Shown here: positions 1 to 64,000 of the stretch, in pieces
Numbering within the stretch: the first letter of the stretch is position 1
Layout: each line of letters opens with the position of its first letter
DNA from: an uncultured Ignavibacteria bacterium
Lineage (GTDB): Bacteria; Bacteroidota; Ignavibacteria; Tepidaquicellales; OLB5
NCBI GenBank assembly: GCA_937873695.1
Contig: CALMYL010000008.1
Location: forward strand, 237,369 to 301,368
Direction: 5' to 3'
Length of the DNA stretch: 64,000 bases
Program-made: the position numbers and the translations under genes
The notes under the pieces: model-generated
What the model was told of the DNA's origin: nothing
Databases searched by the model: none
The model's input: the letters and a program-made list of their open reading frames with translations, nothing else

Positions 1-18
1 AAAGCATAAATATAAGAA

Positions 19-1377
19 ATGATGAACAGAGTATATACTGCGGTTGCCTTTTTTTGTATCTATGTTAGTGTTACAGCACAGCCTTATACTGTAGATACTT
101 TGATTACTGGGATGCCCAGAAATGTATCTTTTTCATTCATGGGTGATGATAGAATTATTCTGACAATTAAAGACAGTACTGTAAGAGTATATTCTTCTTC
201 AGGAACTTACTTAAGGACATTTTGGAATTTTGGGGATTCCACATATCCTTATTCAGAAAGCGGTGTTTTGGGTGTAACTGTTGACCCAAATTTCAGTAAC
301 AATCACTTTGTATACGTATACTACAGCCATTTAAATCCGGCTTCCTTAAGAGTAGTCAGGTTTACTGAATCAGGAAATTCAGGCACAAACCCTGTTGTAA
401 TATTCAATCATATTCAAAGCCAGTCAGGTATTCACTACGGCGGAAATTTACATTTTGGGGTTGATGATAAGCTTTATATATCGGTCGGAACCGGAACCGC
501 AAACAGCGATGCACAATATATGTCCACTCCGCGTGGCAAGCTCCTGAGAATAAACAGAGATGGTTCGATACCCTCTGATAATCCATTTTTCGATGACGGA
601 AATCCGCTGACAGGAAGGGATGACAGGATATGGGTATTGGGATTAAGGAACAGTTTTGATTTTTGTTTCAGTCCGATCAACGATTCGCTTTACGCAACTG
701 AAAACGGGAATTCAATTGATGAACTGAATTTTATCACAAGAGGTAAAAATTACGGCTGGCCGCTTTGCGAAGGTTACTGCACTCCCTTTGTTGATTCTTT
801 AAAACAGCCGATGTTTGCGGCAAACGGATATGCTCCAACCGGTATTATGATCTATAATGGTTCTGCATTCCCTTCACTTTCAGGGAAAGTATTGTTTGGC
901 AGCTTCAATTTTCAGGCAGTTTATGCTGCAACGCTTTCTTCATCTTTAGATTCAGTAGTTTCTGTGACTCCATGGGCAATTACCGGAAGGGTAACATCAA
1001 TGGTTCAGCATACCGACGGCTATATTTATGTTATGAAATATGGATTTTCTGATGACGGTGCAATTTTCAGAATTAAGCCGCCTGTGAACGGAATTTCAAA
1101 TGAAAATATTGTAAAAAGTTTTAACTTGATGCAGAACTATCCAAATCCGTTCAACCCTTTAACAAGTATTAAGTTTGAACTTCCCGGGACAGGTTTGGTA
1201 ACTTTGAAAATATATAACACACTTGGAATGGAAATTTATACTCTTGTAAAAGAAACCAAACAACAGGGAAGCTATGAAGTTACCTGGGACGCATCAAACT
1301 TCCCCAGTGGTGTATATTTCTATGAGTTGAGTGTGGGCGGTTTCACAGATCGTAAGAAAATGGTATTGATAAAATAA
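19..1377 (+). CDS. Secreted PQQ-type glucose/sorbosone dehydrogenase-like protein with T9SS sorting domain
   Basis: A 452-residue exported protein. An N-terminal signal peptide (about residues 1-20) is followed by a beta-propeller of the glucose/sorbosone dehydrogenase (GSDH) family, about residues 25-355. Visible family landmarks are GGNLHFG, GKLLRINRDGSIP, the IWVLGLRN segment and GKNYGWP. Known family members oxidise sugars with PQQ at the cell surface; the substrate here cannot be told. Residues 373-452 form a type IX secretion C-terminal domain starting NYPNPFNP and ending in KKMVLIK, so the protein should cross the outer membrane and be anchored or released. Two ATG codons are adjacent at the start; the upstream region lies outside the window. 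A terminator hairpin follows at 1435-1462. Fold and export are secure; catalytic activity is inferred. Confidence 0.85.
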   Translation: MMNRVYTAVAFFCIYVSVTAQPYTVDTLITGMPRNVSFSFMGDDRIILTIKDSTVRVYSSSGTYLRTFWNFGDSTYPYSESGVLGVTVDPNFSNNHFVYVYYSHLNPASLRVVRFTESGNSGTNPVVIFNHIQSQSGIHYGGNLHFGVDDKLYISVGTGTANSDAQYMSTPRGKLLRINRDGSIPSDNPFFDDGNPLTGRDDRIWVLGLRNSFDFCFSPINDSLYATENGNSIDELNFITRGKNYGWPLCEGYCTPFVDSLKQPMFAANGYAPTGIMIYNGSAFPSLSGKVLFGSFNFQAVYAATLSSSLDSVVSVTPWAITGRVTSMVQHTDGYIYVMKYGFSDDGAIFRIKPPVNGISNENIVKSFNLMQNYPNPFNPLTSIKFELPGTGLVTLKIYNTLGMEIYTLVKETKQQGSYEVTWDASNFPSGVYFYELSVGGFTDRKKMVLIK

Positions 1378-1380
1378 TAT

Positions 1381-1408
1381 TCATCCGATGACTTCAGTTC
1401 ATCCGATA
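1381..1408. repeat. Imperfect palindromic repeat, TCATCCGATGA family copy 1
   Basis: Three bases after the upstream stop codon lies TCATCCGATGACTTC followed by a degenerate second arm. It belongs to the same family as the copies at 2617, 16860 and 48441. This copy is the least symmetrical: its right arm reads TTCATCCGAT instead of the inverse complement. Confidence 0.6.
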
Positions 1409-1434
1409 AATAAGAATTGAAAATGATTGAAAAT

Positions 1435-1462
1435 GCCTGCCGTGTTTATGGCAGGCTTTTTT
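1435..1462 (+). terminator. Rho-independent terminator
   Basis: GCCTGCC and GGCAGGC form a 7-bp GC-rich stem around an 8-nt loop, followed by six T. It ends the transcript of the GSDH-like gene. The hairpin is almost identical to the one at 2659-2685. Confidence 0.85.
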
Positions 1463-1517
1463 AATGAATTCAAGAAACTGCCTTTACTTTATACTTTTTA
1501 ACTTCTAATTTAGATTT

Positions 1518-2603
1518 GTGAAAAATCTACTGTTAATACTTTTTATTCTTCAAACCTGTACAGTCGATATTTATCCTCAAGAATGGATAGAAAACGATGT
1601 AACAAAATTCTTGAAAAAGAAATGGGTATATGATGTATATCTTCAAAATGAAACTGCATGGATACTCACGCATAAAGGGCTTTATAAATATTTTAACGGC
1701 AAGTTTGAAAATTATTTATTGGATTCGCTTTCATCAGGGCCAATCAGTCAGTATAGATCAGTTAAAGAACAGAACAATGATGAATTCAGCGGTCTTACTG
1801 GAAATAATTCAATTTTATGGATTATTTCAAACAATGGCAAAGTAATTTTAAAACTCACAAATGATACATTAATAAATATAAAACCTGATTTATTAGGTGA
1901 TATTAGATTTGGAATAAATGAATATTGTATTGATGAAAAGGGGACTTTATGGTTTTCGTATTCAGAACAAGATACAACTCAGAAAGATGAGTATTTCGGG
2001 TTCAAAGATAAGTATAAACTTGCGCATTATAATGGGACAGGATTTTCAATTTATCCCGTACCCGAACATCTGAGTCGAAAGTTATTCTATTCTTTCATTG
2101 TTCATAAAAACACATTTTATTTCCTCTGCCCACATTATGAAAATGAACGTGGTATAAATAATTCTTTCTTTTATGTACTGAAAAATTCATTCCTTGATAG
2201 TATCAGCCTGGGTACTGGTTTAGGAATAAGACCGCAAATTTATTTTAAAAATGATACTGTGTTAGTTATAAATGATAATGATAAAGTATTTATTATTTCA
2301 GATAATAAAATTGTTGATACTATTAAGTTAATTGAAATCGGTTTATCTTTCAAATCAGAATTAACTCTCTTAAATGATAATATCTATGTTACCTCATGGA
2401 AAGGGTTATATATCTATAACCTGCAAACTAAAAAATACAGATTAACTAAACCATATGATTATGATGATAATTGTTTCAGCAATTTTGATGCTATAAGGTA
2501 TAATTTACCAAATAATCAGCTTTGGTTATTGTATGGGGGTGCATTGATAACAGATAGATACGACTACTGCCATTTTGGTTTGTCAGTATATCAGTTGAAG
2601 TGA
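1518..2603 (+). CDS. Exported hypothetical protein, propeller-like
   Basis: A 361-residue protein starting at GTG. It has a hydrophobic signal peptide (about residues 1-20), followed by short beta-rich repeats containing motifs such as GTLWFSYS, AWILTHKG and QLWLLYGG. These resemble the ligand-binding propeller blades of two-component sensor periplasmic domains, but no kinase or membrane anchor follows. There is no T9SS sorting domain, unlike most exported neighbours, so it is probably periplasmic. The gene is more AT-rich than metG next door. It is a single transcription unit bounded by two nearly identical terminators (1435 and 2659). No function is assigned. Confidence 0.7.
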   Translation: MKNLLLILFILQTCTVDIYPQEWIENDVTKFLKKKWVYDVYLQNETAWILTHKGLYKYFNGKFENYLLDSLSSGPISQYRSVKEQNNDEFSGLTGNNSILWIISNNGKVILKLTNDTLINIKPDLLGDIRFGINEYCIDEKGTLWFSYSEQDTTQKDEYFGFKDKYKLAHYNGTGFSIYPVPEHLSRKLFYSFIVHKNTFYFLCPHYENERGINNSFFYVLKNSFLDSISLGTGLGIRPQIYFKNDTVLVINDNDKVFIISDNKIVDTIKLIEIGLSFKSELTLLNDNIYVTSWKGLYIYNLQTKKYRLTKPYDYDDNCFSNFDAIRYNLPNNQLWLLYGGALITDRYDYCHFGLSVYQLK

Positions 2604-2616
2604 ATTTTATCGGTTT

Positions 2617-2643
2617 ATCATATGACTCAGAGTCATCTGATGA
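2617..2643. repeat. Palindromic repeat, TCATCCGATGA family copy 2
   Basis: ATCATATGACT and AGTCATCTGATGA form near-perfect arms around a short centre. The element sits 13 bases after the stop codon of the exported hypothetical gene and upstream of a terminator, the same order as copy 1 and the terminator at 1435. Confidence 0.65.
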
Positions 2644-2658
2644 ATTGATGATATCAAC

Positions 2659-2685
2659 GCCTGCCGTATTTATGGCAGGCTTTTT
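2659..2685 (+). terminator. Rho-independent terminator
   Basis: GCCTGCC/GGCAGGC stem with an 8-nt loop and five following T. It separates the exported hypothetical gene from metG and duplicates the terminator at 1435-1462. Confidence 0.85.
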
Positions 2686-2699
2686 ATTTTTATGTTGGG

Positions 2700-2707
2700 T
2701 ATATTTG
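2700..2707 (+). promoter_or_regulatory. TAnnTTTG promoter element of metG
   Basis: TATATTTG matches the -7 element known for Bacteroidota primary sigma factor. Only 9 nt separate it from the metG ATG and there is no Shine-Dalgarno, so the mRNA would be nearly leaderless. Confidence 0.55.
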
Positions 2708-2716
2708 TAGATAATT

Positions 2717-4378
2717 ATGGAAAATTCAGGGAAATACAGGAGAATTTTAGTCACTTCGGCATTAACCTATGCTAATGGTGATACTCATTTAGGACACATT
2801 GCAGGCTCAATACTGCCTGCTGATATGTATGTAAGGTACTGCCGGCTTGCAGGATATGATGTTATTTACGTTTGCGGCTCAGATGAATATGGGACTGCAA
2901 TTGAAATGTCAGCGATAAAAGAAGGAATTTCACCCAAAGAAATAGTTGATAAGTATCACTTCGCCAATAAAAAAGCGTATGAGCAGCTTGGCATGTCATT
3001 TGATATCTATTCCCGCACATCAACTGAAACGCATAAAAAAACTGCACAGGATTTTTTTACAAATCTGTACAACAAAGACCTGCTTTATCAGAAAACCGAA
3101 AAACAGCTTTATTCAGAAAAGGAAAAAAGATTTTTAGCCGATAGATTTGTTATCGGCACGTGCCCGGTATGCGGATTTGAAGAAGCGCGAGGCGATGAAT
3201 GTGAAAATTGCGGCAGCGCGTTATCACCGCTTGAACTCAAATATCCAAGATCAACCATAACAGGTGATACACCCGTTGTAAAGGAATCAACTCACTTCTA
3301 CTTTCCACTTTCAAAATTCCAGCCAAAGCTTGAAGAGTGGATAAATTCTAAAAAGGACTGGAAGCCGAATGTTGTGAATTACTGCAAAGGCTGGTTTAAG
3401 ACCGGCCTGCAGGATAGGGCTATCACGCGCGATCTTGACTGGGGCGTTCCTTTGCCGATGGATGGCTTTGACGGCAAAGTTATTTATGTTTGGTTTGAAG
3501 CACCAATGGGATACATATCTATTACAAAAGAACTGTTCGCCGCGAAGGGCAATGAAGATAAATACAAAGATTACTGGTGCAGTGACGATACTAAGCTTGT
3601 ACATTTCCTGGGGAAAGATAATATAATTTTTCATGCGATATTTTTCCCTGCAATGATAATGGCGCACGGTAATCTGGTGCTTGCTGAGAACGTACCCGCA
3701 AATGAGTTTATGAACCTTGAGGGCTCTAAGCAGTCAAAGAGCAAGGGTCATGCAATTTATGTGAAAGATGTTGTTGATAAGTACAACCCTGATTCACTTA
3801 GGTACGCAATTGCCAGCAACATGCCCGAAAATAAGGATACTGATTTCTACTGGAAAGATCTGCAGGCTAAAAATAATAATGAGCTTGGCGCGATACTGGG
3901 AAATTTTGTGAACAGGACCTTTGTTTTTGCCGGTAAGTACTTTGATGGAGCTGTACCCGAAGCGGGCGCATATGCTGAAATTGATATTAATATTATAAAC
4001 AGTATAAAATCATATACATCAAGTATTGCATCTTATTATGAAAATTACAAATTTAAGGATGCATTAAGTGAAACTATGAATCTTGTCCGTGATGCCAATA
4101 AGTATTTTAATGATACGGAACCCTGGAAAGTAGTGAAGGAAGATACGGCAAGATGCGGAACGATCATAAATGTTTGCCTGCAGTTATGTAATACTTTCGC
4201 AATTCTTTTCAATCCTGTTCTGCCGTTCACAAGTGAAAAGCTTTTGAGAATGCTGAATATGCCGGTTGAGAATTTAAGCTGGGCAAATGCTGAGAAGTTA
4301 TTACTTCCTGCAGGGCATAAGCTGAATCCTCCGGAAATACTCTTCAGGAAGATTGAAGATTCTGAAATAGAACAATAA
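2717..4378 (+). CDS. metG: Methionyl-tRNA synthetase, short form
   Basis: Charges tRNA-Met with methionine in the cytoplasm. The 553-residue protein shows the class I signature HLGH (H24-H27), a zinc knuckle with two CxxC pairs (CPVCG and CENCG, about residues 150-175), and the KMSKS-type loop as KQSKS (K338-S342). The anticodon-binding helical domain occupies the C-terminal third. The EMAPII-like tRNA-binding tail found in many bacterial MetRS is absent. The start is fixed by an ATG 9 nt after a TATATTTG promoter element. It stands alone between a terminator and folP, 70 nt downstream, with which it may be co-transcribed. Confidence 0.95.
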   Translation: MENSGKYRRILVTSALTYANGDTHLGHIAGSILPADMYVRYCRLAGYDVIYVCGSDEYGTAIEMSAIKEGISPKEIVDKYHFANKKAYEQLGMSFDIYSRTSTETHKKTAQDFFTNLYNKDLLYQKTEKQLYSEKEKRFLADRFVIGTCPVCGFEEARGDECENCGSALSPLELKYPRSTITGDTPVVKESTHFYFPLSKFQPKLEEWINSKKDWKPNVVNYCKGWFKTGLQDRAITRDLDWGVPLPMDGFDGKVIYVWFEAPMGYISITKELFAAKGNEDKYKDYWCSDDTKLVHFLGKDNIIFHAIFFPAMIMAHGNLVLAENVPANEFMNLEGSKQSKSKGHAIYVKDVVDKYNPDSLRYAIASNMPENKDTDFYWKDLQAKNNNELGAILGNFVNRTFVFAGKYFDGAVPEAGAYAEIDINIINSIKSYTSSIASYYENYKFKDALSETMNLVRDANKYFNDTEPWKVVKEDTARCGTIINVCLQLCNTFAILFNPVLPFTSEKLLRMLNMPVENLSWANAEKLLLPAGHKLNPPEILFRKIEDSEIEQ

Positions 4379-4448
4379 TTACAGTTAACAATTGTCTTTT
4401 AGCAATTAAGAATAAAAAGTAACAGAATAAATAATATAACTAATATTA

Positions 4449-5291
4449 ATGAACGATAATTATTCATATACATTCGGTAAAAAGGTTTACGATCTGAGCG
4501 CAAGAACCCATGTAATGGGAGTTTTAAATGTTACCCCCGATTCATTCAGTGATGGTGGCAAATTTATCAAAACGGAAGACGCGGTTGCACACGGCAAAAA
4601 AATGGAAGAAGCAGGTGTTGATTTCATTGATGTGGGCGGCGCATCAACCCGGCCCGGCGCTGAGGAAGTTTCTGTTGATGAGGAATTGAAGCGTGTCATT
4701 CCGGTGATAACAGCTTTGGCAAAGGAAGTTAGTGTGCCAATTTCTGTTGATACATACCGCGCACAGGTTGCTGATGAAGCTCTGAAAGCCGGTGCACTTA
4801 TTGTTAATGATATAAGCGCTTTTGCTTTTGATGCCGCAATGGCAGAAACCATTGCCAAACATCACGCTTCCGCAGTTGCTATGCATATTAAAGGCTCTCC
4901 AAAAGATATGCAGAAAGATCCCCGGTATGATGACCTGATGGCTGAGATAATTTCTTATTTTGAAAATGTTGCATGGAAGGCAAACGTTGCCGGCATTAAG
5001 CAGGTAATAATAGATCCGGGCATCGGCTTCGGAAAAACAGTGGAGCATAATCTGCAGATACTCAAAAATCTAAACGATCTGAAAAGACTTGATACTCCTA
5101 TTATGATCGGTGTTTCAAGAAAAAGTATGATCGGAAAGATCCTTGATATTGATGACGTTAATGACAGACATGAAGGAACCATTACTCTAAATACCATTAG
5201 TGTTTTGAATGGTGCGCACATAATCAGAGTGCATGATGCGCTTGAAGGAGTTAGAACAGCCAGAATGATTGACGCTTACCGAAAAGCTTAA
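4449..5291 (+). CDS. folP: Dihydropteroate synthase
   Basis: Condenses 6-hydroxymethyl-7,8-dihydropterin pyrophosphate with p-aminobenzoate in folate synthesis. The 280-residue TIM barrel has both family signatures: MGVLNVTPDSFSDGG near residue 25 and DVGGASTRPGAE near residue 60. It also has VNDISAF, DPGIGFGKT and the late substrate loop GVSRKSMIG. Length is normal. It is followed by a strong terminator at 5314, so it ends a metG-folP unit or forms its own. Sulfonamides act on this enzyme in other bacteria; nothing unusual is seen in the substrate loops. Confidence 0.96.
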   Translation: MNDNYSYTFGKKVYDLSARTHVMGVLNVTPDSFSDGGKFIKTEDAVAHGKKMEEAGVDFIDVGGASTRPGAEEVSVDEELKRVIPVITALAKEVSVPISVDTYRAQVADEALKAGALIVNDISAFAFDAAMAETIAKHHASAVAMHIKGSPKDMQKDPRYDDLMAEIISYFENVAWKANVAGIKQVIIDPGIGFGKTVEHNLQILKNLNDLKRLDTPIMIGVSRKSMIGKILDIDDVNDRHEGTITLNTISVLNGAHIIRVHDALEGVRTARMIDAYRKA

Positions 5292-5313
5292 AAAATTTTC
5301 AATTTTGTTTAGA

Positions 5314-5343
5314 AACCCATTGATGATTTCAATGGGTTTTTTT
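5314..5343 (+). terminator. Rho-independent terminator after folP
   Basis: AACCCATTGA and TCAATGGGTT form a perfect 10-bp stem with a 5-nt loop and a run of seven T. The remaining 210 nt to the next gene is AT-rich, with no other structure that I can support. Confidence 0.9.
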
Positions 5344-5554
5344 GTTTCCATCCATTCTGAATTTAATAAAATCAACCCTGTACCGTTAAGCCGTTATTTA
5401 GTTCCATATCACTAAACAAGCTATAAAAAACTCTTGCTATCACAAACAAAAAAATGTATGTTTATAGAAATTAGTTAGTAGATTGCGCTACACATTATAG
5501 TAATATTCAGTAGTATAAATCAGTATATAATTTCTTTATAGGGGGAGAAATTTT

Positions 5555-7390
5555 ATGAAAAGATCTACTTTATTTATTCTGGTGTTTTTTATTTTAGCAT
5601 GCGTAAAACTTTACTCACAGCCTTACGGATGGTTCAGCCAGTCAAGCGGGACCGGAAACAACTTAAACGGAGTTTATTTTGCAAGCAATACTACCGGTAT
5701 CATAGTCGGTCAGTCAGGTACAATTTTACGTACAGTTAACGGAGGCACTAACTGGTCAGCCGTTTCAAGCGGTACAAGCGTGCATCTTTTCGCAGTTTAT
5801 TTCATTGATGCGAACACAGGATGGGTGGTTGGAGATGTTGGTGTTATTCTTAAAACTGTAAATGGCGGTTCATCATGGAGCACGCAGCCAACAGGAGTTG
5901 GCTACCAGCTTCGCTCTATTAGTTTTATTAATTCAAATACCGGATTTGCTGCGGGATGGTATGGAACTTTTCTTCGTACTACCAATGGCGGCACAAACTG
6001 GGTATCTTATTCTACCGGTTTAACTACAAATTTAACAAGCGTAAATTTTGCAGATGCCAATAATGGTTTTGCAGTTGGTCAGTTCGGCAAACTTATACGC
6101 ACAACAAACGGCGGAGTTAACTGGGCACAAATTTCCAGCGGAACAACTGCGCAAATTGAAAAGGTCAATTTTACAGGCAGCAATGAAGCCGTGATAATAG
6201 GTGAAGGCGGTTTTATCCGGAAATCAACCAATCTGGGTAACAACTGGGTTGTACAATCCAGCGGAACAAGCAACTGGCTTTATGGTAATTCTGTTAAGAA
6301 CCAGAATTTTTACATATTGGTTGGTGATTATGGTACTATAAGAAAAACATCCAATGGCGGAACCAACTGGTACAGCCAGGTCAGCAATACTTCTTCACTG
6401 CTAAGCGCTGTATCATTTGTAGATACAAATACAGGCTGGGCAGTAGGTATTAATGGTACAATAATCAAAACAACAACAGGGGGCTGGCTGCTGCCGGGTG
6501 CAGCTTCACTAAGCGCACCTGCTAATGGCGCAACCTGTTTCAGCACTACCGGAACATTAGATTGGTCTGATGTTTTTCCTCCGGTATGCAATTACCGGCT
6601 CCAGATAGCTTCAGATCAGAATTTTACAAATATCATTTACAATGTTGCAGGTATTAATACTTCACAGTATGTAATGCCTCCCGGAATTCTGTCGCATAAT
6701 ACATTGTATTACTGGCGTGTAAAAGCAACTAATTTTGTTGGCGAAAGCGCAAGTTGGTCAAGTGTCCGTAACTTCCGTACTGCTGTACCTGAAGTATATG
6801 CGCCAAACCTCCAGCTTCCTGCTAATAATTCAACAGTTATTATAACACCGTTGCTGCAATGGGATACAATCGCTTTGGCCAGCTCCTACAGGGTCAGGAT
6901 CGCCACAGATACAGGATTCACGAACCTGGTACTGGATTCAAATAATATTGTAAACAGAAGATTAACTGTTCCAGCCGGCAGACTCAATCCGAATGTCAGA
7001 TACTACTGGAAAGTACTTTCATCAAATGTTTGCATGTCAAGTCCATACTCGGTTAGATGGAGCTTTACTACGGCTTTAACGGGCTTAATTCAGAATGAAA
7101 CGGAATTACCTGAGAAATTCAGCCTGTACAGCAATTATCCGAATCCGTTTAACCCTGTTACAACTATTGCTTTTGATATTCCTAAAGGATCAATTGTTAA
7201 GCTATCAATATACAATATGCTGGGAGAAGAGGTTACCTCAGCGGTTAATCAAAAGCTTACAGCAGGCAGATACAATTATTCATGGAATGCTTTAAATTTC
7301 AGCAGCGGACTCTACATATACCGGATTGAAGCCCGCGCAGATGATGGTGAGAGTTTCACAAAAACTTTGAAAATGGTTTTAGTAAAATAG
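5555..7390 (+). CDS. Secreted YCF48-type beta-propeller protein with FN3-like domains and T9SS sorting domain
   Basis: A 611-residue exported protein with a signal peptide (1-21). Residues about 25-310 hold seven or so repeats of roughly 42 residues with the pattern GWxVGxxGxIxKTxNGGxxW, the photosystem II assembly factor YCF48/BNR-like propeller. Residues about 312-505 contain two fibronectin III-like segments (YYWRVKA and YYWKVLS). Residues 527-611 are a T9SS sorting domain beginning NYPNPFNP. A strong Shine-Dalgarno, AGGGGGAG, lies 8 nt before the ATG. In this lineage such proteins are cell-surface or released structural/adhesive proteins; no enzymatic motif is seen. It is followed 61 nt later by another secreted protein. 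Confidence 0.85.
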   Translation: MKRSTLFILVFFILACVKLYSQPYGWFSQSSGTGNNLNGVYFASNTTGIIVGQSGTILRTVNGGTNWSAVSSGTSVHLFAVYFIDANTGWVVGDVGVILKTVNGGSSWSTQPTGVGYQLRSISFINSNTGFAAGWYGTFLRTTNGGTNWVSYSTGLTTNLTSVNFADANNGFAVGQFGKLIRTTNGGVNWAQISSGTTAQIEKVNFTGSNEAVIIGEGGFIRKSTNLGNNWVVQSSGTSNWLYGNSVKNQNFYILVGDYGTIRKTSNGGTNWYSQVSNTSSLLSAVSFVDTNTGWAVGINGTIIKTTTGGWLLPGAASLSAPANGATCFSTTGTLDWSDVFPPVCNYRLQIASDQNFTNIIYNVAGINTSQYVMPPGILSHNTLYYWRVKATNFVGESASWSSVRNFRTAVPEVYAPNLQLPANNSTVIITPLLQWDTIALASSYRVRIATDTGFTNLVLDSNNIVNRRLTVPAGRLNPNVRYYWKVLSSNVCMSSPYSVRWSFTTALTGLIQNETELPEKFSLYSNYPNPFNPVTTIAFDIPKGSIVKLSIYNMLGEEVTSAVNQKLTAGRYNYSWNALNFSSGLYIYRIEARADDGESFTKTLKMVLVK

Positions 7391-7451
7391 AGCTATATAA
7401 ATAAACTCAATTTTTTTCAACAATTGATTCATTAAATCTAAGGGGGGAAAA

Positions 7452-9137
7452 ATGAAAAAGATAATTACAGCCGCAGCATTGATGCTGACGTTAATTTCTT
7501 CAATTTCATTTGGACAATTAGTAACAAAGGTATTAACATACAACGGTCCGGGTAACCAGATCGATAAATGTACGGGCATTACGCAGGATAACTTCGGTTA
7601 TGTATACGCAACCGGTGTTAGCTGGGGCTCAAATTCAACAAAAGAAGATTATGCTACAATAAAATTCGGTCAAGACGGAGATTTTATCTGGGCGGTCAGA
7701 TACGACGGACCGGGACATAATATTGATAATGCTACCGCTATTACTATAGATAATGCCGGAAATGTTTATGTTACAGGATGGAGCCGCTCCGGCAGTGATT
7801 ACGGCAGTGAAGATTACTGTACAATAAAGTACAATAATAACGGCCAGCAGCTGTGGGCTGCACGGTATGATGGTGCAGTTGGTAATGACTGTTATTACTA
7901 TGATTATGCAAATGCAATTGTTGTGGATAATTCGGGGAACGTATATGTGACGGGAGAGAGCTGGGGTAATGATAACTTAAATGGTGATTACCTGACAGTA
8001 AAGTATAATTCAAACGGCGTTGTGCAGTGGGCCAAGAGATATAACGGACCTTCCTGCAAGAATGATAAAGCTTTATCAATAGGACTCGATGCAATGAATA
8101 ACGTATACGTAACCGGCGCTTCAGAGCAGCAGGGTAAAGGATACGATTATGTTACTGTTAAATACAGCACAAACGGTTCTCAGCAGTGGGCAGCCAGGTA
8201 TGACGGTCCTGCGTATCTGAATGATATTGCAAATGAGCTGAAAGTAGACGGTATGGGTAATGTTTATGTCACCGGTTCATCACATGGGGGTACATCCAAA
8301 CTTGATTACACTACAATTAAATATAACTCTGCCGGCCAGCAGCAATGGCTGAAAAGATACACAAACTCGCCGATAAACGATACGGATGTTGCCACCGGTA
8401 TTGATATTGATGTTTACGGTAATGCATATGTTACCGGTTACAGTAAGTCTTCAGGAGCCGCAAGTTATGATTATGTTACAATTAAGTATAAAGGCGCCGA
8501 TGGAACCCAGATGTGGCTTAACCGCGCCGATGGTGGACTTTCTGATAAAGCATGGGATATTAAAGTAATTTATAAAACATGTGTATCATCGCAGGGTTCA
8601 CTTGGAGGCGGAAATGATATCCCTTGCTGGGATGTATTTGTTTATGTTTCCGGTGAAAGTAAACTTGGCTCGGGGACGGATTTCCTGACTTATGGATACG
8701 GCGAAAATGGTAACCAGCGCTGGTTTAACAGGTTCAACGGACCGCAGAACGGAAACGATGCCGCATACAGCATTTCGGTTAAGGCAAACTACCCGGTAAT
8801 TTATGCCGGTGGTGTTTTTGCAAATGATTATGGTGTAATTGGAATAATTGAGTTAACGAGAAACGGTTCTTCTGATTTTAAGGGACTTTCCAGCAATTAT
8901 CCCAATCCGTTCAATCCTTCAACCAATATCAGTTATAATATTACTAAGGAATCTTCGGTCAGGATAAATGTATTTGATATTCTTGGAAGAAATGTGGCCA
9001 AACTGGTTGATGAAAAGAAACCCGAAGGCACTTATTCTGTTACTTTTGATGCCTCAGATCTCAACAGCGGTATATACTTCTACAGGATAGAAACGGAATA
9101 TGCTTCTGAGACAAAAAAGATAGTTTTGATAAAGTGA
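7452..9137 (+). CDS. Secreted SBBP-repeat protein with T9SS sorting domain
   Basis: A 561-residue exported protein. After a signal peptide (1-21) come about eight repeats of 50-55 residues with the pattern YDGPxxxxDxAxxIxxDxxGNVYVTGxSxxxxxxxDYxTxKYNxxGxxxW. This is the SBBP beta-propeller repeat. The T9SS sorting domain occupies 482-561 (NYPNPFNP to KKIVLIK). A Shine-Dalgarno AGGGGGG lies 4-10 nt before the ATG. The 61-nt gap to the preceding secreted gene contains no terminator, so the two may be expressed together. Function is probably surface or extracellular; no catalytic site is visible. Confidence 0.85.
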   Translation: MKKIITAAALMLTLISSISFGQLVTKVLTYNGPGNQIDKCTGITQDNFGYVYATGVSWGSNSTKEDYATIKFGQDGDFIWAVRYDGPGHNIDNATAITIDNAGNVYVTGWSRSGSDYGSEDYCTIKYNNNGQQLWAARYDGAVGNDCYYYDYANAIVVDNSGNVYVTGESWGNDNLNGDYLTVKYNSNGVVQWAKRYNGPSCKNDKALSIGLDAMNNVYVTGASEQQGKGYDYVTVKYSTNGSQQWAARYDGPAYLNDIANELKVDGMGNVYVTGSSHGGTSKLDYTTIKYNSAGQQQWLKRYTNSPINDTDVATGIDIDVYGNAYVTGYSKSSGAASYDYVTIKYKGADGTQMWLNRADGGLSDKAWDIKVIYKTCVSSQGSLGGGNDIPCWDVFVYVSGESKLGSGTDFLTYGYGENGNQRWFNRFNGPQNGNDAAYSISVKANYPVIYAGGVFANDYGVIGIIELTRNGSSDFKGLSSNYPNPFNPSTNISYNITKESSVRINVFDILGRNVAKLVDEKKPEGTYSVTFDASDLNSGIYFYRIETEYASETKKIVLIK

Positions 9138-9197
9138 TTTAACATTAAAATACCTCCGATTGAATTTTCCCAATGAAATTGGGGAAGCTCTTCGAAT

Positions 9198-9230
9198 AAG
9201 GCGTTTCCTGAAATGGGGAAACGCCTTTTG
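9198..9230 (+). terminator. Rho-independent terminator
   Basis: AAGGCGTTTCC pairs with GGAAACGCCTT around an 8-nt loop, followed by TTG and TTTT. It ends the two-gene secreted-protein unit. A smaller hairpin (TTCCCAAT/ATTGGGGAA) lies just upstream. Confidence 0.85.
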
Positions 9231-9273
9231 TTTTGGTATTATTCTGTTACTACAAAGTTTGAATAATTTTACT

Positions 9274-9281
9274 TATATTTG
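9274..9281 (+). promoter_or_regulatory. TAnnTTTG promoter element of the yceD-rpmF-plsX-fabH cluster
   Basis: TATATTTG lies 49 nt before the DUF177 start codon, after the preceding terminator. It matches the Bacteroidota -7 element. Confidence 0.45.
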
Positions 9282-9330
9282 TTAGATTTTGTTTAAAATT
9301 AGGGCAAATTAAGCTGTTTTTCGTGACTTT

Positions 9331-9813
9331 ATGGGCATTAAGATCAATATTGGTTCTTTAAATGATGGCTCACAAACCCTTGATATTACCAGTGATGCAA
9401 AAGAGTTAGGACTGCAGGAAGGTTTTATAAAAGATTCTTTAGATATAAAATTAGACCTTTTTAAAACAACTCACCAGCTTGATATTAAGGTAAATGTTAC
9501 GGGAATAATTTTTCTTGAGTGCGACAGGTGCCTCGAGAAATTCGAAAAGGCTTTTACAACTTCTTTTGAGCTGGTTTTTGTTCAGCAGTCTTTACGGGAA
9601 GAAGCGATTAACGAAGATTACATAAGGACTTACAGCCCGCATATGAAATCGGTTGATATTACCACAGACATAAAAGAAGCCGTAATACTAACCGTACCCA
9701 TGAAAAAACTGCCCGATGAAAAACCTGACGGGTCATGCTCATGGTGCGGCAGGGAAAAAGATTTCTGGAAAGATATCCTTATCGAAAAAAGCGATGACGA
9801 TGATGATGATTAG
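9331..9813 (+). CDS. yceD: DUF177/YceD family protein
   Basis: A 160-residue protein of the DUF177 family, conserved next to rpmF in most bacteria and linked in E. coli and plants to 23S rRNA accumulation. The typical cysteine pair CDRC lies near residue 60, a second pair CSWCG near 137, and the protein ends in an aspartate run. It heads the yceD-rpmF-plsX-fabH cluster, whose order is conserved across many phyla. Molecular function is not established. The ATG is not preceded by a Shine-Dalgarno. Confidence 0.85.
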   Translation: MGIKINIGSLNDGSQTLDITSDAKELGLQEGFIKDSLDIKLDLFKTTHQLDIKVNVTGIIFLECDRCLEKFEKAFTTSFELVFVQQSLREEAINEDYIRTYSPHMKSVDITTDIKEAVILTVPMKKLPDEKPDGSCSWCGREKDFWKDILIEKSDDDDDD

Positions 9814-9897
9814 ATGAGAATACAGATAAATGTTTCGCTGCAGCAATCATTCAGAAAAAATTAATAATTAAGTAATAGATAACATAAAGGTGATATA

Positions 9898-10077
9898 ATG
9901 CCAAATCCAAAACGCAAACATTCCAAAACAAGAGGAAGAAAAAGAAGAACACATTATAAAGCAAGTGCCCCAAGCACAATGGCTTGTCCAAATTGCGGCG
10001 AAACAAAATTAATGCATAGGGTCTGCCCAAGCTGCGGATTTTATGATAACCGCTCTATAGTTATTCCCAAAAAATAA
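9898..10077 (+). CDS. rpmF: 50S ribosomal protein L32
   Basis: A 59-residue basic protein beginning [20 protein letters not shown]. It has a zinc ribbon of two pairs, CPNCG (about 29-33) and CPSCG (about 42-46), the four-cysteine zinc-binding form of L32. A Shine-Dalgarno-like AAAGGTG precedes the ATG by 5 nt. Its position between yceD and plsX is the classic arrangement. The length is normal for the family. Confidence 0.96.
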
Positions 10078-10169
10078 TACTGCATGAATTTGTATCAGAA
10101 GTTTTTCTTTTTTGCCAGCAGTTTCATTCAGAAGTAACAGATAAGTAAAATTAACTAACGACCGGTAAA

Positions 10170-11213
10170 TTGAGCAAAGGGGCAACGGAAAAGATCACCA
10201 TTTCCCTGGATGCAATGGGTGGAGATAATGCTCCTGTTAACGAAGTTGCAGGAGCCATTGAAACAGTGCGCAGCAATGATGGTATTAATATTACGCTTGT
10301 AGGCAAAGCGGATATTATTAACAATGAACTCAAAAAATTCTCTTATGATAGCACAAGAATAAAAGTACATAACGCCGATGATGTGATCACCATGGATGAG
10401 AGCCCTACTGAGGCAATTCGCAAAAAGCCCGGTTCATCACTTGTTTCGGGTCTCAAACTTTGCAGAACAGGTGAAGCCGATGCGTTCATAAGCGCGGGTA
10501 ATACGGGCGCTGTAATGGCTGCCTCTCTTTTTACCCTGGGCAGGATCGCAAATGTGAGCAGGCCTACTATTGGCTCCAGGTTCCCGACAGAGCGGGGTAT
10601 TACAATGGTTTTTGATGTAGGTGCCAATGTTGACTGCAAACCATTAAACCTTCTGCAATTTGCAGTAATGGGCTCGGTGTTTGCAAATCACATATACGGA
10701 ATTGATAATCCAAAAATTGGATTGTTAAGCGTGGGCGAGGAAAAAACCAAGGGTGATACGGTTACCGTGGAAACATATGAATTGCTAGAAAAAAGCGGGC
10801 TGAATTTTATTGGTAACGTTGAAGGCCGCGATATCATGAAAGGTACAATTGATGTTATAGTTTGTGATGGCTTTACGGGCAATATTGTGCTCAAGTTCGC
10901 TGAGAGTGTGTTGAGCCTGCTGAAAACCAAGTTCAAAGATTACGCCGATAGAGGATTTGTGAATAAACTTAAAGTGGGTATGGCATACGGCACACTGAAA
11001 GATATATTGAAAGATTTTGATTACCAGGAATACGGCGGCGTTCCGCTGCTTGGCGTAAATGGTATATCAATTATCGGGCATGGCAGGTCTTCGCCGCGCG
11101 CGATAATGAACATGGCAATAAGGGCTGAACAAATGGCAAGAGCCGGCATTAATGATATTATTGCCGAAAAGATAAAGGATATCAAGGATTTTTCTGCGCA
11201 GAGTGAAAAGTAA
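10170..11213 (+). CDS. plsX: Phosphate acyltransferase PlsX
   Basis: Makes acyl-phosphate from acyl-ACP and phosphate, the first step of phospholipid synthesis in the PlsX/PlsY route. The 347-residue protein has the family hallmarks ISLDAMGGDNAP at the N-terminus, SAGNTGAVMA near residue 110 and VCDGFTGNIVLK near residue 233. Translation starts at TTG (10170), as no in-frame ATG precedes the conserved N-terminus. It lies in the conserved order between rpmF and fabH, 47 nt upstream of fabH. Confidence 0.95.
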   Translation: MSKGATEKITISLDAMGGDNAPVNEVAGAIETVRSNDGINITLVGKADIINNELKKFSYDSTRIKVHNADDVITMDESPTEAIRKKPGSSLVSGLKLCRTGEADAFISAGNTGAVMAASLFTLGRIANVSRPTIGSRFPTERGITMVFDVGANVDCKPLNLLQFAVMGSVFANHIYGIDNPKIGLLSVGEEKTKGDTVTVETYELLEKSGLNFIGNVEGRDIMKGTIDVIVCDGFTGNIVLKFAESVLSLLKTKFKDYADRGFVNKLKVGMAYGTLKDILKDFDYQEYGGVPLLGVNGISIIGHGRSSPRAIMNMAIRAEQMARAGINDIIAEKIKDIKDFSAQSEK

Positions 11214-11260
11214 TTAATTTAATTTTTCTTAATTAGAAATCATAATTTTTATACTTATAT

Positions 11261-12256
11261 ATGAGTAAAATCAGGGCTGCTATTACGGCAGTTGGTCACT
11301 ATGTACCCGAGACTGTGCTGACCAACGCGGATATGGAAAAAATTGTTGAAACAAATGATGAATGGATAAAATCCCGTACCGGCATCAGCGAAAGAAGAAT
11401 TCTTACTACCGGTGAGCCTATGTCTTTTATGGCTGTTGAATCAATTAAAATGCTTCTGGAGCGAAGGGGAATTACGGCTGATGAGCTTGATATGATCCTG
11501 GTTGGAACGGTTACTCCGGATATGCTTTTCCCTTCGACTGCATGCGTTATCCAGGAAAAGATAGGCGCATCAAAGGCATGGGGATTCGATGTACTTGCTG
11601 CTTGTTCAGGTTTTATATTTACGCTTATAACCGGAGCGCAGTTTATCGAAAGCGGAATGTGTAAAAAAGTACTTGTTGTTGGTGCTGATAAAATGAGCAC
11701 CATCACGAATTTTAAAGACAGGAATACATGTGTACTTTTTGGTGACGGAGCCGGATGCGTACTTCTTGAACCTTCTGAAGACAAGGATTATGGTATAATG
11801 GACAGCATACTTAAAGTTGACGGCAAAGGTGGAAAATATCTTAATATGAAAGGCGGGGGGAGCCTGAATCCTTCAAGCCATGAAACTGTTGATAATGACT
11901 GGCATTATGTTTTCCAGGACGGAAAATTTGTATTTAAGGATGCAGTAAAAGGTATGGCTGATGTTTCAGTTGAACTTATGGAGAAAAATAATCTTAGATC
12001 CGCAGATATTTCATATCTTGTGCCGCACCAGGCGAATATGCGCATACTTACAGCATGCGCCGATAGAATGGGTTTGCCGCAGGAAAAAGTTATGGTGAAT
12101 ATCCATAAGTACGGCAACACAACAGCGGCAACGATTCCGTTATGCTTAAGCGAATATTGGGCTGACGGTAAAATTAAAAAAGGCGATAACCTCATACTTT
12201 CAAGCTTTGGCGCCGGCTACACATGGGGCGCAATTTGGCTTAAGTGGGCTTATTAA
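11261..12256 (+). CDS. fabH: 3-oxoacyl-ACP synthase III
   Basis: Condenses acetyl-CoA or a branched acyl-CoA with malonyl-ACP to start fatty acid synthesis. The 331-residue thiolase-fold protein shows the catalytic triad of the family: Cys in AACSGF (C115), His in PHQANMRI and Asn in YGNTTAAT. The C-terminal GFGAGYTWGA-type segment is present as SSFGAGYTWGA. It closes the yceD-rpmF-plsX-fabH cluster. Downstream are a repeat-derived segment and a terminator at 12351. Confidence 0.96.
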   Translation: MSKIRAAITAVGHYVPETVLTNADMEKIVETNDEWIKSRTGISERRILTTGEPMSFMAVESIKMLLERRGITADELDMILVGTVTPDMLFPSTACVIQEKIGASKAWGFDVLAACSGFIFTLITGAQFIESGMCKKVLVVGADKMSTITNFKDRNTCVLFGDGAGCVLLEPSEDKDYGIMDSILKVDGKGGKYLNMKGGGSLNPSSHETVDNDWHYVFQDGKFVFKDAVKGMADVSVELMEKNNLRSADISYLVPHQANMRILTACADRMGLPQEKVMVNIHKYGNTTAATIPLCLSEYWADGKIKKGDNLILSSFGAGYTWGAIWLKWAY

Positions 12257-12259
12257 CGC

Positions 12260-12322
12260 TATCCTGAGGAGCGAAGTGCTACGCTTTAATCCCGCCAAGC
12301 GGGAGGAAGGACGAAGGATTCC
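12260..12322. repeat. Repeat fragment related to the MITE-like element at 14612
   Basis: Begins ATCCTGAGGAGCGAAG and ends GACGAAGGATTCC, the same terminal words as the left end of the 14612 element. An inserted CCCGCCAAGCGGG hairpin lies between them. It sits directly after fabH. It appears to be one end or a degenerate copy. Confidence 0.6.
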
Positions 12323-12350
12323 ATTCAGTTATTTATTACTATACAAACTA

Positions 12351-12374
12351 AAGGACGTCAAAAGCGTCCTTTTT
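12351..12374 (+). terminator. Rho-independent terminator after fabH
   Basis: AAGGACG/CGTCCTT stem with a 7-nt loop followed by T residues. It lies about 95 nt after the fabH stop, beyond the repeat fragment. Confidence 0.8.
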
Positions 12375-12433
12375 CATTGTTTTTCTAAACTATCTCAAAC
12401 CTTAATCTATTGTTTTTCCTTAAAAAAGCATTT

Positions 12434-12441
12434 AATTTTGG
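12434..12441 (+). promoter_or_regulatory. TAnnTTTG promoter element
   Basis: TAATTTTG, 20 nt upstream of the ATG of the secreted protein at 12462 and downstream of the fabH terminator. Confidence 0.45.
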
Positions 12442-12461
12442 ATAACCAAAATTCCTAGGTT

Positions 12462-14609
12462 ATGAAAAAACTATATATAATCTCCTTTCTATTAATTCTC
12501 TCGGCAGCAAATATATTTTCTCAAAGCGGATGGTTTTGGCAGAACCCGCTTTCGACAACTGCGAAGTTTAATGAAATTCAATTTCTGAATTCAAATACTG
12601 GATATAGCTGTGGTTTGGATGCTAACAATAATAGAGGGTTTTGTATTAAAACTACCAATGGCGGGTCATCATGGATTGTAGTTGCACATGCCAATACAAC
12701 AGCCTTTGGCTCATTAAAATTTATAAATAATACCGGATATGTTGTCGGATATCCAAATATATGGAAAACTGAAGACGGAGGGAAGAATTGGTCTTTAATT
12801 CCTCTAAACATAACAACATCGGGCTTACCTTCAATAAATTTTGTTAATGAATATACTGGTTTTATCAATGGTGGACCAAATGCACCTCAAAATTTATATA
12901 GAACCACAAATGGGGGAATTAGTTTTTCGACTTCAAGTCCAGGAGTTTCAGATTATATTTACAAAGTTTTTATTGCAGATGTTAATTTGATTTATTTGTC
13001 AGGTGAATCTGGAATTTTCGCCAGAAGTTCAAATATTGGAATTTCATGGAGCACGCAACAAATTCCACCATATTATCAATTGAGGTCACTTTTTTTTACA
13101 AATGCACTTACAGGTTATATTTGTGGTAATGGATATTATGGAAATCCTTCCCTGGGTCGATTGTATAAAACAACAAATACTGGAAATAATTGGGTCGAAT
13201 TGACACCTCCTTTGAGGCCAAATTATTTTACGGAATTAGAATTTGCTGACCTAAACAAAGGATATGTAATTGGAGATTCGGGTTGCGTATTAAGGACTGT
13301 AAACGCCGGAGTAAATTGGGAAGTTATGAGGATTGCACCAAATCAATTGCTAAATGATATTTCATTGATCAATTTTGATTCCGGATATGTTGCTGGTAAT
13401 AGTGGAATTTTGTTAAAAATGAAGAACCAGGGTTTTACATTTGAAAGAGTGAATTATGCGTGCAGGCAAAATCTTAATTCTGTTAAAATGATAAATGATA
13501 ATTTAGGATTTGCAGTGGGTGATAGCGGAATAATAATGAAATATTATAATGGAATATGGTATCCTGAATACAATAGTTTTTTACATAAACTAAATTCGGT
13601 CGATTTTGCTGATTCACTTACAGGTATTTCCGTTGGTGACAAAGGTGTAATAATGAAAACTACAAACCAAGGAACAAATTGGGTTTCATTGATTTCAATT
13701 ACAAATGTGAAATTAAACTCTGTTAAATTTTTGAATAACGTAATTTATGTTGTCGGGGACTCCGGGAAAATCATAATGTCTACAAATTCCGGAAACTCTT
13801 GGTCTAATGAGCAATCTAGCACCTCCTCAAATCTAAATAAAGTTTTTTTGTTAGACCCTAATACAGCGTATACAGTAGGTGATAGTGGCATAGTATTGAA
13901 AACTACTGACAGTGGGAATAACTGGGTAAATTTACCTACAGGTACTACAAGTAACTTAAATGCGATATTTGCAGCAAATATTGATACAATATTTGTAGTC
14001 GGTGACAATTCAATCTTAAAAAAATCGACTAATAGAGGGATTAACTGGACAAATGTTGCTTTACCATTATCTGAAGTACCATTGAATGATATATGTTTTA
14101 TCAATACGTCAATTGGTTATATAACAGGCAGTTTTGGCAGAATATATAAAACTACAAATTTTGGTGCAAACTGGGGTTATCAAAATATCAATCTAACAAA
14201 TCATGTAAATTCAATTTCTTTTTCAAATACAAACACAGGTTATATTGTTGGCAGTGATGGTATGATTAGAAAGACAACTAATGCAGGCGGGACTATTTTG
14301 GGTATCATCTCAATTGTTGAAAATATTCCTATGTCTTATTCCCTCCACCAAAACTACCCAAACCCATTCAACCCCGTTACAAAAATTAAGTTCGATATCC
14401 CCTCTGTAGGTCAAGGGCAAGCCTTTGATACTAAAATTATCATCTACGACCTCCTCGGCCGCGAAGTCACCACGCTCGTTAACGAGCAGCTAAAACCCGG
14501 GAGTTATTCAGTCGATTGGGATGGCTCGGGTTTTGCCAGCGGGGTATATTTCTACTCATTGGTAACCGAAAGTTTTGTTGAAACTAAGCGCATGGTATTG
14601 ATTAAATAA
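12462..14609 (+). CDS. Secreted YCF48-type propeller protein with T9SS sorting domain
   Basis: A 715-residue exported protein. After a signal peptide (1-20), about twelve YCF48/BNR-like repeats fill residues 30-610, each with variants of GYxVGDSGxIxKTTNxGxNW. The T9SS sorting domain spans 631-715. The sorting domain carries extra residues SVGQGQAFD between its first strand (KFDIP) and the next strand (KIIIYDLLG). They are encoded by an imperfect palindrome around 14405-14430 and may be an inserted element. The gene is more AT-rich than housekeeping neighbours. Likely a large surface or released protein; no enzymatic motif is seen. Confidence 0.85.
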   Translation: MKKLYIISFLLILSAANIFSQSGWFWQNPLSTTAKFNEIQFLNSNTGYSCGLDANNNRGFCIKTTNGGSSWIVVAHANTTAFGSLKFINNTGYVVGYPNIWKTEDGGKNWSLIPLNITTSGLPSINFVNEYTGFINGGPNAPQNLYRTTNGGISFSTSSPGVSDYIYKVFIADVNLIYLSGESGIFARSSNIGISWSTQQIPPYYQLRSLFFTNALTGYICGNGYYGNPSLGRLYKTTNTGNNWVELTPPLRPNYFTELEFADLNKGYVIGDSGCVLRTVNAGVNWEVMRIAPNQLLNDISLINFDSGYVAGNSGILLKMKNQGFTFERVNYACRQNLNSVKMINDNLGFAVGDSGIIMKYYNGIWYPEYNSFLHKLNSVDFADSLTGISVGDKGVIMKTTNQGTNWVSLISITNVKLNSVKFLNNVIYVVGDSGKIIMSTNSGNSWSNEQSSTSSNLNKVFLLDPNTAYTVGDSGIVLKTTDSGNNWVNLPTGTTSNLNAIFAANIDTIFVVGDNSILKKSTNRGINWTNVALPLSEVPLNDICFINTSIGYITGSFGRIYKTTNFGANWGYQNINLTNHVNSISFSNTNTGYIVGSDGMIRKTTNAGGTILGIISIVENIPMSYSLHQNYPNPFNPVTKIKFDIPSVGQGQAFDTKIIIYDLLGREVTTLVNEQLKPGSYSVDWDGSGFASGVYFYSLVTESFVETKRMVLIK

Positions 14610-14611
14610 TG

Positions 14612-14725
14612 TGTCATCCTGAGGAGCGTATGCGACGAAGGATCCATACTTTAAGAATAAAAGAAATCAGTATATTTGATAACTCTAAAGTAATTACTGG
14701 ATTCTTCACTTCGTGCAGAATGACA
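14612..14725. repeat. MITE-like element with imperfect terminal inverted repeats
   Basis: Starts TGTCATCCTGAGGAGCG followed by ...CGACGAAGGATCC. It ends GGATTCTTCACTTCGTGCAG followed by AATGACA, whose complement (TGTCATTCTGCACGAAG...GAATCC) matches the left end. Total 114 bp, no open reading frame, between two secreted-protein genes and starting 2 nt after the stop codon at 14609. The left end recurs at 12260. Confidence 0.65.
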
Positions 14726-14807
14726 ACTCTGAAACATTTATTTACAATAATTACTATTTCATTTCCTTAAGTTATTGAGTATTTTTAATCAATAAAATTA
14801 ACGATAA

Positions 14808-16856
14808 ATGAATAGATCATTACATACTGCTTTGATTGTTATATCACTATTTTCCTTATCTTTCCAATCTATTTTATATGCCGGCAGGCTGGAGCTTAAG
14901 TTCTTTTCAAGTGAAACGGGTTATTCCATTGCCCCTGATAAACTGCTTGTGACTGATGCAAATAATCCCGCAAACTCTATTTCAATTCAGAACAATTCAG
15001 GAAACTCATATATAGCAGAGCTTGCCGGAGGCTCATATTTCATAACGGCATACAGATCGGGTTTCGCAAGTTCGCAAACTAACTTTACCATCAGTGATAA
15101 CGAGATACGATATGATATATTTATGGATCCGTTGACAAGCAATGTAAAGCTAAATACACAAAGAATTAAATCACTTGTGAAACCTGATGCAGCTTTGCTG
15201 CTGGGATATGTTGTGGATGATGTTACCGGTGAACCATTGAGCAATGTTTCGCTTTACAATTCATCATCTCAGCTTACCCAAACAGATGCTGAAGGATATT
15301 TCCAGGTTTATGTTCCGGCAAATTGTGATGCCAGAACAATGCTCGACCTGAAATTCGGTAAAGAGCCATATAACAATGAGCTGTATAACAGCTTTGAAGT
15401 TACGCCTAACACTGATTTTATCTTTACGGTCAGAATGAAAAAAGGGCAGTTGAATACTTCAGCAAAGTATATACCTATATCTGAAAAATGCAGTGACTGT
15501 ACACCGCAAACAATGTTCCCTGATATGGCTGTAACTGGATTTGTTGTACCTTTAAACATTCGTGTAGGCAAAAATTGCACAGGTACAAACTGCACTTACG
15601 CGCAGGTGTATTCACTCCAGACATACTGCAAGTATGTACTACCGGCGGAAATATACGCCTGCTGGGGTAATCTAACTGGCGGGATGAACTCACTGCAGGC
15701 GTGCGCCGTTGCTGTGCGCAGTTACGGAATGTATTATGTCTACAATCCCATAAACGCAGGATTGTATGATATCTGCGATAACACTTACTGCCAGTATATG
15801 GGAACAACGCTTTCAAGCAATACAAGCAACGCAGTTGATAATACTTTCGGATATATACTAACAAATTCATCGGGAGTGGTACGCTCGGAATACTCCGCCG
15901 AAAATAATAACAAAGGCTGCGGCAATGGGTACTCCGGAACAGGTTCAAGCTGGCCCTGCATATCTGACCCGGTTTGCACGGGATTTTCACCCAACGGTCA
16001 CGGCAGGGGGTTATGTCAATGGGGCACAGTGCGCTGGGCAACAGGAAGGGTAGTGAGTACATCAAGTCCGTGCAGCCAGGGTACATCGCATTCATACGGC
16101 ACAAAAACCTGGCAGCAGATACTTGCTCATTATTATACAGTATCTCCGCAGAACTGGCAGGTTACTCAAGGAACAAGTGCGGTAATTAATACATCAACTT
16201 CCGTGCCTTCTACAACGAATCCATGCGTACAGGTTACTATAAACAATAGTGTTACAACAACAGGAACAGGAAGTCTTATGATAGGGGCATCAATTGCACC
16301 GACGGGAACTGAAAACTGGATATCTGACCCAACTAATGATGTTAAACGCACATTTACATCTGGTACTGCAAATTACAGCCGCATATTCAAGATTCCATGT
16401 AACGCTGCACCGGGAACATATGACCTATATACAGCTTTATGGTACGATAAAAACAATAATAATACAATTGATGGTGGTGATTTTGTGGTGAGCACAAAAA
16501 TTACATCAGCGGCAATAACGATTTCACCAATCGGAATTAATATCATCAGTACTGAAATTCCCGATAAATTTGCACTTGAACCGAATTACCCGAATCCATT
16601 CAACCCGGTTACTAAAATAAAATTCCAAATTCCCCTCTTGAGAGGGGTGACCGGCGAAGCCGGTCGGGGTGTGTTCACTAAGTTAAAAATCTATGATCTC
16701 CTTGGCCGTGAATTAACAACACTCGTAAACGAGCAGCTAAAACCCGGGAGTTATTCAGTTGATTGGGATGGCACAGAATTTGCAAGCGGTGTGTATTTTT
16801 ACTCGCTAATAACAAATGAGTATACAGAAACCAAACGTATGGTTTTGATAAAATGA
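14808..16856 (+). CDS. Secreted SpoIID/LytB-domain protein with T9SS sorting domain
   Basis: A 682-residue exported protein. In order: signal peptide (1-25); a beta-rich N-terminal region; a carboxypeptidase regulatory-like domain (about 125-200); and a SpoIID/LytB domain (about 240-455). The last has VLPAEIYACW, LQACAVAVRSYGMYYV and GRGLCQWG-type motifs. A linker rich in T/S and a T9SS sorting domain (593-682) follow. SpoIID proteins cleave or assist cleavage of denuded peptidoglycan glycan strands; export by T9SS would place this one outside the outer membrane, which is unusual. The domain is cysteine-rich, fitting an oxidising extracellular setting. A two-hairpin element at 16632-16675 is translated in frame inside the sorting domain. 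Confidence 0.8.
   Translation: MNRSLHTALIVISLFSLSFQSILYAGRLELKFFSSETGYSIAPDKLLVTDANNPANSISIQNNSGNSYIAELAGGSYFITAYRSGFASSQTNFTISDNEIRYDIFMDPLTSNVKLNTQRIKSLVKPDAALLLGYVVDDVTGEPLSNVSLYNSSSQLTQTDAEGYFQVYVPANCDARTMLDLKFGKEPYNNELYNSFEVTPNTDFIFTVRMKKGQLNTSAKYIPISEKCSDCTPQTMFPDMAVTGFVVPLNIRVGKNCTGTNCTYAQVYSLQTYCKYVLPAEIYACWGNLTGGMNSLQACAVAVRSYGMYYVYNPINAGLYDICDNTYCQYMGTTLSSNTSNAVDNTFGYILTNSSGVVRSEYSAENNNKGCGNGYSGTGSSWPCISDPVCTGFSPNGHGRGLCQWGTVRWATGRVVSTSSPCSQGTSHSYGTKTWQQILAHYYTVSPQNWQVTQGTSAVINTSTSVPSTTNPCVQVTINNSVTTTGTGSLMIGASIAPTGTENWISDPTNDVKRTFTSGTANYSRIFKIPCNAAPGTYDLYTALWYDKNNNNTIDGGDFVVSTKITSAAITISPIGINIISTEIPDKFALEPNYPNPFNPVTKIKFQIPLLRGVTGEAGRGVFTKLKIYDLLGRELTTLVNEQLKPGSYSVDWDGTEFASGVYFYSLITNEYTETKRMVLIK
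16632..16675. repeat. In-frame palindromic element inside the SpoIID-domain gene
   Basis: Two consecutive hairpins, CCCCTCT/AGAGGGG (16632-16647) and ACCGGC/GCCGGT (16650-16664), followed by CGGGGTGTGTT. It is read in frame as PLLRGVTGEAGRGVF, between the first and second strands of the sorting domain where other sorting domains in this window have only two to four residues. Confidence 0.7.
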
Positions 16857-16859
16857 TTT

Positions 16860-16889
16860 TCATCCGATGACTTTGGAGTCATCGGATGA
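16860..16889. repeat. Palindromic repeat, TCATCCGATGA family copy 3 (near-perfect)
   Basis: TCATCCGATGACT and AGTCATCGGATGA form a 13-bp perfect stem around a TTGG centre. It sits between the convergent SpoIID-domain gene and gcvH, and could act as a bidirectional transcription end or a REP-like site. There is no T-run. Confidence 0.8.
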
Positions 16890-16913
16890 ATGAGATCGCT
16901 CAGGATTTAAGAA

Positions 16914-17294
16914 CTACCCGCCAATAAGATTTTTATACTCTTCAGGTGAAAGCAGTGAATCAAGATCACCCATATTGGAGATCTCTATCTTAACCATCCA
17001 TCCTGCACCATATGGATCCTGGTTTACTATTGCAGGATTATCGTTTACGGCTGAATTAAATTCGGCAATTTTACCTGATACAGGTGCATACATATCGCTG
17101 ACGGTCTTTACCGCTTCAATTGTGCCAAATGCGTCGCCCATTGCAACATCATTGCCTACAGTAGTAACATCAAGATATATAATATCACCCAGCTCACCCT
17201 GTGCATAATCGGTTACGCCAACTGTGCCGATGTTACCTTCAACTTTTACCCATTCATGATCTTTTGTGTACTTTAAACCTTCTGGAATATTCAT
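16914..17294 (-). CDS. gcvH: Glycine cleavage system H protein
   Basis: The lipoyl-carrying shuttle protein of the glycine cleavage complex. The 126-residue protein has the H-protein N-terminus (YTKDHEWVKVEG), the lipoylation motif EAVKTVSD with lysine K63, and the ending DLDSLLSPEEYK. Length is standard. gcvT, gcvP and lipoyl ligases are not in the window. It lies 49 nt after the SpoIIE-type phosphatase gene on the same strand, so it could be the last gene of the hutH-yihY-phosphatase-gcvH run, although no functional link is evident. Confidence 0.95.
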   Translation of the reverse strand: MNIPEGLKYTKDHEWVKVEGNIGTVGVTDYAQGELGDIIYLDVTTVGNDVAMGDAFGTIEAVKTVSDMYAPVSGKIAEFNSAVNDNPAIVNQDPYGAGWMVKIEISNMGDLDSLLSPEEYKNLIGG

Positions 17295-17343
17295 TTTATT
17301 AAAATATTAATTTTGAAAATAATTAGTTTTAGTTTATTGAATG

Positions 17344-18597
17344 CTATTTAACTCTTTTAATTACTACAATTGTTTTATCATCAGAATACTTTCCGCGATT
17401 AGAGTATTTCTGGACATCTTCAATTATATGCGCGCAAATTTCCTTTGCTGAAAAATTCTTGCTGTTCAATATTACTTCTTTCAGGCGGTCTTCGCCGTAG
17501 AACTCAAATTTCGTATTTGCTGCTTCAACTATACCATCTGTGTACAGTACCATTACATCATTTTTGTTAAGGTATAAAGAATCAGTATTATAATCCTGCT
17601 CAGGTGCCGGTCCAAGTACCGGCCCTGTAGCATCAAGGGATTCTATGCTGTTGGTTTCATAGCTTAAATGCAGCGGGGGATTGTGTCCCGCGTTTACATA
17701 AAGGCATAAACCCTTGGTATCTTTATACAGCTCCATATAAAAAAGCGTCAAAAATCTTTCATCAGGAAATACCCTGTGTACCAGACTGTTGATCTTCTTC
17801 ATAACAGCGGTCATCTTCAGTTCATTTTCGGTGCCCATTTTCAGCGCGCCAGATACATAAAGAGCCTGCGCTGCCGCAGAAAATCCTTTTGATGCTGCAT
17901 CACCGATTGCGATACCAAGTTTATCTTTTTCATTGCCAAATGTAAGGTAATCAAAAAAGTCGCCGCCTACAATTCTATCGGGAATTGATAAGCCGAAAAT
18001 TTCGTAATTGGCGAAACTGTATTCATGTTCAGGCAGAATGCTCCTCTGAATATCCCGGGCTTTAACAAGATCTTTTTCAATTGCCCGCGCTTTGGTCTCA
18101 ATCCCCCGGGTACGAAGCATAGAGCTAACCGAAGTACTTATTATGTTCATTGTGTTCATAAGGTTAATATTCATTTCACGGGAATTAAATGCCATTATGT
18201 ACTGGTATAAATACTGGTCCTTCCCTGATGCGTCTTTGATCTTGTATTTGTCACCAATCCCTGTGGCAGAATAAAGGTGGATACCCAAATTACTCAGATA
18301 CTTATCTGTTTCTTTTGCCAGTACAGAGCGGTTTTTACCTACTTCATAGAAAATTGGGTAATCAGCGAGTTTTAAAGCGTAACCTTTTCTTATTTTTTCC
18401 ACTTCACCATGCTGTTCCGCCATAATATAATTTGTCTTGGCATCATTCAGCTCCCACAGGCGGCCGCCGGTAATTTCTATATTCTCATGGTTAATAACTT
18501 CTTTCAGCACATAGCTTAAAAGCTGTTTATCGCTTTCAAAATCAGGGAAATGCTTAAAAGCGCTTTCAAGTGTTTTATACAGTTTACGCTGTTCCAA
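17344..18597 (-). CDS. SpoIIE/RsbU-family PP2C protein phosphatase
   Basis: A 417-residue soluble phosphatase. Residues about 1-165 form a GAF-like sensory region, a short coiled coil covers about 165-190, and the PP2C/SpoIIE domain runs from 190 to the end. Metal-binding motifs are visible as GGDFFDYL and GIAIGDAASKG, followed by NAGHNPPL and LYTDGIVEA. Relatives dephosphorylate anti-anti-sigma factors in partner-switching control of stress or surface responses. No STAS protein or anti-sigma kinase is adjacent, so the target is unknown. It starts 7 nt downstream of yihY, indicating co-transcription. Confidence 0.85.
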   Translation of the reverse strand: MEQRKLYKTLESAFKHFPDFESDKQLLSYVLKEVINHENIEITGGRLWELNDAKTNYIMAEQHGEVEKIRKGYALKLADYPIFYEVGKNRSVLAKETDKYLSNLGIHLYSATGIGDKYKIKDASGKDQYLYQYIMAFNSREMNINLMNTMNIISTSVSSMLRTRGIETKARAIEKDLVKARDIQRSILPEHEYSFANYEIFGLSIPDRIVGGDFFDYLTFGNEKDKLGIAIGDAASKGFSAAAQALYVSGALKMGTENELKMTAVMKKINSLVHRVFPDERFLTLFYMELYKDTKGLCLYVNAGHNPPLHLSYETNSIESLDATGPVLGPAPEQDYNTDSLYLNKNDVMVLYTDGIVEAANTKFEFYGEDRLKEVILNSKNFSAKEICAHIIEDVQKYSNRGKYSDDKTIVVIKRVK

Positions 18598-18604
18598 ATA
18601 TTTC

Positions 18605-19507
18605 TTAACTTTCTTTTATCAGTTTCTTTTCTTTATAAAGCTGGCCCATTTCTGCGCCTATAACAAATGTAAATGAAGAATAGTATAACCAGAAGATAAC
18701 AGCAACAATTGCCGCATAGGCCCCGTAAACTCTCTGGTAATTTGCAAATGATACCAGGTAAAATATAAAAATGTATTTCAGCGTTTCGTAAAGAATTGCA
18801 GCTGTGATGCTGGAAATTAAAGCTACTTTCTGACTCACAAAACCCTGCGGTACAAGTTTAAATATTAAATAGAACATTATAAATGTAAATATAAGTCCAA
18901 TAAAGTGAGTTAACAGGGTACTTGTAAAACCAAGGTTCAGTATAGCATCCCCAAAAAAGGATTTATCTATTGCCTGGAAGATAGAAAGAATGAATGTTGA
19001 GGAAAAAGAAAGCAAAAATACTATAAGGATCAAAAATACCATTCCTATATCCCGAAGTTTAGCCCACAAATAAAATGTGTCGCTTCTGGTCTTATATATT
19101 CTGTTCAGTACATCACGAATAGTGCTGAATAATCCGCTGGCTGTCCACAGGATACCAATAGAGCCGATTATCGCAGTTAAAGTTGAATTATTCGAAAGTT
19201 CATCTATTGCGCCGAGTATCAGGTTCATTATCTTAACCTTAAACTCCGGGGTTAAACCTACTGCCTTATTCAGCGCGTCATTAAGATATATTTCCGCGCC
19301 TTCGCGCTGTAGGTAAATACCAAGAATTGATGTTAATATAAGTGTAATTGGAATTATACAGATAATAATATTGAATGCTATGCTCGCTGACATAATCCAC
19401 ACATGGTCTTCATCGAATTTGTTGTAAAATCCTATTGCGTAGTACTTCAGCTCCTGATATATCTTACTGAAATCGATCAGTTTTTTATGAGGTACGGGCT
19501 TCTTCAA
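18605..19507 (-). CDS. YihY/BrkB family inner membrane protein
   Basis: A 300-residue integral membrane protein of the YihY/virulence factor BrkB family (formerly annotated RNase BN, now considered incorrect). About six transmembrane segments lie between residues 45 and 290. Family features such as GILWTASGLFSTIRDVLNRIY and YGAYAAIVAVIFWLYYSS are present. The function of the family is not settled. Its start overlaps the hutH stop codon by 4 nt (ATGA), implying translational coupling, and the phosphatase gene follows after 7 nt. Confidence 0.85.
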   Translation of the reverse strand: MKKPVPHKKLIDFSKIYQELKYYAIGFYNKFDEDHVWIMSASIAFNIIICIIPITLILTSILGIYLQREGAEIYLNDALNKAVGLTPEFKVKIMNLILGAIDELSNNSTLTAIIGSIGILWTASGLFSTIRDVLNRIYKTRSDTFYLWAKLRDIGMVFLILIVFLLSFSSTFILSIFQAIDKSFFGDAILNLGFTSTLLTHFIGLIFTFIMFYLIFKLVPQGFVSQKVALISSITAAILYETLKYIFIFYLVSFANYQRVYGAYAAIVAVIFWLYYSSFTFVIGAEMGQLYKEKKLIKES

Positions 19508-21033
19508 GAAAGTTTTCCTGCTGCTTTTTCTATGTTCTCAATAAATCCTTCGCGGAATATAACATCACAAACAGTATTAATCTGCTCACTCATCTGTATA
19601 TCTTCATCTATATGTTTCACACTCTTACGGATCGCATGGTATGCAGTTCCGGTACCTCTGCCGCATTTAAGCGGCTTCAGGAAATCGATCCCTTGGCATG
19701 AACAAAGAATTTCAATTGCTATAATTTTCTCAGTGTTATTCAGCACTTCAAAACATTTCCTTGCGGCTATGCTGCCGAGTGAATTATGGTCTTCCTGGTT
19801 TGCGCTTGTGGGAATTGAATCAACCGAAGCCGGGTGAGATAACACCTTATTTTCTGAGACAAGTGAAGCGGCTGTATATTGCGCTATCATTAAGCCGGAA
19901 TTTAGCCCGCCCTTTGCGGTTAAAAACCGCGGCAGTCCGCTTAGGGAGCCGTCCACAAGCCTTGCCGTTCTGCGCTCGCTGATATTGCCAAGCTCGCTTA
20001 AAGCTATTTTCAGGAAATCCATTACCAACGCAACGGGCTCTCCGTGGAAATTCCCGCCTTCAATATGCTCATTAGATTTTGCAAAAATTAACGGATTATC
20101 TGTTGCAGAGTTTATTTCAGTTTCAATAACTTTGTTTACATACTCAATTGTATCTTTTACCGCGCCGTGAACCTGCGGCATACACCTTAATGAATATGCA
20201 TCCTGAACTTTGCCGCAATCAATATGTGATAGCCTTATTTTACTGTTCTTAAGAAGTCTTCTAAGATTTGCTGCTGTATTAATCTGTCCCGTGTGCGGCC
20301 TTACCCGCTGCAATTTATCACTGAATGCGGTATCGGTTCCTTTTAAAGCTTCAATGCTTAATGCACCGGAAATATCAGCAAGCTTTGAAAGCCTTTTTGC
20401 ACGGTACAGAACTTCAACACCAAATGCACTCATCATTTGCGTACCGTTAATGAGCGCAAGCCCTTCTTTTGCGCTTAGCTTAAATGGCCGCAGGCCATGT
20501 TCAGCAAGTATATGCTTGGCCGGCAGAAGTTCACTCCCAAAGTATGCGTAGCCTTCACCAATCAGCACGCCTGCAAGATGCGAGAGAGGGGCAAGATCAC
20601 CCGATGAACCGACTGAACCCTGCGAAGGAATGTATGCGGTAATTCCAAGATTAAAGATCTTAATGAGTTGTTCAACGAGCTCAAGCCTTACACCGCTGTA
20701 ACCTTTTACCAGTGAGTTAATTCTTAAGAGCAGCATGAGTCTTACGATATTCCTCGGGAGCGGTTCGCCAACTCCGGCGGAGTGTGATATTATCAGGTTA
20801 TGCTGAAGTTTTTCGATATCCTTCTGTGGGATCTTTACATCCTTGAATTCACCAAACCCGGTAGTTACACCGTAAATGACCTCGTCATTATTTATCCATT
20901 TTTCAATTACATTGCGTGAGTTTTTGATCTTTGTAATGGTGCTCTTTGATATGCCTATTTCCAGGTTCTTATCAACTATTTCTCTGGCCTTTAAAACCGT
21001 CAGATTTTCGCCGTTTAGCAGTATTTTCTTCAT
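19504..21033 (-). CDS. hutH: Histidine ammonia-lyase
   Basis: Deaminates L-histidine to urocanate, the first step of histidine degradation. The 509-residue protein has the catalytic tyrosine loop YGVTTGFGEF (Y54), the MIO region GSVGSSGDLAPL (S143-S144-G145), and the ENKVLSHPASVDSIPTSANQEDHNSLG block. The tripeptide that cyclises into the MIO prosthetic group is Ser-Ser-Gly instead of the usual Ala-Ser-Gly. hutU, hutI and hutG are not nearby. It leads a coupled run with yihY (ATGA overlap). A related aromatic amino acid lyase is possible, but the histidine-binding context favours HutH. Confidence 0.88.
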   Translation of the reverse strand: MKKILLNGENLTVLKAREIVDKNLEIGISKSTITKIKNSRNVIEKWINNDEVIYGVTTGFGEFKDVKIPQKDIEKLQHNLIISHSAGVGEPLPRNIVRLMLLLRINSLVKGYSGVRLELVEQLIKIFNLGITAYIPSQGSVGSSGDLAPLSHLAGVLIGEGYAYFGSELLPAKHILAEHGLRPFKLSAKEGLALINGTQMMSAFGVEVLYRAKRLSKLADISGALSIEALKGTDTAFSDKLQRVRPHTGQINTAANLRRLLKNSKIRLSHIDCGKVQDAYSLRCMPQVHGAVKDTIEYVNKVIETEINSATDNPLIFAKSNEHIEGGNFHGEPVALVMDFLKIALSELGNISERRTARLVDGSLSGLPRFLTAKGGLNSGLMIAQYTAASLVSENKVLSHPASVDSIPTSANQEDHNSLGSIAARKCFEVLNNTEKIIAIEILCSCQGIDFLKPLKCGRGTGTAYHAIRKSVKHIDEDIQMSEQINTVCDVIFREGFIENIEKAAGKLS

Positions 21034-21038
21034 ATCTG

Positions 21039-21046
21039 CAAATATA
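21039..21046 (-). promoter_or_regulatory. TAnnTTTG promoter element of hutH
   Basis: On the minus strand TATATTTG lies 5 nt before the hutH ATG, with no room for a Shine-Dalgarno, so the transcript would be leaderless or nearly so. Confidence 0.55.
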
Positions 21047-21139
21047 ATTTAATATGTTTAAACATTAAAGATATTAAGGTTTTAGCTTGAAATATCACTT
21101 TTTATTATTTATGTTTATGTAATTAACTTCCTTTGGGTT

Positions 21140-23260
21140 ATGAAAAAAATAAGATCAAGCCTTTCGATTATTTCACATACTGTGATATTTTTGATTTGTA
21201 TTTCGAGCAATATTTACTCGCAATCTTTTTATTGGACTAGAACTAACGGTCCGAATGAAGGTAATGTTAATGATTTTTATTCAGCTCCGAATGGGAAATT
21301 ATACGCAGCTTCCTGGGGCGGTGTTTTCGAATCATCAAACAACGGAGAAAACTGGAAGTACATTGGTTTGGGAAATAAAATAGTAATAGCAATTGCTTAT
21401 TTCAATGGATCTTTATTTGCAGGTACAAGCATCAATTATAACATTTCTGAAGGAGATAATGGTCTCTTTATCTCAACAAATAATGGTTTATCCTGGCAGT
21501 TAAGTTCTTTGGGTATTTGCGGAGTCAGTGATATATATGTATCAAATTCCGGAAAAATATTTATTACTCACCTTACCGATAGTTTTTATGATGGCTATTG
21601 TTCATATTCTATTGATAATGGAATTAGCTGGATAAATATTAATCAATTGACGGGATTAAGATGTAGCGAGTTCAGCCCCGGAACTGGTAACAGTATTTAT
21701 ATTTCAGCCGGTTTTGCTTCTATGGTTTACTCTACCAATGATGGTAGTAGTTGGATAACAAATGGAAATACATCATACGGGCTTTACTCAATTGATGCAT
21801 CGGTAAATGGGAATATTTTTGGCGGTTCAACAGAAATGTTATACCGAACTACGAACAATGGCTTAAACTGGGATTCCGTTAATTATATGAATATTTACAG
21901 AGTAACTGAAGTGAAGTCATTTAACAGTGGATTTACATTTGTTGGAACGTCTTATGATGGTGTTTGGAGAAGCTCAGATTTCGGAAATAATTGGATAGGT
22001 TTTTGGTATCCCGATTCCAGCAATAGATTTGTGAGTTGTCTTGAAAAAAATAGCAATGATATCTGGTGCAGTTTCTCTTATGGCACTTCATATCGTACAA
22101 CTAATAACGGTAATGATTGGGAAGAAAAATCAACAGGCCTTTCCTCAAGTACAATATATGAAATTTTCAGAACATCAAGTGGTAATATTCTTACTGGTAC
22201 AAATGCAGGAATTCATCTTTCAACAGATGGCGGGATCAACTGGGAAAGAGTATCGGTAGATTACAAGACCGTAAGGACTTTTACAGAATCGTCAAATGGC
22301 GTGATCCTGGCCTATGGTAACAGGATATACAAAAGTACTAACCAGGGAGTCAGCTGGCAGTTTATTCATAATAACCATCCTAATACAATATATTGCGCAA
22401 TCAAATGCAGCAATAATGATTTATTCTATACGGCTGATAATGGTATTTATAAGAGTACTGATAACGGATCAACCTGGCAGCTAAGTTTTTATCAGCAAAG
22501 TTATTTTTATGATATTGCCTCAAATGCAAACGGGGACGTGTTCGCTAATTCAAATACCAAAATTTTCCGATCAACCAATAACGGTTTAAACTGGGTGAAT
22601 ATCTATTCCAGCCCGGATGAACTAAATGTTATTGCGGTTTCTCAATCTGGCATTATTTATGTGAGCAAACAGAGAAGTATCTTAAGATCTACCGATAATG
22701 GTGGTACTTTTGTTGACATGAATTTGAATATTGATGTAAACTTTAATCATTTTTTATTCTTGGATAATAATAAATTTGTTGTTGCAACTGAAAAAAATGG
22801 AGTGTATTATTTTGATGGTGCTTCCTGTAATCCTGTAAATATTGGATTAGATATTAAATTTATTTGGTCGCTGGCTGCTAATGAAGATGGAAATGTACTT
22901 GCCGGGACAGTTAAATCAGGAATTTATGTCAGTAATGGACCAATAGGAATCAATCCAATTTCCTCCGAAATCCCCAATCAATTCTCACTCAGCCAAAACT
23001 ATCCTAATCCATTCAATCCGGTAACTAAAATAGAATTTGCGATTCCCAACGGTGATGCTTCGCAGACAATTCTTTCTGTGTATGATATCCTCGGCAGGGA
23101 GGTCGCGGTTTTGGTAAATGAGCAACTCAGGCCCGGAACTTACGAAGTCGATTGGGATGCATCATCATTCCCAAGCGGTGTGTATTATTATGAACTGCTA
23201 ACAGAGACGTCCCAGCGGTACGTCTTTACAGAATCAAAAAAAATGGTGTTGCTTAAGTAG
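21140..23260 (+). CDS. Secreted sialidase-like propeller protein with T9SS sorting domain
   Basis: A 706-residue exported protein. A signal peptide (about 1-27) is followed by some thirteen BNR/sialidase-type repeats with the pattern IYKSTDNGSTWxL, filling residues 30-600. No catalytic residues typical of true sialidases can be recognised. The T9SS sorting domain spans 620-706. Near its end residues TSQRYVFTE are encoded by a 27-nt in-frame insertion flanked by ACAGA direct repeats (23201-23232). Without it the tail would read LLTESKKMVLLK like other sorting domains here. It is a stand-alone gene, divergent from hutH. Confidence 0.85.
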   Translation: MKKIRSSLSIISHTVIFLICISSNIYSQSFYWTRTNGPNEGNVNDFYSAPNGKLYAASWGGVFESSNNGENWKYIGLGNKIVIAIAYFNGSLFAGTSINYNISEGDNGLFISTNNGLSWQLSSLGICGVSDIYVSNSGKIFITHLTDSFYDGYCSYSIDNGISWININQLTGLRCSEFSPGTGNSIYISAGFASMVYSTNDGSSWITNGNTSYGLYSIDASVNGNIFGGSTEMLYRTTNNGLNWDSVNYMNIYRVTEVKSFNSGFTFVGTSYDGVWRSSDFGNNWIGFWYPDSSNRFVSCLEKNSNDIWCSFSYGTSYRTTNNGNDWEEKSTGLSSSTIYEIFRTSSGNILTGTNAGIHLSTDGGINWERVSVDYKTVRTFTESSNGVILAYGNRIYKSTNQGVSWQFIHNNHPNTIYCAIKCSNNDLFYTADNGIYKSTDNGSTWQLSFYQQSYFYDIASNANGDVFANSNTKIFRSTNNGLNWVNIYSSPDELNVIAVSQSGIIYVSKQRSILRSTDNGGTFVDMNLNIDVNFNHFLFLDNNKFVVATEKNGVYYFDGASCNPVNIGLDIKFIWSLAANEDGNVLAGTVKSGIYVSNGPIGINPISSEIPNQFSLSQNYPNPFNPVTKIEFAIPNGDASQTILSVYDILGREVAVLVNEQLRPGTYEVDWDASSFPSGVYYYELLTETSQRYVFTESKKMVLLK
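23201..23232. repeat. 27-nt in-frame palindromic insertion with 5-nt direct repeats
   Basis: AGACGT (23205-23210) and ACGTCT (23220-23225) are inverted arms around CCCAGCGGT. ACAGA occurs at 23201-23205 and again at 23228-23232, exactly 27 nt (nine codons) apart. Removing one unit restores a typical sorting-domain ending. Confidence 0.7.
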
Positions 23261-23266
23261 CAGTAT

Positions 23267-23647
23267 TCAAAAAGTTGTCCTTTTATTCAGTTCGCCGCCT
23301 ACGTTATTTATATCGTCGGCGGTACCGTCAACCGCTTTGCGGTTATCCATTTCATAGGATTCCTTAAGCTCTTCATCTTCATCTTTGTAATCACCGCGCT
23401 CCGGTTTAGGTTTTGCTTTTACATCATTTTTTATAGCAACTTTTTCATCTGACTTTTCTTCATTGTCTTTCGTTTCTTCCTCCTTAAAATGATTTTCTTT
23501 GTGCTTTTCAAGCTTTCCCGGTTTTATATTCGTGTGATATCTTTTTTCCTCGCAGATAAGCTTAACATCCTGTTTACTTATATCTGTTCTGTGTACTGAT
23601 GGTCGCGATATAATTGTTGCACGGTTTGTGTTATGAGATTTTGACAT
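23267..23647 (-). CDS. Small charged, probably disordered protein
   Basis: A 126-residue hydrophilic protein with no recognised domain. Residues about 40-100 are very rich in Lys, Glu and Asp with few hydrophobic residues, predicting disorder. The N-terminus contains a short region with RATIISRPSVHR. There is no signal peptide. The start is supported by a good Shine-Dalgarno (AGGGGA, 5 nt before ATG). It stands alone, convergent with the secreted protein at 21140 with only 6 nt between stop codons. No function is assigned. The 217 nt upstream is AT-rich with no further feature. Confidence 0.65.
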   Translation of the reverse strand: MSKSHNTNRATIISRPSVHRTDISKQDVKLICEEKRYHTNIKPGKLEKHKENHFKEEETKDNEEKSDEKVAIKNDVKAKPKPERGDYKDEDEELKESYEMDNRKAVDGTADDINNVGGELNKRTTF

Positions 23648-23864
23648 AGTTTCCCCTTTTTAATTCATTTGTATGGTAAAGCAGCAATTTTCATGCCATT
23701 TTTCATTCTTAAATAATAATCGAATATTGGAATTTTAACAAAAATGTTACATAATAACCATGTCACAAATGACAAAAGCACAGTAAGCAAAGACAAATAA
23801 AATTATACTATATATAATCTTATATAATTATATTACAAAAACAGATACTTAATTCAGAATAAAA

Positions 23865-25184
23865 ATGAAAAAAATTACTATTGCTGCTTTTTTGCTTCTC
23901 GCTTTAAGGTTTGTTGCATTGGCTGCGCCGGGTGATACAACATGGGTTACTGCTTTTGACCAAAGCTATCACAACTGGGCGACTGTAAATTATGATTCCG
24001 TAACTTTCCCGGATACAACACATCACTACGAAAAAATATTAATGAAATATACAATCGGCTGCCCGGCTGCGGGATGTGACCCGTGGGACAGGCTTGGCTG
24101 GATCAAGTTATATACCGATACTGCAACCGGACAAGGGTATGAAATAGCACGTGTTGTGACTCCTTACAACATAGTAGGAGGCGGATATCCCGGCACTTGC
24201 ACTTTCTGGATTGATGTTACCGATTATATGCCTTTGCTTCATGATACGCAGATACTTGGAAATTATATCGAAAGCTGGATAGGCGGAACCCGCGGATGGC
24301 TGACAACCGTAAAATTCGCGTTCATTGAAGGAGAAGCCTATTACAAACCATTTAAGGTAATTCCGCTTTGGCAGGATCATTACATTGTTTATGGCGATAC
24401 GGCTGACCCGCATGAAAATTATCTTCAGCCAATGAGGGTATATATTGATCCGCAGACTGTAAAAGTGAAAAGCAGAATGATAGCTACCGGACACGGGCAG
24501 GGTAATTCGCACAATGCAGCGGAATTCAGTGTGAAGTATCACCAGGTTGTTGTAAATTCTGATTCACTTACACATAATTTATGGCGCTCAAATTGCGGTC
24601 TAAATCCCTGCAGCCCGCAGGGCGGCACATGGCAGTACGCGCGCGCCGGCTGGTGCCCCGGGGCTGATGTAATTCCATGGGATCTTGATATTACCACCCT
24701 GGTAACAATTGGAGATAGCTCTACTGTAGATTATAATATTGAACCATATGTAAATTTATGCAGACCCACTAACCCGAATTGCGTGAATGGTGTGACGTGT
24801 GCTGATTGCAATTATAACTCAACTGGTCATACTGAACCCAACTATAATATAGAGGGTCAATTGATATTATACAGACTCAATCCGGCTATCGGTATAAATA
24901 ACCAGGGAAATATAGCTCCGGCGCTTTTCAGCCTGCAGCAGAATTATCCTAATCCATTCAATCCGGTAACTAAGATTAAATTTACACTTCAGAAATATTC
25001 TCATGTTACAATCAGAGTTTTCGCAAGTGATGGTACTGAAGTTGCTATTCTGGTAAATGAAGATATGAAAAACGGGGAGTATGAAATTGATTTTGATGCA
25101 AAGAACCTGGCAAGCGGTGTGTATTTTTACCAGATGGAAGCAAAGGATTTTAAAGATACAAAAAAGATGCTGATCTTGAAATGA
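23865..25184 (+). CDS. Secreted PNGase F-related protein with T9SS sorting domain
   Basis: A 439-residue exported protein with a signal peptide (1-20). Residues about 22-345 match the peptide-N-glycosidase F two-domain jelly-roll. Visible landmarks are GCPAAGCDPWDRLGWI, VTPYNIVGGGYPGTCTFWIDVTDY, the ATGHGQGNSHNAAEF segment and a cysteine-rich CRPTNPNCVNGVTCADCNYN region. PNGase F cleaves N-glycans from asparagine in flavobacteria. Substrate and activity here are inferred. The T9SS sorting domain spans 360-439. Glycan release outside the cell would suit a scavenging role. It is a single gene, convergent with the GT9 gene. Confidence 0.8.
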   Translation: MKKITIAAFLLLALRFVALAAPGDTTWVTAFDQSYHNWATVNYDSVTFPDTTHHYEKILMKYTIGCPAAGCDPWDRLGWIKLYTDTATGQGYEIARVVTPYNIVGGGYPGTCTFWIDVTDYMPLLHDTQILGNYIESWIGGTRGWLTTVKFAFIEGEAYYKPFKVIPLWQDHYIVYGDTADPHENYLQPMRVYIDPQTVKVKSRMIATGHGQGNSHNAAEFSVKYHQVVVNSDSLTHNLWRSNCGLNPCSPQGGTWQYARAGWCPGADVIPWDLDITTLVTIGDSSTVDYNIEPYVNLCRPTNPNCVNGVTCADCNYNSTGHTEPNYNIEGQLILYRLNPAIGINNQGNIAPALFSLQQNYPNPFNPVTKIKFTLQKYSHVTIRVFASDGTEVAILVNEDMKNGEYEIDFDAKNLASGVYFYQMEAKDFKDTKKMLILK

Positions 25185-25217
25185 ACTTATTATTATATTT
25201 AAGATATTGAGATTATA

Positions 25218-26258
25218 TTAAATGTAAGGACTGATTTTAGACAGCACCAGTTCAGGAGTCAATTCCATCATGCATTTAAAATGCCCCTTTGGGCATTTGG
25301 CTCTTCCAAAGTGCGAGCAGGGACGGCATTTAAGGCTGTTGTTTTCAAGAACAACAGCTTTTTCATTTTGCGGATAAAATCCGAATTCCTTTACACTTGA
25401 ACCTGCCATCATGACAATCGGAATATCAAATGCTTCAGCAATGTGCATTGGTCCGGTATCACCGCAAATTACCAACGAGCATCTTTTTACTAATGATATA
25501 AGATCCTCAATTTCCAGCCTGTCACACATATCGTATACTTTTTTACTTTTTACCTGAGATTTGATCAACTGAATGTTTACACTGTCTTTGCCACTTCCGG
25601 TTAAGAAGAAAACCGCATTTTCATCGGGGAAATCATTTATTACAGCGGCATAACTTTCAGCAGGGTAGGATTTAGTAAAATGACCCGATACCGCCGGAAT
25701 GCAAATTAGTTTATTAGCTCCTGTGATCCCAAGAGACTCAAGCATATTTTCAACTGAGCGTTCTGAAACCGGATCAGAAAATAATTCCGGCAGCGTCTTC
25801 CTGTGCAGGTCTTCTGTCAGGGTATACCTGTTAATTGTCTCCTTATATCGCTCTGTTATGGGCTTTTCATCTTTAAGAAGATTGATCTTGAAATTAACAA
25901 GCAGAAATTTCTTGATGGAGTGTTTGTTAAACACATGAACTTTTGCGTCCTGTATTGACCTGAGATAAATTGTCTTTAAATTATTCTGCAGGTCAATAAT
26001 AAGATTGTAATTACTCATCTTTATCAGTTGTCTCAGGTCTTTTAATGCGCTGTAATCCAGGTTATTTTTAGCCTTAATTACTTTGTGTACTTTCGGGTTA
26101 GATTTGATAAGATAAGTGAACCTCTCCTGTGTGCAGAAATCGATTCTGGCAAGGGGGAAGGTCTTGGTCATCAGTTCAATAAGCGGCGTTGTCAGTATGA
26201 TATCACCCATAGATGACATCCTGATAATAAGTATTCTCCTGACCTGTTCGTTCTTCAT
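25218..26258 (-). CDS. Glycosyltransferase family 9 (heptosyltransferase-like)
   Basis: A 346-residue GT-B enzyme related to ADP-heptose:LPS heptosyltransferases. The N-terminus RRILIIRMSSMGDIILTTPLIE is the family signature (quoted residues include the nucleotide-site glycine loop). The C-terminal sugar-nucleotide region VICGDTGPMHIAEAFDIPIVMMAGSS is typical. It probably adds heptose or a related sugar to the LPS core at the inner face of the inner membrane. It starts 14 nt after bshC ends, so the two are probably one transcript. Donor and acceptor cannot be determined. Confidence 0.88.
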   Translation of the reverse strand: MKNEQVRRILIIRMSSMGDIILTTPLIELMTKTFPLARIDFCTQERFTYLIKSNPKVHKVIKAKNNLDYSALKDLRQLIKMSNYNLIIDLQNNLKTIYLRSIQDAKVHVFNKHSIKKFLLVNFKINLLKDEKPITERYKETINRYTLTEDLHRKTLPELFSDPVSERSVENMLESLGITGANKLICIPAVSGHFTKSYPAESYAAVINDFPDENAVFFLTGSGKDSVNIQLIKSQVKSKKVYDMCDRLEIEDLISLVKRCSLVICGDTGPMHIAEAFDIPIVMMAGSSVKEFGFYPQNEKAVVLENNSLKCRPCSHFGRAKCPKGHFKCMMELTPELVLSKISPYI

Positions 26259-26272
26259 TTTAAGGGTTAGGT

Positions 26273-27940
26273 CTAAACTTCAATTACCTGGTGATTGAAA
26301 TTCTTTACGTCAATTTCTTGAAACAGTTTTTTTATAAATGATTCATCATATTTATTCAGGAAATAGATCACGCTTATTACTCTTTCCTGAAGGTTGTGAT
26401 TAGGGTAAACATTATTTGTGACTTTATCTATCTGTGTAGTTGTTGTTTCGCTTTTTTTAGCCTGCGCATTAATAAGCTTGCTTTTAAAATGCTCCAGATT
26501 CTGCTTGGTCTTTTCTTTCATATTATCAACAGCATTTAAAAGTGTCTGGTCAACTTTTACTGTCATATTGCGCATATCGTAAAATATCTTATTAAGTTCA
26601 TCAATATATTTCGAAATTTCATCATCTATCTTTACTTCTGAAAGTTTATCTACAACTTTTGAAACCAGGAAGCTGTGATGAAAAATATCTTCAAGCTTAA
26701 CATTGAAGTTGTTCATGAACTTCGCGATCTTACCTTCAATAATACTAACCGATACTCTTGGATAAATCACAGGCATAGTAATATCATAATGTTTATACGC
26801 GGGCTTAAACTGCGCAAAGTATGATATTTCACCGGGTCCTCCTATATATGCTGCAGTCGGCAAAAGGTAATCCTGGCATATTGGCCTTAGTACTACATTC
26901 GGACTGAAAAGTTCTGGGTTTTCCTGGAGCAGGTTGAGCAATTCTTCATTTTCAAATCTTCGTTTTGAATTCCTGAGCGCGAATTTCCCGCCATCCCTTG
27001 GTTCGATAAGCAGCCTGTTATTGTTGTGCAGAAAGAACATATTTATGACCTTCGGTTTAACCTGTAGATCGTAGTTCTTTTCAAGTTCAGCGCTCTGCGT
27101 TATAATAGTTTCGCATAACTTTGGTGAACTGGTAAGTTCTTTCTCAAATACAGGTATAAGCAGTCTTTTAATTTCATGGTCAGATGGGTCAATGAAAACC
27201 ACACCATATCCTTTAAAGATATCATTCATCAGACCCGCAAATGCGGTTTTATAATCGTTGCCTTCACGGTAATGTTTGGTTACCATGTTCATAATCTTAT
27301 CTTTAAAATCTGTATCTATCAGCGAGCTCCTCAGCTGTTCATTAATGCTGTTTACAAGCTCACCAAATACTTTTGAGCCAACCGGTGGCGTATTCTTTCT
27401 GGAACCATCTGTTTCATCTGTGTTTTCTGGATCAAAGCCTACTCTAACAAGTTCATTCTGCCTGTCTATCAAAAAAGTATGGTTTGCCTCATCAATATCG
27501 TGGTCTTCTGACTCCAGCCAGAAAACCGGAACAAAATTAAACTGCGGAAATCGTTCTTTAAGATCTTTGGTGAGTTTAACAGCGGAAATTGTTTTAAGTA
27601 TTGTGTATAAAGGTCCCGTGTATAACGCTACCTGTTGTCCGGTGACAACTGTGAAAGTACTTTCATTTGTCAGCAGTTCAATATTCGAGGCAGTAAATTC
27701 ATCTCCCCCGTATGTTACGTTTTGACGCTTCAGTATGTCTATCAGTATATTTTTATCGAAGTACCTGCTTGTATTGTAGTTATGTATTTTTTCGTCAATA
27801 ATTTTAAAAATATCTTCGTTCTCGCGGAACATTGCATTGAAAAATGGCGCCAGTTTCCGGTTTTCTTCTTCTGCAGGACTTATATAATCAAGGTAAAGAT
27901 TGTTAAAATTCGGAAGTTTATTGAATTCTACTGAGTACAT
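26273..27940 (-). CDS. bshC: Bacillithiol biosynthesis cysteine-adding enzyme
   Basis: Adds cysteine to glucosaminyl-malate in the last step of bacillithiol synthesis. The 555-residue protein has a Rossmann-like core with FTVVTGQQVALYTGPLYTI (about residues 95-115), FWLESEDHDIDEANH and the late LRPICQDYLLPTAAYIGGPG region. A helical coiled segment covers about 420-520, as in characterised BshC. bshA and bshB are not in the window. It lies between an FmdB-type gene (3 nt) and the GT9 gene (14 nt) on the same strand, forming a four-gene run with thpR. Confidence 0.92.
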   Translation of the reverse strand: MYSVEFNKLPNFNNLYLDYISPAEEENRKLAPFFNAMFRENEDIFKIIDEKIHNYNTSRYFDKNILIDILKRQNVTYGGDEFTASNIELLTNESTFTVVTGQQVALYTGPLYTILKTISAVKLTKDLKERFPQFNFVPVFWLESEDHDIDEANHTFLIDRQNELVRVGFDPENTDETDGSRKNTPPVGSKVFGELVNSINEQLRSSLIDTDFKDKIMNMVTKHYREGNDYKTAFAGLMNDIFKGYGVVFIDPSDHEIKRLLIPVFEKELTSSPKLCETIITQSAELEKNYDLQVKPKVINMFFLHNNNRLLIEPRDGGKFALRNSKRRFENEELLNLLQENPELFSPNVVLRPICQDYLLPTAAYIGGPGEISYFAQFKPAYKHYDITMPVIYPRVSVSIIEGKIAKFMNNFNVKLEDIFHHSFLVSKVVDKLSEVKIDDEISKYIDELNKIFYDMRNMTVKVDQTLLNAVDNMKEKTKQNLEHFKSKLINAQAKKSETTTTQIDKVTNNVYPNHNLQERVISVIYFLNKYDESFIKKLFQEIDVKNFNHQVIEV

Positions 27941-27943
27941 TAT

Positions 27944-28273
27944 TTATTTTTTTTCTTTCTTTGAGCTGGTCTTTTTTTCAGCGGATTTTATATCTTTAGA
28001 CGAAGAGGACTCGCCTTTATTCTCTGATGTTGTTGAATCTATGGTCTTTGTCGCAGAAGTTTTTCCTGATTTGCTGCCGGATTGCGGTTTATTTTTATAA
28101 TCAGTCAGGTAAAATCCGCTGCCTTTAAAAATAAGTCCCGCTCCGGTACCTATCAATCTTTGCAGGGTATCCTTTCCGCATTCAGGGCATTTTTTCAAAG
28201 GCTCGTCACTCATTTTCTGCAGTTCTTCCAGAGTGTGGCCGCAGTTTGAACATTGGTATTCGTAAAATGGCAT
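27944..28273 (-). CDS. FmdB-type zinc ribbon protein
   Basis: A 109-residue protein. The N-terminal zinc ribbon MPFYEYQCSNCGHTLEELQ has two CxxC pairs (CSNC and CPEC), typical of the FmdB/putative regulatory protein family, and includes the conserved GLIFKGSGFYLTDY segment. The C-terminal half is a Ser/Lys/Thr-rich disordered tail ending in KKEKK. I chose the ATG at 28273 because homologues begin MPxYEYxC. A longer reading frame to 28351 would run into thpR and has no conserved residues. It starts 2 nt after thpR ends. Function is unknown; the family was named from a formamidase regulator. Confidence 0.85.
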   Translation of the reverse strand: MPFYEYQCSNCGHTLEELQKMSDEPLKKCPECGKDTLQRLIGTGAGLIFKGSGFYLTDYKNKPQSGSKSGKTSATKTIDSTTSENKGESSSSKDIKSAEKKTSSKKEKK

Positions 28274-28275
28274 AT

Positions 28276-28839
28276 TTATTTTCTGAAATTTATTTTGCTT
28301 AAAGTCTTGTACACTGAACCCTTCGGGGTTAAGATGCTCTGCATGATACAAAATGAATCAAATTCTGCAGTGAATGTTCCCATTTTAACATCTACAGGTT
28401 CAGTAATCTTTACCCTCCGGCTTCTGTTGAATCTGCCTAATGTTATGTGAGGTATAAATCTTTTTTCGGGTTTAACACCAAAATTGTAAATTATCCTATC
28501 TATGAAACCTACCAGTACTTCAGAATTGTTCCCCGTTTCATTAAACGCTGCATAAATCACGTTAGGAAACCTGCTTTCCGGGAAAAAACCGATCTTATCT
28601 GCTGCAAATAGTAACGACTCAAAATCAAATCTCAGCCTTTGCAGTGTTTCTTTAAGTGGCACCATATCGGCTTCATTTACATCCCCCAAAAAACGGAGTG
28701 TCATGTGGAATTTATCCGGCTCTTCCCATCTGATATTGCCTGAAGAATATAGACTTTTCAGCTTCCGCTGGATTGTTCCTAATTCTGAAATTACGCTCTC
28801 TGCCGGGTTAAGCGAAAGAAACAGTCTGAGTTTTGGCAA
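28276..28839 (-). CDS. thpR: RNA 2',3'-cyclic phosphodiesterase
   Basis: A 187-residue 2H phosphoesterase (LigT/ThpR family). Two HxT motifs form the active site: H45-M-T47 in FHMTLRFLG and H131-I-T133 in HITLGRF. Relatives open 2',3'-cyclic phosphates on RNA ends; the physiological substrate is uncertain. The only suitable start is TTG at 28839, since no in-frame ATG precedes the conserved N-terminus RLFLSL. It leads a run with the FmdB-type gene, bshC and the GT9 gene on the minus strand. Confidence 0.88.
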   Translation of the reverse strand: MPKLRLFLSLNPAESVISELGTIQRKLKSLYSSGNIRWEEPDKFHMTLRFLGDVNEADMVPLKETLQRLRFDFESLLFAADKIGFFPESRFPNVIYAAFNETGNNSEVLVGFIDRIIYNFGVKPEKRFIPHITLGRFNRSRRVKITEPVDVKMGTFTAEFDSFCIMQSILTPKGSVYKTLSKINFRK

Positions 28840-28865
28840 TTATACTGTTATAATTGATTAATTTA

Positions 28866-28873
28866 CAAAATTA
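28866..28873 (-). promoter_or_regulatory. TAnnTTTG promoter element of thpR
   Basis: TAATTTTG on the minus strand, 26 nt before the TTG start of thpR. Confidence 0.4.
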
Positions 28874-28906
28874 TCAATTTATGTTCACATATTCAAAGAT
28901 ATAAAA

Positions 28907-28936
28907 AATAAAAAGCCCCTGTGTATTACAGGGGCT
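28907..28936 (-). terminator. Rho-independent terminator
   Basis: On the minus strand AGCCCCTGT/ACAGGGGCT form a 9-bp stem with a 5-nt loop, followed by a T-run. It ends the secreted adhesin-like gene at 28962 and insulates the thpR promoter. Confidence 0.88.
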
Positions 28937-28961
28937 CATAAAAAACCAAGATTCCGGCAGT

Positions 28962-29831
28962 TTATTTCACCAAACTCATTTTGTTGGTTTTTATCTGTCC
29001 GTTTGATTCAAGCCTGTAGTAGTAAATACCGCTTGAAAGGTTTGAAGCGTCAAAATCAACTGTATATTTGCCTGTAGCAAGTTCATCTGAAACCAGTGTT
29101 GATACTTCTGAACCTGTAGCGTCATAAACTTTCAATGTTGTGAAACCCGACTTTGGAACATCGAATTTTATCTTTGTTACAGGATTGAACGGATTCGGAT
29201 AGTTCTGGTACAGTTCAAATTTTGTAGGTGTAACATTCGGATCGTGTGTGATGCCGGTTGGGTCATTGCCGAAAACAGCTACGCTGTCCAATACTATTCC
29301 ATGTCCATCTGAATCTTTGTGTACAAATGAAAGGAAAATACTCTGTCCGGCCCAGGCAGTGAGCGGGAAGCTGAACCTTCTCCATATTATCTCAGTTGCG
29401 CCAACAGGTAAACAATCAACACAGATCTTGCCTGCGTATTGTGTAAAGCTTGCCTGGTTTGAATCTGTAGTAGAAACTCTCACAAGCAGTGAATCATACG
29501 GATATGGGCCGTCACTGAACTGCTTTATGATCCAGAATACTACAGAATCGCCGGCTGTTATTCCGTTTATTCTTGATGTGATAAGCCAGTCTTCTCCTGT
29601 TGGGGCCTGGTAATTAATGAACGCTACGGCTGTTCCGTGTTTTGCATTATTTGTGCCAAAAGAAGCGGTAAGCGGAGCTGTAACTCTGTTCCATACATTA
29701 GCACCGGTAACATTAATAGCTCTCCAGCCTGCCGGTGGTACGGAAGTTTCGAAACTTTCAAATAATTTGGTTACCTGCGCGTTAAGAGTTACAGTTAACC
29801 CTAAAAACATCAAAAAGATAAGTTTTTTCAT
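28962..29831 (-). CDS. Secreted choice-of-anchor J (cleaved-adhesin) protein with T9SS sorting domain
   Basis: A 289-residue exported protein. A signal peptide (1-18) is followed by a jelly-roll domain (about 20-190) of the choice-of-anchor J/cleaved adhesin type. Its landmarks are ESFETSVPPAGWRAIN, EDWLITSRI and HGIVLDSVAVFG. The T9SS sorting domain begins at N210 and ends KTNKMSLVK. A Shine-Dalgarno (AGAGGA) precedes the ATG. In related bacteria such modules bind carbohydrate or matrix proteins. It is a single-gene unit with its own terminator. Confidence 0.85.
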   Translation of the reverse strand: MKKLIFLMFLGLTVTLNAQVTKLFESFETSVPPAGWRAINVTGANVWNRVTAPLTASFGTNNAKHGTAVAFINYQAPTGEDWLITSRINGITAGDSVVFWIIKQFSDGPYPYDSLLVRVSTTDSNQASFTQYAGKICVDCLPVGATEIIWRRFSFPLTAWAGQSIFLSFVHKDSDGHGIVLDSVAVFGNDPTGITHDPNVTPTKFELYQNYPNPFNPVTKIKFDVPKSGFTTLKVYDATGSEVSTLVSDELATGKYTVDFDASNLSSGIYYYRLESNGQIKTNKMSLVK

Positions 29832-29958
29832 TTTTCCTCTTTGTTAATTTGAAAATACAAATTATTGTAACAAAAACTGACAAAAAAGTCTAAAAATAAA
29901 GCATAGTTAGTATATTCTATTAACTTTAAATAGGGTATTATCTGAAATCATAATTTTC

Positions 29959-29966
29959 TATATTTG
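29959..29966 (+). promoter_or_regulatory. TAnnTTTG promoter element of hppD
   Basis: TATATTTG, 22 nt before the hppD ATG. No Shine-Dalgarno follows. Confidence 0.5.
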
Positions 29967-29988
29967 TGGGAATCTAAAACAAAATCTA

Positions 29989-31131
29989 ATGGACATTATA
30001 GAAACAGAAAAAAAAGCTGCGGTTTCCGCGGATTCTGCGGACTTTTTGCCGCTGAAAAACTGGGACCACATTGAGTTTTACGTGGGGAATGCAAAACAAT
30101 CCTCCATTTATTACCAGTACGCTATGGGTTTCAAACTTACAGGTTATAGCGGACTTGAAACAGGCAACCGAGAAAGAGCTTCTTACCTTCTCGAACAGGG
30201 TAAGATCAGATTTGTGCTCACAACCCCATACCATCCCGAAAGTCATATTTCAGACCACATAAGGCAGCACGGTGATGGTGTTCGCGATATTGCACTGGAA
30301 GTTGATGATGCAGAAAGCGCATTTAATGAAACCGTAAAACGCGGTGCCGTGCCGGCAATGGAACCAACCAGGATAGAAGATGAAAACGGATTCATAATCC
30401 GCTCGGCAATAAAAACATATGGTGATACACTGCATTCATTTATTCAAAGAAATAATTACAAGGGATTATTCCTTCCCGGGTTCATTGATGCTTCCGCTAA
30501 AGCTGTACAGGGTATAAAAGATGCGGGACTTAGATCAGTTGATCATATGGTTGGTAATGTTGAGCTTGGCAAAATGAATCACTGGGTAAGATTCTATGCT
30601 GAAACAATGGGTTTCAATCAGCTTCTTTCTTTTGATGATAAGGATATTTCAACAGAATATACCGCTCTGATGAGCAAGGTGATGCAAAACGGAACCGGTA
30701 AGATCAAATTCCCGATAAACGAACCCGCAGCAGGTAAGAAGAAATCACAGATTGATGAGTATCTTGAATTCTACCATGGCGCGGGATGCCAGCATATTGC
30801 CATGAATACAACCAATATTGTTGAAACCGTTAGTGAGCTTAAAAGAAGGGGAGTTGAATTCTTGCGTGTACCAACAACCTATTACCAGGAGCTTGAAGAG
30901 CGTGTGGGCAAGATTGATGAGGATGTTGACGAGCTTGCAAAACACGGTATACTTGTTGACCGTGATGATGACGGATATTTACTCCAGCTTTTCAGTAAAC
31001 CAATAGAAGACAGACCAACAGTATTCTTTGAGATTATCCAGCGTAAAGGCGCAAAATCATTCGGTAAGGGCAATTTCAAAGCATTGTTCGAAGCAATTGA
31101 ACGTGAGCAGGAAGTTCGCGGTACGCTTTAA
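29989..31131 (+). CDS. hppD: 4-hydroxyphenylpyruvate dioxygenase
   Basis: Converts 4-hydroxyphenylpyruvate plus O2 to homogentisate in tyrosine degradation. The 380-residue protein has two VOC-fold halves. The iron ligands of the 2-His-1-Glu site are visible: H186 (VDHMVGNV), H269 (CQHIAMNT) and E348 (FFEIIQRKG). The C-terminal gating helix region [14 protein letters not shown] is intact. It is followed 50 nt later by hmgA, giving two consecutive pathway steps and implying aerobic growth. Maleylacetoacetate isomerase and fumarylacetoacetase are not in the window. Confidence 0.96.
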
Positions 31132-31181
31132 CAAAAAACAAATAACTAATTGCTGAAAAAGCATTTTATTAAAGATAAATA

Positions 31182-32360
31182 ATGGCATATTACCATAAAC
31201 TGGGAAAATTACCCCAGAAAAGACACGTACAATTCAGGCAGCCGGATGGTTCATTGTATCAGGAGCAGGTTATAGGCACAGAAGGATTTTCCGGTATATC
31301 TTCAATCCTGTATCACATTAACCCTCCCACAAAAGTTAAAAAGATATCTGCTATTGAAGATATCGGGTATAAAGAATGGAATGAAGGTACTCTAAGGCAT
31401 TTCCATATAAGGACACTGGATGCCAAATCACAGGGTGACCCCATTTCCGGAAGAAAGGTCATGCTGTACAATAATGATGTATCGATGGCAATTTGCAATC
31501 CGGATAAGCAAATGGATTACTTCTACAAAAATGGCGAAGGTGATGAAGTAATATTTGTTCATTACGGAACAGGTACGCTTGAATCACAATACGGCTCACT
31601 CGACTATCACGATGGTGACTATATAGTAATCCCGCGCGGGGTGATATACAGGGTAGTGATAAAAAGCGAAAAGACCAAATTTATGGTAATTGAATCCAAA
31701 AGCCCGGTTTACACTCCGGCCAGATATAAAAACTCATACGGTCAGTATCTTGAGCACTCACCATTTTGTGAGCGCGATTTCCGCGTTCCGGAAACATTGT
31801 TGACTGTAGATGAAAAAGGTGAGTTTTTAGTTAAGATTAAAAAGTTCAATAAACTGCATCATTATATATTTGATTATCACCCGTTTGATATTGTTGGCTG
31901 GGATGGTTATTTCTATCCATGGATATTTAACATCAATGATTTTATGCCTATCACAGGCAAGATACATCAGCCGCCGCCGGTACACCAGACATTTGAAGGC
32001 AGAAATTACGTCATATGCTCATTCTGTCCTAGGCTTTTTGATTATCACCCCGATGCAATACCTGCACCTTATAACCACAGTAACATTGATAGCGATGAAG
32101 TATTGTATTATGTTGAAGGTAATTTCATGTCACGCAAGGGCGTTGATGTTGCATCTTTCACTTTGCATCCCGGGGGAATCCCGCACGGTCCGCATCCCGG
32201 AACAATGGAAGCATCGATCGGCAAAAAGGAAACCCTTGAGCTTGCCGTTATGGTTGATACTTTCCATCCGCTGAAGCTGACTGAACATGCAAAGCCGTAT
32301 GACCTTCCCAACTATCCATACACATGGAATGAAGAAGGCCACGAAGCGGAAATTGAATAG
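31182..32360 (+). CDS. hmgA: Homogentisate 1,2-dioxygenase
   Basis: Opens the homogentisate ring to maleylacetoacetate using O2. The 392-residue cupin-fold protein has the family segments HYGTGTLESQYG, GDYIVIPRGVIYRV and the C-terminal metal site: YNHSNIDSDEVLYYVEGNF with His and Glu ligands, and GGIPHGPHPG with the second His. The spacing between the first His and the Glu is one residue longer than in the human enzyme, as I recall it, which may be normal in bacterial forms. It is directly downstream of hppD in one transcript ended by the terminator at 32398. Confidence 0.92.
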   Translation: MAYYHKLGKLPQKRHVQFRQPDGSLYQEQVIGTEGFSGISSILYHINPPTKVKKISAIEDIGYKEWNEGTLRHFHIRTLDAKSQGDPISGRKVMLYNNDVSMAICNPDKQMDYFYKNGEGDEVIFVHYGTGTLESQYGSLDYHDGDYIVIPRGVIYRVVIKSEKTKFMVIESKSPVYTPARYKNSYGQYLEHSPFCERDFRVPETLLTVDEKGEFLVKIKKFNKLHHYIFDYHPFDIVGWDGYFYPWIFNINDFMPITGKIHQPPPVHQTFEGRNYVICSFCPRLFDYHPDAIPAPYNHSNIDSDEVLYYVEGNFMSRKGVDVASFTLHPGGIPHGPHPGTMEASIGKKETLELAVMVDTFHPLKLTEHAKPYDLPNYPYTWNEEGHEAEIE

Positions 32361-32397
32361 TTTCGATTTAGGTTAAAAGTTACAGGTTCCAGGTTCT

Positions 32398-32423
32398 AAG
32401 GCTGTTGCAAAACAGCCTTTTTT
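32398..32423 (+). terminator. Rho-independent terminator after hmgA
   Basis: AAGGCTGTT/AACAGCCTT stem with a short GCAA loop and six T. It overlaps the TTG codon that would be the most upstream start of the next gene, which argues against that start. Confidence 0.85.
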
Positions 32424-32440
32424 GTTATTTGCCAATGATT

Positions 32441-32448
32441 TATTTTTG
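32441..32448 (+). promoter_or_regulatory. TAnnTTTG promoter element of the acyl-CoA ligase
   Basis: TATTTTTG lies 6 nt before the ATG at 32455, with a TTTG word 16 nt further upstream. The spacing indicates an almost leaderless transcript. Confidence 0.55.
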
Positions 32449-32454
32449 CAGTCT

Positions 32455-34197
32455 ATGATACTTTCAGAAAATACGACACAAAATATACACAGAGCGCATT
32501 ATGTTAACGGAATTGCACCGGATAAATATCTTGTGAAGTACCGTAATATCTACGAATTGCTGCAATACCGTGCGCATTTGCAGCCGGAGGTCAATTTCAT
32601 TACCTACTATCCTGATAGCGGTGATAAAATTACTCTAACATACGCTGAACTTTCAGAAAAAGTCTATAAAACTGCTAATCTACTGAAAGCAAAAGGCATT
32701 TCTCCAGGTGATAGAATTTCAACAATTTCACATAACCACATTAACACCGTGATTCAGTATTTTGCAGCGTGGTGTTTAGGCGCGACAGTTGTGCCTGTTA
32801 ATATTAGCGAAGAACCCGAAAGAATAGAATACATCCTGAAAAGCTCACACACTAAACTTGCTTTTATTAATGGTCAGTACTATGATAAATTTAAAGAAGT
32901 GCTGAGCAGATTATCAATTCAATCTATTTTGCATTCGGGCTTCACAGTTATTTCCGAACCTGGCGTAAGCAATTTTGAAAATGAACTTGAATCCCAGAGT
33001 GCTGATTTTACTCCTGATGAGTCAGTAAGCCAGGAAACGGAATCATTAATTGTTTATACATCCGGTACAACAGGACTTCCAAAGGGTGTTGTGCTTACGC
33101 AGTATAACCTGTTGGCAGATGCTGATGGCATCAGTAAATGGCATGGAATTACCAAGGGAACGGTTATGATGTGCGTACTGCCTATTCACCATGTTAACGG
33201 TACAGTAGTAACAATAATGACACCTATGTATGCCGGCGGTTCTCTCATTCTTAATCAGAAGTTCCACACCGATAATTTTTTCAAAAGACTTGCTGATGAA
33301 AATGTTAATATCGTAAGTGTAGTGCCAACATTACTTCAGTTTTTATGCCATGATTATGAATCCAGCGAGAGATTCAGAGCATACCTCAACTCTCTCCTTT
33401 CAGGAGAGGGGACGGAGGTGAGGTTAAGAGCTTTCCGTCATATAATCTGCGGAGCGGGTCCGTTGACATGTGAACTTGTTCAGAAATTTGAAAATTTGTT
33501 CGGTTTAAAAATTGTACACGGGTACGGACTTTCGGAAACTACATGCTATTCATGTTTTATACCTACTGAACTTAGTGATACCGATCACAAAAAATGGCTT
33601 CTTGATCATGGCTTTCCTAGCATAGGCATTGCATTTGAACCTAACGAAATGGATATTCATAACGAGCATGGTGAAAGTGTACCGGAAAATACAAGAGGAG
33701 AAATTGTCATTCGGGGTCACAATGTTATGAAGTATTACGATGAAAACGCCGAAGCCAACGATAAAACTTTTGAGTTTGGCTGGTTTCGCAGCGGTGATGA
33801 GGGTTTTTACCTGAATGATAATGCCGGCAGAAAATATTTTTTCATAACCGGCAGGCTGAAAGAACTCATTATACGCGGGGGTGTTAACATAGCTCCGCTT
33901 GAAATTGATGAGGTGCTGATGAGTATTCCTGAAATAAAATCCGCAATTGCCGTTGGATTTGATAATGACTGGTATGGCGAAGAGGTTGGCGCACTGGTGT
34001 TGTTAAAGGATAACGTTACTAAAAGTGAAGAAACCAAAAGAAAAATAATTGATCACTGCAGGACAAAACTGCCTGCTTATAAATCACCAAAAGTAGTTTT
34101 GTTTTCTGATACAATTCCGGTTACTTCTACCGGTAAGTATCAGAGAAATAAGGTTAAACACCTGTTCAGTGATTTTAAGACCATTCAGCACAAATGA
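32455..34197 (+). CDS. AMP-dependent acyl-CoA synthetase/ligase
   Basis: A 580-residue ANL-superfamily enzyme that activates a carboxylate as acyl-AMP, probably then to CoA. Motifs are complete: P-loop-like YTSGTTGLPKGVV, GYGLSETT, the RSGDEGF and GRLKELIIRGGVNI hinge region, and the catalytic lysine in TSTGKYQRNK. The substrate is not deducible; aromatic or medium-chain acids are possible. I start at the ATG after the TATTTTTG element, not at the upstream TTG inside the terminator. A 51-nt palindromic element is inserted in frame (residues about 310-326). The stop overlaps the start of the radical SAM gene (ATGA), so the two are translationally coupled. Confidence 0.88.
   Translation: MILSENTTQNIHRAHYVNGIAPDKYLVKYRNIYELLQYRAHLQPEVNFITYYPDSGDKITLTYAELSEKVYKTANLLKAKGISPGDRISTISHNHINTVIQYFAAWCLGATVVPVNISEEPERIEYILKSSHTKLAFINGQYYDKFKEVLSRLSIQSILHSGFTVISEPGVSNFENELESQSADFTPDESVSQETESLIVYTSGTTGLPKGVVLTQYNLLADADGISKWHGITKGTVMMCVLPIHHVNGTVVTIMTPMYAGGSLILNQKFHTDNFFKRLADENVNIVSVVPTLLQFLCHDYESSERFRAYLNSLLSGEGTEVRLRAFRHIICGAGPLTCELVQKFENLFGLKIVHGYGLSETTCYSCFIPTELSDTDHKKWLLDHGFPSIGIAFEPNEMDIHNEHGESVPENTRGEIVIRGHNVMKYYDENAEANDKTFEFGWFRSGDEGFYLNDNAGRKYFFITGRLKELIIRGGVNIAPLEIDEVLMSIPEIKSAIAVGFDNDWYGEEVGALVLLKDNVTKSEETKRKIIDHCRTKLPAYKSPKVVLFSDTIPVTSTGKYQRNKVKHLFSDFKTIQHK
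33376..33431. repeat. 51-nt in-frame palindromic insertion with 5-nt direct repeats
   Basis: AGAGC occurs at 33376-33380 and 33427-33431, exactly 51 nt (17 codons) apart. Between them is a CTCTCC/GGAGAG hairpin within ACCTCA/TGAGGT outer arms. Excision restores RFRAFRHIICGAGPL, the normal run of this enzyme family. The element shares its GGTGAGGTTA end with the one inside rlmD. Confidence 0.75.
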
Positions 34198-35093
34198 AGT
34201 TAATTTCATCCACAGGAAAAGAAGATCTTGCGGTAATATATATAGCGCAGGCCGCAGGCGGTAATTATGTTGAGTTTGTTGAATCTCTTCAGCCCCCAAA
34301 AACCCGTGATGAAAAATGGATTCTTACAGTTTCCACACTGTACGGGTGTCCGGTTGATTGCCTGATATGCGATGCAGGGCCATATTACCTGGGAAGGATA
34401 AGCAAAGAGGGTATGTTCTGGCAGCTTGATCACATGATATCTAAAAGATATCCCGATTGTATCATCCCGGTGAAGCTGCTTAAAGTGCACTTTACAAGAA
34501 TGGGGGAACCCGCATTCAATAGTGCGGTGCTTGACGTTATGAGGGAGTTTGATCTTTATTTTAATGCCCCGGGATTTATGCCGTCAATTTCTTCAATAGC
34601 CCCGCAGGGAGGTGAAAAGTTCTTTGAGGAATTGCTGCAGCTTAAAAATGAAAAATTCAGTAATGGAAAATTTCAATTGCAGTTTTCTATTCATACTACC
34701 AGTGAAAAAAAACGTAATGAACTGATACCTGTTAAAAAATGGAGTTTTGATAAGATAGCCGCATACGGCAGGAGATATCATAAGTATGGTGACAGGAAAA
34801 TTACTTTAAGTTTCGCACCGGCGTTGGAAAATGAAATTGAGCCCGAAATAATAGAGCGGTACTTTGATCCTGAACTTTTTTTAATTAAGCTAACCCCTCT
34901 GAATCTTACCAACAGCACAGTAAAAAATAATTTCACTTCGCTTATCAGCCCATTGGGCGGAGGAGAGATCCATGACATGTCTGGTAAGTTCACTGATCTG
35001 GGGTATGAAGTTATCATAAGCGTAGGTGATTATGAAGAAAATAAGATCGGTTCAACTTGCGGCCAGAACATTGTAACCAATTACAGGAAGTGA
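34194..35093 (+). CDS. Radical SAM protein, RlmN/Cfr-like core
   Basis: A 299-residue radical SAM enzyme. The 4Fe-4S ligands are C52, C56 and C59 in CPVDCLIC. The HFTRMGEPAFN segment corresponds to the MGEP motif of RlmN-type methyl synthases. A late GSTCGQN resembles the RlmN/Cfr CGQ segment that carries the methyl-transferring cysteine. The N-terminal RNA-binding helix-hairpin region of true RlmN (normally about 350-400 residues in total) is missing. It overlaps the acyl-CoA ligase by 4 nt, suggesting a joint pathway instead of routine rRNA methylation. The substrate is unknown. A terminator follows at 35131. Confidence 0.75.
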   Translation: MKLISSTGKEDLAVIYIAQAAGGNYVEFVESLQPPKTRDEKWILTVSTLYGCPVDCLICDAGPYYLGRISKEGMFWQLDHMISKRYPDCIIPVKLLKVHFTRMGEPAFNSAVLDVMREFDLYFNAPGFMPSISSIAPQGGEKFFEELLQLKNEKFSNGKFQLQFSIHTTSEKKRNELIPVKKWSFDKIAAYGRRYHKYGDRKITLSFAPALENEIEPEIIERYFDPELFLIKLTPLNLTNSTVKNNFTSLISPLGGGEIHDMSGKFTDLGYEVIISVGDYEENKIGSTCGQNIVTNYRK

Positions 35094-35125
35094 CCTTCTG
35101 AATATTATCCGGAATTGCTGTACAT

Positions 35126-35159
35126 AAAAAAGCCATCCTTAAACAGGATGGCTTTTTTT
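35126..35159. terminator. Bidirectional rho-independent terminator
   Basis: AGCCATCC/GGATGGCT stem with A-run on the left and T-run on the right. It lies between the convergent radical SAM gene and the secreted protein at 35195 and would serve both strands. Confidence 0.9.
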
Positions 35160-35194
35160 AACTAACCCGGCAGATTCCTGCTGAGTTAAATGAA

Positions 35195-36172
35195 CTATTT
35201 TACAAGTAACATCTTCTTTGTAGCTGTAAAATTCCCTGTTTCAATTGTATAGAAATAAATTCCGCTTGAGAGTTTTGAAGCATTAAATGATACTTCATAT
35301 GTTCCAGCGTTCATTGTTTCGTTAACAATTGACTCGACTTTTCTGCCTAATGCATCAAAAACATTCATTTTAACCATACCTGATGCAGGAATTGAAAAAC
35401 GAATATTTGTAGATGGATTAAACGGATTTGGATAGTTCTGTTCAAGTGAATATTTATCAGGAACAGTGCTGCTGATAGGATCTATTGCGGTTAATGGTCC
35501 AACTAGCCTTACCAGGTCAACTCCGATGAAATCACTGTTAAGACCTGAAGGTCCGCCGTTTACAACTCTGTAATTAATAGCGAATCTTCCTGTAGCTCCG
35601 GCTGAAGGAAGAACATATCTGCTTTCAACCCAGCCTGCTGTTGATACTTTAAACTTTCCTAATTCAACAAAACTGCCTGAACCGGGAACTGTATCGCCGT
35701 TTGATGCCCAGTATACCCTTATTGAATCAGGGAATGTTGATCCGTCCGGGGCCCTTGAATAAAATGAAATTGTATCGCCGGGTGCACCATTAACACTTGG
35801 TGAAATTAACCAAAGGTCAATTGTGTTTGCGCCGGTTACGTTATTGAAGTTTGCTGCAACATAACCGGTTGCCGGACCTTCAAAAGCATTGAACACAGTT
35901 GAATTGCCCTGGAACCAGTTTGGTGTTGTTCCTGCAGGACCGCTAAGAGGTCCCCTTTTGGGTATCCAGCCTCTTGTGCGCAAACCGGCAGTATCATTTA
36001 ATCCGTTCATATCATCAGAAAATTTTACTTCGTCTGAGTATGATACCGGCGGATTAACCGCATCACTGTTTGATACTTTTGTTTTTGATTCGTAAGGATC
36101 AATTGCTAACATTCCTGTTAAAATTGTTCCGGTTACGATCATAATAAAAAGCGGAAAAATTTTTTTCATCAT
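35195..36172 (-). CDS. Secreted choice-of-anchor J protein with T9SS sorting domain (paralogue A)
   Basis: A protein of about 325 residues. I start at the paired ATG near 36172, which gives a proper signal peptide (MMKKIFPLFIMIVTG...); a longer frame to 36235 adds unconserved residues. One choice-of-anchor J jelly-roll domain (about 55-225) shows GPATGYVAANFNN, DLWLISPSVNG and SDFIGVDLVRL. A T9SS sorting domain with NYPNPFNP ends in KKMLLVK. The jelly-roll domain is about 90 percent identical by eye to that of the next gene. Probably cell-surface or released. Confidence 0.82.
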   Translation of the reverse strand: MMKKIFPLFIMIVTGTILTGMLAIDPYESKTKVSNSDAVNPPVSYSDEVKFSDDMNGLNDTAGLRTRGWIPKRGPLSGPAGTTPNWFQGNSTVFNAFEGPATGYVAANFNNVTGANTIDLWLISPSVNGAPGDTISFYSRAPDGSTFPDSIRVYWASNGDTVPGSGSFVELGKFKVSTAGWVESRYVLPSAGATGRFAINYRVVNGGPSGLNSDFIGVDLVRLVGPLTAIDPISSTVPDKYSLEQNYPNPFNPSTNIRFSIPASGMVKMNVFDALGRKVESIVNETMNAGTYEVSFNASKLSSGIYFYTIETGNFTATKKMLLVK

Positions 36173-36307
36173 TTCGTTTAGTTGAATTAATTTATTAATA
36201 CGAGACAATATGTTCAAAAATTTGCACAATTTCAATATCTATACAGTGTATTTTTTGTAAATTTCAGTAACTGAATTTTACCTTCTTAGATACCCGTTTG
36301 GGGAAAG

Positions 36308-36339
36308 TAAAAAGGCACCCCTTTTTCAAAGGATGCCTT
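36308..36339 (-). terminator. Rho-independent terminator
   Basis: On the minus strand AAGGCATCCTTT and AAGGGGTGCCTT form a stem with GT pairs around GAAA, followed by five T. It ends the kelch-containing secreted gene at 36364. Confidence 0.8.
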
Positions 36340-36363
36340 CATAACTAAACGAAATTTGATGAA

Positions 36364-38271
36364 CTATTTAACCAGAAGCATTTTCTTGGTTTCAGCAAAA
36401 CTGCCTGATTCCAGACGGTAGAAGTAAACACCGCTTGAAAGCGCTGATGCGTCAAAATCAACAAGATAATTTCCTGCCGGTTTAACTTCATTCAGTAGTG
36501 TAGTAACTTCTCTGCCCAGAATATCAAATACTACAAGTTTCACCAAACCTGCTGCAGGCATGGAAAACTTGATATTCGTTACAGGGTTAAATGGATTTGG
36601 ATAGTTCTGTGAAAGACTGAAATTGTTAGGAATTTCACTGTTAATTGGTGTTAATCCTGTGAAGATGTTTGGTCCGCATCCGATTACATCGAAGTTAGAT
36701 GAACCTACTCCGGTATAACCGCCGGGTAAAAATATCTTTGCAGTGTCATTAACAACTCTTCCGGATACAGCAGCGAAAATATTAGACATACCTCCGCCCG
36801 GTTTACCTGAAATAACTTTAAACCATGCGTTACCTGAAATGCTCCACACGTGAACTGAATCATGGTAACCGCCCGGTCCGCCTCTTTCTCCACCTACTGT
36901 GTAGAACGCGTTCCCGATAGCGAATCCGCCCAGACGGCTCAATCCGGTAATTGATGCCGGTACCGGAATATCAGGTCCAGCTGCCCACGTAATTGTGGAA
37001 GCATTTGAGCCGATAGTACCGATCTGGAATGATTTAGTGAACGGGAAACCGCCGGCTATATATATCTTGTTGCCTGAAAGTCCGGCAGCATGAGATCTTC
37101 TTCCGGTTGCAAACGGAGTTGAAGTTCCCCAGGTATTTGAACCTATTCTGTAGAAATTAACAGTCGTTGTACCGGAAGCCCAGGGACCGCCTGTTACGAA
37201 CAGAACACTATCACCCCAGTTAACTGTAGCGTGACCTGAAACTGCCAGCGGCATTGGAGCTTTGAGCGTCCATACACCTGCACTGTATTCATATATATCA
37301 GTTGAACCTACTGTTACACTGCTTCCGCCGCCAATGTAATATAGTTTACCGTTAGCTGCAGTTAACGTACCGCCTGCCTTAACTACCGGAAGCGGAACGC
37401 CTGCTGTCCATGTGCCTCCTAATGTGTATCTCATTATAGTGTTAGCTGCTGCACCAGTAGAGCTTGGTACCTGTGCGTATAATGTATCACCAAGCCATGC
37501 TGAACACTGGTAGAATGTTGCAGCAGGAAGTGACGGATAAGTGTTTGCAGGGCACCAGCTTGAACTGTAATAGTTCGGGGCAGAGGAGCCGGCAGGTCCA
37601 AGTAACCTTATCAAATCAACACCAATGAAATCACTGTTAAGACCTGAAGGTCCGCCGTTTGCAACTCTGTAATTAATAGCAAATCTTCCTGCAGCTCCGC
37701 CTGAAGGAAGAGTAAATCTTCTTTCCTGCCAGCCTGCCGTTGATACTTTAAATTTTCCTAATTCAACAAAGCTTCCTGAACCGGGAACTGTATCGCCGTT
37801 TGATGCCCAGTATACCCTTATTGAATCAGGGAATGTTGAACCATCGGGAGATCTTGAATAAAATGAAATTGTATCACCTGGTGCGCCATTAACACTTGGT
37901 GAAATTAACCAAAGGTCAATTGTGTTCGCGCCAGTTACATTATTAAAGTTTGCTGCAACATAACCGGTTGCCGGACCTTCAAATGCATTAAAAACTGTTG
38001 AATTGCCCTGGAACCAGTTCGGGGATGTACCTGCCGGGCCGCTAAGAGGTCCTCTTTTAGGCTTCCATCCGCGGGTACGCAATGCAATTGTATCGTTCGC
38101 TCCGTTCATATCGTCAACAAACTTTACGATATTGTTTGAAGGAGGATTTACGACATTAATATCGTTACTGTTGGTATTGTTTGTTCTTGCCCCGAAAGGA
38201 TCAGAATAAATCAACCCAAAGAACAACACCGCAACTGAAAAGAGACCCAGAAATGGGAATAGTTTCTTCAT
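36364..38271 (-). CDS. Secreted choice-of-anchor J plus kelch-repeat protein with T9SS sorting domain (paralogue B)
   Basis: A 635-residue exported protein. In order: signal peptide (1-20); a choice-of-anchor J domain (about 50-225) nearly identical to paralogue A; and a kelch-type beta-propeller (about 230-540) with repeats such as LYYIGGGSSVT, KIYIAGGFPF and AFYTVGGERG. A T9SS sorting domain (about 555-635) ends KKMLLVK. A Shine-Dalgarno AAGGAAG precedes the ATG. Compared with paralogue A the propeller is the added module, so the pair looks like a tandem duplication followed by domain gain or loss. Confidence 0.85.
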   Translation of the reverse strand: MKKLFPFLGLFSVAVLFFGLIYSDPFGARTNNTNSNDINVVNPPSNNIVKFVDDMNGANDTIALRTRGWKPKRGPLSGPAGTSPNWFQGNSTVFNAFEGPATGYVAANFNNVTGANTIDLWLISPSVNGAPGDTISFYSRSPDGSTFPDSIRVYWASNGDTVPGSGSFVELGKFKVSTAGWQERRFTLPSGGAAGRFAINYRVANGGPSGLNSDFIGVDLIRLLGPAGSSAPNYYSSSWCPANTYPSLPAATFYQCSAWLGDTLYAQVPSSTGAAANTIMRYTLGGTWTAGVPLPVVKAGGTLTAANGKLYYIGGGSSVTVGSTDIYEYSAGVWTLKAPMPLAVSGHATVNWGDSVLFVTGGPWASGTTTVNFYRIGSNTWGTSTPFATGRRSHAAGLSGNKIYIAGGFPFTKSFQIGTIGSNASTITWAAGPDIPVPASITGLSRLGGFAIGNAFYTVGGERGGPGGYHDSVHVWSISGNAWFKVISGKPGGGMSNIFAAVSGRVVNDTAKIFLPGGYTGVGSSNFDVIGCGPNIFTGLTPINSEIPNNFSLSQNYPNPFNPVTNIKFSMPAAGLVKLVVFDILGREVTTLLNEVKPAGNYLVDFDASALSSGVYFYRLESGSFAETKKMLLVK

Positions 38272-38475
38272 CGTTGAACTTCCTTTTCATTTAGTTTAAG
38301 AAAATACGTTAATTGATATCCTCAATATGGAGTATTTTTTGCGAATTGTCAATATAATCTTATAGTATATTTAAGTAATTCTATGTCTTACATAGTGTGT
38401 ATGTATTGTAGGAAATACCCTTTCCGCTTGTAGTATTTGAAATTGATTGCCCTTTTATAATATCTAAAAAAACCC

Positions 38476-38483
38476 TATATTTG
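38476..38483 (+). promoter_or_regulatory. TAnnTTTG promoter element of the E1 dehydrogenase
   Basis: TATATTTG, 79 nt before the ATG. Unlike other genes with this element, the leader is long and carries a Shine-Dalgarno (AGAGGGG at 38546). The rest of the 291-nt gap shows only a small CTATGT/ACATAG hairpin at 38381-38395. Confidence 0.4.
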
Positions 38484-38562
38484 AAATCTTTGTGATTTTC
38501 AACACTTCCTGTTAAAAATAATAAATATTTAAATATATAAGAAATAGAGGGGTATTATTCCT

Positions 38563-40695
38563 ATGGCAGAAAAAATTGCTGCAGAAAAGAAATCAAAAGG
38601 CACTAATGGCGCAGTGAAGGAGACCAATGTTCCAAAATCATCAAACGGTTCAAAAGAGAGCCTGGAGTATGATTTTCATAAAGAGACCGTAAAGAATCAT
38701 GGGCTTACCAGTGAGGAGATGATCCATGCTTACAAGGCTATGCTTCTTACCAGGTTTACAGATGACAGAATTGATATGCTTATTAAACAGGGTAAAGCAA
38801 CCTTTCTTATCTCAGGTTCAGGCCATGAAGCAATTCAGGTAGCTTGTGCTATGGCAATGGAAGGCGGAAAGGACTGGTTTTTTACTTACTACAGAGATAA
38901 CGCAATAGGAACTGCTCTTGGTATTACTCCTATAGAAATTTTCAGACACATTATGGGTAAGGCTACCGATTCTTTTACCGGAGGCAGGCAGATGCCTATG
39001 CATTTGGGTTCAAAAGAACTCAGAATGCCTACTGCTTCTTCGCCAACAGGCTCCCAGTATCTTCAGGCGGTTGGCGCAGCCTTAAGCTGTGTTTACCGCG
39101 GAACTGATGAAGTATCATATGTTGGCGGCGGCGAAGGTTCAACCAGTGAAGGCGAGTTCTTTGAGGCTATAAACTGGGCTGCCAGAGAAAAACTCCCAAC
39201 AATATTCTGCATTCAAAATAACAGGTTCGCTATTTCTGTTCCAATTGAACAGCAGACAGCCGGTGGTTCGGTCTATAAAGTTGTACAGGGATTTGAAGGT
39301 ATTCATAAATTCCACATTGACGGAACAGATTTCCTTGAAAGTTATGCTACAGCTAAAGAAGCTGTCCGCCTCGCAAGAAACGGCGAAGGACCATCATTTA
39401 TTTATGCTGATGTTGTAAGGCTCCGTTCACACTCAGCTTCTGATTCACAGGATAAGTACCGTTCAAAAGAAGCAATCGAAAAAGATACGTTAAAAGATCC
39501 TATTGCAAAACTTGAAAAAGAACTTGTTGCAAGAGGCATAATGACAGAGGAACAGATTGCTGCTACCAGAAAAGAATTGAATGACCTGGTGATCAAGTCT
39601 GCTGAAGAGGCCTATGCTGAACCGCTTCCAGATCCGGCGACCGTTGAGGATAATCTCTTCTGCCCTGATGATGAGCAGACAAAAATAGATTACGAAGCAA
39701 ATGTTCCTGATGGCGAACCTATCGTTATGGTTGATGCTATTAATCATGCATTGACGGAGGAAATGGAAAAGAACCCGAATATGCTTGTATACGGCGAAGA
39801 CGTTCAGGATGGTAAAGGCGGTGTATTCACAGCAACAAAAGGACTTTCAACCAAATTCGGCGTCAAGCGCTGCTTTAATTCGCCGCTTGCAGAGGCTTCC
39901 ATCCTTGGGACAGCAGTGGGGGCTGCGTTAAGCGGCCTGAAACCTGTTGTTGAAATTCAGTTTGCCGACTACATTTTCCCTGCAATGATGCAGATAAGAG
40001 ATGAGCTTGTCATGTACCGTTATCGTTCAAACGGAGCTTTTGAGTGTCCGGTAACCATTAGAGTCGCAACCGGCGGTTACATTGGCGGCGGACATTATCA
40101 TTCACAGAACATTGAAGCGATTTTCGCTAAATGTCCGGGATTGTACATCGCTTATCCTTCAAACGCAGCTGATGCAAAAGGTCTGCTTAAAACAGCCTGC
40201 CAGCTTAAAGACCCGGTAATGTTTCTTGAACATAAATTCCTGTACAGGCAGGGTTACGCTAAATCACCTGAACCTAATGCAGATTACTATCTACCGTTTG
40301 GCAAGGCTGCTGTAAAGAAAGAAGGTAACGATCTTACAATTGTTGCTTACGGCGCTATGGTAGAAAAAGCCTTAAAAACTTCGAGGGAGATGGAGAAAAA
40401 AGGATATAGCGTAGAAGTGATTGATATCAGAACAATTGTTCCGCTGGATATTGAAACAATCCTGACTTCTGTTAAGAAAACAGGAAAAGTAATTGTATTC
40501 TATGAAGATACCAAATTCATGGGCTTTGGCGCAGAAATTGCTTCACAGATTGCTGAACACGCATTCGAATATCTGGACGCTCCGGTAAAAAGGGTCGCAG
40601 GATTGCATGTTCATATTCCGTTCAGTCTTGAAAGCTATGCATTACCCCAGGATAGCTGGATACTTAAAGCTGCCGAAGATATGCTTGCTTATTAA
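38563..40695 (+). CDS. Fused E1 alpha-beta subunit of a 2-oxoacid dehydrogenase
   Basis: A 710-residue fusion of E1 alpha (about 40-375) and E1 beta (about 385-710) of the pyruvate/branched-chain 2-oxoacid dehydrogenase family. It decarboxylates a 2-oxoacid with thiamine diphosphate and passes the acyl group to lipoyl E2. The ThDP motif is GEGSTSEGEFFEAINWA ... NN, with RLRSHSASD near the phosphorylation-loop position. The beta half begins IVMVDAINHALTEEMEKNP and has AEASILGTAVGAALSGLKPV. The N-terminal 35 residues are Lys/Ser-rich and low-complexity. E2 and E3 are not nearby. Branched-chain or pyruvate specificity cannot be fixed by eye. Confidence 0.9.
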   Translation: MAEKIAAEKKSKGTNGAVKETNVPKSSNGSKESLEYDFHKETVKNHGLTSEEMIHAYKAMLLTRFTDDRIDMLIKQGKATFLISGSGHEAIQVACAMAMEGGKDWFFTYYRDNAIGTALGITPIEIFRHIMGKATDSFTGGRQMPMHLGSKELRMPTASSPTGSQYLQAVGAALSCVYRGTDEVSYVGGGEGSTSEGEFFEAINWAAREKLPTIFCIQNNRFAISVPIEQQTAGGSVYKVVQGFEGIHKFHIDGTDFLESYATAKEAVRLARNGEGPSFIYADVVRLRSHSASDSQDKYRSKEAIEKDTLKDPIAKLEKELVARGIMTEEQIAATRKELNDLVIKSAEEAYAEPLPDPATVEDNLFCPDDEQTKIDYEANVPDGEPIVMVDAINHALTEEMEKNPNMLVYGEDVQDGKGGVFTATKGLSTKFGVKRCFNSPLAEASILGTAVGAALSGLKPVVEIQFADYIFPAMMQIRDELVMYRYRSNGAFECPVTIRVATGGYIGGGHYHSQNIEAIFAKCPGLYIAYPSNAADAKGLLKTACQLKDPVMFLEHKFLYRQGYAKSPEPNADYYLPFGKAAVKKEGNDLTIVAYGAMVEKALKTSREMEKKGYSVEVIDIRTIVPLDIETILTSVKKTGKVIVFYEDTKFMGFGAEIASQIAEHAFEYLDAPVKRVAGLHVHIPFSLESYALPQDSWILKAAEDMLAY

Positions 40696-40736
40696 AAAAG
40701 TGAAATAAATAAATATTGAAATAGCGATTTGAAATA

Positions 40737-40769
40737 AAAGCGGGGAGAGTGAATTCTTTCCGCTTTTTT
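40737..40769 (+). terminator. Rho-independent terminator
   Basis: AAAAGCGG/CCGCTTTTTT with an inner GGAGAG...TTCTTTCC extension. It ends the E1 dehydrogenase transcript. Confidence 0.8.
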
Positions 40770-40799
40770 ATTAAAAAGAAATGCAGAGTTATCTCAAAT

Positions 40800-40807
40800 T
40801 AAATTTG
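40800..40807 (+). promoter_or_regulatory. TAnnTTTG promoter element of the phosphohexomutase
   Basis: TAAATTTG, 34 nt before the ATG at 40842, downstream of a terminator. Confidence 0.4.
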
Positions 40808-40841
40808 TGAAATTCGTGTAATTCGTTGTCAATAGAAAAAT

Positions 40842-42200
40842 ATGAAAGAACCAATAATATCAATTTCGGGGATAAGGGGAATTTTCGGGGAATCATTAAC
40901 TCCGGCTAATATTGTTAAGTATACGGCTGCATTTGCGAAATACTGCCGCAAAAAAAAGATCGTTATCGGCAGGGATGGCAGAATGGGCGGCGAACTTGTT
41001 GAAAAACTGGTTGAAACAACTCTGTTGTTTTGCGGCTGCGAAGTTGTGAATATAGGCATAGCTCCTACTCCGACAATTTCTCTGGCTGTGGAAACACTCA
41101 AAGCTTCAGGTGGTATCGCCATAACAGCTTCGCATAATCCGCAGGAGTGGAATGGTATGAAGTTCATTAACAGCAAAGGGATATTCCTCGATTCAGAAGA
41201 AAATGCTGAACTCTGGAAAATGTTTGATGATAAGTCCAATCCATATGTTACGGCCGATAAAATTAAGCAAATTGAATATTATCCGGGCTTTCTTGATTAT
41301 CATATTTCAAGAGTACTCAATATCAGTTCGCTCAATGCAGCAATCGTCAGGAAAAGGAAATTCAAAGTTGTTGTTGATTGTGTCAATGCTTCGGGTTCAA
41401 AAATTATTCCTGCGCTGCTGGAAAAACTTGGTTGTAAAGTAATAAAGCTTGATTGTGACCAAAGCGGGATATTTACCCGCAAACCGGAACCGCTGCCTGA
41501 AAATCTGAAACGCACTTGCCGTGAAGTGAAGAAGAACAAGGCAGATATCGGAATTGTAATAGACCCGGATGCTGACAGGCTTGTGGTTATCACCGAAAAA
41601 GGAGAGCCCTTTGGTGAAGAAAATACAATTACAACAGTTGTTAAGCATGTACTTTCAAAAACAGCGAAGTCAAAAAGGATCGCGGCAATCAATCTCTCTA
41701 CTTCACGCTCAGTCGATGATGTTGTAAGCATGCTTGGCGGTAAAATCTGCAAATCTGCAGTTGGCGAAATAAATGTCATCAAAAAAATGAAGGCTGTAAA
41801 AGCTGTAGTTGGCGGCGAAGGCAGCGGGGGAGTAATATTGCCGGAAGTACATTACGGCAGGGATTCACTTGTTGGCACGGCCCTTATCCTCAGCGAAATT
41901 GCTGAATCCGGACTCAAAGTTTCCGAATATAAAAAAGCTTTGCCGGAATATCATATAAAGAAAACAAAGTTTTCAACCGAGAAGGTGAACCCGGATATTA
42001 TTCTTAAAAATACAAAGAAATATTTCAGAGAATATCCGCAGAATTTAGAAGACGGACTGAGGATTGATTTTGAAAGAGGATGGGTGAACTTAAGAAAATC
42101 TAACACTGAACCAATTATGAGGATAATTGCCGAAGCCAAAACGGTAAAAGAAGCTGCTGAGATAATTGACGTTGTTTCTAATAATATGAAAAACAAATAA
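40842..42200 (+). CDS. glmM: Phosphoglucosamine mutase / phosphohexomutase
   Basis: A 452-residue alpha-D-phosphohexomutase. The active-site serine is S97 in TASHNPQEW, the metal loop is DPDADRL (about residue 243), the sugar loop GGEGSGG lies near 325, and the phosphate-binding KSNTEPIMR is near the C-terminus. Such enzymes interconvert hexose 1- and 6-phosphates; glucosamine for peptidoglycan or mannose are the likely substrates. The sequence resembles the GlmM/archaeal-type PMM group. It stands alone between a terminator and the ClC gene. Confidence 0.85.
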   Translation: MKEPIISISGIRGIFGESLTPANIVKYTAAFAKYCRKKKIVIGRDGRMGGELVEKLVETTLLFCGCEVVNIGIAPTPTISLAVETLKASGGIAITASHNPQEWNGMKFINSKGIFLDSEENAELWKMFDDKSNPYVTADKIKQIEYYPGFLDYHISRVLNISSLNAAIVRKRKFKVVVDCVNASGSKIIPALLEKLGCKVIKLDCDQSGIFTRKPEPLPENLKRTCREVKKNKADIGIVIDPDADRLVVITEKGEPFGEENTITTVVKHVLSKTAKSKRIAAINLSTSRSVDDVVSMLGGKICKSAVGEINVIKKMKAVKAVVGGEGSGGVILPEVHYGRDSLVGTALILSEIAESGLKVSEYKKALPEYHIKKTKFSTEKVNPDIILKNTKKYFREYPQNLEDGLRIDFERGWVNLRKSNTEPIMRIIAEAKTVKEAAEIIDVVSNNMKNK

Positions 42201-42308
42201 ATATTAAAATATTTTTTCACATTTATCAGCTATTACTTGAAATTAAGTGAAATAATTTTATATTATTAATGACAATTGTTTTTAGCCTTATAAACAAATG
42301 ATGATTTA

Positions 42309-43700
42309 ATGAAAAAAATTATTGCTGAACAAACCCTGATATTTATAAGTGTATTGAAATGGGTTTTTATTTCAACTGTGATAGGAGCACTTGTTGGGCT
42401 TAGTGTGACATTATTTCTTAAATTGCTTAATTACTCAATTGAAACCGGTTCAAGTTTTCCATATCCTTTGTTGCTTATTCCTCCTGCTTTTTTCCTGAGT
42501 TCACTATTAACAAAATATCTTGCTCCTGAAGCAGAAGGCCACGGTACTGAAAAAGTAATAGAAGCTATTCACAAGAAGTCAGGTAAGATCAACGCAATTG
42601 TTATTCCGGTAAAAGCAGCGGCTACCTTACTAACTCTTTCTGCAGGAGGTTCTGCGGGAAAAGAAGGACCTTGTGCGCAGATAGGCGCGGGAGTTGCTTC
42701 GACCTTATCAGATATTTTTAATCTTGCACCTAAAGACAGAAAGAAAATTGTAATATGCGGTATCAGTGCAGGTTTCGCATCTGTTTTCGGGACGCCAATT
42801 GCCGGCGCTATTTTTGGTGTTGAAGTACTCGCTATTGGAAGTTTGCTTTATGATGTACTGTTACCTTCCTTTATTGCTGGAATTACCGCCTATGAAGTTT
42901 CCTCAAACCTTGGAATTAATTATTTCCATAATCCTATTATCTTATCTCCAACAATAAACGAAGCTTTTTTCCTTAAGATTCTGCTAGGCGGTGTCTTTTT
43001 CGGGATCTGTTCGGTTATTTTTATTGAAAGTCTCAACTTGACGGAAAAAATTTCCTCTAAAATTAAGATATGGAAACCGCTTAAGGCTTTGATCGGAGGC
43101 ATAGTTTTATCAGGTTTAGCTATGATCTTTTCAACCAAATTCCTGGGTCTCGGTCTTGATTCCATAGAAGATAGTCTTAAAGGCGGTCAAATGATCTGGT
43201 ATGCTTTCCTGATAAAGATCCTGTTTACAAGTATTACACTTAGTTTTGGGGGAAGCGGCGGAATAATAACGCCCATTTTCTTTGTAGGAACTGCAGCCGG
43301 GTCTTTATACGCTGCTCTTACAGGTTTAGATCCATCAACAGTATCGAGCATCGGTTTTGCTGCATTGCTTGCCGGTTGCGCAAATACTCCGATATCAGCA
43401 AGCATAATGTCAGTAGAGTTGTTTGGTCCCTCTCTGGCTCCTTATGCCACAGTTGCCTGCGTAATTTCATTCCTGATAACAGGTCATAGAAGCGTTTACC
43501 CGTCACAGATCTTATCTTTCAGAAAAACAGGCTCTATGAATATCGAATTGGGCAAAGAAATAGAGAATACTGAATTTAATCCCAGCCATCCGGGATTCAG
43601 ACTTTTCAGGCTAAAAATGGCTATTATCAGTAAGACTCTTTTTTCAAAAATGGGATTCTATTCGGTTAAGAAGAAGAAAAAAGGTAAAAATACCGTTTGA
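42309..43700 (+). CDS. ClC-family chloride channel/transporter
   Basis: A 463-residue membrane protein with about ten hydrophobic helices. The family motif GSAGKEGPCAQIG (near residue 115) carries the gating glutamate in a GKEGP version, and GGSGGIITP is the GxFxP-like inner filter region. The basic C-terminus (KKKKKGK) follows a short cytosolic stretch; there are no CBS domains. It probably moves chloride, possibly against protons. The HGTEKVIEA N-terminal segment is typical of short bacterial ClCs. It lies 75 nt upstream of the ABC ATPase with no terminator, so read-through is possible. Confidence 0.9.
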   Translation: MKKIIAEQTLIFISVLKWVFISTVIGALVGLSVTLFLKLLNYSIETGSSFPYPLLLIPPAFFLSSLLTKYLAPEAEGHGTEKVIEAIHKKSGKINAIVIPVKAAATLLTLSAGGSAGKEGPCAQIGAGVASTLSDIFNLAPKDRKKIVICGISAGFASVFGTPIAGAIFGVEVLAIGSLLYDVLLPSFIAGITAYEVSSNLGINYFHNPIILSPTINEAFFLKILLGGVFFGICSVIFIESLNLTEKISSKIKIWKPLKALIGGIVLSGLAMIFSTKFLGLGLDSIEDSLKGGQMIWYAFLIKILFTSITLSFGGSGGIITPIFFVGTAAGSLYAALTGLDPSTVSSIGFAALLAGCANTPISASIMSVELFGPSLAPYATVACVISFLITGHRSVYPSQILSFRKTGSMNIELGKEIENTEFNPSHPGFRLFRLKMAIISKTLFSKMGFYSVKKKKKGKNTV

Positions 43701-43775
43701 TAATTACTTCTAAATCCCTTTATTTTTAAAGATATTTTTTGCTAATTTGCTGATTATATTAAACAAATCTATATT

Positions 43776-44828
43776 ATGGCTAAGTTACTCGAAGTAAAGA
43801 ACCTCAAAACATATTTCTACACCGATGATGGCATTGCTAAAGCTGTTGATGATGTTTCCTATGATCTGGACAGGGGTGAAACGCTTGGATTGGTAGGAGA
43901 GTCAGGATGCGGAAAGAGTGTTTCAGCGCTTTCTATTATGCGGCTTATTCCGGATCCACCCGGTAAGATTGTTGGAGGTGAAATACTTTTTAAGGGGCAG
44001 GACTTAACCAAGTTTGATGATAAACAAATGCAGGAAATACGCGGCAACGATGTTGCCATGATATTCCAGGAACCAATGACTTCTTTGAACCCGGTGTTTA
44101 CATGCGGAGACCAGATCGATGAAGCTGTTATGCTTCATCAGAAAGTATCAAAAGAAGAAGCTAAAAAACGCTCAATTGAAATGCTCAGGCTGGTTGGAAT
44201 CCCCGCTCCGGAACAGAGATACCTTGATTATCCGCACCAGCTTTCAGGCGGTCTCAGGCAAAGGGTAATGATAGCTATGGCTCTTTCCTGCAATCCTGAA
44301 ATACTGATTGCCGATGAGCCCACTACTGCGCTTGATGTAACAGTACAGGCGCAAATACTTGAACTTATTAAGAAATTGCAGGATGAACTGGGCATGGGTG
44401 TTATTATGATAACTCATGACCTGGGCGTAATTGCAGAAGTTACAAAACGTGTTGCTGTAATGTACGCTTCTAAAGTTGCAGAGTATTCTGTTTCAGAAGA
44501 GATCTTTTACAATCCAAAACATCCGTATACACTGGGTCTTTTAAATTCAATTCCAAAACTCAATAAAGGACATGGCAGGCTTGCAACTATTGAGGGCAAT
44601 GTTCCTGCTGCAACTAATTATCCTGCAGGCTGTCACTTCTGCACAAGATGCAAGTATGTTGATAGTAAGCTTTACACGGCGGATAGCAAATGCTGGAATA
44701 TTGAGCCAGTTCTTGAGCAGGTTGGCGGTACCAGCCATATGCACACAGTTGCCTGCCACTACTGGAAAGAAATAGAATCCCGCCGCATTAAAGAAGGCGA
44801 CATGACACCCGCTGAAATGGCAAAATAA
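43776..44828 (+). CDS. Oligopeptide/dipeptide ABC transporter ATP-binding protein
   Basis: A 350-residue ATPase of the OppD/DppD type. It has Walker A GESGCGKS (near residue 40), Q-loop [10 protein letters not shown], signature [12 protein letters not shown], Walker [13 protein letters not shown] and the H-loop THD. The C-terminal oligopeptide-transporter extension contains the [11 protein letters not shown] cysteine cluster, which in relatives can hold an iron-sulfur cluster. The permeases, binding protein and OppF partner are not in the window, so it is an orphan here. A strong terminator follows immediately. Confidence 0.9.
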
Positions 44829-44835
44829 ATTTTTT

Positions 44836-44861
44836 AGCCCCGATTATTTCGGGGCTTTTTC
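44836..44861 (+). terminator. Rho-independent terminator
   Basis: AGCCCCGA/TCGGGGCT perfect 8-bp stem with a 5-nt loop and a T-run, 8 nt after the ABC ATPase stop. Confidence 0.92.
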
Positions 44862-44876
44862 TTAAATAATATAGAT

Positions 44877-45164
44877 ATGTTAAACATACCAAAACCCGGA
44901 AAAACGAAACAGGAACTGCTGGATAAAATTGGAGGTTTAAAAGCAGAGCTTGGCAAGCAGGTTGCAGATAATGAAGTCAGTATTGAAAAGATCACTGATG
45001 GTTATAATGTCAAAGCTGAAAAGAAAGTATTATTCATGACTTTTTACGTTGATGCGAATATAATCGCCAAAGACGGAAGTTATGAAATTACATGGGAATC
45101 AAACGCTCCCGATAGCAAAGTAAACGAAGCATTGGAAAAAGTAAAAGAAGTACTTGGAAAGTAA
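44877..45164 (+). CDS. Small soluble protein, possibly polyhydroxyalkanoic acid system-like
   Basis: A 95-residue protein without signal peptide or membrane segment. It has an N-terminal amphipathic helix (about 8-30), three to four predicted beta strands (VSIEKITDGYNVKAEKKVLFMTFYV) and a C-terminal helix ending EKVKEVLGK. The layout, charged helix plus beta sheet plus short C-terminal helix, resembles the small PHA-granule-region protein family, but this is a shape-level match only. It sits between a terminator and korA, and the 163-nt gap downstream argues for separate expression. Confidence 0.6.
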   Translation: MLNIPKPGKTKQELLDKIGGLKAELGKQVADNEVSIEKITDGYNVKAEKKVLFMTFYVDANIIAKDGSYEITWESNAPDSKVNEALEKVKEVLGK

Positions 45165-45282
45165 TTGAGCTTCCTGAATTGGAAGTGCCATGAATAATTA
45201 TCCTAAAGTCATAAAAAATTATGATTTTTATCCCTTTCTCTAAAACCAAAGATAAATCATTCTTTATATGATATATACTCTG

Positions 45283-45290
45283 TAATTTTG
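45283..45290 (+). promoter_or_regulatory. TAnnTTTG promoter element of korA
   Basis: TAATTTTG, 37 nt before the korA ATG. The leader also holds a GAGG Shine-Dalgarno about 10 nt before the start. Confidence 0.45.
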
Positions 45291-45327
45291 TATTACCGAT
45301 ACCGGATTTTTATACGAGGATAATACA

Positions 45328-46476
45328 ATGAACTTAAAAACAAAAAAACTTGCCCTGCGAAACGGAAATCAAATGACAGCCGAAGGGGCAATCAAGGCAG
45401 GATGCAAATTCTTTGCAGGTTACCCTATTACGCCTGCTTCAGGAATTTATAAGGGACTGATAGATCTTTTACCTCTGAATAACGGGATTGCAATCAGTTC
45501 TCCGGATGAGATTTCTGCACTGGCTTATTGTGTAGGCGCATCAATGCGGGGAGTTAAAGCAATGACCGCCACGTCGGGTCCCGGGTGGGCTTTGATGATA
45601 GAAACAGTGCAGTATGCAATGATAACCGAAACACCGGTGGTTATTTGTGTTGTGCAGAGGCTTGGGCCATGTACAGGCGGCGCAACTCAAGGCGCACAGG
45701 GCGATATACTGATTACTGAGTTTGCCTCTAGCGGAGGTTATACTATTCCCGTTTTGTATCCAACCAATTCCAAAGAATGTTATGAACTTACAGTAGAAGC
45801 ATTCAATTGGACAGAAAAATACCGCACGCCGGTAGTACTTCTGACCGATAAAGAAGTTGGTATGACTACTGAGAGCATAGATTATAACAAACTTAATGCA
45901 CCGCCAAATGCCAACAGGCATGTTATTACTGATCATGACGCCGATTATGAGAATTGGAAAATGTATGGATTTGATTCACCTGATATGATCGCGAAATTCG
46001 CCCCGGTTGGAGGAAAGGTAAAAGTAACAGCAACAGGCTCAGCACACAACACGAAAGGTTACCTAAAGAAAAATGACCCTGAAACTCTGGCAACTCTTAA
46101 GCATCTTGAAGATAAGATCCAGGCTCACAGGGATGAAATGGTTCTGGTAAAAGAGGATAATGAAAAAGATGCTGATACACTTGTGATAAGCTTTGGTATT
46201 ACAGCAAGAACAATGAAAGATGCTGTAAGAAAAGCAAGAGCTGAAGGCAGGAAGGTATCTTCTCTCACAATTTACAGCATGTTCCCAATACCTCAGAAGG
46301 AAATACTGAATGCCGCCAAAGGATGCAGAAATGTTATAATTGCCGAAGAAAATATCAGCGGGCAGTACAGAATGCTTCTTGAACCTATCTTGAAAGAGTA
46401 TACCGTAATCGGAGTAAACAAACTGGGTGCAATGATAACTCCTGATGAAATATTGGAAAGGATAGTGAATTTATGA
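45328..46476 (+). CDS. korA: 2-oxoacid:ferredoxin oxidoreductase alpha subunit
   Basis: Alpha subunit of a ferredoxin-linked 2-oxoacid oxidoreductase, probably for 2-oxoglutarate. The 382-residue protein contains the pyrimidine-binding and transketolase C-terminal domains. Visible motifs are NGNQMTAEGAIKAGCKFFAGYPITPAS, TSGPGWALM and GPCTGGATQGAQGD. Many bacterial KorA proteins carry the gamma domain at their N-terminus; it is absent here and appears to be fused to the beta subunit instead. The stop overlaps the korB start by 4 nt, so the two subunits are translationally coupled. Confidence 0.9.
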   Translation: MNLKTKKLALRNGNQMTAEGAIKAGCKFFAGYPITPASGIYKGLIDLLPLNNGIAISSPDEISALAYCVGASMRGVKAMTATSGPGWALMIETVQYAMITETPVVICVVQRLGPCTGGATQGAQGDILITEFASSGGYTIPVLYPTNSKECYELTVEAFNWTEKYRTPVVLLTDKEVGMTTESIDYNKLNAPPNANRHVITDHDADYENWKMYGFDSPDMIAKFAPVGGKVKVTATGSAHNTKGYLKKNDPETLATLKHLEDKIQAHRDEMVLVKEDNEKDADTLVISFGITARTMKDAVRKARAEGRKVSSLTIYSMFPIPQKEILNAAKGCRNVIIAEENISGQYRMLLEPILKEYTVIGVNKLGAMITPDEILERIVNL

Positions 46477-47798
46477 ATACCCCTGAACTCTGCACTTACA
46501 TGACACAAGGCGCTGTAATGCCTTTTTGTAAAGGCTGCGGGCACTCAAATATATTGAATAAACTTAATGATGCCCTTGGTAAACTCGCTTTAGATCCGCA
46601 TGATGTGTGCCTTGTTACAGATATTGGGTGCATCGGTCTTGCTGATGCGCTGTTTGATAAGGTACATACTGTACACACTACCCATGGCCGGTCAACGGGA
46701 TTTGCAACAGGAATTGCAGTTGCAGATAAAGTTCTCGCATCCAGTAAGCTCAAAACAATTGTGCTTATCGGGGATGGCGGCTCTATGATAGGGCTGCTGC
46801 ATATAGTTAATGCTGCGCTGATGAATGTTGACGTTACCGTTATTGTTGCAAATAATTTCCTGTTCGGAATGACAGGCGGGCAGACATCATCACTTACACC
46901 TGAGCATTTTAACACAATTACATCGCCTTTTGGAAGTATGAATCCAAGCCTTGATATATGCAAGATAGCTGATGCATCCAAAGCTGGGTTTATTGCAAGG
47001 AAAACCGCTACCGATAAAGACCTCACCGATGTAATAAGCCAGGCAATAGCATTTGACGGATTTTCAATAGTTGAAGTATTAGAGCTTTGCACAGAACATG
47101 GTACCAAGCGCAATGAGCTTAAAGGCAATATGCTTGCCCAAAAGGCCGAAGAAGAAGGACATGATATTGGTGTAATTAAGAATAATACATCACGTCCTGA
47201 ATTCAGTGACAAATATGAAACCGATGTGAACAGTCATAAGGGTGATATTAAACCGCTTAAATTCATTAACCCGGAATTTAACCATAATCTGAAAAAGCCC
47301 AATGAAATAGTACTTTCAGGCAGCGCGGGAGAAAGGGTGCAGTCTACAGCAGCAATGCTTTGTGAAGCCGCACTTATTTGCGGGCTGGAAGTTACACAAA
47401 AAAACGATAACCCGGTAACTCAGGGCTCGGGATTTTCACTTAGTGAAGTAATAATTTCACCTGAAGAGATAAATTATACAGGGGTTGCTTCGGCTGATTA
47501 TGTAGTGATAGTTTCAGAGAACGGACTTAAGGAAATGAAAAGCCAGGATATATATAACAGGATAAATGATAAAACTGTTTTTGTCATAGATGAATCATTG
47601 ACAATGCATAAAGAGGGACTTAATGTTATTCAGCTTCCTTTAAGGAAGCTTTGCGGAGGTGATAAAGCCGCTGTTGGCGCAATTGATTATATCATAAGAA
47701 AATTTGAACCTTTTCAGCACGAAGCCTTTAAGAAGCTTCTGGAAAAAAGATTTGGCGAATATGGTGGAGTTTTTAAAAAGGATTATTACGGGTTGTAA
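46473..47798 (+). CDS. korB: 2-oxoacid:ferredoxin oxidoreductase beta subunit fused to a gamma domain
   Basis: A 441-residue fusion. Residues about 1-265 form the thiamine diphosphate-binding beta subunit: CKGCGHSNI, the TDIGCIGLADALF region, and GDGGSMIGLLHIVNAALMNVDVTVIVANN, whose GDG...NN is the cofactor motif. Residues about 275-425 form a gamma domain starting LSGSAGERVQSTAAMLCEAAL. It lacks the usual RGG signature, reading VTQGSGFSLSEVIIS. Together with KorA this gives a complete two-gene alpha/beta-gamma enzyme for reversible CO2-releasing oxidation of a 2-oxoacid. There is no ferredoxin-type delta subunit beside it. A terminator follows. Confidence 0.88.
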   Translation: MNTPELCTYMTQGAVMPFCKGCGHSNILNKLNDALGKLALDPHDVCLVTDIGCIGLADALFDKVHTVHTTHGRSTGFATGIAVADKVLASSKLKTIVLIGDGGSMIGLLHIVNAALMNVDVTVIVANNFLFGMTGGQTSSLTPEHFNTITSPFGSMNPSLDICKIADASKAGFIARKTATDKDLTDVISQAIAFDGFSIVEVLELCTEHGTKRNELKGNMLAQKAEEEGHDIGVIKNNTSRPEFSDKYETDVNSHKGDIKPLKFINPEFNHNLKKPNEIVLSGSAGERVQSTAAMLCEAALICGLEVTQKNDNPVTQGSGFSLSEVIISPEEINYTGVASADYVVIVSENGLKEMKSQDIYNRINDKTVFVIDESLTMHKEGLNVIQLPLRKLCGGDKAAVGAIDYIIRKFEPFQHEAFKKLLEKRFGEYGGVFKKDYYGL

Positions 47799-47820
47799 TA
47801 ATGAAGATGAAGTTTCCCTG

Positions 47821-47848
47821 AAAAGGCGTTCTAAAAGAACGCCTTTTC
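47821..47848. terminator. Bidirectional rho-independent terminator
   Basis: AAAAGGCGTTCT/AGAACGCCTTTT perfect 12-bp stem between the convergent korB and DinB-family genes. Confidence 0.88.
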
Positions 47849-47860
47849 TCTTAAAACATT

Positions 47861-48361
47861 TCACGTCAGTTTAATTCCGTTTACCTTCAGTATCCAGCTA
47901 AGTTGACCTATATGCATCGGCTCATGCCTGATGGCGTGCATCAGCACATGAAATTTATCTTTGCTTCCGCCAAATTCAGCCTCTATGTTATTTTCTGATT
48001 TCATCAGCTCATCGGTCATATTATTCAGTATTTCAATTGCCTTCGCATGAACTTCCTCAAAATTCTTATTAACTTCATCAATTGAAGGGGGATTTTTGAT
48101 TTCCTCAGGTATTGACCCAAAGCCAAAATCGTTCAGCCATTCAATTCCCAGACTCTCTCCTCCAATTCCTTCAATTATCAGGAAGTGTTCTGTCCAGACA
48201 AGATGGGCTATAAGCCAGTAGGCGCTGTTCATCTTCACGCCGTTAATTTCATAGGTTTTATATATATCTACTCCTTCAAGTTTTGAAATATAGTAGTTCG
48301 AAAGATTTCGCGTCATTTGATAAGTCTGTACCAATACCTGTGTTTTAGTATTTTCTGCCAT
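47861..48361 (-). CDS. DinB-family four-helix protein
   Basis: A 166-residue DinB/YfiT-type four-helix bundle (not the DNA polymerase). The metal-binding histidine pattern is visible as AHLVWTEHF and HAIRHEPMHIGQL. Relatives are thiol S-transferases, including bacillithiol transferases. Since bshC is in the same window a bacillithiol-dependent role is possible, but this is inference. It is a single gene, convergent with korB. Confidence 0.75.
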   Translation of the reverse strand: MAENTKTQVLVQTYQMTRNLSNYYISKLEGVDIYKTYEINGVKMNSAYWLIAHLVWTEHFLIIEGIGGESLGIEWLNDFGFGSIPEEIKNPPSIDEVNKNFEEVHAKAIEILNNMTDELMKSENNIEAEFGGSKDKFHVLMHAIRHEPMHIGQLSWILKVNGIKLT

Positions 48362-48440
48362 ATCTATTATAATTTAATTTTTACAAATTTAACGTTTCAG
48401 CTAAAACCATACTTCTTGAATCCTGCGAAATTGTTTCTGC

Positions 48441-48469
48441 TCATTGGATGACTTCAAGTCATTCGATGA
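48441..48469. repeat. Palindromic repeat, TCATCCGATGA family copy 4
   Basis: TCATTGGATGACTT and AAGTCATTCGATGA are near-perfect arms around a C centre. The element lies 12 nt beyond the rlmD stop codon, in the gap before the DinB-family gene. Confidence 0.7.
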
Positions 48470-48480
48470 GTTGTTGATAA

Positions 48481-49977
48481 TTACGGTCTTTTTCTCAGCT
48501 CAAGTCTCACAACATTTTCAATATGAAAAGTATGGGGAAACATATCGACAGGCCGAACTGCAGTTATCTCATACTTTTCCCTTAAAAGGGAAATATCCCT
48601 TGCCTGGGTTGCGGGATTGCAGGATACATAAATTAACTTTTCAGCTTCATATTGAAGCAAATATTCCGCAGCCTTTGGATGTATGCCGCTTCTCGGCGGG
48701 TCTAAAATTATGATATCAAACTTGAGACCTGTATCTGAAATTTCAGAGGTATTGCTTCCTTCTTCCTTTGGGATAGGGGCAGGGGGTGAGGTTACATTAT
48801 TCTTTCCGCCAATGTTCCCGGTCAGCTCTGCTAAATAATCCTTCACATCCATATCTCTGAATGTGCAGTTATTAACATTATTTAATAAAGCATTTTCATT
48901 TGCCATTTCAATAGATTCACGACTCAGCTCAACCCCGTGTACACTGTTAACTTTGCCTGAAATATACAATGATATTGCTCCGCAGCCACAGTATAGATCG
49001 AGTACATTCTCACCGCCATTAAATTGTGCCATATCTGCCGCAGTTTCAAACAGTGTTTTGCACTGTTTTGAGTTGGTCTGAAAAAAGGAATTCGGGGTGA
49101 TCTTAAATTTATAGCTTCCTATTTTTTCTTCAATGTAACCATCACCAAATATAACATTAAAATTATCTGCAAGGGCAACCTGGGCCTTGGATTCTGTATG
49201 CGAATTCACAAATGTAGTAATTTCAGGTATCTCTTTTATCAGTAAGTCTGCATATTCGCTTATTAGTCCGGGATTTGAGTCATAAGTAATGAGGTTAACC
49301 ATCAGCCCTGAATTATTCACGGCCCTTCTCACTGTCAAAAATCTTAAATAACCGCTGTGTGTTTTGGTAGAATAGACAGTTGTTCCTTTTGATTTAAAGA
49401 ATTCCCTTGTCAGATTCAGGATCTTGTTTGATAGTTCAGATTGCAGACTGCACTCAGTTATATCAAGGATCTTTTCATAAAATCCGGGAATATGGTAACC
49501 CAAGGCGAAGTTTCTTTCAACATTATCTTTTTGCATATCTTCTGCAGTAAGCCATCTCTGGCTGCCGAACGAAAACTCCAGTTTGTTTCGGTAGAAATAA
49601 TGGTCTTCGGAACCAATGACAGGAGGGATAACAATATTTTCAAAACCACCGATCCTTTCAAAAGCATTTTTCACTATGGTTTGCTTTAGGGCAAGCTGTT
49701 TACCGTAGTCAACTTGCTGCATTTTGCAGCCATTGCATATGCCAAAGTATTCACAGCGGGGTTTTACTCTGAATTCCGATGGTTCAAGTATTTCAAGCAA
49801 AGTTGATTCAGAGAATTTCTTTTTTTTCTTTTTGATCTTTGCCTTCACTTTGTCACCCGGAACTGTTCCGGGCACAAAAACTACGTATTCGCCGTTTATT
49901 CTGCCAACTCCGTTCCCTTCCGCGCCTATATCATCAATTACAAGCTCAATAATATCATCTTTTTTTAAGTTTTCCAC
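48481..49977 (-). CDS. rlmD: 23S rRNA (uracil-5-)-methyltransferase of the RlmD/TrmA family
   Basis: Methylates a uracil at C5 in 23S rRNA (or tRNA) using SAM. The 498-residue protein has an N-terminal TRAM domain (about 1-65), an iron-sulfur ligand set CEYFGICNGC (C75, C81, C84, with a fourth cysteine near 172), the SAM motif LDLYCGCGAISLY, LDPPRSGIH and the catalytic nucleophile C453 in YVSCNP. A block of about 15 residues around NVTSPPAPIPKEEGSN, just before the DPPRSG motif, is not expected in the family and is encoded by a repeat element (48751-48794). TrmA-type specificity cannot be fully excluded. Confidence 0.88.
   Translation of the reverse strand: MENLKKDDIIELVIDDIGAEGNGVGRINGEYVVFVPGTVPGDKVKAKIKKKKKKFSESTLLEILEPSEFRVKPRCEYFGICNGCKMQQVDYGKQLALKQTIVKNAFERIGGFENIVIPPVIGSEDHYFYRNKLEFSFGSQRWLTAEDMQKDNVERNFALGYHIPGFYEKILDITECSLQSELSNKILNLTREFFKSKGTTVYSTKTHSGYLRFLTVRRAVNNSGLMVNLITYDSNPGLISEYADLLIKEIPEITTFVNSHTESKAQVALADNFNVIFGDGYIEEKIGSYKFKITPNSFFQTNSKQCKTLFETAADMAQFNGGENVLDLYCGCGAISLYISGKVNSVHGVELSRESIEMANENALLNNVNNCTFRDMDVKDYLAELTGNIGGKNNVTSPPAPIPKEEGSNTSEISDTGLKFDIIILDPPRSGIHPKAAEYLLQYEAEKLIYVSCNPATQARDISLLREKYEITAVRPVDMFPHTFHIENVVRLELRKRP
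48751..48794. repeat. In-frame palindrome-family element inside rlmD
   Basis: On the plus strand it reads ATTGCTTCC...CTTTGGG...GGGGGTGAGGTTA. The last 21 nt match the end of the element in the acyl-CoA ligase at 17 positions. It is in the opposite orientation relative to its host gene. The hairpin CTTCC..GGGATAG is degenerate. Confidence 0.65.
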
Positions 49978-50090
49978 TATTTTCCCGGATATTTCCCTGT
50001 ATAATTTATTTTATATGAAACAATTATAGCTTTAAATAAAATTCTAATTTTATTATTATGTACAAATATAATTATAAATACCGTGATAAT

Positions 50091-50098
50091 TAAATTTG
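50091..50098 (+). promoter_or_regulatory. TAnnTTTG promoter element of kdsD
   Basis: TAAATTTG lies 7 nt before the GTG start, giving an almost leaderless message without Shine-Dalgarno. Confidence 0.5.
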
Positions 50099-50105
50099 GT
50101 AATTA

Positions 50106-51074
50106 GTGAAAAATAAAGCAATTTCCGATGCGAAACGTGTGATACAGATAGAACGTAAAGCATTAAGCCTGCTGGAACGAAGATTAAACGGAAATTTTTC
50201 AGAAGCAGTTGATATTATCTATAAATGTAAGGGAAGAGTAATTGTAACCGGGCTCGGCAAGTCTGGTATCATTGCCCAGAAGATCGTTGCAACATTTAAT
50301 TCAACAGGTACTCCTGCTATTTTTTTGCATTCAGCCGATTCTGTGCATGGTGATCTCGGAATTATCAGGCGCGGTGATGTGGTGATATGTATTTCCAAAT
50401 CAGGTGATACATATGAGCTCATCCAGCTTCTTCTGGCAATTAATCAGTTTGATGTAAAAGTGATTTCAATTGTGGGGGATGTTGATTCCAAACTTAAAGA
50501 TCTTTCTGATGTGGTTATTGATGCTTCAGTTGACCAGGAAGCTTGTCCATATAACCTTGCTCCAACAACATCTACAACCGCTGCTTTGGTGATGGGAGAC
50601 GCGCTTGCTATAGCGCTATTGAGGAAGAAGGAATTCACCAAGGAGGAGTTCGCAATGCTGCATCCCGGAGGTATACTGGGCAGAAAACTGCTGCTTAGAG
50701 TAAGTGACCTTATGATCAGTGATCAGCAGATCCCGAAAGTTAAAGAAAATGCGCTGTTCAAAGATGTGGTTTTTGAGATTTCGTCGAAGAGACTGGGATG
50801 TACCTGCGTAGTTGATAAGACAGGTAAACTGAGAGGTATAATAACAGATGGTGATATCAGGCGTACATTGCAGAAATTTGAAAATGTAGCTGATATAAAG
50901 GCTAAGGATATCATGAATACTTCGCCAAAACTCATAAATGAAAATATGCTTGGCGAAACGGCGCTGGAACTTATGGAAAAATACACTATTACTCAGCTTA
51001 TTATTACTGATAAGAAAAAGAAACCCACAGGTGTTGTTCATATGCACGATCTTGTAAAGGCCGGTCTGGGTTAA
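50106..51074 (+). CDS. kdsD: D-arabinose-5-phosphate isomerase (KpsF/GutQ family)
   Basis: Interconverts ribulose 5-phosphate and arabinose 5-phosphate, the first step to the LPS sugar Kdo. The 322-residue protein has an N-terminal SIS domain (GLGKSGIIAQKI, HSADSVHGDLG, ISKSGDTYELI) and a C-terminal CBS pair (about 200-320). It starts at GTG. It heads kdsD-lptC-ostA, all LPS synthesis or export genes, which strengthens the assignment over GutQ. The spacing to lptC is 26 nt. Confidence 0.92.
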   Translation: MKNKAISDAKRVIQIERKALSLLERRLNGNFSEAVDIIYKCKGRVIVTGLGKSGIIAQKIVATFNSTGTPAIFLHSADSVHGDLGIIRRGDVVICISKSGDTYELIQLLLAINQFDVKVISIVGDVDSKLKDLSDVVIDASVDQEACPYNLAPTTSTTAALVMGDALAIALLRKKEFTKEEFAMLHPGGILGRKLLLRVSDLMISDQQIPKVKENALFKDVVFEISSKRLGCTCVVDKTGKLRGIITDGDIRRTLQKFENVADIKAKDIMNTSPKLINENMLGETALELMEKYTITQLIITDKKKKPTGVVHMHDLVKAGLG

Positions 51075-51100
51075 AAAGGAATAAAGATATTACATTAAAC

Positions 51101-51655
51101 TTGGTTAAGCAATACTCTATTAGGCTTCTGATCAGTTTGATCATATTTGCCGGTGCAACGGGGTATTTGACGGGCTGCTCTAACGATAAGGTTCAGCCGC
51201 CCAAAATTGAGATCACTTCCGCTGACAGTATCCCTTCACAGGAAAGTTTTAATACAACTGTTACTTTTTCCGATTCAGGAAAGGTGAAAGCTATTCTTGT
51301 TGCCGGAAGGATAAGAGTGTATACAAAGTTCAATTATACTTTGATTGATAGTAATGCAAAAGTTGATTTTTACAAAGAAGGCGTCTACAGTTCAACTCTT
51401 ACCGGAAAGCGCGGTAAGATATATGACGGTACGAAGGATGTTGAAGTTTATGATGATGTGAAACTTGTTTCACAGGATGGTTCGGTCTTAACAACAAACA
51501 AGCTGTATTGGGTTAACAAAACCCAGCGCATTAAGTCGGATGAATTTGTTCATATCACAACAAAAACAGATGACATCCAGGGATATGGATTTGAAGCCGA
51601 TCAAAATCTGAAAAACTATGTCATTTATAAAGTAAGCGGGCAGGTGCAGAAATAG
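51101..51655 (+). CDS. lptC: LPS export protein LptC, lipoprotein-like
   Basis: A 184-residue protein with a hydrophobic N-terminus ending in LTGC, a lipobox (cysteine about residue 26), followed by an LptC beta-jellyroll (YTKFNYTLIDSNAKVDFYKEG, SVLTTNKLYWVNKTQRI). LptC passes LPS from the LptBFG transporter to LptA. Start is TTG at 51101; no better codon precedes the hydrophobic segment. It lies between kdsD and the OstA-like gene, 4 nt from the latter. Possible lipidation instead of a transmembrane anchor is common in Bacteroidota. Confidence 0.85.
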   Translation: MVKQYSIRLLISLIIFAGATGYLTGCSNDKVQPPKIEITSADSIPSQESFNTTVTFSDSGKVKAILVAGRIRVYTKFNYTLIDSNAKVDFYKEGVYSSTLTGKRGKIYDGTKDVEVYDDVKLVSQDGSVLTTNKLYWVNKTQRIKSDEFVHITTKTDDIQGYGFEADQNLKNYVIYKVSGQVQK

Positions 51656-51659
51656 ACAT

Positions 51660-53078
51660 ATGAGACACTCCGCGCTGAAATTGCTTGCAATCGTGTTCCT
51701 GACATTCACACTCTACGGGCAGGATAAGATCACAATAAATCACGCTGATAGTCTTGTGGGCAAGACTATTGATGGCGAACAGGTCAGAGAGGCAGTTGGG
51801 AACGTATCTCTTACCCATAATAATGTGAATATCACCTGCAGCAGAGTTATACAATACTATAACCTTAATAAAGCTGATTTGTACGGAAATGTAAAGGTCG
51901 TTCAGGATACCCTGACAATTTTAGCTCCCCAGGGTACATATTATGGCAATGAATCAAAAGTAGTTTGTCCGGCAGGGGCTACGCTTATGGACCCCAAAAC
52001 AACTCTGAAAGCCAATTATGGCGTTTACCTCTTTTCCCAGGATCTCGCAAATTTCCGCGGAAACGTAAGAATTACTGATAATCGTACTTATACCATAACT
52101 TCTGATGAACTGGATTATTACAGGAATGTGCAGAAATCATATGCCAGGGGCGATGTGAAAGTAGTGAGCGATTCTTCAGTGATCTATTCGGATAATCTTG
52201 TGTATGAAAAGCTTATTGGTCTATCCACAGCAACAGGAAATGTAAAAATTGAGAGTGATTCAACAATCATAACTTCCAAAAAGGCCGTTTATTACGAATT
52301 TGAGAAAAAATCTATCGCAGAAGAAAACGTCAAGATAGATTTTCTGACGGAAGATGCCGTTGTTTACGGAAACTACGCCGAGAATTATGAAACCCGGAAT
52401 TATTCTTTTGTTAAAGGCAAAGCCAGACTTATACAAATAGAAAACAAAGACGGTAAAACAGACACTACTTTTATATTCAGTGAAAAAATGGAATCATTCA
52501 GGAATAAGCCTGAACATTATGCTGCTTATGACAGCGTTAAGACAATCAGGAACGATTTTCTTTCGGTTTCCCAGGCAGGGTATTACTTCAGAGATCTAAG
52601 CGGAAAAGGAGGGGTCATTTCTCTTGCGCACGACCCTGTAGTATGGAAAGAAGATCTTCAGGTATCAGGTGATTCAATTTATGCATATTTTAAAGATGAT
52701 GTTGATGACATTTATATTAACCGCAGCGCATTTGCCCTTCAGCAGAATGATATTGTAAATTCACGGTATGATCAGATATCAGGAATTTTTATGCATATTA
52801 AATTCCTGGATAATCAGGTGAATTATATCCAGGTTGATACTAATGCCGCTAGCATTTATTTTGTATATGATTCATATCAGCCTAACGGAGCAAACAGATC
52901 TGCAGGTGATGTGATAAAACTTTTTTTCAAAGAAAAAAAGGTTGATAAAGTTAACATCTTTGGCAAACCAAAGGGTACTTATTTCCCCGAAAATCTTGTT
53001 AATACGGATGAACTCAGATTGCTTGGCTTCAGGCTGAGATCAGATAAACCTGTTAGAATTACACCTTCCGGGCAATAA
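51660..53078 (+). CDS. OstA/LptA-like periplasmic LPS transport protein
   Basis: A 472-residue exported protein with a signal peptide (1-20) and an OstA-like beta-taco fold: repeated strands such as GNVSLTHNNVNITCSRVIQYY, LYGNVKVVQDTLTI, FRGNVRIT and ARGDVKVVSDSSVIYSDNLVYE. It would form the periplasmic bridge for LPS. It is longer than proteobacterial LptA (about 185 residues), as usual for OstA-like proteins in Bacteroidota. It is coupled to lptC. Confidence 0.85.
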   Translation: MRHSALKLLAIVFLTFTLYGQDKITINHADSLVGKTIDGEQVREAVGNVSLTHNNVNITCSRVIQYYNLNKADLYGNVKVVQDTLTILAPQGTYYGNESKVVCPAGATLMDPKTTLKANYGVYLFSQDLANFRGNVRITDNRTYTITSDELDYYRNVQKSYARGDVKVVSDSSVIYSDNLVYEKLIGLSTATGNVKIESDSTIITSKKAVYYEFEKKSIAEENVKIDFLTEDAVVYGNYAENYETRNYSFVKGKARLIQIENKDGKTDTTFIFSEKMESFRNKPEHYAAYDSVKTIRNDFLSVSQAGYYFRDLSGKGGVISLAHDPVVWKEDLQVSGDSIYAYFKDDVDDIYINRSAFALQQNDIVNSRYDQISGIFMHIKFLDNQVNYIQVDTNAASIYFVYDSYQPNGANRSAGDVIKLFFKEKKVDKVNIFGKPKGTYFPENLVNTDELRLLGFRLRSDKPVRITPSGQ

Positions 53079-53166
53079 TTCATTTTTTTTTGATTTTTAA
53101 TATTTGCAAAAAGTGCGTTTTTGGCGCTGTTTTGTGGTTTTTTGTTTTTTGTGATTTTTGCACTAT

Positions 53167-53194
53167 TTGACAATAAAAAATAAATTATTATATT
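53167..53194 (+). promoter_or_regulatory. Sigma70-like promoter upstream of the HU gene
   Basis: TTGACA (53167-53172) and TATATT (53189-53194) with a 16-nt spacer, in the 307-nt gap between the OstA-like gene and HU. This classic -35/-10 pair differs from the TAnnTTTG style seen elsewhere. The rest of the gap is T-rich (53079-53160) with no T-flanked hairpin I can support. The ATG is 191 nt downstream, so the leader would be long. Confidence 0.4.
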
Positions 53195-53385
53195 AGTGCA
53201 GTTAGTATACCGTTTTAAAGTAAAGGTTTATATATAAGATAAATATAGAGGGAAAGAAGCTTATAAAACCGCCAGTTCTCAAATACCGTTCAGGCAGTAT
53301 GCAAAAGTCACCGGCTGTACTATTGATAAATTATACTGAAAAGGGTATCTTTAATTGGTTTTCTATATCCAATTAAATTTAGAAT

Positions 53386-53661
53386 ATGACAACAATAGAC
53401 CTGATAAACAAACTGGCAGTTGAACACAATATTACAACTGGACGCGCTGAAATGATAGTAAGCATTCTGGTTGAAAGACTTGTTGAAAAGCTGAAAAAAG
53501 ATGGTGAAGTGCGGATCAATAATTTCGGTACATTCAGTATCAGGAAGAAAGAGCCTGAGTCATCTTCTTATATGAAACTGAATGAACCAATTCCGATGGT
53601 TAAAAACCATGTTACTTTCTTTCCTGACAGGATATTTCTTGATAGTATAAACTCCCATTGA
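53386..53661 (+). CDS. HU/IHF-family DNA-binding protein
   Basis: A 91-residue histone-like protein. It has the HU fold: two N-terminal helices (TTIDLINKLAVEHNITTGRAEMIVSILVE), the strand-turn VRINNFGTFSIRKK and a beta arm that lacks the usual RNPxTG tip, with PESSSYMKLNEPIPM in its place. It is 26 nt upstream of the HU-CCDC81/SPOR gene and probably co-transcribed. The altered arm suggests altered DNA bending. Confidence 0.85.
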   Translation: MTTIDLINKLAVEHNITTGRAEMIVSILVERLVEKLKKDGEVRINNFGTFSIRKKEPESSSYMKLNEPIPMVKNHVTFFPDRIFLDSINSH

Positions 53662-53687
53662 AAATTACCCAATTAAATTAAAGGGTT

Positions 53688-55553
53688 ATGATAAAACAGG
53701 AAATAATAGAAAAGATCAGCAAGTATTTTAAGCTCACAAACTTTGAGGCTGAAAAGATATACGACGATATTTTTGCAGGTATCATTAAAGGTGTGAAAGA
53801 AGATAATATTGCAGATGTAACTAACCTGGGTGAATTTATCATTAAGTACAACAGCGGTGACGAAAACAATAAAAAGACAGTAGAATTTCTTCCTACACTT
53901 TCACTGGAAGAAGAGATCAATCAAAGGGCATTTGAAGAAAGCAGGCAGTTTGAACCTCCAAAATTTGTAAACCCGCAGGTCTTTGATAAACCTGCTGAAA
54001 GACCCCCGGAACCTTCAGTAGGTGATGAGAATATTGCAGCCGGATTAAAAACCGCCGAAGATAAAGTAACTGAAAGCTTTGCTGCTGAAAATAACCCTGT
54101 TATTACCGAAGAAGAGAAATTATCTATAGAACAGGAACACCTTAGTGTTGAAGATGAGATAAGAAGAAAGCGGGAAGAAATTTTGGGCAAGATCACTAAA
54201 CCCAAAGAGGAGTATACGCAGGAACTTAAGCAGGAAATTAAGGAAAGTATCATTGCTCCGCCTGTTGTTATACCGCCTGTTATTGAAAAGTCCGAGGAAG
54301 TGACAATTGAGCACATTGAAGCTAAAAAAACCATTGAAGAAGTGACAAATATTCCCGAAGAAATTACATCAAAAGCAGAAGAGATCAAGGCAGATATAAA
54401 AGAAACGCCTAAAGAGATTGAGGAAGTTACTGAACAGTCTTTTTCCGATTTCTTCACTGAAGTGCCCAAAGAAGAACATATTTCAGCAGGTAATATTTCT
54501 TCAGGTAACATTAATAAACCGGTTGTACCTCCGGTGGAAACTACCATTCCCCCGGTTGAAACAGTAATACCGCCAAGCGCGGTTGAACTGCATAACCAGA
54601 TTACAGGTGACCAGAATAAAACAAACGAGTATCAGACCACAATTACCCCGATGCCATTTGCTAACGGAAACGGCAATGGTAACGGCAGCGGAAATGGCGA
54701 GAATTATGAACATAAACTTCAGGATAATTCATATTACATCTGGTATAAAGATAGTGAGCCAAACTCTACTGATACACAGACGATGTCATATGAATATGAG
54801 CTTCTATACCAGGCTACAAAAGAAGCTGAGTATAAATCCAAACTGAGGATTTATGTGACTACATTCATTATGTTCTTTTCCATAGTCTTAATACTTCTGA
54901 TATTTTCACCGGTTATTTACAAGTATTTCTTTAACCCCGCAGAAGAACAGAACTCAGAAGAAGTTCAGCAGGAAACCGGTTCTACCGAAGAACCTCAAAA
55001 TACCACGCAGAATACAAATCAGGCGTCAGTTAATTCTCTTGAAAATCAGCCTCCTGTGACAAATACAACTCAGGAGCAGCCAAAACAGGAAGTTACACCG
55101 CCTGTAACCCAGCAGGAACAAACAAAGCAGGAAGCTCCTAAACAGGAACAACCCGGGCAGGAACAGCCTGTTCAGGAACAGCCAAAGCAGGAAGCTCCCA
55201 AACAGAACACAACACAGAATGTGCCTGGTATTACCAAAAGCTCGATGGGGTGGCTTGATGATTACAACAAGGTTATATATGTACAGCTTGATAACGGCAA
55301 ATTTACAATTCAGGAATCAGCATGGGATTCTGACGCAAAAGCAAATAAGCGTATTAGCGCAGTGGGCGGGCTTATACCCGGTTTGAAAGGTAATGTACTT
55401 AAAGTAGATCTTGGTTCAAAAGGCACATGGTATCGTGCCCGTTTTGGTGAGTTTTCAACTATAGAAGAAGCAAAACAAAAGGCTGAAGAGCTGCGAAATA
55501 AGGAAAAAAGCAAACTTCAGGCTTTGCTCTTGACCTTCCTGTTATATACATAA
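53688..55553 (+). CDS. HU-CCDC81 and SPOR domain membrane protein
   Basis: A 621-residue protein with four parts. Residues about 1-80 form an HU/CCDC81-like domain. Residues 85-380 are a long acidic, proline-rich cytoplasmic linker. A single transmembrane segment lies at about 388-412 (FIMFFSIVLILLIFSPVIY). A periplasmic Gln/Glu/Pro-rich repeat region (QEQPKQEAPKQ-type, 430-510) leads to a C-terminal SPOR domain (about 540-605). SPOR binds denuded glycan in the septum, so this architecture could link nucleoid or cytoplasmic factors to the cell wall. The last 12 residues (QALLLTFLLYT-like) are hydrophobic and encoded in the overlap with lnt. Confidence 0.85.
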   Translation: MIKQEIIEKISKYFKLTNFEAEKIYDDIFAGIIKGVKEDNIADVTNLGEFIIKYNSGDENNKKTVEFLPTLSLEEEINQRAFEESRQFEPPKFVNPQVFDKPAERPPEPSVGDENIAAGLKTAEDKVTESFAAENNPVITEEEKLSIEQEHLSVEDEIRRKREEILGKITKPKEEYTQELKQEIKESIIAPPVVIPPVIEKSEEVTIEHIEAKKTIEEVTNIPEEITSKAEEIKADIKETPKEIEEVTEQSFSDFFTEVPKEEHISAGNISSGNINKPVVPPVETTIPPVETVIPPSAVELHNQITGDQNKTNEYQTTITPMPFANGNGNGNGSGNGENYEHKLQDNSYYIWYKDSEPNSTDTQTMSYEYELLYQATKEAEYKSKLRIYVTTFIMFFSIVLILLIFSPVIYKYFFNPAEEQNSEEVQQETGSTEEPQNTTQNTNQASVNSLENQPPVTNTTQEQPKQEVTPPVTQQEQTKQEAPKQEQPGQEQPVQEQPKQEAPKQNTTQNVPGITKSSMGWLDDYNKVIYVQLDNGKFTIQESAWDSDAKANKRISAVGGLIPGLKGNVLKVDLGSKGTWYRARFGEFSTIEEAKQKAEELRNKEKSKLQALLLTFLLYT

Positions 55554-57187
55554 AAGCTTAATGAGCTGATAAGACTAAGTGCAGCAATTATTGACCCTAT
55601 CATTCCAATTATATCCCCTTGTTCGGCATAAAATGTCTTTTCTGTATTTCCGATTATATTCCTGTCAACCACTCCGCTTTGCCAGTACTCAATCCTGTCG
55701 TAAATGTTACCCATTGGATCAATAAAGCAGGATACACCGGTTTGGGCACATCTAACTATCCATTTTCTGTTTTCTACTGCCCTTAAAACAGCATATTGAT
55801 TATGCTGCTCTGGTCCTGATGTATTTCCCCACCAGCCGTCGTTTGTTACAATAATAAAATATTCAGCGCCTTTATTGGTGAATTCTGAGACAAACTCACT
55901 GAAAACTGATTCATAACATATCAGTCCCGCGAATTTAGTATCTATCCCTTTGGAGGTATCTTTCAGGCTGAATATGGTCTGATCTGTGCCCATCTGCCAG
56001 CCGCTGATCCCAACTCCCCAGGTAAACCATTTCTTTGCGAAAGGAACCTTTTCCTGGTAAGGTATCCTTTCGCTGAACGGAACAAGTTTCACTTTCTTGT
56101 GTATTGAAAGATCTTTGTGATATTTTTTGGGTTCAATTAATATTGCCGAGTTAAACACATCAAACTTGCGTTTTGAACCGTCTGTGGTCCTGTGATCTGT
56201 GGGAATATTATCGCCATCTTTGTAATAGTATTTATGCGGAATTCCCATGAATATATATTTACCTGTCGAATCAGCCAGATCAAAAAATCTCTTTGATTTC
56301 AGAAAATTGATATCTTCAAGAAAGTAAAACGGAGGAGCTGTTTCGTGAAGAACAAGCATTTCAGGGTTGAATTTCAATCCATCCCGCAGACCATCAATAT
56401 ATGTATTCAATATCTGGTTGTGCTCACCACCCCATTTTTTAAATGGGTCGGTATTGGTCTGTACAATTGCAGTATTCACAACCTTTGAATGATCCTTAAG
56501 GTTATAATAGCCGCTGTTATCAACTGAGTCGAGCCTGTAAGCTGAGTAGAAATCAGGCAACAGGAATATTGCAGCAAGCAATACCAGCGAAAGTACAGAT
56601 TTGGGTGAGGCAGGCTTCCATTGTTTGCAGTAAATTCTGGACAATATATAATACAAAAGAACGGAAACGACACATATCAGAAACGAGAGTCCATGTACTC
56701 CTGTGAATTCCGCTATTTGAATTCTGTACAAATTATATGTTTCGCTGTTTCCAAGTTCAAGCCAGGGGAATGCAAACTGCCAGATATTATCAAAATACTC
56801 GTAACCTACCCATATAAGAGGAAACAATGTTAATGCCAGTTCCTTTCTTATCTTTGAAACTCCATAAGTTATCAATATAGGGATAAGCATAAACAGGGAA
56901 TGCACAATGACCGTTGCAACACCGCCGATTTTCAGAAATGTATCGTCCGAATGCCAGCCGGAGATCCAATAGAGTGAGATCTCATTGAATACAAGCATTA
57001 CAATATATGCTCTTGCAAAAGCCTGCCGGAATCTTGATGAGCTGAGTACCAGGTATAGCAGGACCATCAAACCGAAATAAATGAAGAACCAAGTTTTAAA
57101 CGGAGGAAAAGAAAACCCCAGCAATGCCCCGCTTAAGAGAGACAGGATAAGGGCGCGTAATTTTTTATTTTTAGGGAGTATATCCAA
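55517..57187 (-). CDS. lnt: Apolipoprotein N-acyltransferase
   Basis: Adds the third acyl chain to lipoproteins in the inner membrane. The 556-residue protein has about seven N-terminal transmembrane helices (12-215), a periplasmic nitrilase domain (235-515) with the catalytic triad E282 (HETAPP), K367 (KLVPFSE) and C424 (ICYES), and a final transmembrane helix. The tail overlaps the convergent HU/SPOR gene by 37 nt. ispF lies 21 nt upstream on the same strand, giving an ispF-lnt transcript. Confidence 0.93.
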   Translation of the reverse strand: MDILPKNKKLRALILSLLSGALLGFSFPPFKTWFFIYFGLMVLLYLVLSSSRFRQAFARAYIVMLVFNEISLYWISGWHSDDTFLKIGGVATVIVHSLFMLIPILITYGVSKIRKELALTLFPLIWVGYEYFDNIWQFAFPWLELGNSETYNLYRIQIAEFTGVHGLSFLICVVSVLLYYILSRIYCKQWKPASPKSVLSLVLLAAIFLLPDFYSAYRLDSVDNSGYYNLKDHSKVVNTAIVQTNTDPFKKWGGEHNQILNTYIDGLRDGLKFNPEMLVLHETAPPFYFLEDINFLKSKRFFDLADSTGKYIFMGIPHKYYYKDGDNIPTDHRTTDGSKRKFDVFNSAILIEPKKYHKDLSIHKKVKLVPFSERIPYQEKVPFAKKWFTWGVGISGWQMGTDQTIFSLKDTSKGIDTKFAGLICYESVFSEFVSEFTNKGAEYFIIVTNDGWWGNTSGPEQHNQYAVLRAVENRKWIVRCAQTGVSCFIDPMGNIYDRIEYWQSGVVDRNIIGNTEKTFYAEQGDIIGMIGSIIAALSLISSLSFYVYNRKVKSKA

Positions 57188-57208
57188 TATCAGTTAAGTA
57201 TAAGTATT

Positions 57209-57676
57209 TTATTTCAGCAGGGCAATTGAGTAGGCCGAGCAGCCCTGCTTCTTTCCGATAAATCCCAGCCCTTCTGATGTAGTTGATTTGATCGAGATCT
57301 GAGTTGTCCTTATTCCAAGGATCTTTGCAATGTTCTTTTTCATCAGGTCTACATAAGGATTTATCTTAGGTTCTTCCAGTATCACCGTTATATCAACATT
57401 CCCGACTTTCAGTTTCTGTTTCTTTATCAGTTTCATACATTCACCAAGTAAAACCAAACTGGAAATATTTTTCCATCTAGGGTCTTTATTGCTGAAATAA
57501 TAACCAATATCCTTTAAACCGGCAGCCCCAAGAATCGAATCACAAAGTGCGTGCAGCAGTACATCAGCATCTGAGTGACCAAGCAATCCCTTCTTGTGCG
57601 GAATAGTAACACCGCCAAGTACAAGTTTTCTGCCTGTTACAAGTTTGTGAACATCGTAGCCAAGTCCGATCCGCAT
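57209..57676 (-). CDS. ispF: 2-C-methyl-D-erythritol 2,4-cyclodiphosphate synthase
   Basis: Makes the cyclodiphosphate in the MEP isoprenoid pathway. The 155-residue protein has the zinc ligands in GYDVHKL, the GHSDADVLLHALCDSILGA block, and SIKSTTSEGLGFIGKKQG near the C-terminus. I place the start at the ATG at 57676 (MRIGLGYDV), not at a TTG three codons earlier, because the TATATTTG promoter element ends at that TTG. It heads ispF-lnt. Confidence 0.94.
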   Translation of the reverse strand: MRIGLGYDVHKLVTGRKLVLGGVTIPHKKGLLGHSDADVLLHALCDSILGAAGLKDIGYYFSNKDPRWKNISSLVLLGECMKLIKKQKLKVGNVDITVILEEPKINPYVDLMKKNIAKILGIRTTQISIKSTTSEGLGFIGKKQGCSAYSIALLK

Positions 57677-57682
57677 AATCCG

Positions 57683-57690
57683 CAAATATA
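57683..57690 (-). promoter_or_regulatory. TAnnTTTG promoter element of ispF
   Basis: On the minus strand TATATTTG ends 6 nt before the ATG, giving an almost leaderless transcript. It decides the ispF start codon. Confidence 0.55.
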
Positions 57691-57862
57691 TTATTATCTA
57701 AACTATATTATTAGTCTAAAATTTCTGCAAATTTATGATAACTGAACAAGATACCTGAAATTTTGCTGAAAATACATCGCGGGCCGAATGTGGAAATGTA
57801 TTGATTACGAAAAATTTGAAGGCCTTAGTCCTTTATGGTTAGTAAATAATCCTGTATTTGAG

Positions 57863-57870
57863 TAATTTTG
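57863..57870 (+). promoter_or_regulatory. TAnnTTTG promoter element of radA
   Basis: TAATTTTG, 16 nt before the radA ATG, with no Shine-Dalgarno. The 201-nt gap between divergent ispF and radA holds nothing else recognisable. Confidence 0.5.
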
Positions 57871-57886
57871 CAAATTAATCAATTAT

Positions 57887-59254
57887 ATGGCTAAACCGAT
57901 TACAAAATATATCTGTCAGAATTGCGGCTATGTTTCTTTGCGCTGGCTGGGCAAATGCCCTGAATGCGATTCATGGAATTCCTTTGTGGAAGAGATAGTG
58001 CACACTGATAAACATAAGATTAAATCAAAAAGCAGTGATATTCTGAGCGCAAAACTTACCAATATATCCAAAGTAGCCGATATAAATATCACCGAAGATA
58101 TAAGAATTGTCAGTACAATAGAAGAGCTTGACAGGGTACTTGGAGGCGGAATTGTACCGGGTTCTGTAGTACTTGTTGGCGGTGATCCCGGCATCGGTAA
58201 ATCAACCCTCATGATGCAGCTCTCAGATAAGATTAAGAACAATACAATACTCTACGTAAGCGGTGAAGAATCACCGAAGCAGATCAAGCTTCGCTGTGAA
58301 AGGCTGGGCTTTGCCCATGATGAGTTTTACATACTATCTGAAACCAGCCTGGAAATTATAGCCGCAATTGTTGATAAACTGAAACCCGATATAGTTATTA
58401 TTGATTCCATACAAACGATCTACCGCAACGAGCTTGAGTCAAGTCCGGGGAGCGTTTCGCAGCTTCGTGAATCAACCGCAGCGGTTATTCAAATTGCCAA
58501 AGCTAAAAATATTTCTTTCTTTCTGATAGGTCATATCACAAAAGAGGGTTTTATCGCAGGTCCCAAAGTACTAGAACATATGGTTGATACTGTTCTGCAG
58601 TTTGAAGGGGAAAGAACACACGCATACCGTGTACTAAGAGCTATAAAAAACAGGTTTGGTTCAACCAACGAAATCGGTATTTTCGAAATGACCGGTACCG
58701 GTTTGGTTGAAGTACGCAACCCGAGTGAAGTATTTCTTTCGCAGCGCTCAAAAGGTATCTCAGGAAGCACAGTATCAGCCAGTATGGAAGGGACGCGTCC
58801 GATACTAATAGAAGTGCAGGCGCTGGTTTCTTCTTCAGGGTATTCAGTACCTCAACGGACTGCAACAGGTTTTGATTACAAAAGACTGGCAATCCTCATA
58901 GCCGTGCTTGAAAAGAAAATAGGCATACACCTTTCAAAATTTGATGTTTTCATCAATATTGCCGGCGGTATAAAAATTGATGAGCCTTCAATTGATCTGG
59001 CAGCGGCTATAAGTATCTGCTCAAGCTTTAAGGATACTTCAATCGATCATGATATGCTTATTCTTGGTGAAATTGGCTTGAGCGGCGAGATTCGCGGCAT
59101 AAGCTTCGCTGAGCGCAGGATACAGGAAGCTATTAAGCTTGGATTTAAAAAAGTTGTGCTGCCTAAAGGAAACATGAAGAATTTCAAGCCTTCAAAGGAA
59201 ATCGAGTACATTCCTGTAGAAAGCATACAGGATGCAATCCGTTTAATTTTATAA
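57887..59254 (+). CDS. radA: DNA repair protein RadA
   Basis: A RecA-like ATPase helping strand exchange and branch migration in recombination repair. The 455-residue protein has the N-terminal zinc finger (C10, C13, C24, C27), Walker A GDPGIGKS (G99-S106), the RadA-specific KNRFGSTNEIG motif and the C-terminal Lon-protease-like domain (VFINIAGGIKIDEPSIDLA, GEIGLSGEIRGIS). Length is normal. It lies directly upstream of the helicase-nuclease gene with 24 nt between, so the two are probably co-transcribed. Confidence 0.96.
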   Translation: MAKPITKYICQNCGYVSLRWLGKCPECDSWNSFVEEIVHTDKHKIKSKSSDILSAKLTNISKVADINITEDIRIVSTIEELDRVLGGGIVPGSVVLVGGDPGIGKSTLMMQLSDKIKNNTILYVSGEESPKQIKLRCERLGFAHDEFYILSETSLEIIAAIVDKLKPDIVIIDSIQTIYRNELESSPGSVSQLRESTAAVIQIAKAKNISFFLIGHITKEGFIAGPKVLEHMVDTVLQFEGERTHAYRVLRAIKNRFGSTNEIGIFEMTGTGLVEVRNPSEVFLSQRSKGISGSTVSASMEGTRPILIEVQALVSSSGYSVPQRTATGFDYKRLAILIAVLEKKIGIHLSKFDVFINIAGGIKIDEPSIDLAAAISICSSFKDTSIDHDMLILGEIGLSGEIRGISFAERRIQEAIKLGFKKVVLPKGNMKNFKPSKEIEYIPVESIQDAIRLIL

Positions 59255-59278
59255 TCATTTTTTTATGCCAAGCCAGAA

Positions 59279-62200
59279 TTGAATACAGAGTTCCTTAAAA
59301 AATTAAAACAAAAACTCCAGGTCGGGAACACCCAATCCATTCACTTAAATTCATACCCCGGCAGACTTGCTGCAAGGCTTGACCTGTATGAGCTGAACTT
59401 CATAAGACAAAACCTGCCAAATGATTTTCTGAAAAAGTTACTGAACAGCCATTCTTTTGGATTTAAATTTAAGATAGAACAAACAGGTAACCCTCAGCAA
59501 TCCCAAAGTTCAGTTTCCAAAAATTCCGAACAGGGCGAACCTGCGCCTGAACATGCAAATACATCCGTTCAGGCAATACCTGCTGAAAACAAGGATGCTG
59601 CTGTTAAACAGAATCTTATCTCAAAGAGGTTATCTTCAATTTATTATGAAAATGAAGATACTTATCTTGAGCATGGAATTAAGACATTCGGCTTCGGGTA
59701 TCCAACTCTGATATACCGCACAAAAAATGACCCTGATAAGATTTTAAGCGCACCTGCTTTTATCTGGATGCTGGAGCTTACCCGCGATAAGAATGAGTGG
59801 ATAATTTCAAGGGATGAAGAGCAGGGAATTTCGATCAATGATGTATTGCTTAACTATCTTGAAACGGACCTTGGTTCAACCGGTTTTTCTAAATTAAACG
59901 ACGAATATTTAGCTGATAGCTTAATTGATGAAACAGAATTCAATGTAATTGTTAACAGACTCCTTTTTCAAATCAGTTCTACTGCACCACAAATTACGGG
60001 TGAGCATGTAATTTCACCCATGCTTGATAAACTTAAGCGGACTGAACATGTCAGGATACACGGCAGCCCATCAATAACTTATTCAGGCATATTCGGACTC
60101 TTTAAAACTCCAAAAGAACCATTAATAAGAGATATTAAGCACTTAATTGATAACGCAGACAAATTTGCTTTTGATAAATTAAACATTGCACCGTTCCAGG
60201 AAGTTAAATACTCCGCTGTTGAAACGGATCCCACACAGGAACATGCGTTAAAGAGTCTTGGTGGTAACAGCAAACTTATAATCCACGGTCCGCCCGGAAC
60301 GGGCAAGAGCCAGACACTGACCGCTATTATTGTTAATGCGCTTTTTAATAAGGCAAAGTGCCTGGTTGTGTGTGAAAAAAGAACAGCTCTTGAGGTAATC
60401 CTTAAAAATTTGAGTGCCCTGGGACTCGGAAGCCTTTGCGGTCTGATTGAAGATGTTAACCGCGACAGGAAAAAAATTGTTGATGCTGTCCGTGACCCCA
60501 AACCTGCAGCCAAACCCGTAAGAAGGAACATACTTGATAATATTTTCAAAGAAACTGACGAGACAATTGGTATCGTAAACAGGAATCATAACTTTTACAG
60601 CAGGTATCTTCTTAATGATATGACGTGGGGCGACCTTGTTGGTAAGCTCATGAGAGAAAAAGGCGCAGACGAAAACTATCTGATGCTTTACAACGAGTTA
60701 AAAAACTGTGAAATAGATTTTACAGCCGAAGGTATCTCTGAAATTTATAATTCCACTTTAAATTTCATCAAGAAGAACAGAAAGCTGTTTAAGACAGCAA
60801 AAGCTGATCTTGAGACTTTCAAAATACTGAATGATTCGCTGTTTGCAGAGCGCTCAGCAAAAAATATTGTACTTGATCTTGAGGGAAGAATAAAGAATCT
60901 GTTGACCGAATTGAAGAAATCTATAAGTCTATTGAACTTACTTCATGATAAATATTCTGCAGCTTTGAGCAGGTATTATTCAGATTATAGCGGGAAGTTT
61001 AATTCAGCGTTAATTAACATTGCTGAAATTTACAAGAAGAACTGTACTTTGAACAGATCATTATTTACTGAACTTAGCGGCTGGACAAATTTTAAGTTAT
61101 CGTTGTATTCAGTTTTTTCGAAAAAATACAAACAACTCAAAAAGGATAAAAGAGAAATTCTACCACTGTTCTATGGACTTAAAGAGTTTCAGGATAACGG
61201 TTATTTTGAATTTCATGTTACAGAAATCAAAGATAATCTCTCGGAAATGGAACCTCAGCTTGAAACCATAAATACTTCCCTGCAAAGCTGGTATAACGGA
61301 ATAAATGAATACAAAGAACAGCAATTGAAGCAATACTCCTCGGCAGATTATGACAAATATTCATTTGATGATCTTGAATTAATGAATAAAGCAGATGGCG
61401 CAGCAGATGACGTTCTTATTGTGATAAATAATTCGGCACTTTTTTCAAATACTTATGAATTCAAAGGCGTTTCAATAAAACAAAAAATGGATTACCTAAG
61501 TGAGTTAACTTCCGGGCTTGAAATAATAGTTGAGGATATAAACTCATTGTATGATTATTATTACTGGCGCAGTGATTTCCTGGCATGTAATGAATTTGCA
61601 AAGAAAATAATCATTAAATTAATTGAGTTTGATGTTGATAACTGGGAATCGGATTCTGACCTTTATTTCGTGTTCAATACTTTAATCGCCAATGAATCAA
61701 ACATAAAGCTCAGAAACGACGGATTATTTGATGAAATTACAGGAAATCTTGATAAAATAAAAGAATTTCAGCTAAACACTATACTCGAATACTGGCAAAG
61801 CCGTCAGGCTGATTCAGCCGGTAAATTTGAAGAGCGTACCGGAATAAACATTAACGCTTTGTACAACAAATCGCGTAACAGTAAATATCAAAAAAGGAAT
61901 TCTTTAAGGAAAATAATCGCAGCTGATCATGAAGTATTTACAGACAATTTTCCGGTAATGCTGGTCAACCCGGTGGTATGCAGCAGCCTGTTTGAAATGC
62001 GGGAAGGAATGTTTGACCTTGTGATATTTGATGAAGCAAGCCAGCTTAGAGTGGAAGATGTATACGCCGCAAAACTGCGCGGGAAATACCGCATTGTTTC
62101 TGGGGATGAGAACCAGATGCCGCCTTCTAGTTACTTTGCGTCTTCTCAGTTGGTAATTGATAGCGATTCGATGAATGAGGATGATGAAGAAATTGTAATT

Positions 62201-63340
62201 ACCACAGACCCCAGAAATCTCGCAGATGCAGAATCATTGCTTGAGTTCGCGATCCGCAGGGGCTATGTTGAATCATCCCTGGATATTCACTACCGCTCAA
62301 GGCATCCTGATCTCATTGATTTTTCTAATGCTGCATTTTATAACTCACGGCTGAACCCTATGCCGCCTGCAAACAACTATAAGGCAATGAGGTATTTCAA
62401 TGTATGCGGAATTTACAATCAGGCCGAAGGCATTAATAAGCAGGAAGCTGAAAAAGTTATAAGCCTAATTAATGAGCTTATCATTCCCGAAAAAGGTGAT
62501 GATAATCCAAGTATCGGGGTGGCGACATTCAATATCTTCCAGAGGAATTATATTCTTGATATGATAAATTTTGCGGCAAACAATGACAGTGCATTTGCGC
62601 AGAAGATCAGTATTATAAGAAACAAAACAGGGGAGCCGTTTTTTGTTAAGAACCTTGAGAATATTCAGGGTGATGAGCGAGATGTGATAATTATTTCCAC
62701 TACGTTTGGCAAACGTGCCGATGGCAGTTTCATTCAGAATTACGGACCTATAAACCAGGAAAAAGGATTCCGACTTCTGAATGTAATTGTCACAAGAGCC
62801 AAACACATGATGATAGTATGTACTTCAATTCCCGATGAATATATCAGGGAGTATCCTTCTCTTCTTACTGCTTTGGGTAATAAGGGCAAAGGAATATTCT
62901 ACGCGTACCTTGCATATGTAAAAGCTGTTGAAGATTATAACCCAAAGGCTAAGAACTCAGTGCTTGAACAGCTCCGGTTAAACTCAGAAAGAAAAGAGCA
63001 GGGTGTAAACCTTTTGAATAAAACTATTTTTGAAGATGAGGTTTATAACAGTCTTTGTAAACAGTACAATTCAGAAAGGCTTGCAGCAAATTATTCTTCA
63101 GGTGGATTTTTGGTCGATATTGCAGTTTTGCCAGAAGAAAAATCAGGTAAAATAGTCGCAATTGAGTGCGATGGGAGTGCATTTCACCTCTCACCCGAAG
63201 CATATGCATGGGATATTTTCCGGGAGAAATATCTGGAAAAGTTCGGAATGAAATTCATAAGGATATGGTCTGTTAACTGGTGGAATAATCATGACCGCGA
63301 GCTTAAAAGACTTATGGAGTTTATTAATAACCCGGATTGA
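59279..63340 (+). CDS. Large SF1 helicase with C-terminal Vsr/MTES_1575-like nuclease domain
   Basis: A 1353-residue protein. Walker A GPPGTGKS (G337-S344) opens a UvrD/Upf1-like (DNA2/NAM7 type) helicase split by about 570 residues of mostly helical sequence (345-910). Walker B is IFDEASQ (D918-E919), followed by SGDENQMPPSS, HYRSRHPDLIDF, IQGDERDVIIIS and NVIVTRAKHMM, all SF1 motifs. The C-terminal part (about 1255-1353) resembles very-short-patch/MTES_1575 endonucleases with D1280 and E1296-C-D1298. Start is TTG at 59279, since an ATG at 59265 reads only five codons. It sits next to radA, suggesting DNA processing; a defence role is inferred from similar single-protein helicase-nucleases. 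No partner gene is adjacent. Confidence 0.8.
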   Translation: MNTEFLKKLKQKLQVGNTQSIHLNSYPGRLAARLDLYELNFIRQNLPNDFLKKLLNSHSFGFKFKIEQTGNPQQSQSSVSKNSEQGEPAPEHANTSVQAIPAENKDAAVKQNLISKRLSSIYYENEDTYLEHGIKTFGFGYPTLIYRTKNDPDKILSAPAFIWMLELTRDKNEWIISRDEEQGISINDVLLNYLETDLGSTGFSKLNDEYLADSLIDETEFNVIVNRLLFQISSTAPQITGEHVISPMLDKLKRTEHVRIHGSPSITYSGIFGLFKTPKEPLIRDIKHLIDNADKFAFDKLNIAPFQEVKYSAVETDPTQEHALKSLGGNSKLIIHGPPGTGKSQTLTAIIVNALFNKAKCLVVCEKRTALEVILKNLSALGLGSLCGLIEDVNRDRKKIVDAVRDPKPAAKPVRRNILDNIFKETDETIGIVNRNHNFYSRYLLNDMTWGDLVGKLMREKGADENYLMLYNELKNCEIDFTAEGISEIYNSTLNFIKKNRKLFKTAKADLETFKILNDSLFAERSAKNIVLDLEGRIKNLLTELKKSISLLNLLHDKYSAALSRYYSDYSGKFNSALINIAEIYKKNCTLNRSLFTELSGWTNFKLSLYSVFSKKYKQLKKDKREILPLFYGLKEFQDNGYFEFHVTEIKDNLSEMEPQLETINTSLQSWYNGINEYKEQQLKQYSSADYDKYSFDDLELMNKADGAADDVLIVINNSALFSNTYEFKGVSIKQKMDYLSELTSGLEIIVEDINSLYDYYYWRSDFLACNEFAKKIIIKLIEFDVDNWESDSDLYFVFNTLIANESNIKLRNDGLFDEITGNLDKIKEFQLNTILEYWQSRQADSAGKFEERTGININALYNKSRNSKYQKRNSLRKIIAADHEVFTDNFPVMLVNPVVCSSLFEMREGMFDLVIFDEASQLRVEDVYAAKLRGKYRIVSGDENQMPPSSYFASSQLVIDSDSMNEDDEEIVITTDPRNLADAESLLEFAIRRGYVESSLDIHYRSRHPDLIDFSNAAFYNSRLNPMPPANNYKAMRYFNVCGIYNQAEGINKQEAEKVISLINELIIPEKGDDNPSIGVATFNIFQRNYILDMINFAANNDSAFAQKISIIRNKTGEPFFVKNLENIQGDERDVIIISTTFGKRADGSFIQNYGPINQEKGFRLLNVIVTRAKHMMIVCTSIPDEYIREYPSLLTALGNKGKGIFYAYLAYVKAVEDYNPKAKNSVLEQLRLNSERKEQGVNLLNKTIFEDEVYNSLCKQYNSERLAANYSSGGFLVDIAVLPEEKSGKIVAIECDGSAFHLSPEAYAWDIFREKYLEKFGMKFIRIWSVNWWNNHDRELKRLMEFINNPD

Positions 63341-63379
63341 TTGTGTCATAATTGTGTTTAATTTGCTCATAATAATCAG

Positions 63380-63387
63380 TAATTTTG
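63380..63387 (+). promoter_or_regulatory. TAnnTTTG promoter element of fbp
   Basis: TAATTTTG, 24 nt before the fbp ATG. Confidence 0.45.
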
Positions 63388-63411
63388 CTGAAATAATTTA
63401 AAATCTGCAGA

Positions 63412-64000
63412 ATGTTAAAGAAATTTACAACACTGTACAGGCATATTATAGATGAGGAACGCAAATATCCTGATGCTACTGGTGAACTTAGCGACCTTCT
63501 TGCTGATATTGCCCTGGCTTGCAAGGTTATTTCACTTGAAGTTAACCGCGCAGGTCTGATTGACCTGATGGGAGTAACCGGAACAGAGAATGTACATGGT
63601 GAACAGGTGAAAAAACTTGATGAATATGCACATGATACACTTGTAAGAGCTATGGAGGTCAGCGGTCACTTATGTGCCATTGCTTCTGAAGAAAGCGAGG
63701 ACTTCATACCTGTGAACGAGAAATTCATGGGTGAGCGGCCGTTGAGCAAATACATTATCCATTTCGACCCGCTTGATGGTTCATCGAACATTGACGCCAA
63801 TATAAGTATAGGTACAATATTTTCAATTTATAAGCGGAAATCTGAAAGCGGACCCGGTACACTTGAAGACTGCCTGCAGCAGGGGACAAACCAGGTTGCA
63901 GCAGGATATATAATATATGGTTCAAGCACAATTATGGTGTATACAACAGGCAGGGGAGTGCATGGATTTACTTTGGACCCTACTGTGGGTGAATTTCTTT
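63412..64000 (+). CDS. fbp: Fructose-1,6-bisphosphatase class I (partial, runs off the window)
   Basis: The first 196 codons of a class I fructose-1,6-bisphosphatase, the gluconeogenic phosphatase. Diagnostic motifs are visible: the ASEESED metal-site segment, HFDPLDGSSNIDANISIGTIFSIY, and AAGYIIYGSSTIMVYTTG. The ATG at 63412 follows a TAATTTTG element; no Shine-Dalgarno is seen. The remainder, including the C-terminal fructose-binding residues, lies beyond the window. Confidence 0.95.
   Translation, partial: MLKKFTTLYRHIIDEERKYPDATGELSDLLADIALACKVISLEVNRAGLIDLMGVTGTENVHGEQVKKLDEYAHDTLVRAMEVSGHLCAIASEESEDFIPVNEKFMGERPLSKYIIHFDPLDGSSNIDANISIGTIFSIYKRKSESGPGTLEDCLQQGTNQVAAGYIIYGSSTIMVYTTGRGVHGFTLDPTVGEFL

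Follow-up and report, generated by a model that had tools for sequence, protein, structure and literature searches.

A loop of RlmD in an uncultured Ignavibacteria bacterium as a probable decayed copy of a dispersed CCTC-tagged palindromic repeat

The rlmD gene of an uncultured Ignavibacteria bacterium encodes a 23S rRNA (uracil(1939)-C5)-methyltransferase of 498 aa and lies at positions 48481–49977 (minus strand) of the window, by which we mean the whole 64,000-nucleotide stretch analysed here (positions 237369–301368 of contig C8 in the 3.78 Mb genome G000). Its frame stays open across an insert just ahead of the DPPRSG motif, and the question is where these residues come from. An earlier note had proposed that they are the antisense reading of a repeated element that also sits in an acyl-CoA ligase gene of the same window. 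The results discussed below make it very likely that a non-autonomous, REP-like repeat, which is scattered across the genus, left a copy here that has since decayed and is translated as the loop.

The copy inside rlmD occupies positions 48752–48793 (minus strand) and is recovered by BLAST, by the genome profile and by the covariance model R3. It consists of the tag ACCTCACCCCC, followed by a decayed hairpin, CCCCTATCCC-AAA-GGAAGAAGGA, and codes for TSPPAPIPKEEGSN. A 3' extension (48738–48751, minus strand), which together with the end of the core reads AATACCTCTGAAATTT, codes for NTSEI, and the ca 14 nucleotides past the core (AATACCTCTGAAAT) were found by BLAST and by comparison to be nearly identical in the copy inside queG. 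The hairpin is decayed: it folds no better than shuffled sequences (z −0.23), and the copy scores 29 bits with R3, compared to about 60 bits for typical copies. A search of Rfam at this site found no family. The residues directly ahead of DPPRSG are NNVTSPPAPIPKEEGSNTSEISDTGLKFD, and the peptide NVTSPPAPIPKEEGSN, which had been read in this frame from the sequence, is correct.

The second copy in the window lies at 33384–33425 (minus strand), inside the acyl-CoA ligase reading frame on the plus strand (32377–34194, 606 aa from stop to stop), where it is read in reverse as LLSGEGTEVRL. The last 21 nucleotides of the rlmD site (48774–48794) match this copy at 17 of 21 positions, as the earlier note had stated. 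Since one in 20 Markov-simulated windows also reaches 17, the pair alone is only suggestive. The common family membership is, on the other hand, borne out by genome-wide BLAST, by the consensus search and by R3, which all agree. With the 101 nucleotides at 48720–48820 as query, BLAST returns four other copies in the genome, with E values from 1.6e-11 to 6e-4. R3, which was built from 21 copies with both window copies left out and with the stem register corrected, finds exactly two copies in the 64-kb window with filters off, namely 33384–33425 (E 2e-5) and 48752–48793 (E 4e-4); the ligase copy also appears in a third row, on its opposite strand. The opposite orientation that had been suggested for the two copies applies to their host genes, which point opposite ways, and not to the copies themselves, which share one chromosomal orientation. 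Repeats of other kinds are also present in the window. An NYPNPFNP-type motif, of the kind usually seen in the C-terminal sorting domains of proteins that are secreted, occurs six times (1135–1185, 7133–7183, 14352–14402, 16584–16634, 22997–23047 and 24942–24992), and two 300-nt direct repeats (35496–35795 and 37595–37894) are 90% identical and 2.1 kb apart.

In the consensus of the copies, the unit is a palindromic repeat of ca 42 nt, (n)ACCTCACCCCCnG followed by CCCCTCTCCT-nnn-AGGAGAGGGG and aGCAA, that is, a tag containing a nearly invariant CCTC, a spacer of 8–10 nt, a 10-bp stem that starts with C-G pairs, a loop of ca 3 nt and an aGCAA tail, with CCnG and aGCAA flanking the stem. Including the 3' tail, the length is ca 60 nt. 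In a covariation check of 22 copies, the stem pairing is kept in 98% of the cells, compared to at most 81% in registers slid from the consensus, and the closing pair exchanges U-A for C-G, with both sides changed in seven sequences. For one head-to-head pair of units, the predicted fold has an energy of −68.8 kcal/mol (z −7.1 relative to shuffles). The tail after the hairpin appears, judging from the peptides SNTSEI, GNDSEI and GESSKI, to be coded by the element as well, and tails like that of the rlmD copy are found 3' of other intragenic copies. Some copies are composite. At loci L168/L231 (recN), L167, L169, L233, L240 and L241, the hairpin of the first palindrome encloses a second one, ATCCCGCTAAGCAGAA..GCGGGACGGCAAAAAGCGCC, and recN of four species is among these cases. 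In the long-loop copies L159, L162, L036, L163 and L164 a different nested palindrome, ACTCCAAAGGAGTCCCTTTGGGA, separates the two arms of the stem.

In G000 the profile search detects about 60 copies, distributed over 50 sites, and the consensus search gives 39 matches. It is important to point out that the genome-wide counts come from a first covariance model, R1, in which the stem is shifted by two columns and which serves as a sequence profile; the key placements were repeated with the corrected R3. At 10 of the 50 sites two units stand head to head, all with the tags outward. As judged from 3-kb loci, the element is dispersed both between genes and inside conserved ones, and alignments with congeners put five G000 copies inside rlmD, queG, rimO, recN and the acyl-CoA ligase gene. 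Where an apparent copy inside a reading frame lay close to either end of the gene (L032, L155, L021, L030 and others), it was left out as probably extragenic, and a match at the RimO locus of G007 (L227) was rejected as intragenic, its position being just upstream of the gene. The near relatives of G000 include OLB5, UBA2360, SJ631 and WB-IL-15. All 13 genus members carry the element, with 7–94 copies each, one other member of the family has 19, and further out the occurrence is patchy.

Two side observations concern further loci of G000. The GGTGAGGT end lies within 20 nt of a start codon at 10 sites, compared to four for the other end, and at L021, L030, L155, L163 and L164 (C8:342519, C7:110663, C26:7824, C23:105764 and C6:264246) it lies 3–6 nt ahead of one. 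The genes that follow include purH-like and mnmE-like ones (names from reading the sequence), and this end may supply a Shine-Dalgarno-like site. Locus L173 (C1:20100–27000 of G000) is a dense array of several palindrome families, one of them reading KNKGLQPLV / TRGCNPLF.

What does the insert do to its host protein? RlmD scores 319.8 bits against the equivalog model TIGR00479 (cut-off 183.55), and an alignment with 31 relatives shows that C75, C81, C84, the DPPR at 426–429 and C453 are kept. The AlphaFold model of the one-copy protein has a pLDDT of 90.4 and superposes on RlmCD (Z 49.9) and RumA (Z 40.2); the only segment below 50, residues 391–415, contains the stretch VTSPPAPIPKEEGSN coded by the copy. 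In the model of a three-copy RlmD, values below 50 are likewise confined to the insert (395–459 and 462–464), and the fold is kept. The insert thus looks like a floppy loop added to a predicted intact rRNA-methylating enzyme.

In nine of the 13 genus members and in the outgroup RlmDs examined this loop is short, for example LEKLTASPGGEKFD, which agrees with the loop length that had been expected for the family. It is filled in G000, in OLB5 and SJ631 (G004) with three units each, and in G010 with a single copy that reads LEELTSPPTPLLKGEGNIRFD. A search for these residues in the loops of unrelated RlmDs found none; only these three congeners came up, all with the DNA element at this place. The OLB5 units are spaced by 81 nt and share one frame, which is followed by a frameshift at a run of nine A after the third unit (L051/L083), which reflects either an error in the sequencing or a gene that broke recently. 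In SJ631 the three units are ordered +, −, + within one frame of 554 aa. On a tree of five genes, from which the loops were removed before building, the RlmD carriers fall in three places, requiring at least three changes, and the other element sites require 2–4.

The other host proteins present a similar picture. Four genomes (G000, G002, G011 and G006) have the element at QueG site 1, ahead of YVDDGPV. Subfamilies that resemble it but have other stems are found there in G005, G007, G009 and in G003, G004, G008, and the palindromes at this place in G010 and G012 are unrelated. Among the queG loci of the congeners (L207–L217), the G012 palindrome, GCCTCGTCACTGCGTTCCTCGC, looks like a CGTC-type REP. 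In G002, QueG contains a tandem array of 81-nt (27-codon) units, which are spaced like those of rlmD in OLB5. Near the C end of QueG lies another loop that is filled, in G003, G008, G010 and G011. RecN site 1, after HEIES, is filled in G000, G002, G003 and G010 and empty in the other readable members, and RecN site 2, ahead of NGYDDVEFM, is occupied in at least six species, by the element itself or by a composite. The TRAM loop of RimO contains reversed copies in G000, G008 and G011. In the ligase, the copy is reversed in G000 and degenerate in G003, and the loop is ca 10 aa shorter in most congeners. As read from these alignments, related repeats recur in the same few loops of five housekeeping proteins across sister species, and at these fixed loops the variation takes the form of tandem 81-nt units, decay, nested palindromes and different palindrome subfamilies.

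The five host genes of G000 are all open across their inserts, and four of the five proteins (RlmD, QueG, RimO and RecN) pass equivalog cut-offs. The host frame is also kept in the congeners, OLB5 rlmD being the one possible exception. The element is read tag-first (TSPP..) in RlmD, QueG and RecN and in reverse (..LLSGEGTEVR) in the ligase and RimO, and in SJ631 RlmD both senses occur in one loop, which confirms the suggestion that the family is tolerated as coding sequence in both orientations. The related idea that its frames are poor in stop codons is correct for the usable frames, as a mean of 4.2 of six frames is open per copy (47 standard copies), compared to 3.1 for random 42-mers of the window. 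It does not extend to all frames, since two of them are often closed, in 27 and 20 of the 47 copies.

In the explanation that we favour, the unit would be copied in trans by an enzyme, probably acting on the single-stranded DNA of the hairpin. Insertions that break genes would be purged, but one that fell in frame into a loose loop at the surface, off the fold, could survive nearly neutrally as disordered peptide. The surviving inserts would then grow or shrink in multiples of three, through unequal exchange between repeats, until they decay, and the RlmD copy would be an old example of such an insert. As the loops are themselves variable, neither target duplications nor sharp insertion boundaries could be established at the element sites. 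Orientation and frame are identical in all species at most sites, which is unexpected under independent random insertion and speaks instead for inheritance from a common ancestor with later loss, for gene conversion or for directed insertion.

The strongest alternative is that each hot loop received one ancestral insertion and was then inherited vertically, while copies were deleted, decayed or were converted ectopically by other copies and subfamilies, with no repeated new insertion. The near-constant orientation and frame per site favour such a single hit with later conversion and loss. In addition, the insert at RecN site 1 and its flanks are almost base for base alike in G000 and G002, and G000 QueG keeps what appears to be a decayed second 81-nt unit resembling that of G002. 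However, RecN site 1 is empty in sisters of G000 (G005, G011) and of G002 (G009), and these empty sisters, together with the unrelated palindromes at QueG site 1 of G010 and G012, favour repeated events. The three places of the RlmD carriers on the tree also speak against a single insertion, and we give it somewhat less than an even chance.

As to the mobilising enzyme, the element could constitute a RAYT/REPIN system, moved by the Y1 (HuH) transposases of the genome itself. Like BIMEs and REPINs, it has two hairpin units in inverse orientation, arranged in head-to-head pairs, and looks mobile. G000 contains eight matches to Y1_Tnp (PF01797), which is present in 12 of the 13 genus members. However, no copy lies within ca 1.5 kb on each side of the Y1 genes (19 loci), and the copy number does not track the presence of Y1_Tnp: G004 with 94 copies and G056 with 37 have no match, and G025 has four matches and no copies. 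Furthermore, TnpA_REP systems use GTAG (PMC8266576), and neither GTAG nor a near variant is found directly 5' of the stem in the consensus. We therefore regard this origin as unlikely.

Less probable again is a directed insertion or refreshment, in which a dedicated enzyme or conversion between palindromes would put CCTC-tagged hairpins, in fixed orientation and frame, into a few loops. The constancy of orientation and frame is what such a process would give, and if it operated, the loops would be cassette sites that swap subfamilies, more than tolerant spots; we consider this improbable. We think it very improbable that the inserted peptides have been domesticated for a function, such as the tuning of RNA-modification or repair enzymes. 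Four of the five host proteins found do act on RNA, ribosomes or DNA repair, and Di Nocera et al. report the same bias elsewhere (PMC3733652), but the sampling of host genes is not free of bias, the loops are empty in close sisters and vary in length and sequence, and the RlmD insert is predicted to be disordered. Finally, an ordinary proline-rich variable loop with a chance likeness to the repeat, for which the simulated windows and the low-complexity C/G tracts could be invoked, deserves hardly any credence and was ruled out along with an assembly artefact, given the genome-wide family matches, the independent model and the clear element copies that independent congeners, three in number, carry in the same RlmD loop.

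The preferred reading, a translated copy of a dispersed REP-like repeat, fits the known phenomenon of protein-coding palindromes, represented by the Rickettsia RPEs and by intragenic REPs. RPEs are palindromic repeats translated in frame at solvent-exposed places inside conserved proteins (reviewed in PMC2229807), and orthologues can have them at one and the same site, which is in some cases taken by different RPE groups (PMC3767692). The Ignavibacteria element shares these properties with RPE-1 to RPE-7 and the Wolbachia WPEs, but is set apart by its unit size (about 42–60 nt, compared to 100–150 bp for RPE-1 to RPE-7) and host phylum, by a presumably different sequence, and by having tandem arrays of 81 nt and a second palindrome nested in the first. 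GTAG- and CGTC-tagged REPs likewise combine a short hairpin with a tetranucleotide tag, form head-to-head dimers and are mostly intergenic; some lie in frame inside genes, preferentially those for repair and RNA modification (PMC3733652). The variants recorded there for the CGTC tag include CCTC, and the element thus carries one of the terminal tags (CGTC, TGTC, CCTC) of that class, but the CGTC REPs have 8–9 bp stems starting with A-T pairs, loops of 4–5 nt and a CCA-like tail, in all of which the element differs, as it does in the 8–10 nt between its CCTC and the stem. Ignavibacteria are not mentioned in that study (Di Nocera et al. 2013). Since the defining features of RPE-1 to RPE-7, GTAG REPs and CGTC REPs are not those of the element, we file it as a separate variant. 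The phenomenon here takes the form of a CCTC-tagged family of its own in Ignavibacteria, in which the loop hot spots are unusually clear; we found no paper on such a family within the open-licence literature.

The best-known protein-coding palindromes are those of the Rickettsiales, which live inside cells and for which reduced selection offers an easy explanation. The Ignavibacteria are free-living as far as is known, and the carriers have genomes of 2.3–4 Mb. In the thirteen species, the same loops of RlmD, QueG, RecN, RimO and the acyl-CoA ligase can be seen filled, emptied, expanded, nested or replaced. The choice between a hot spot and a single old insertion, a question already raised for RPE-4, RPE-6 and RPE-7 (PMC3767692), thereby becomes testable by comparison among these species, and the element illustrates how core enzymes come to have new disordered loops.
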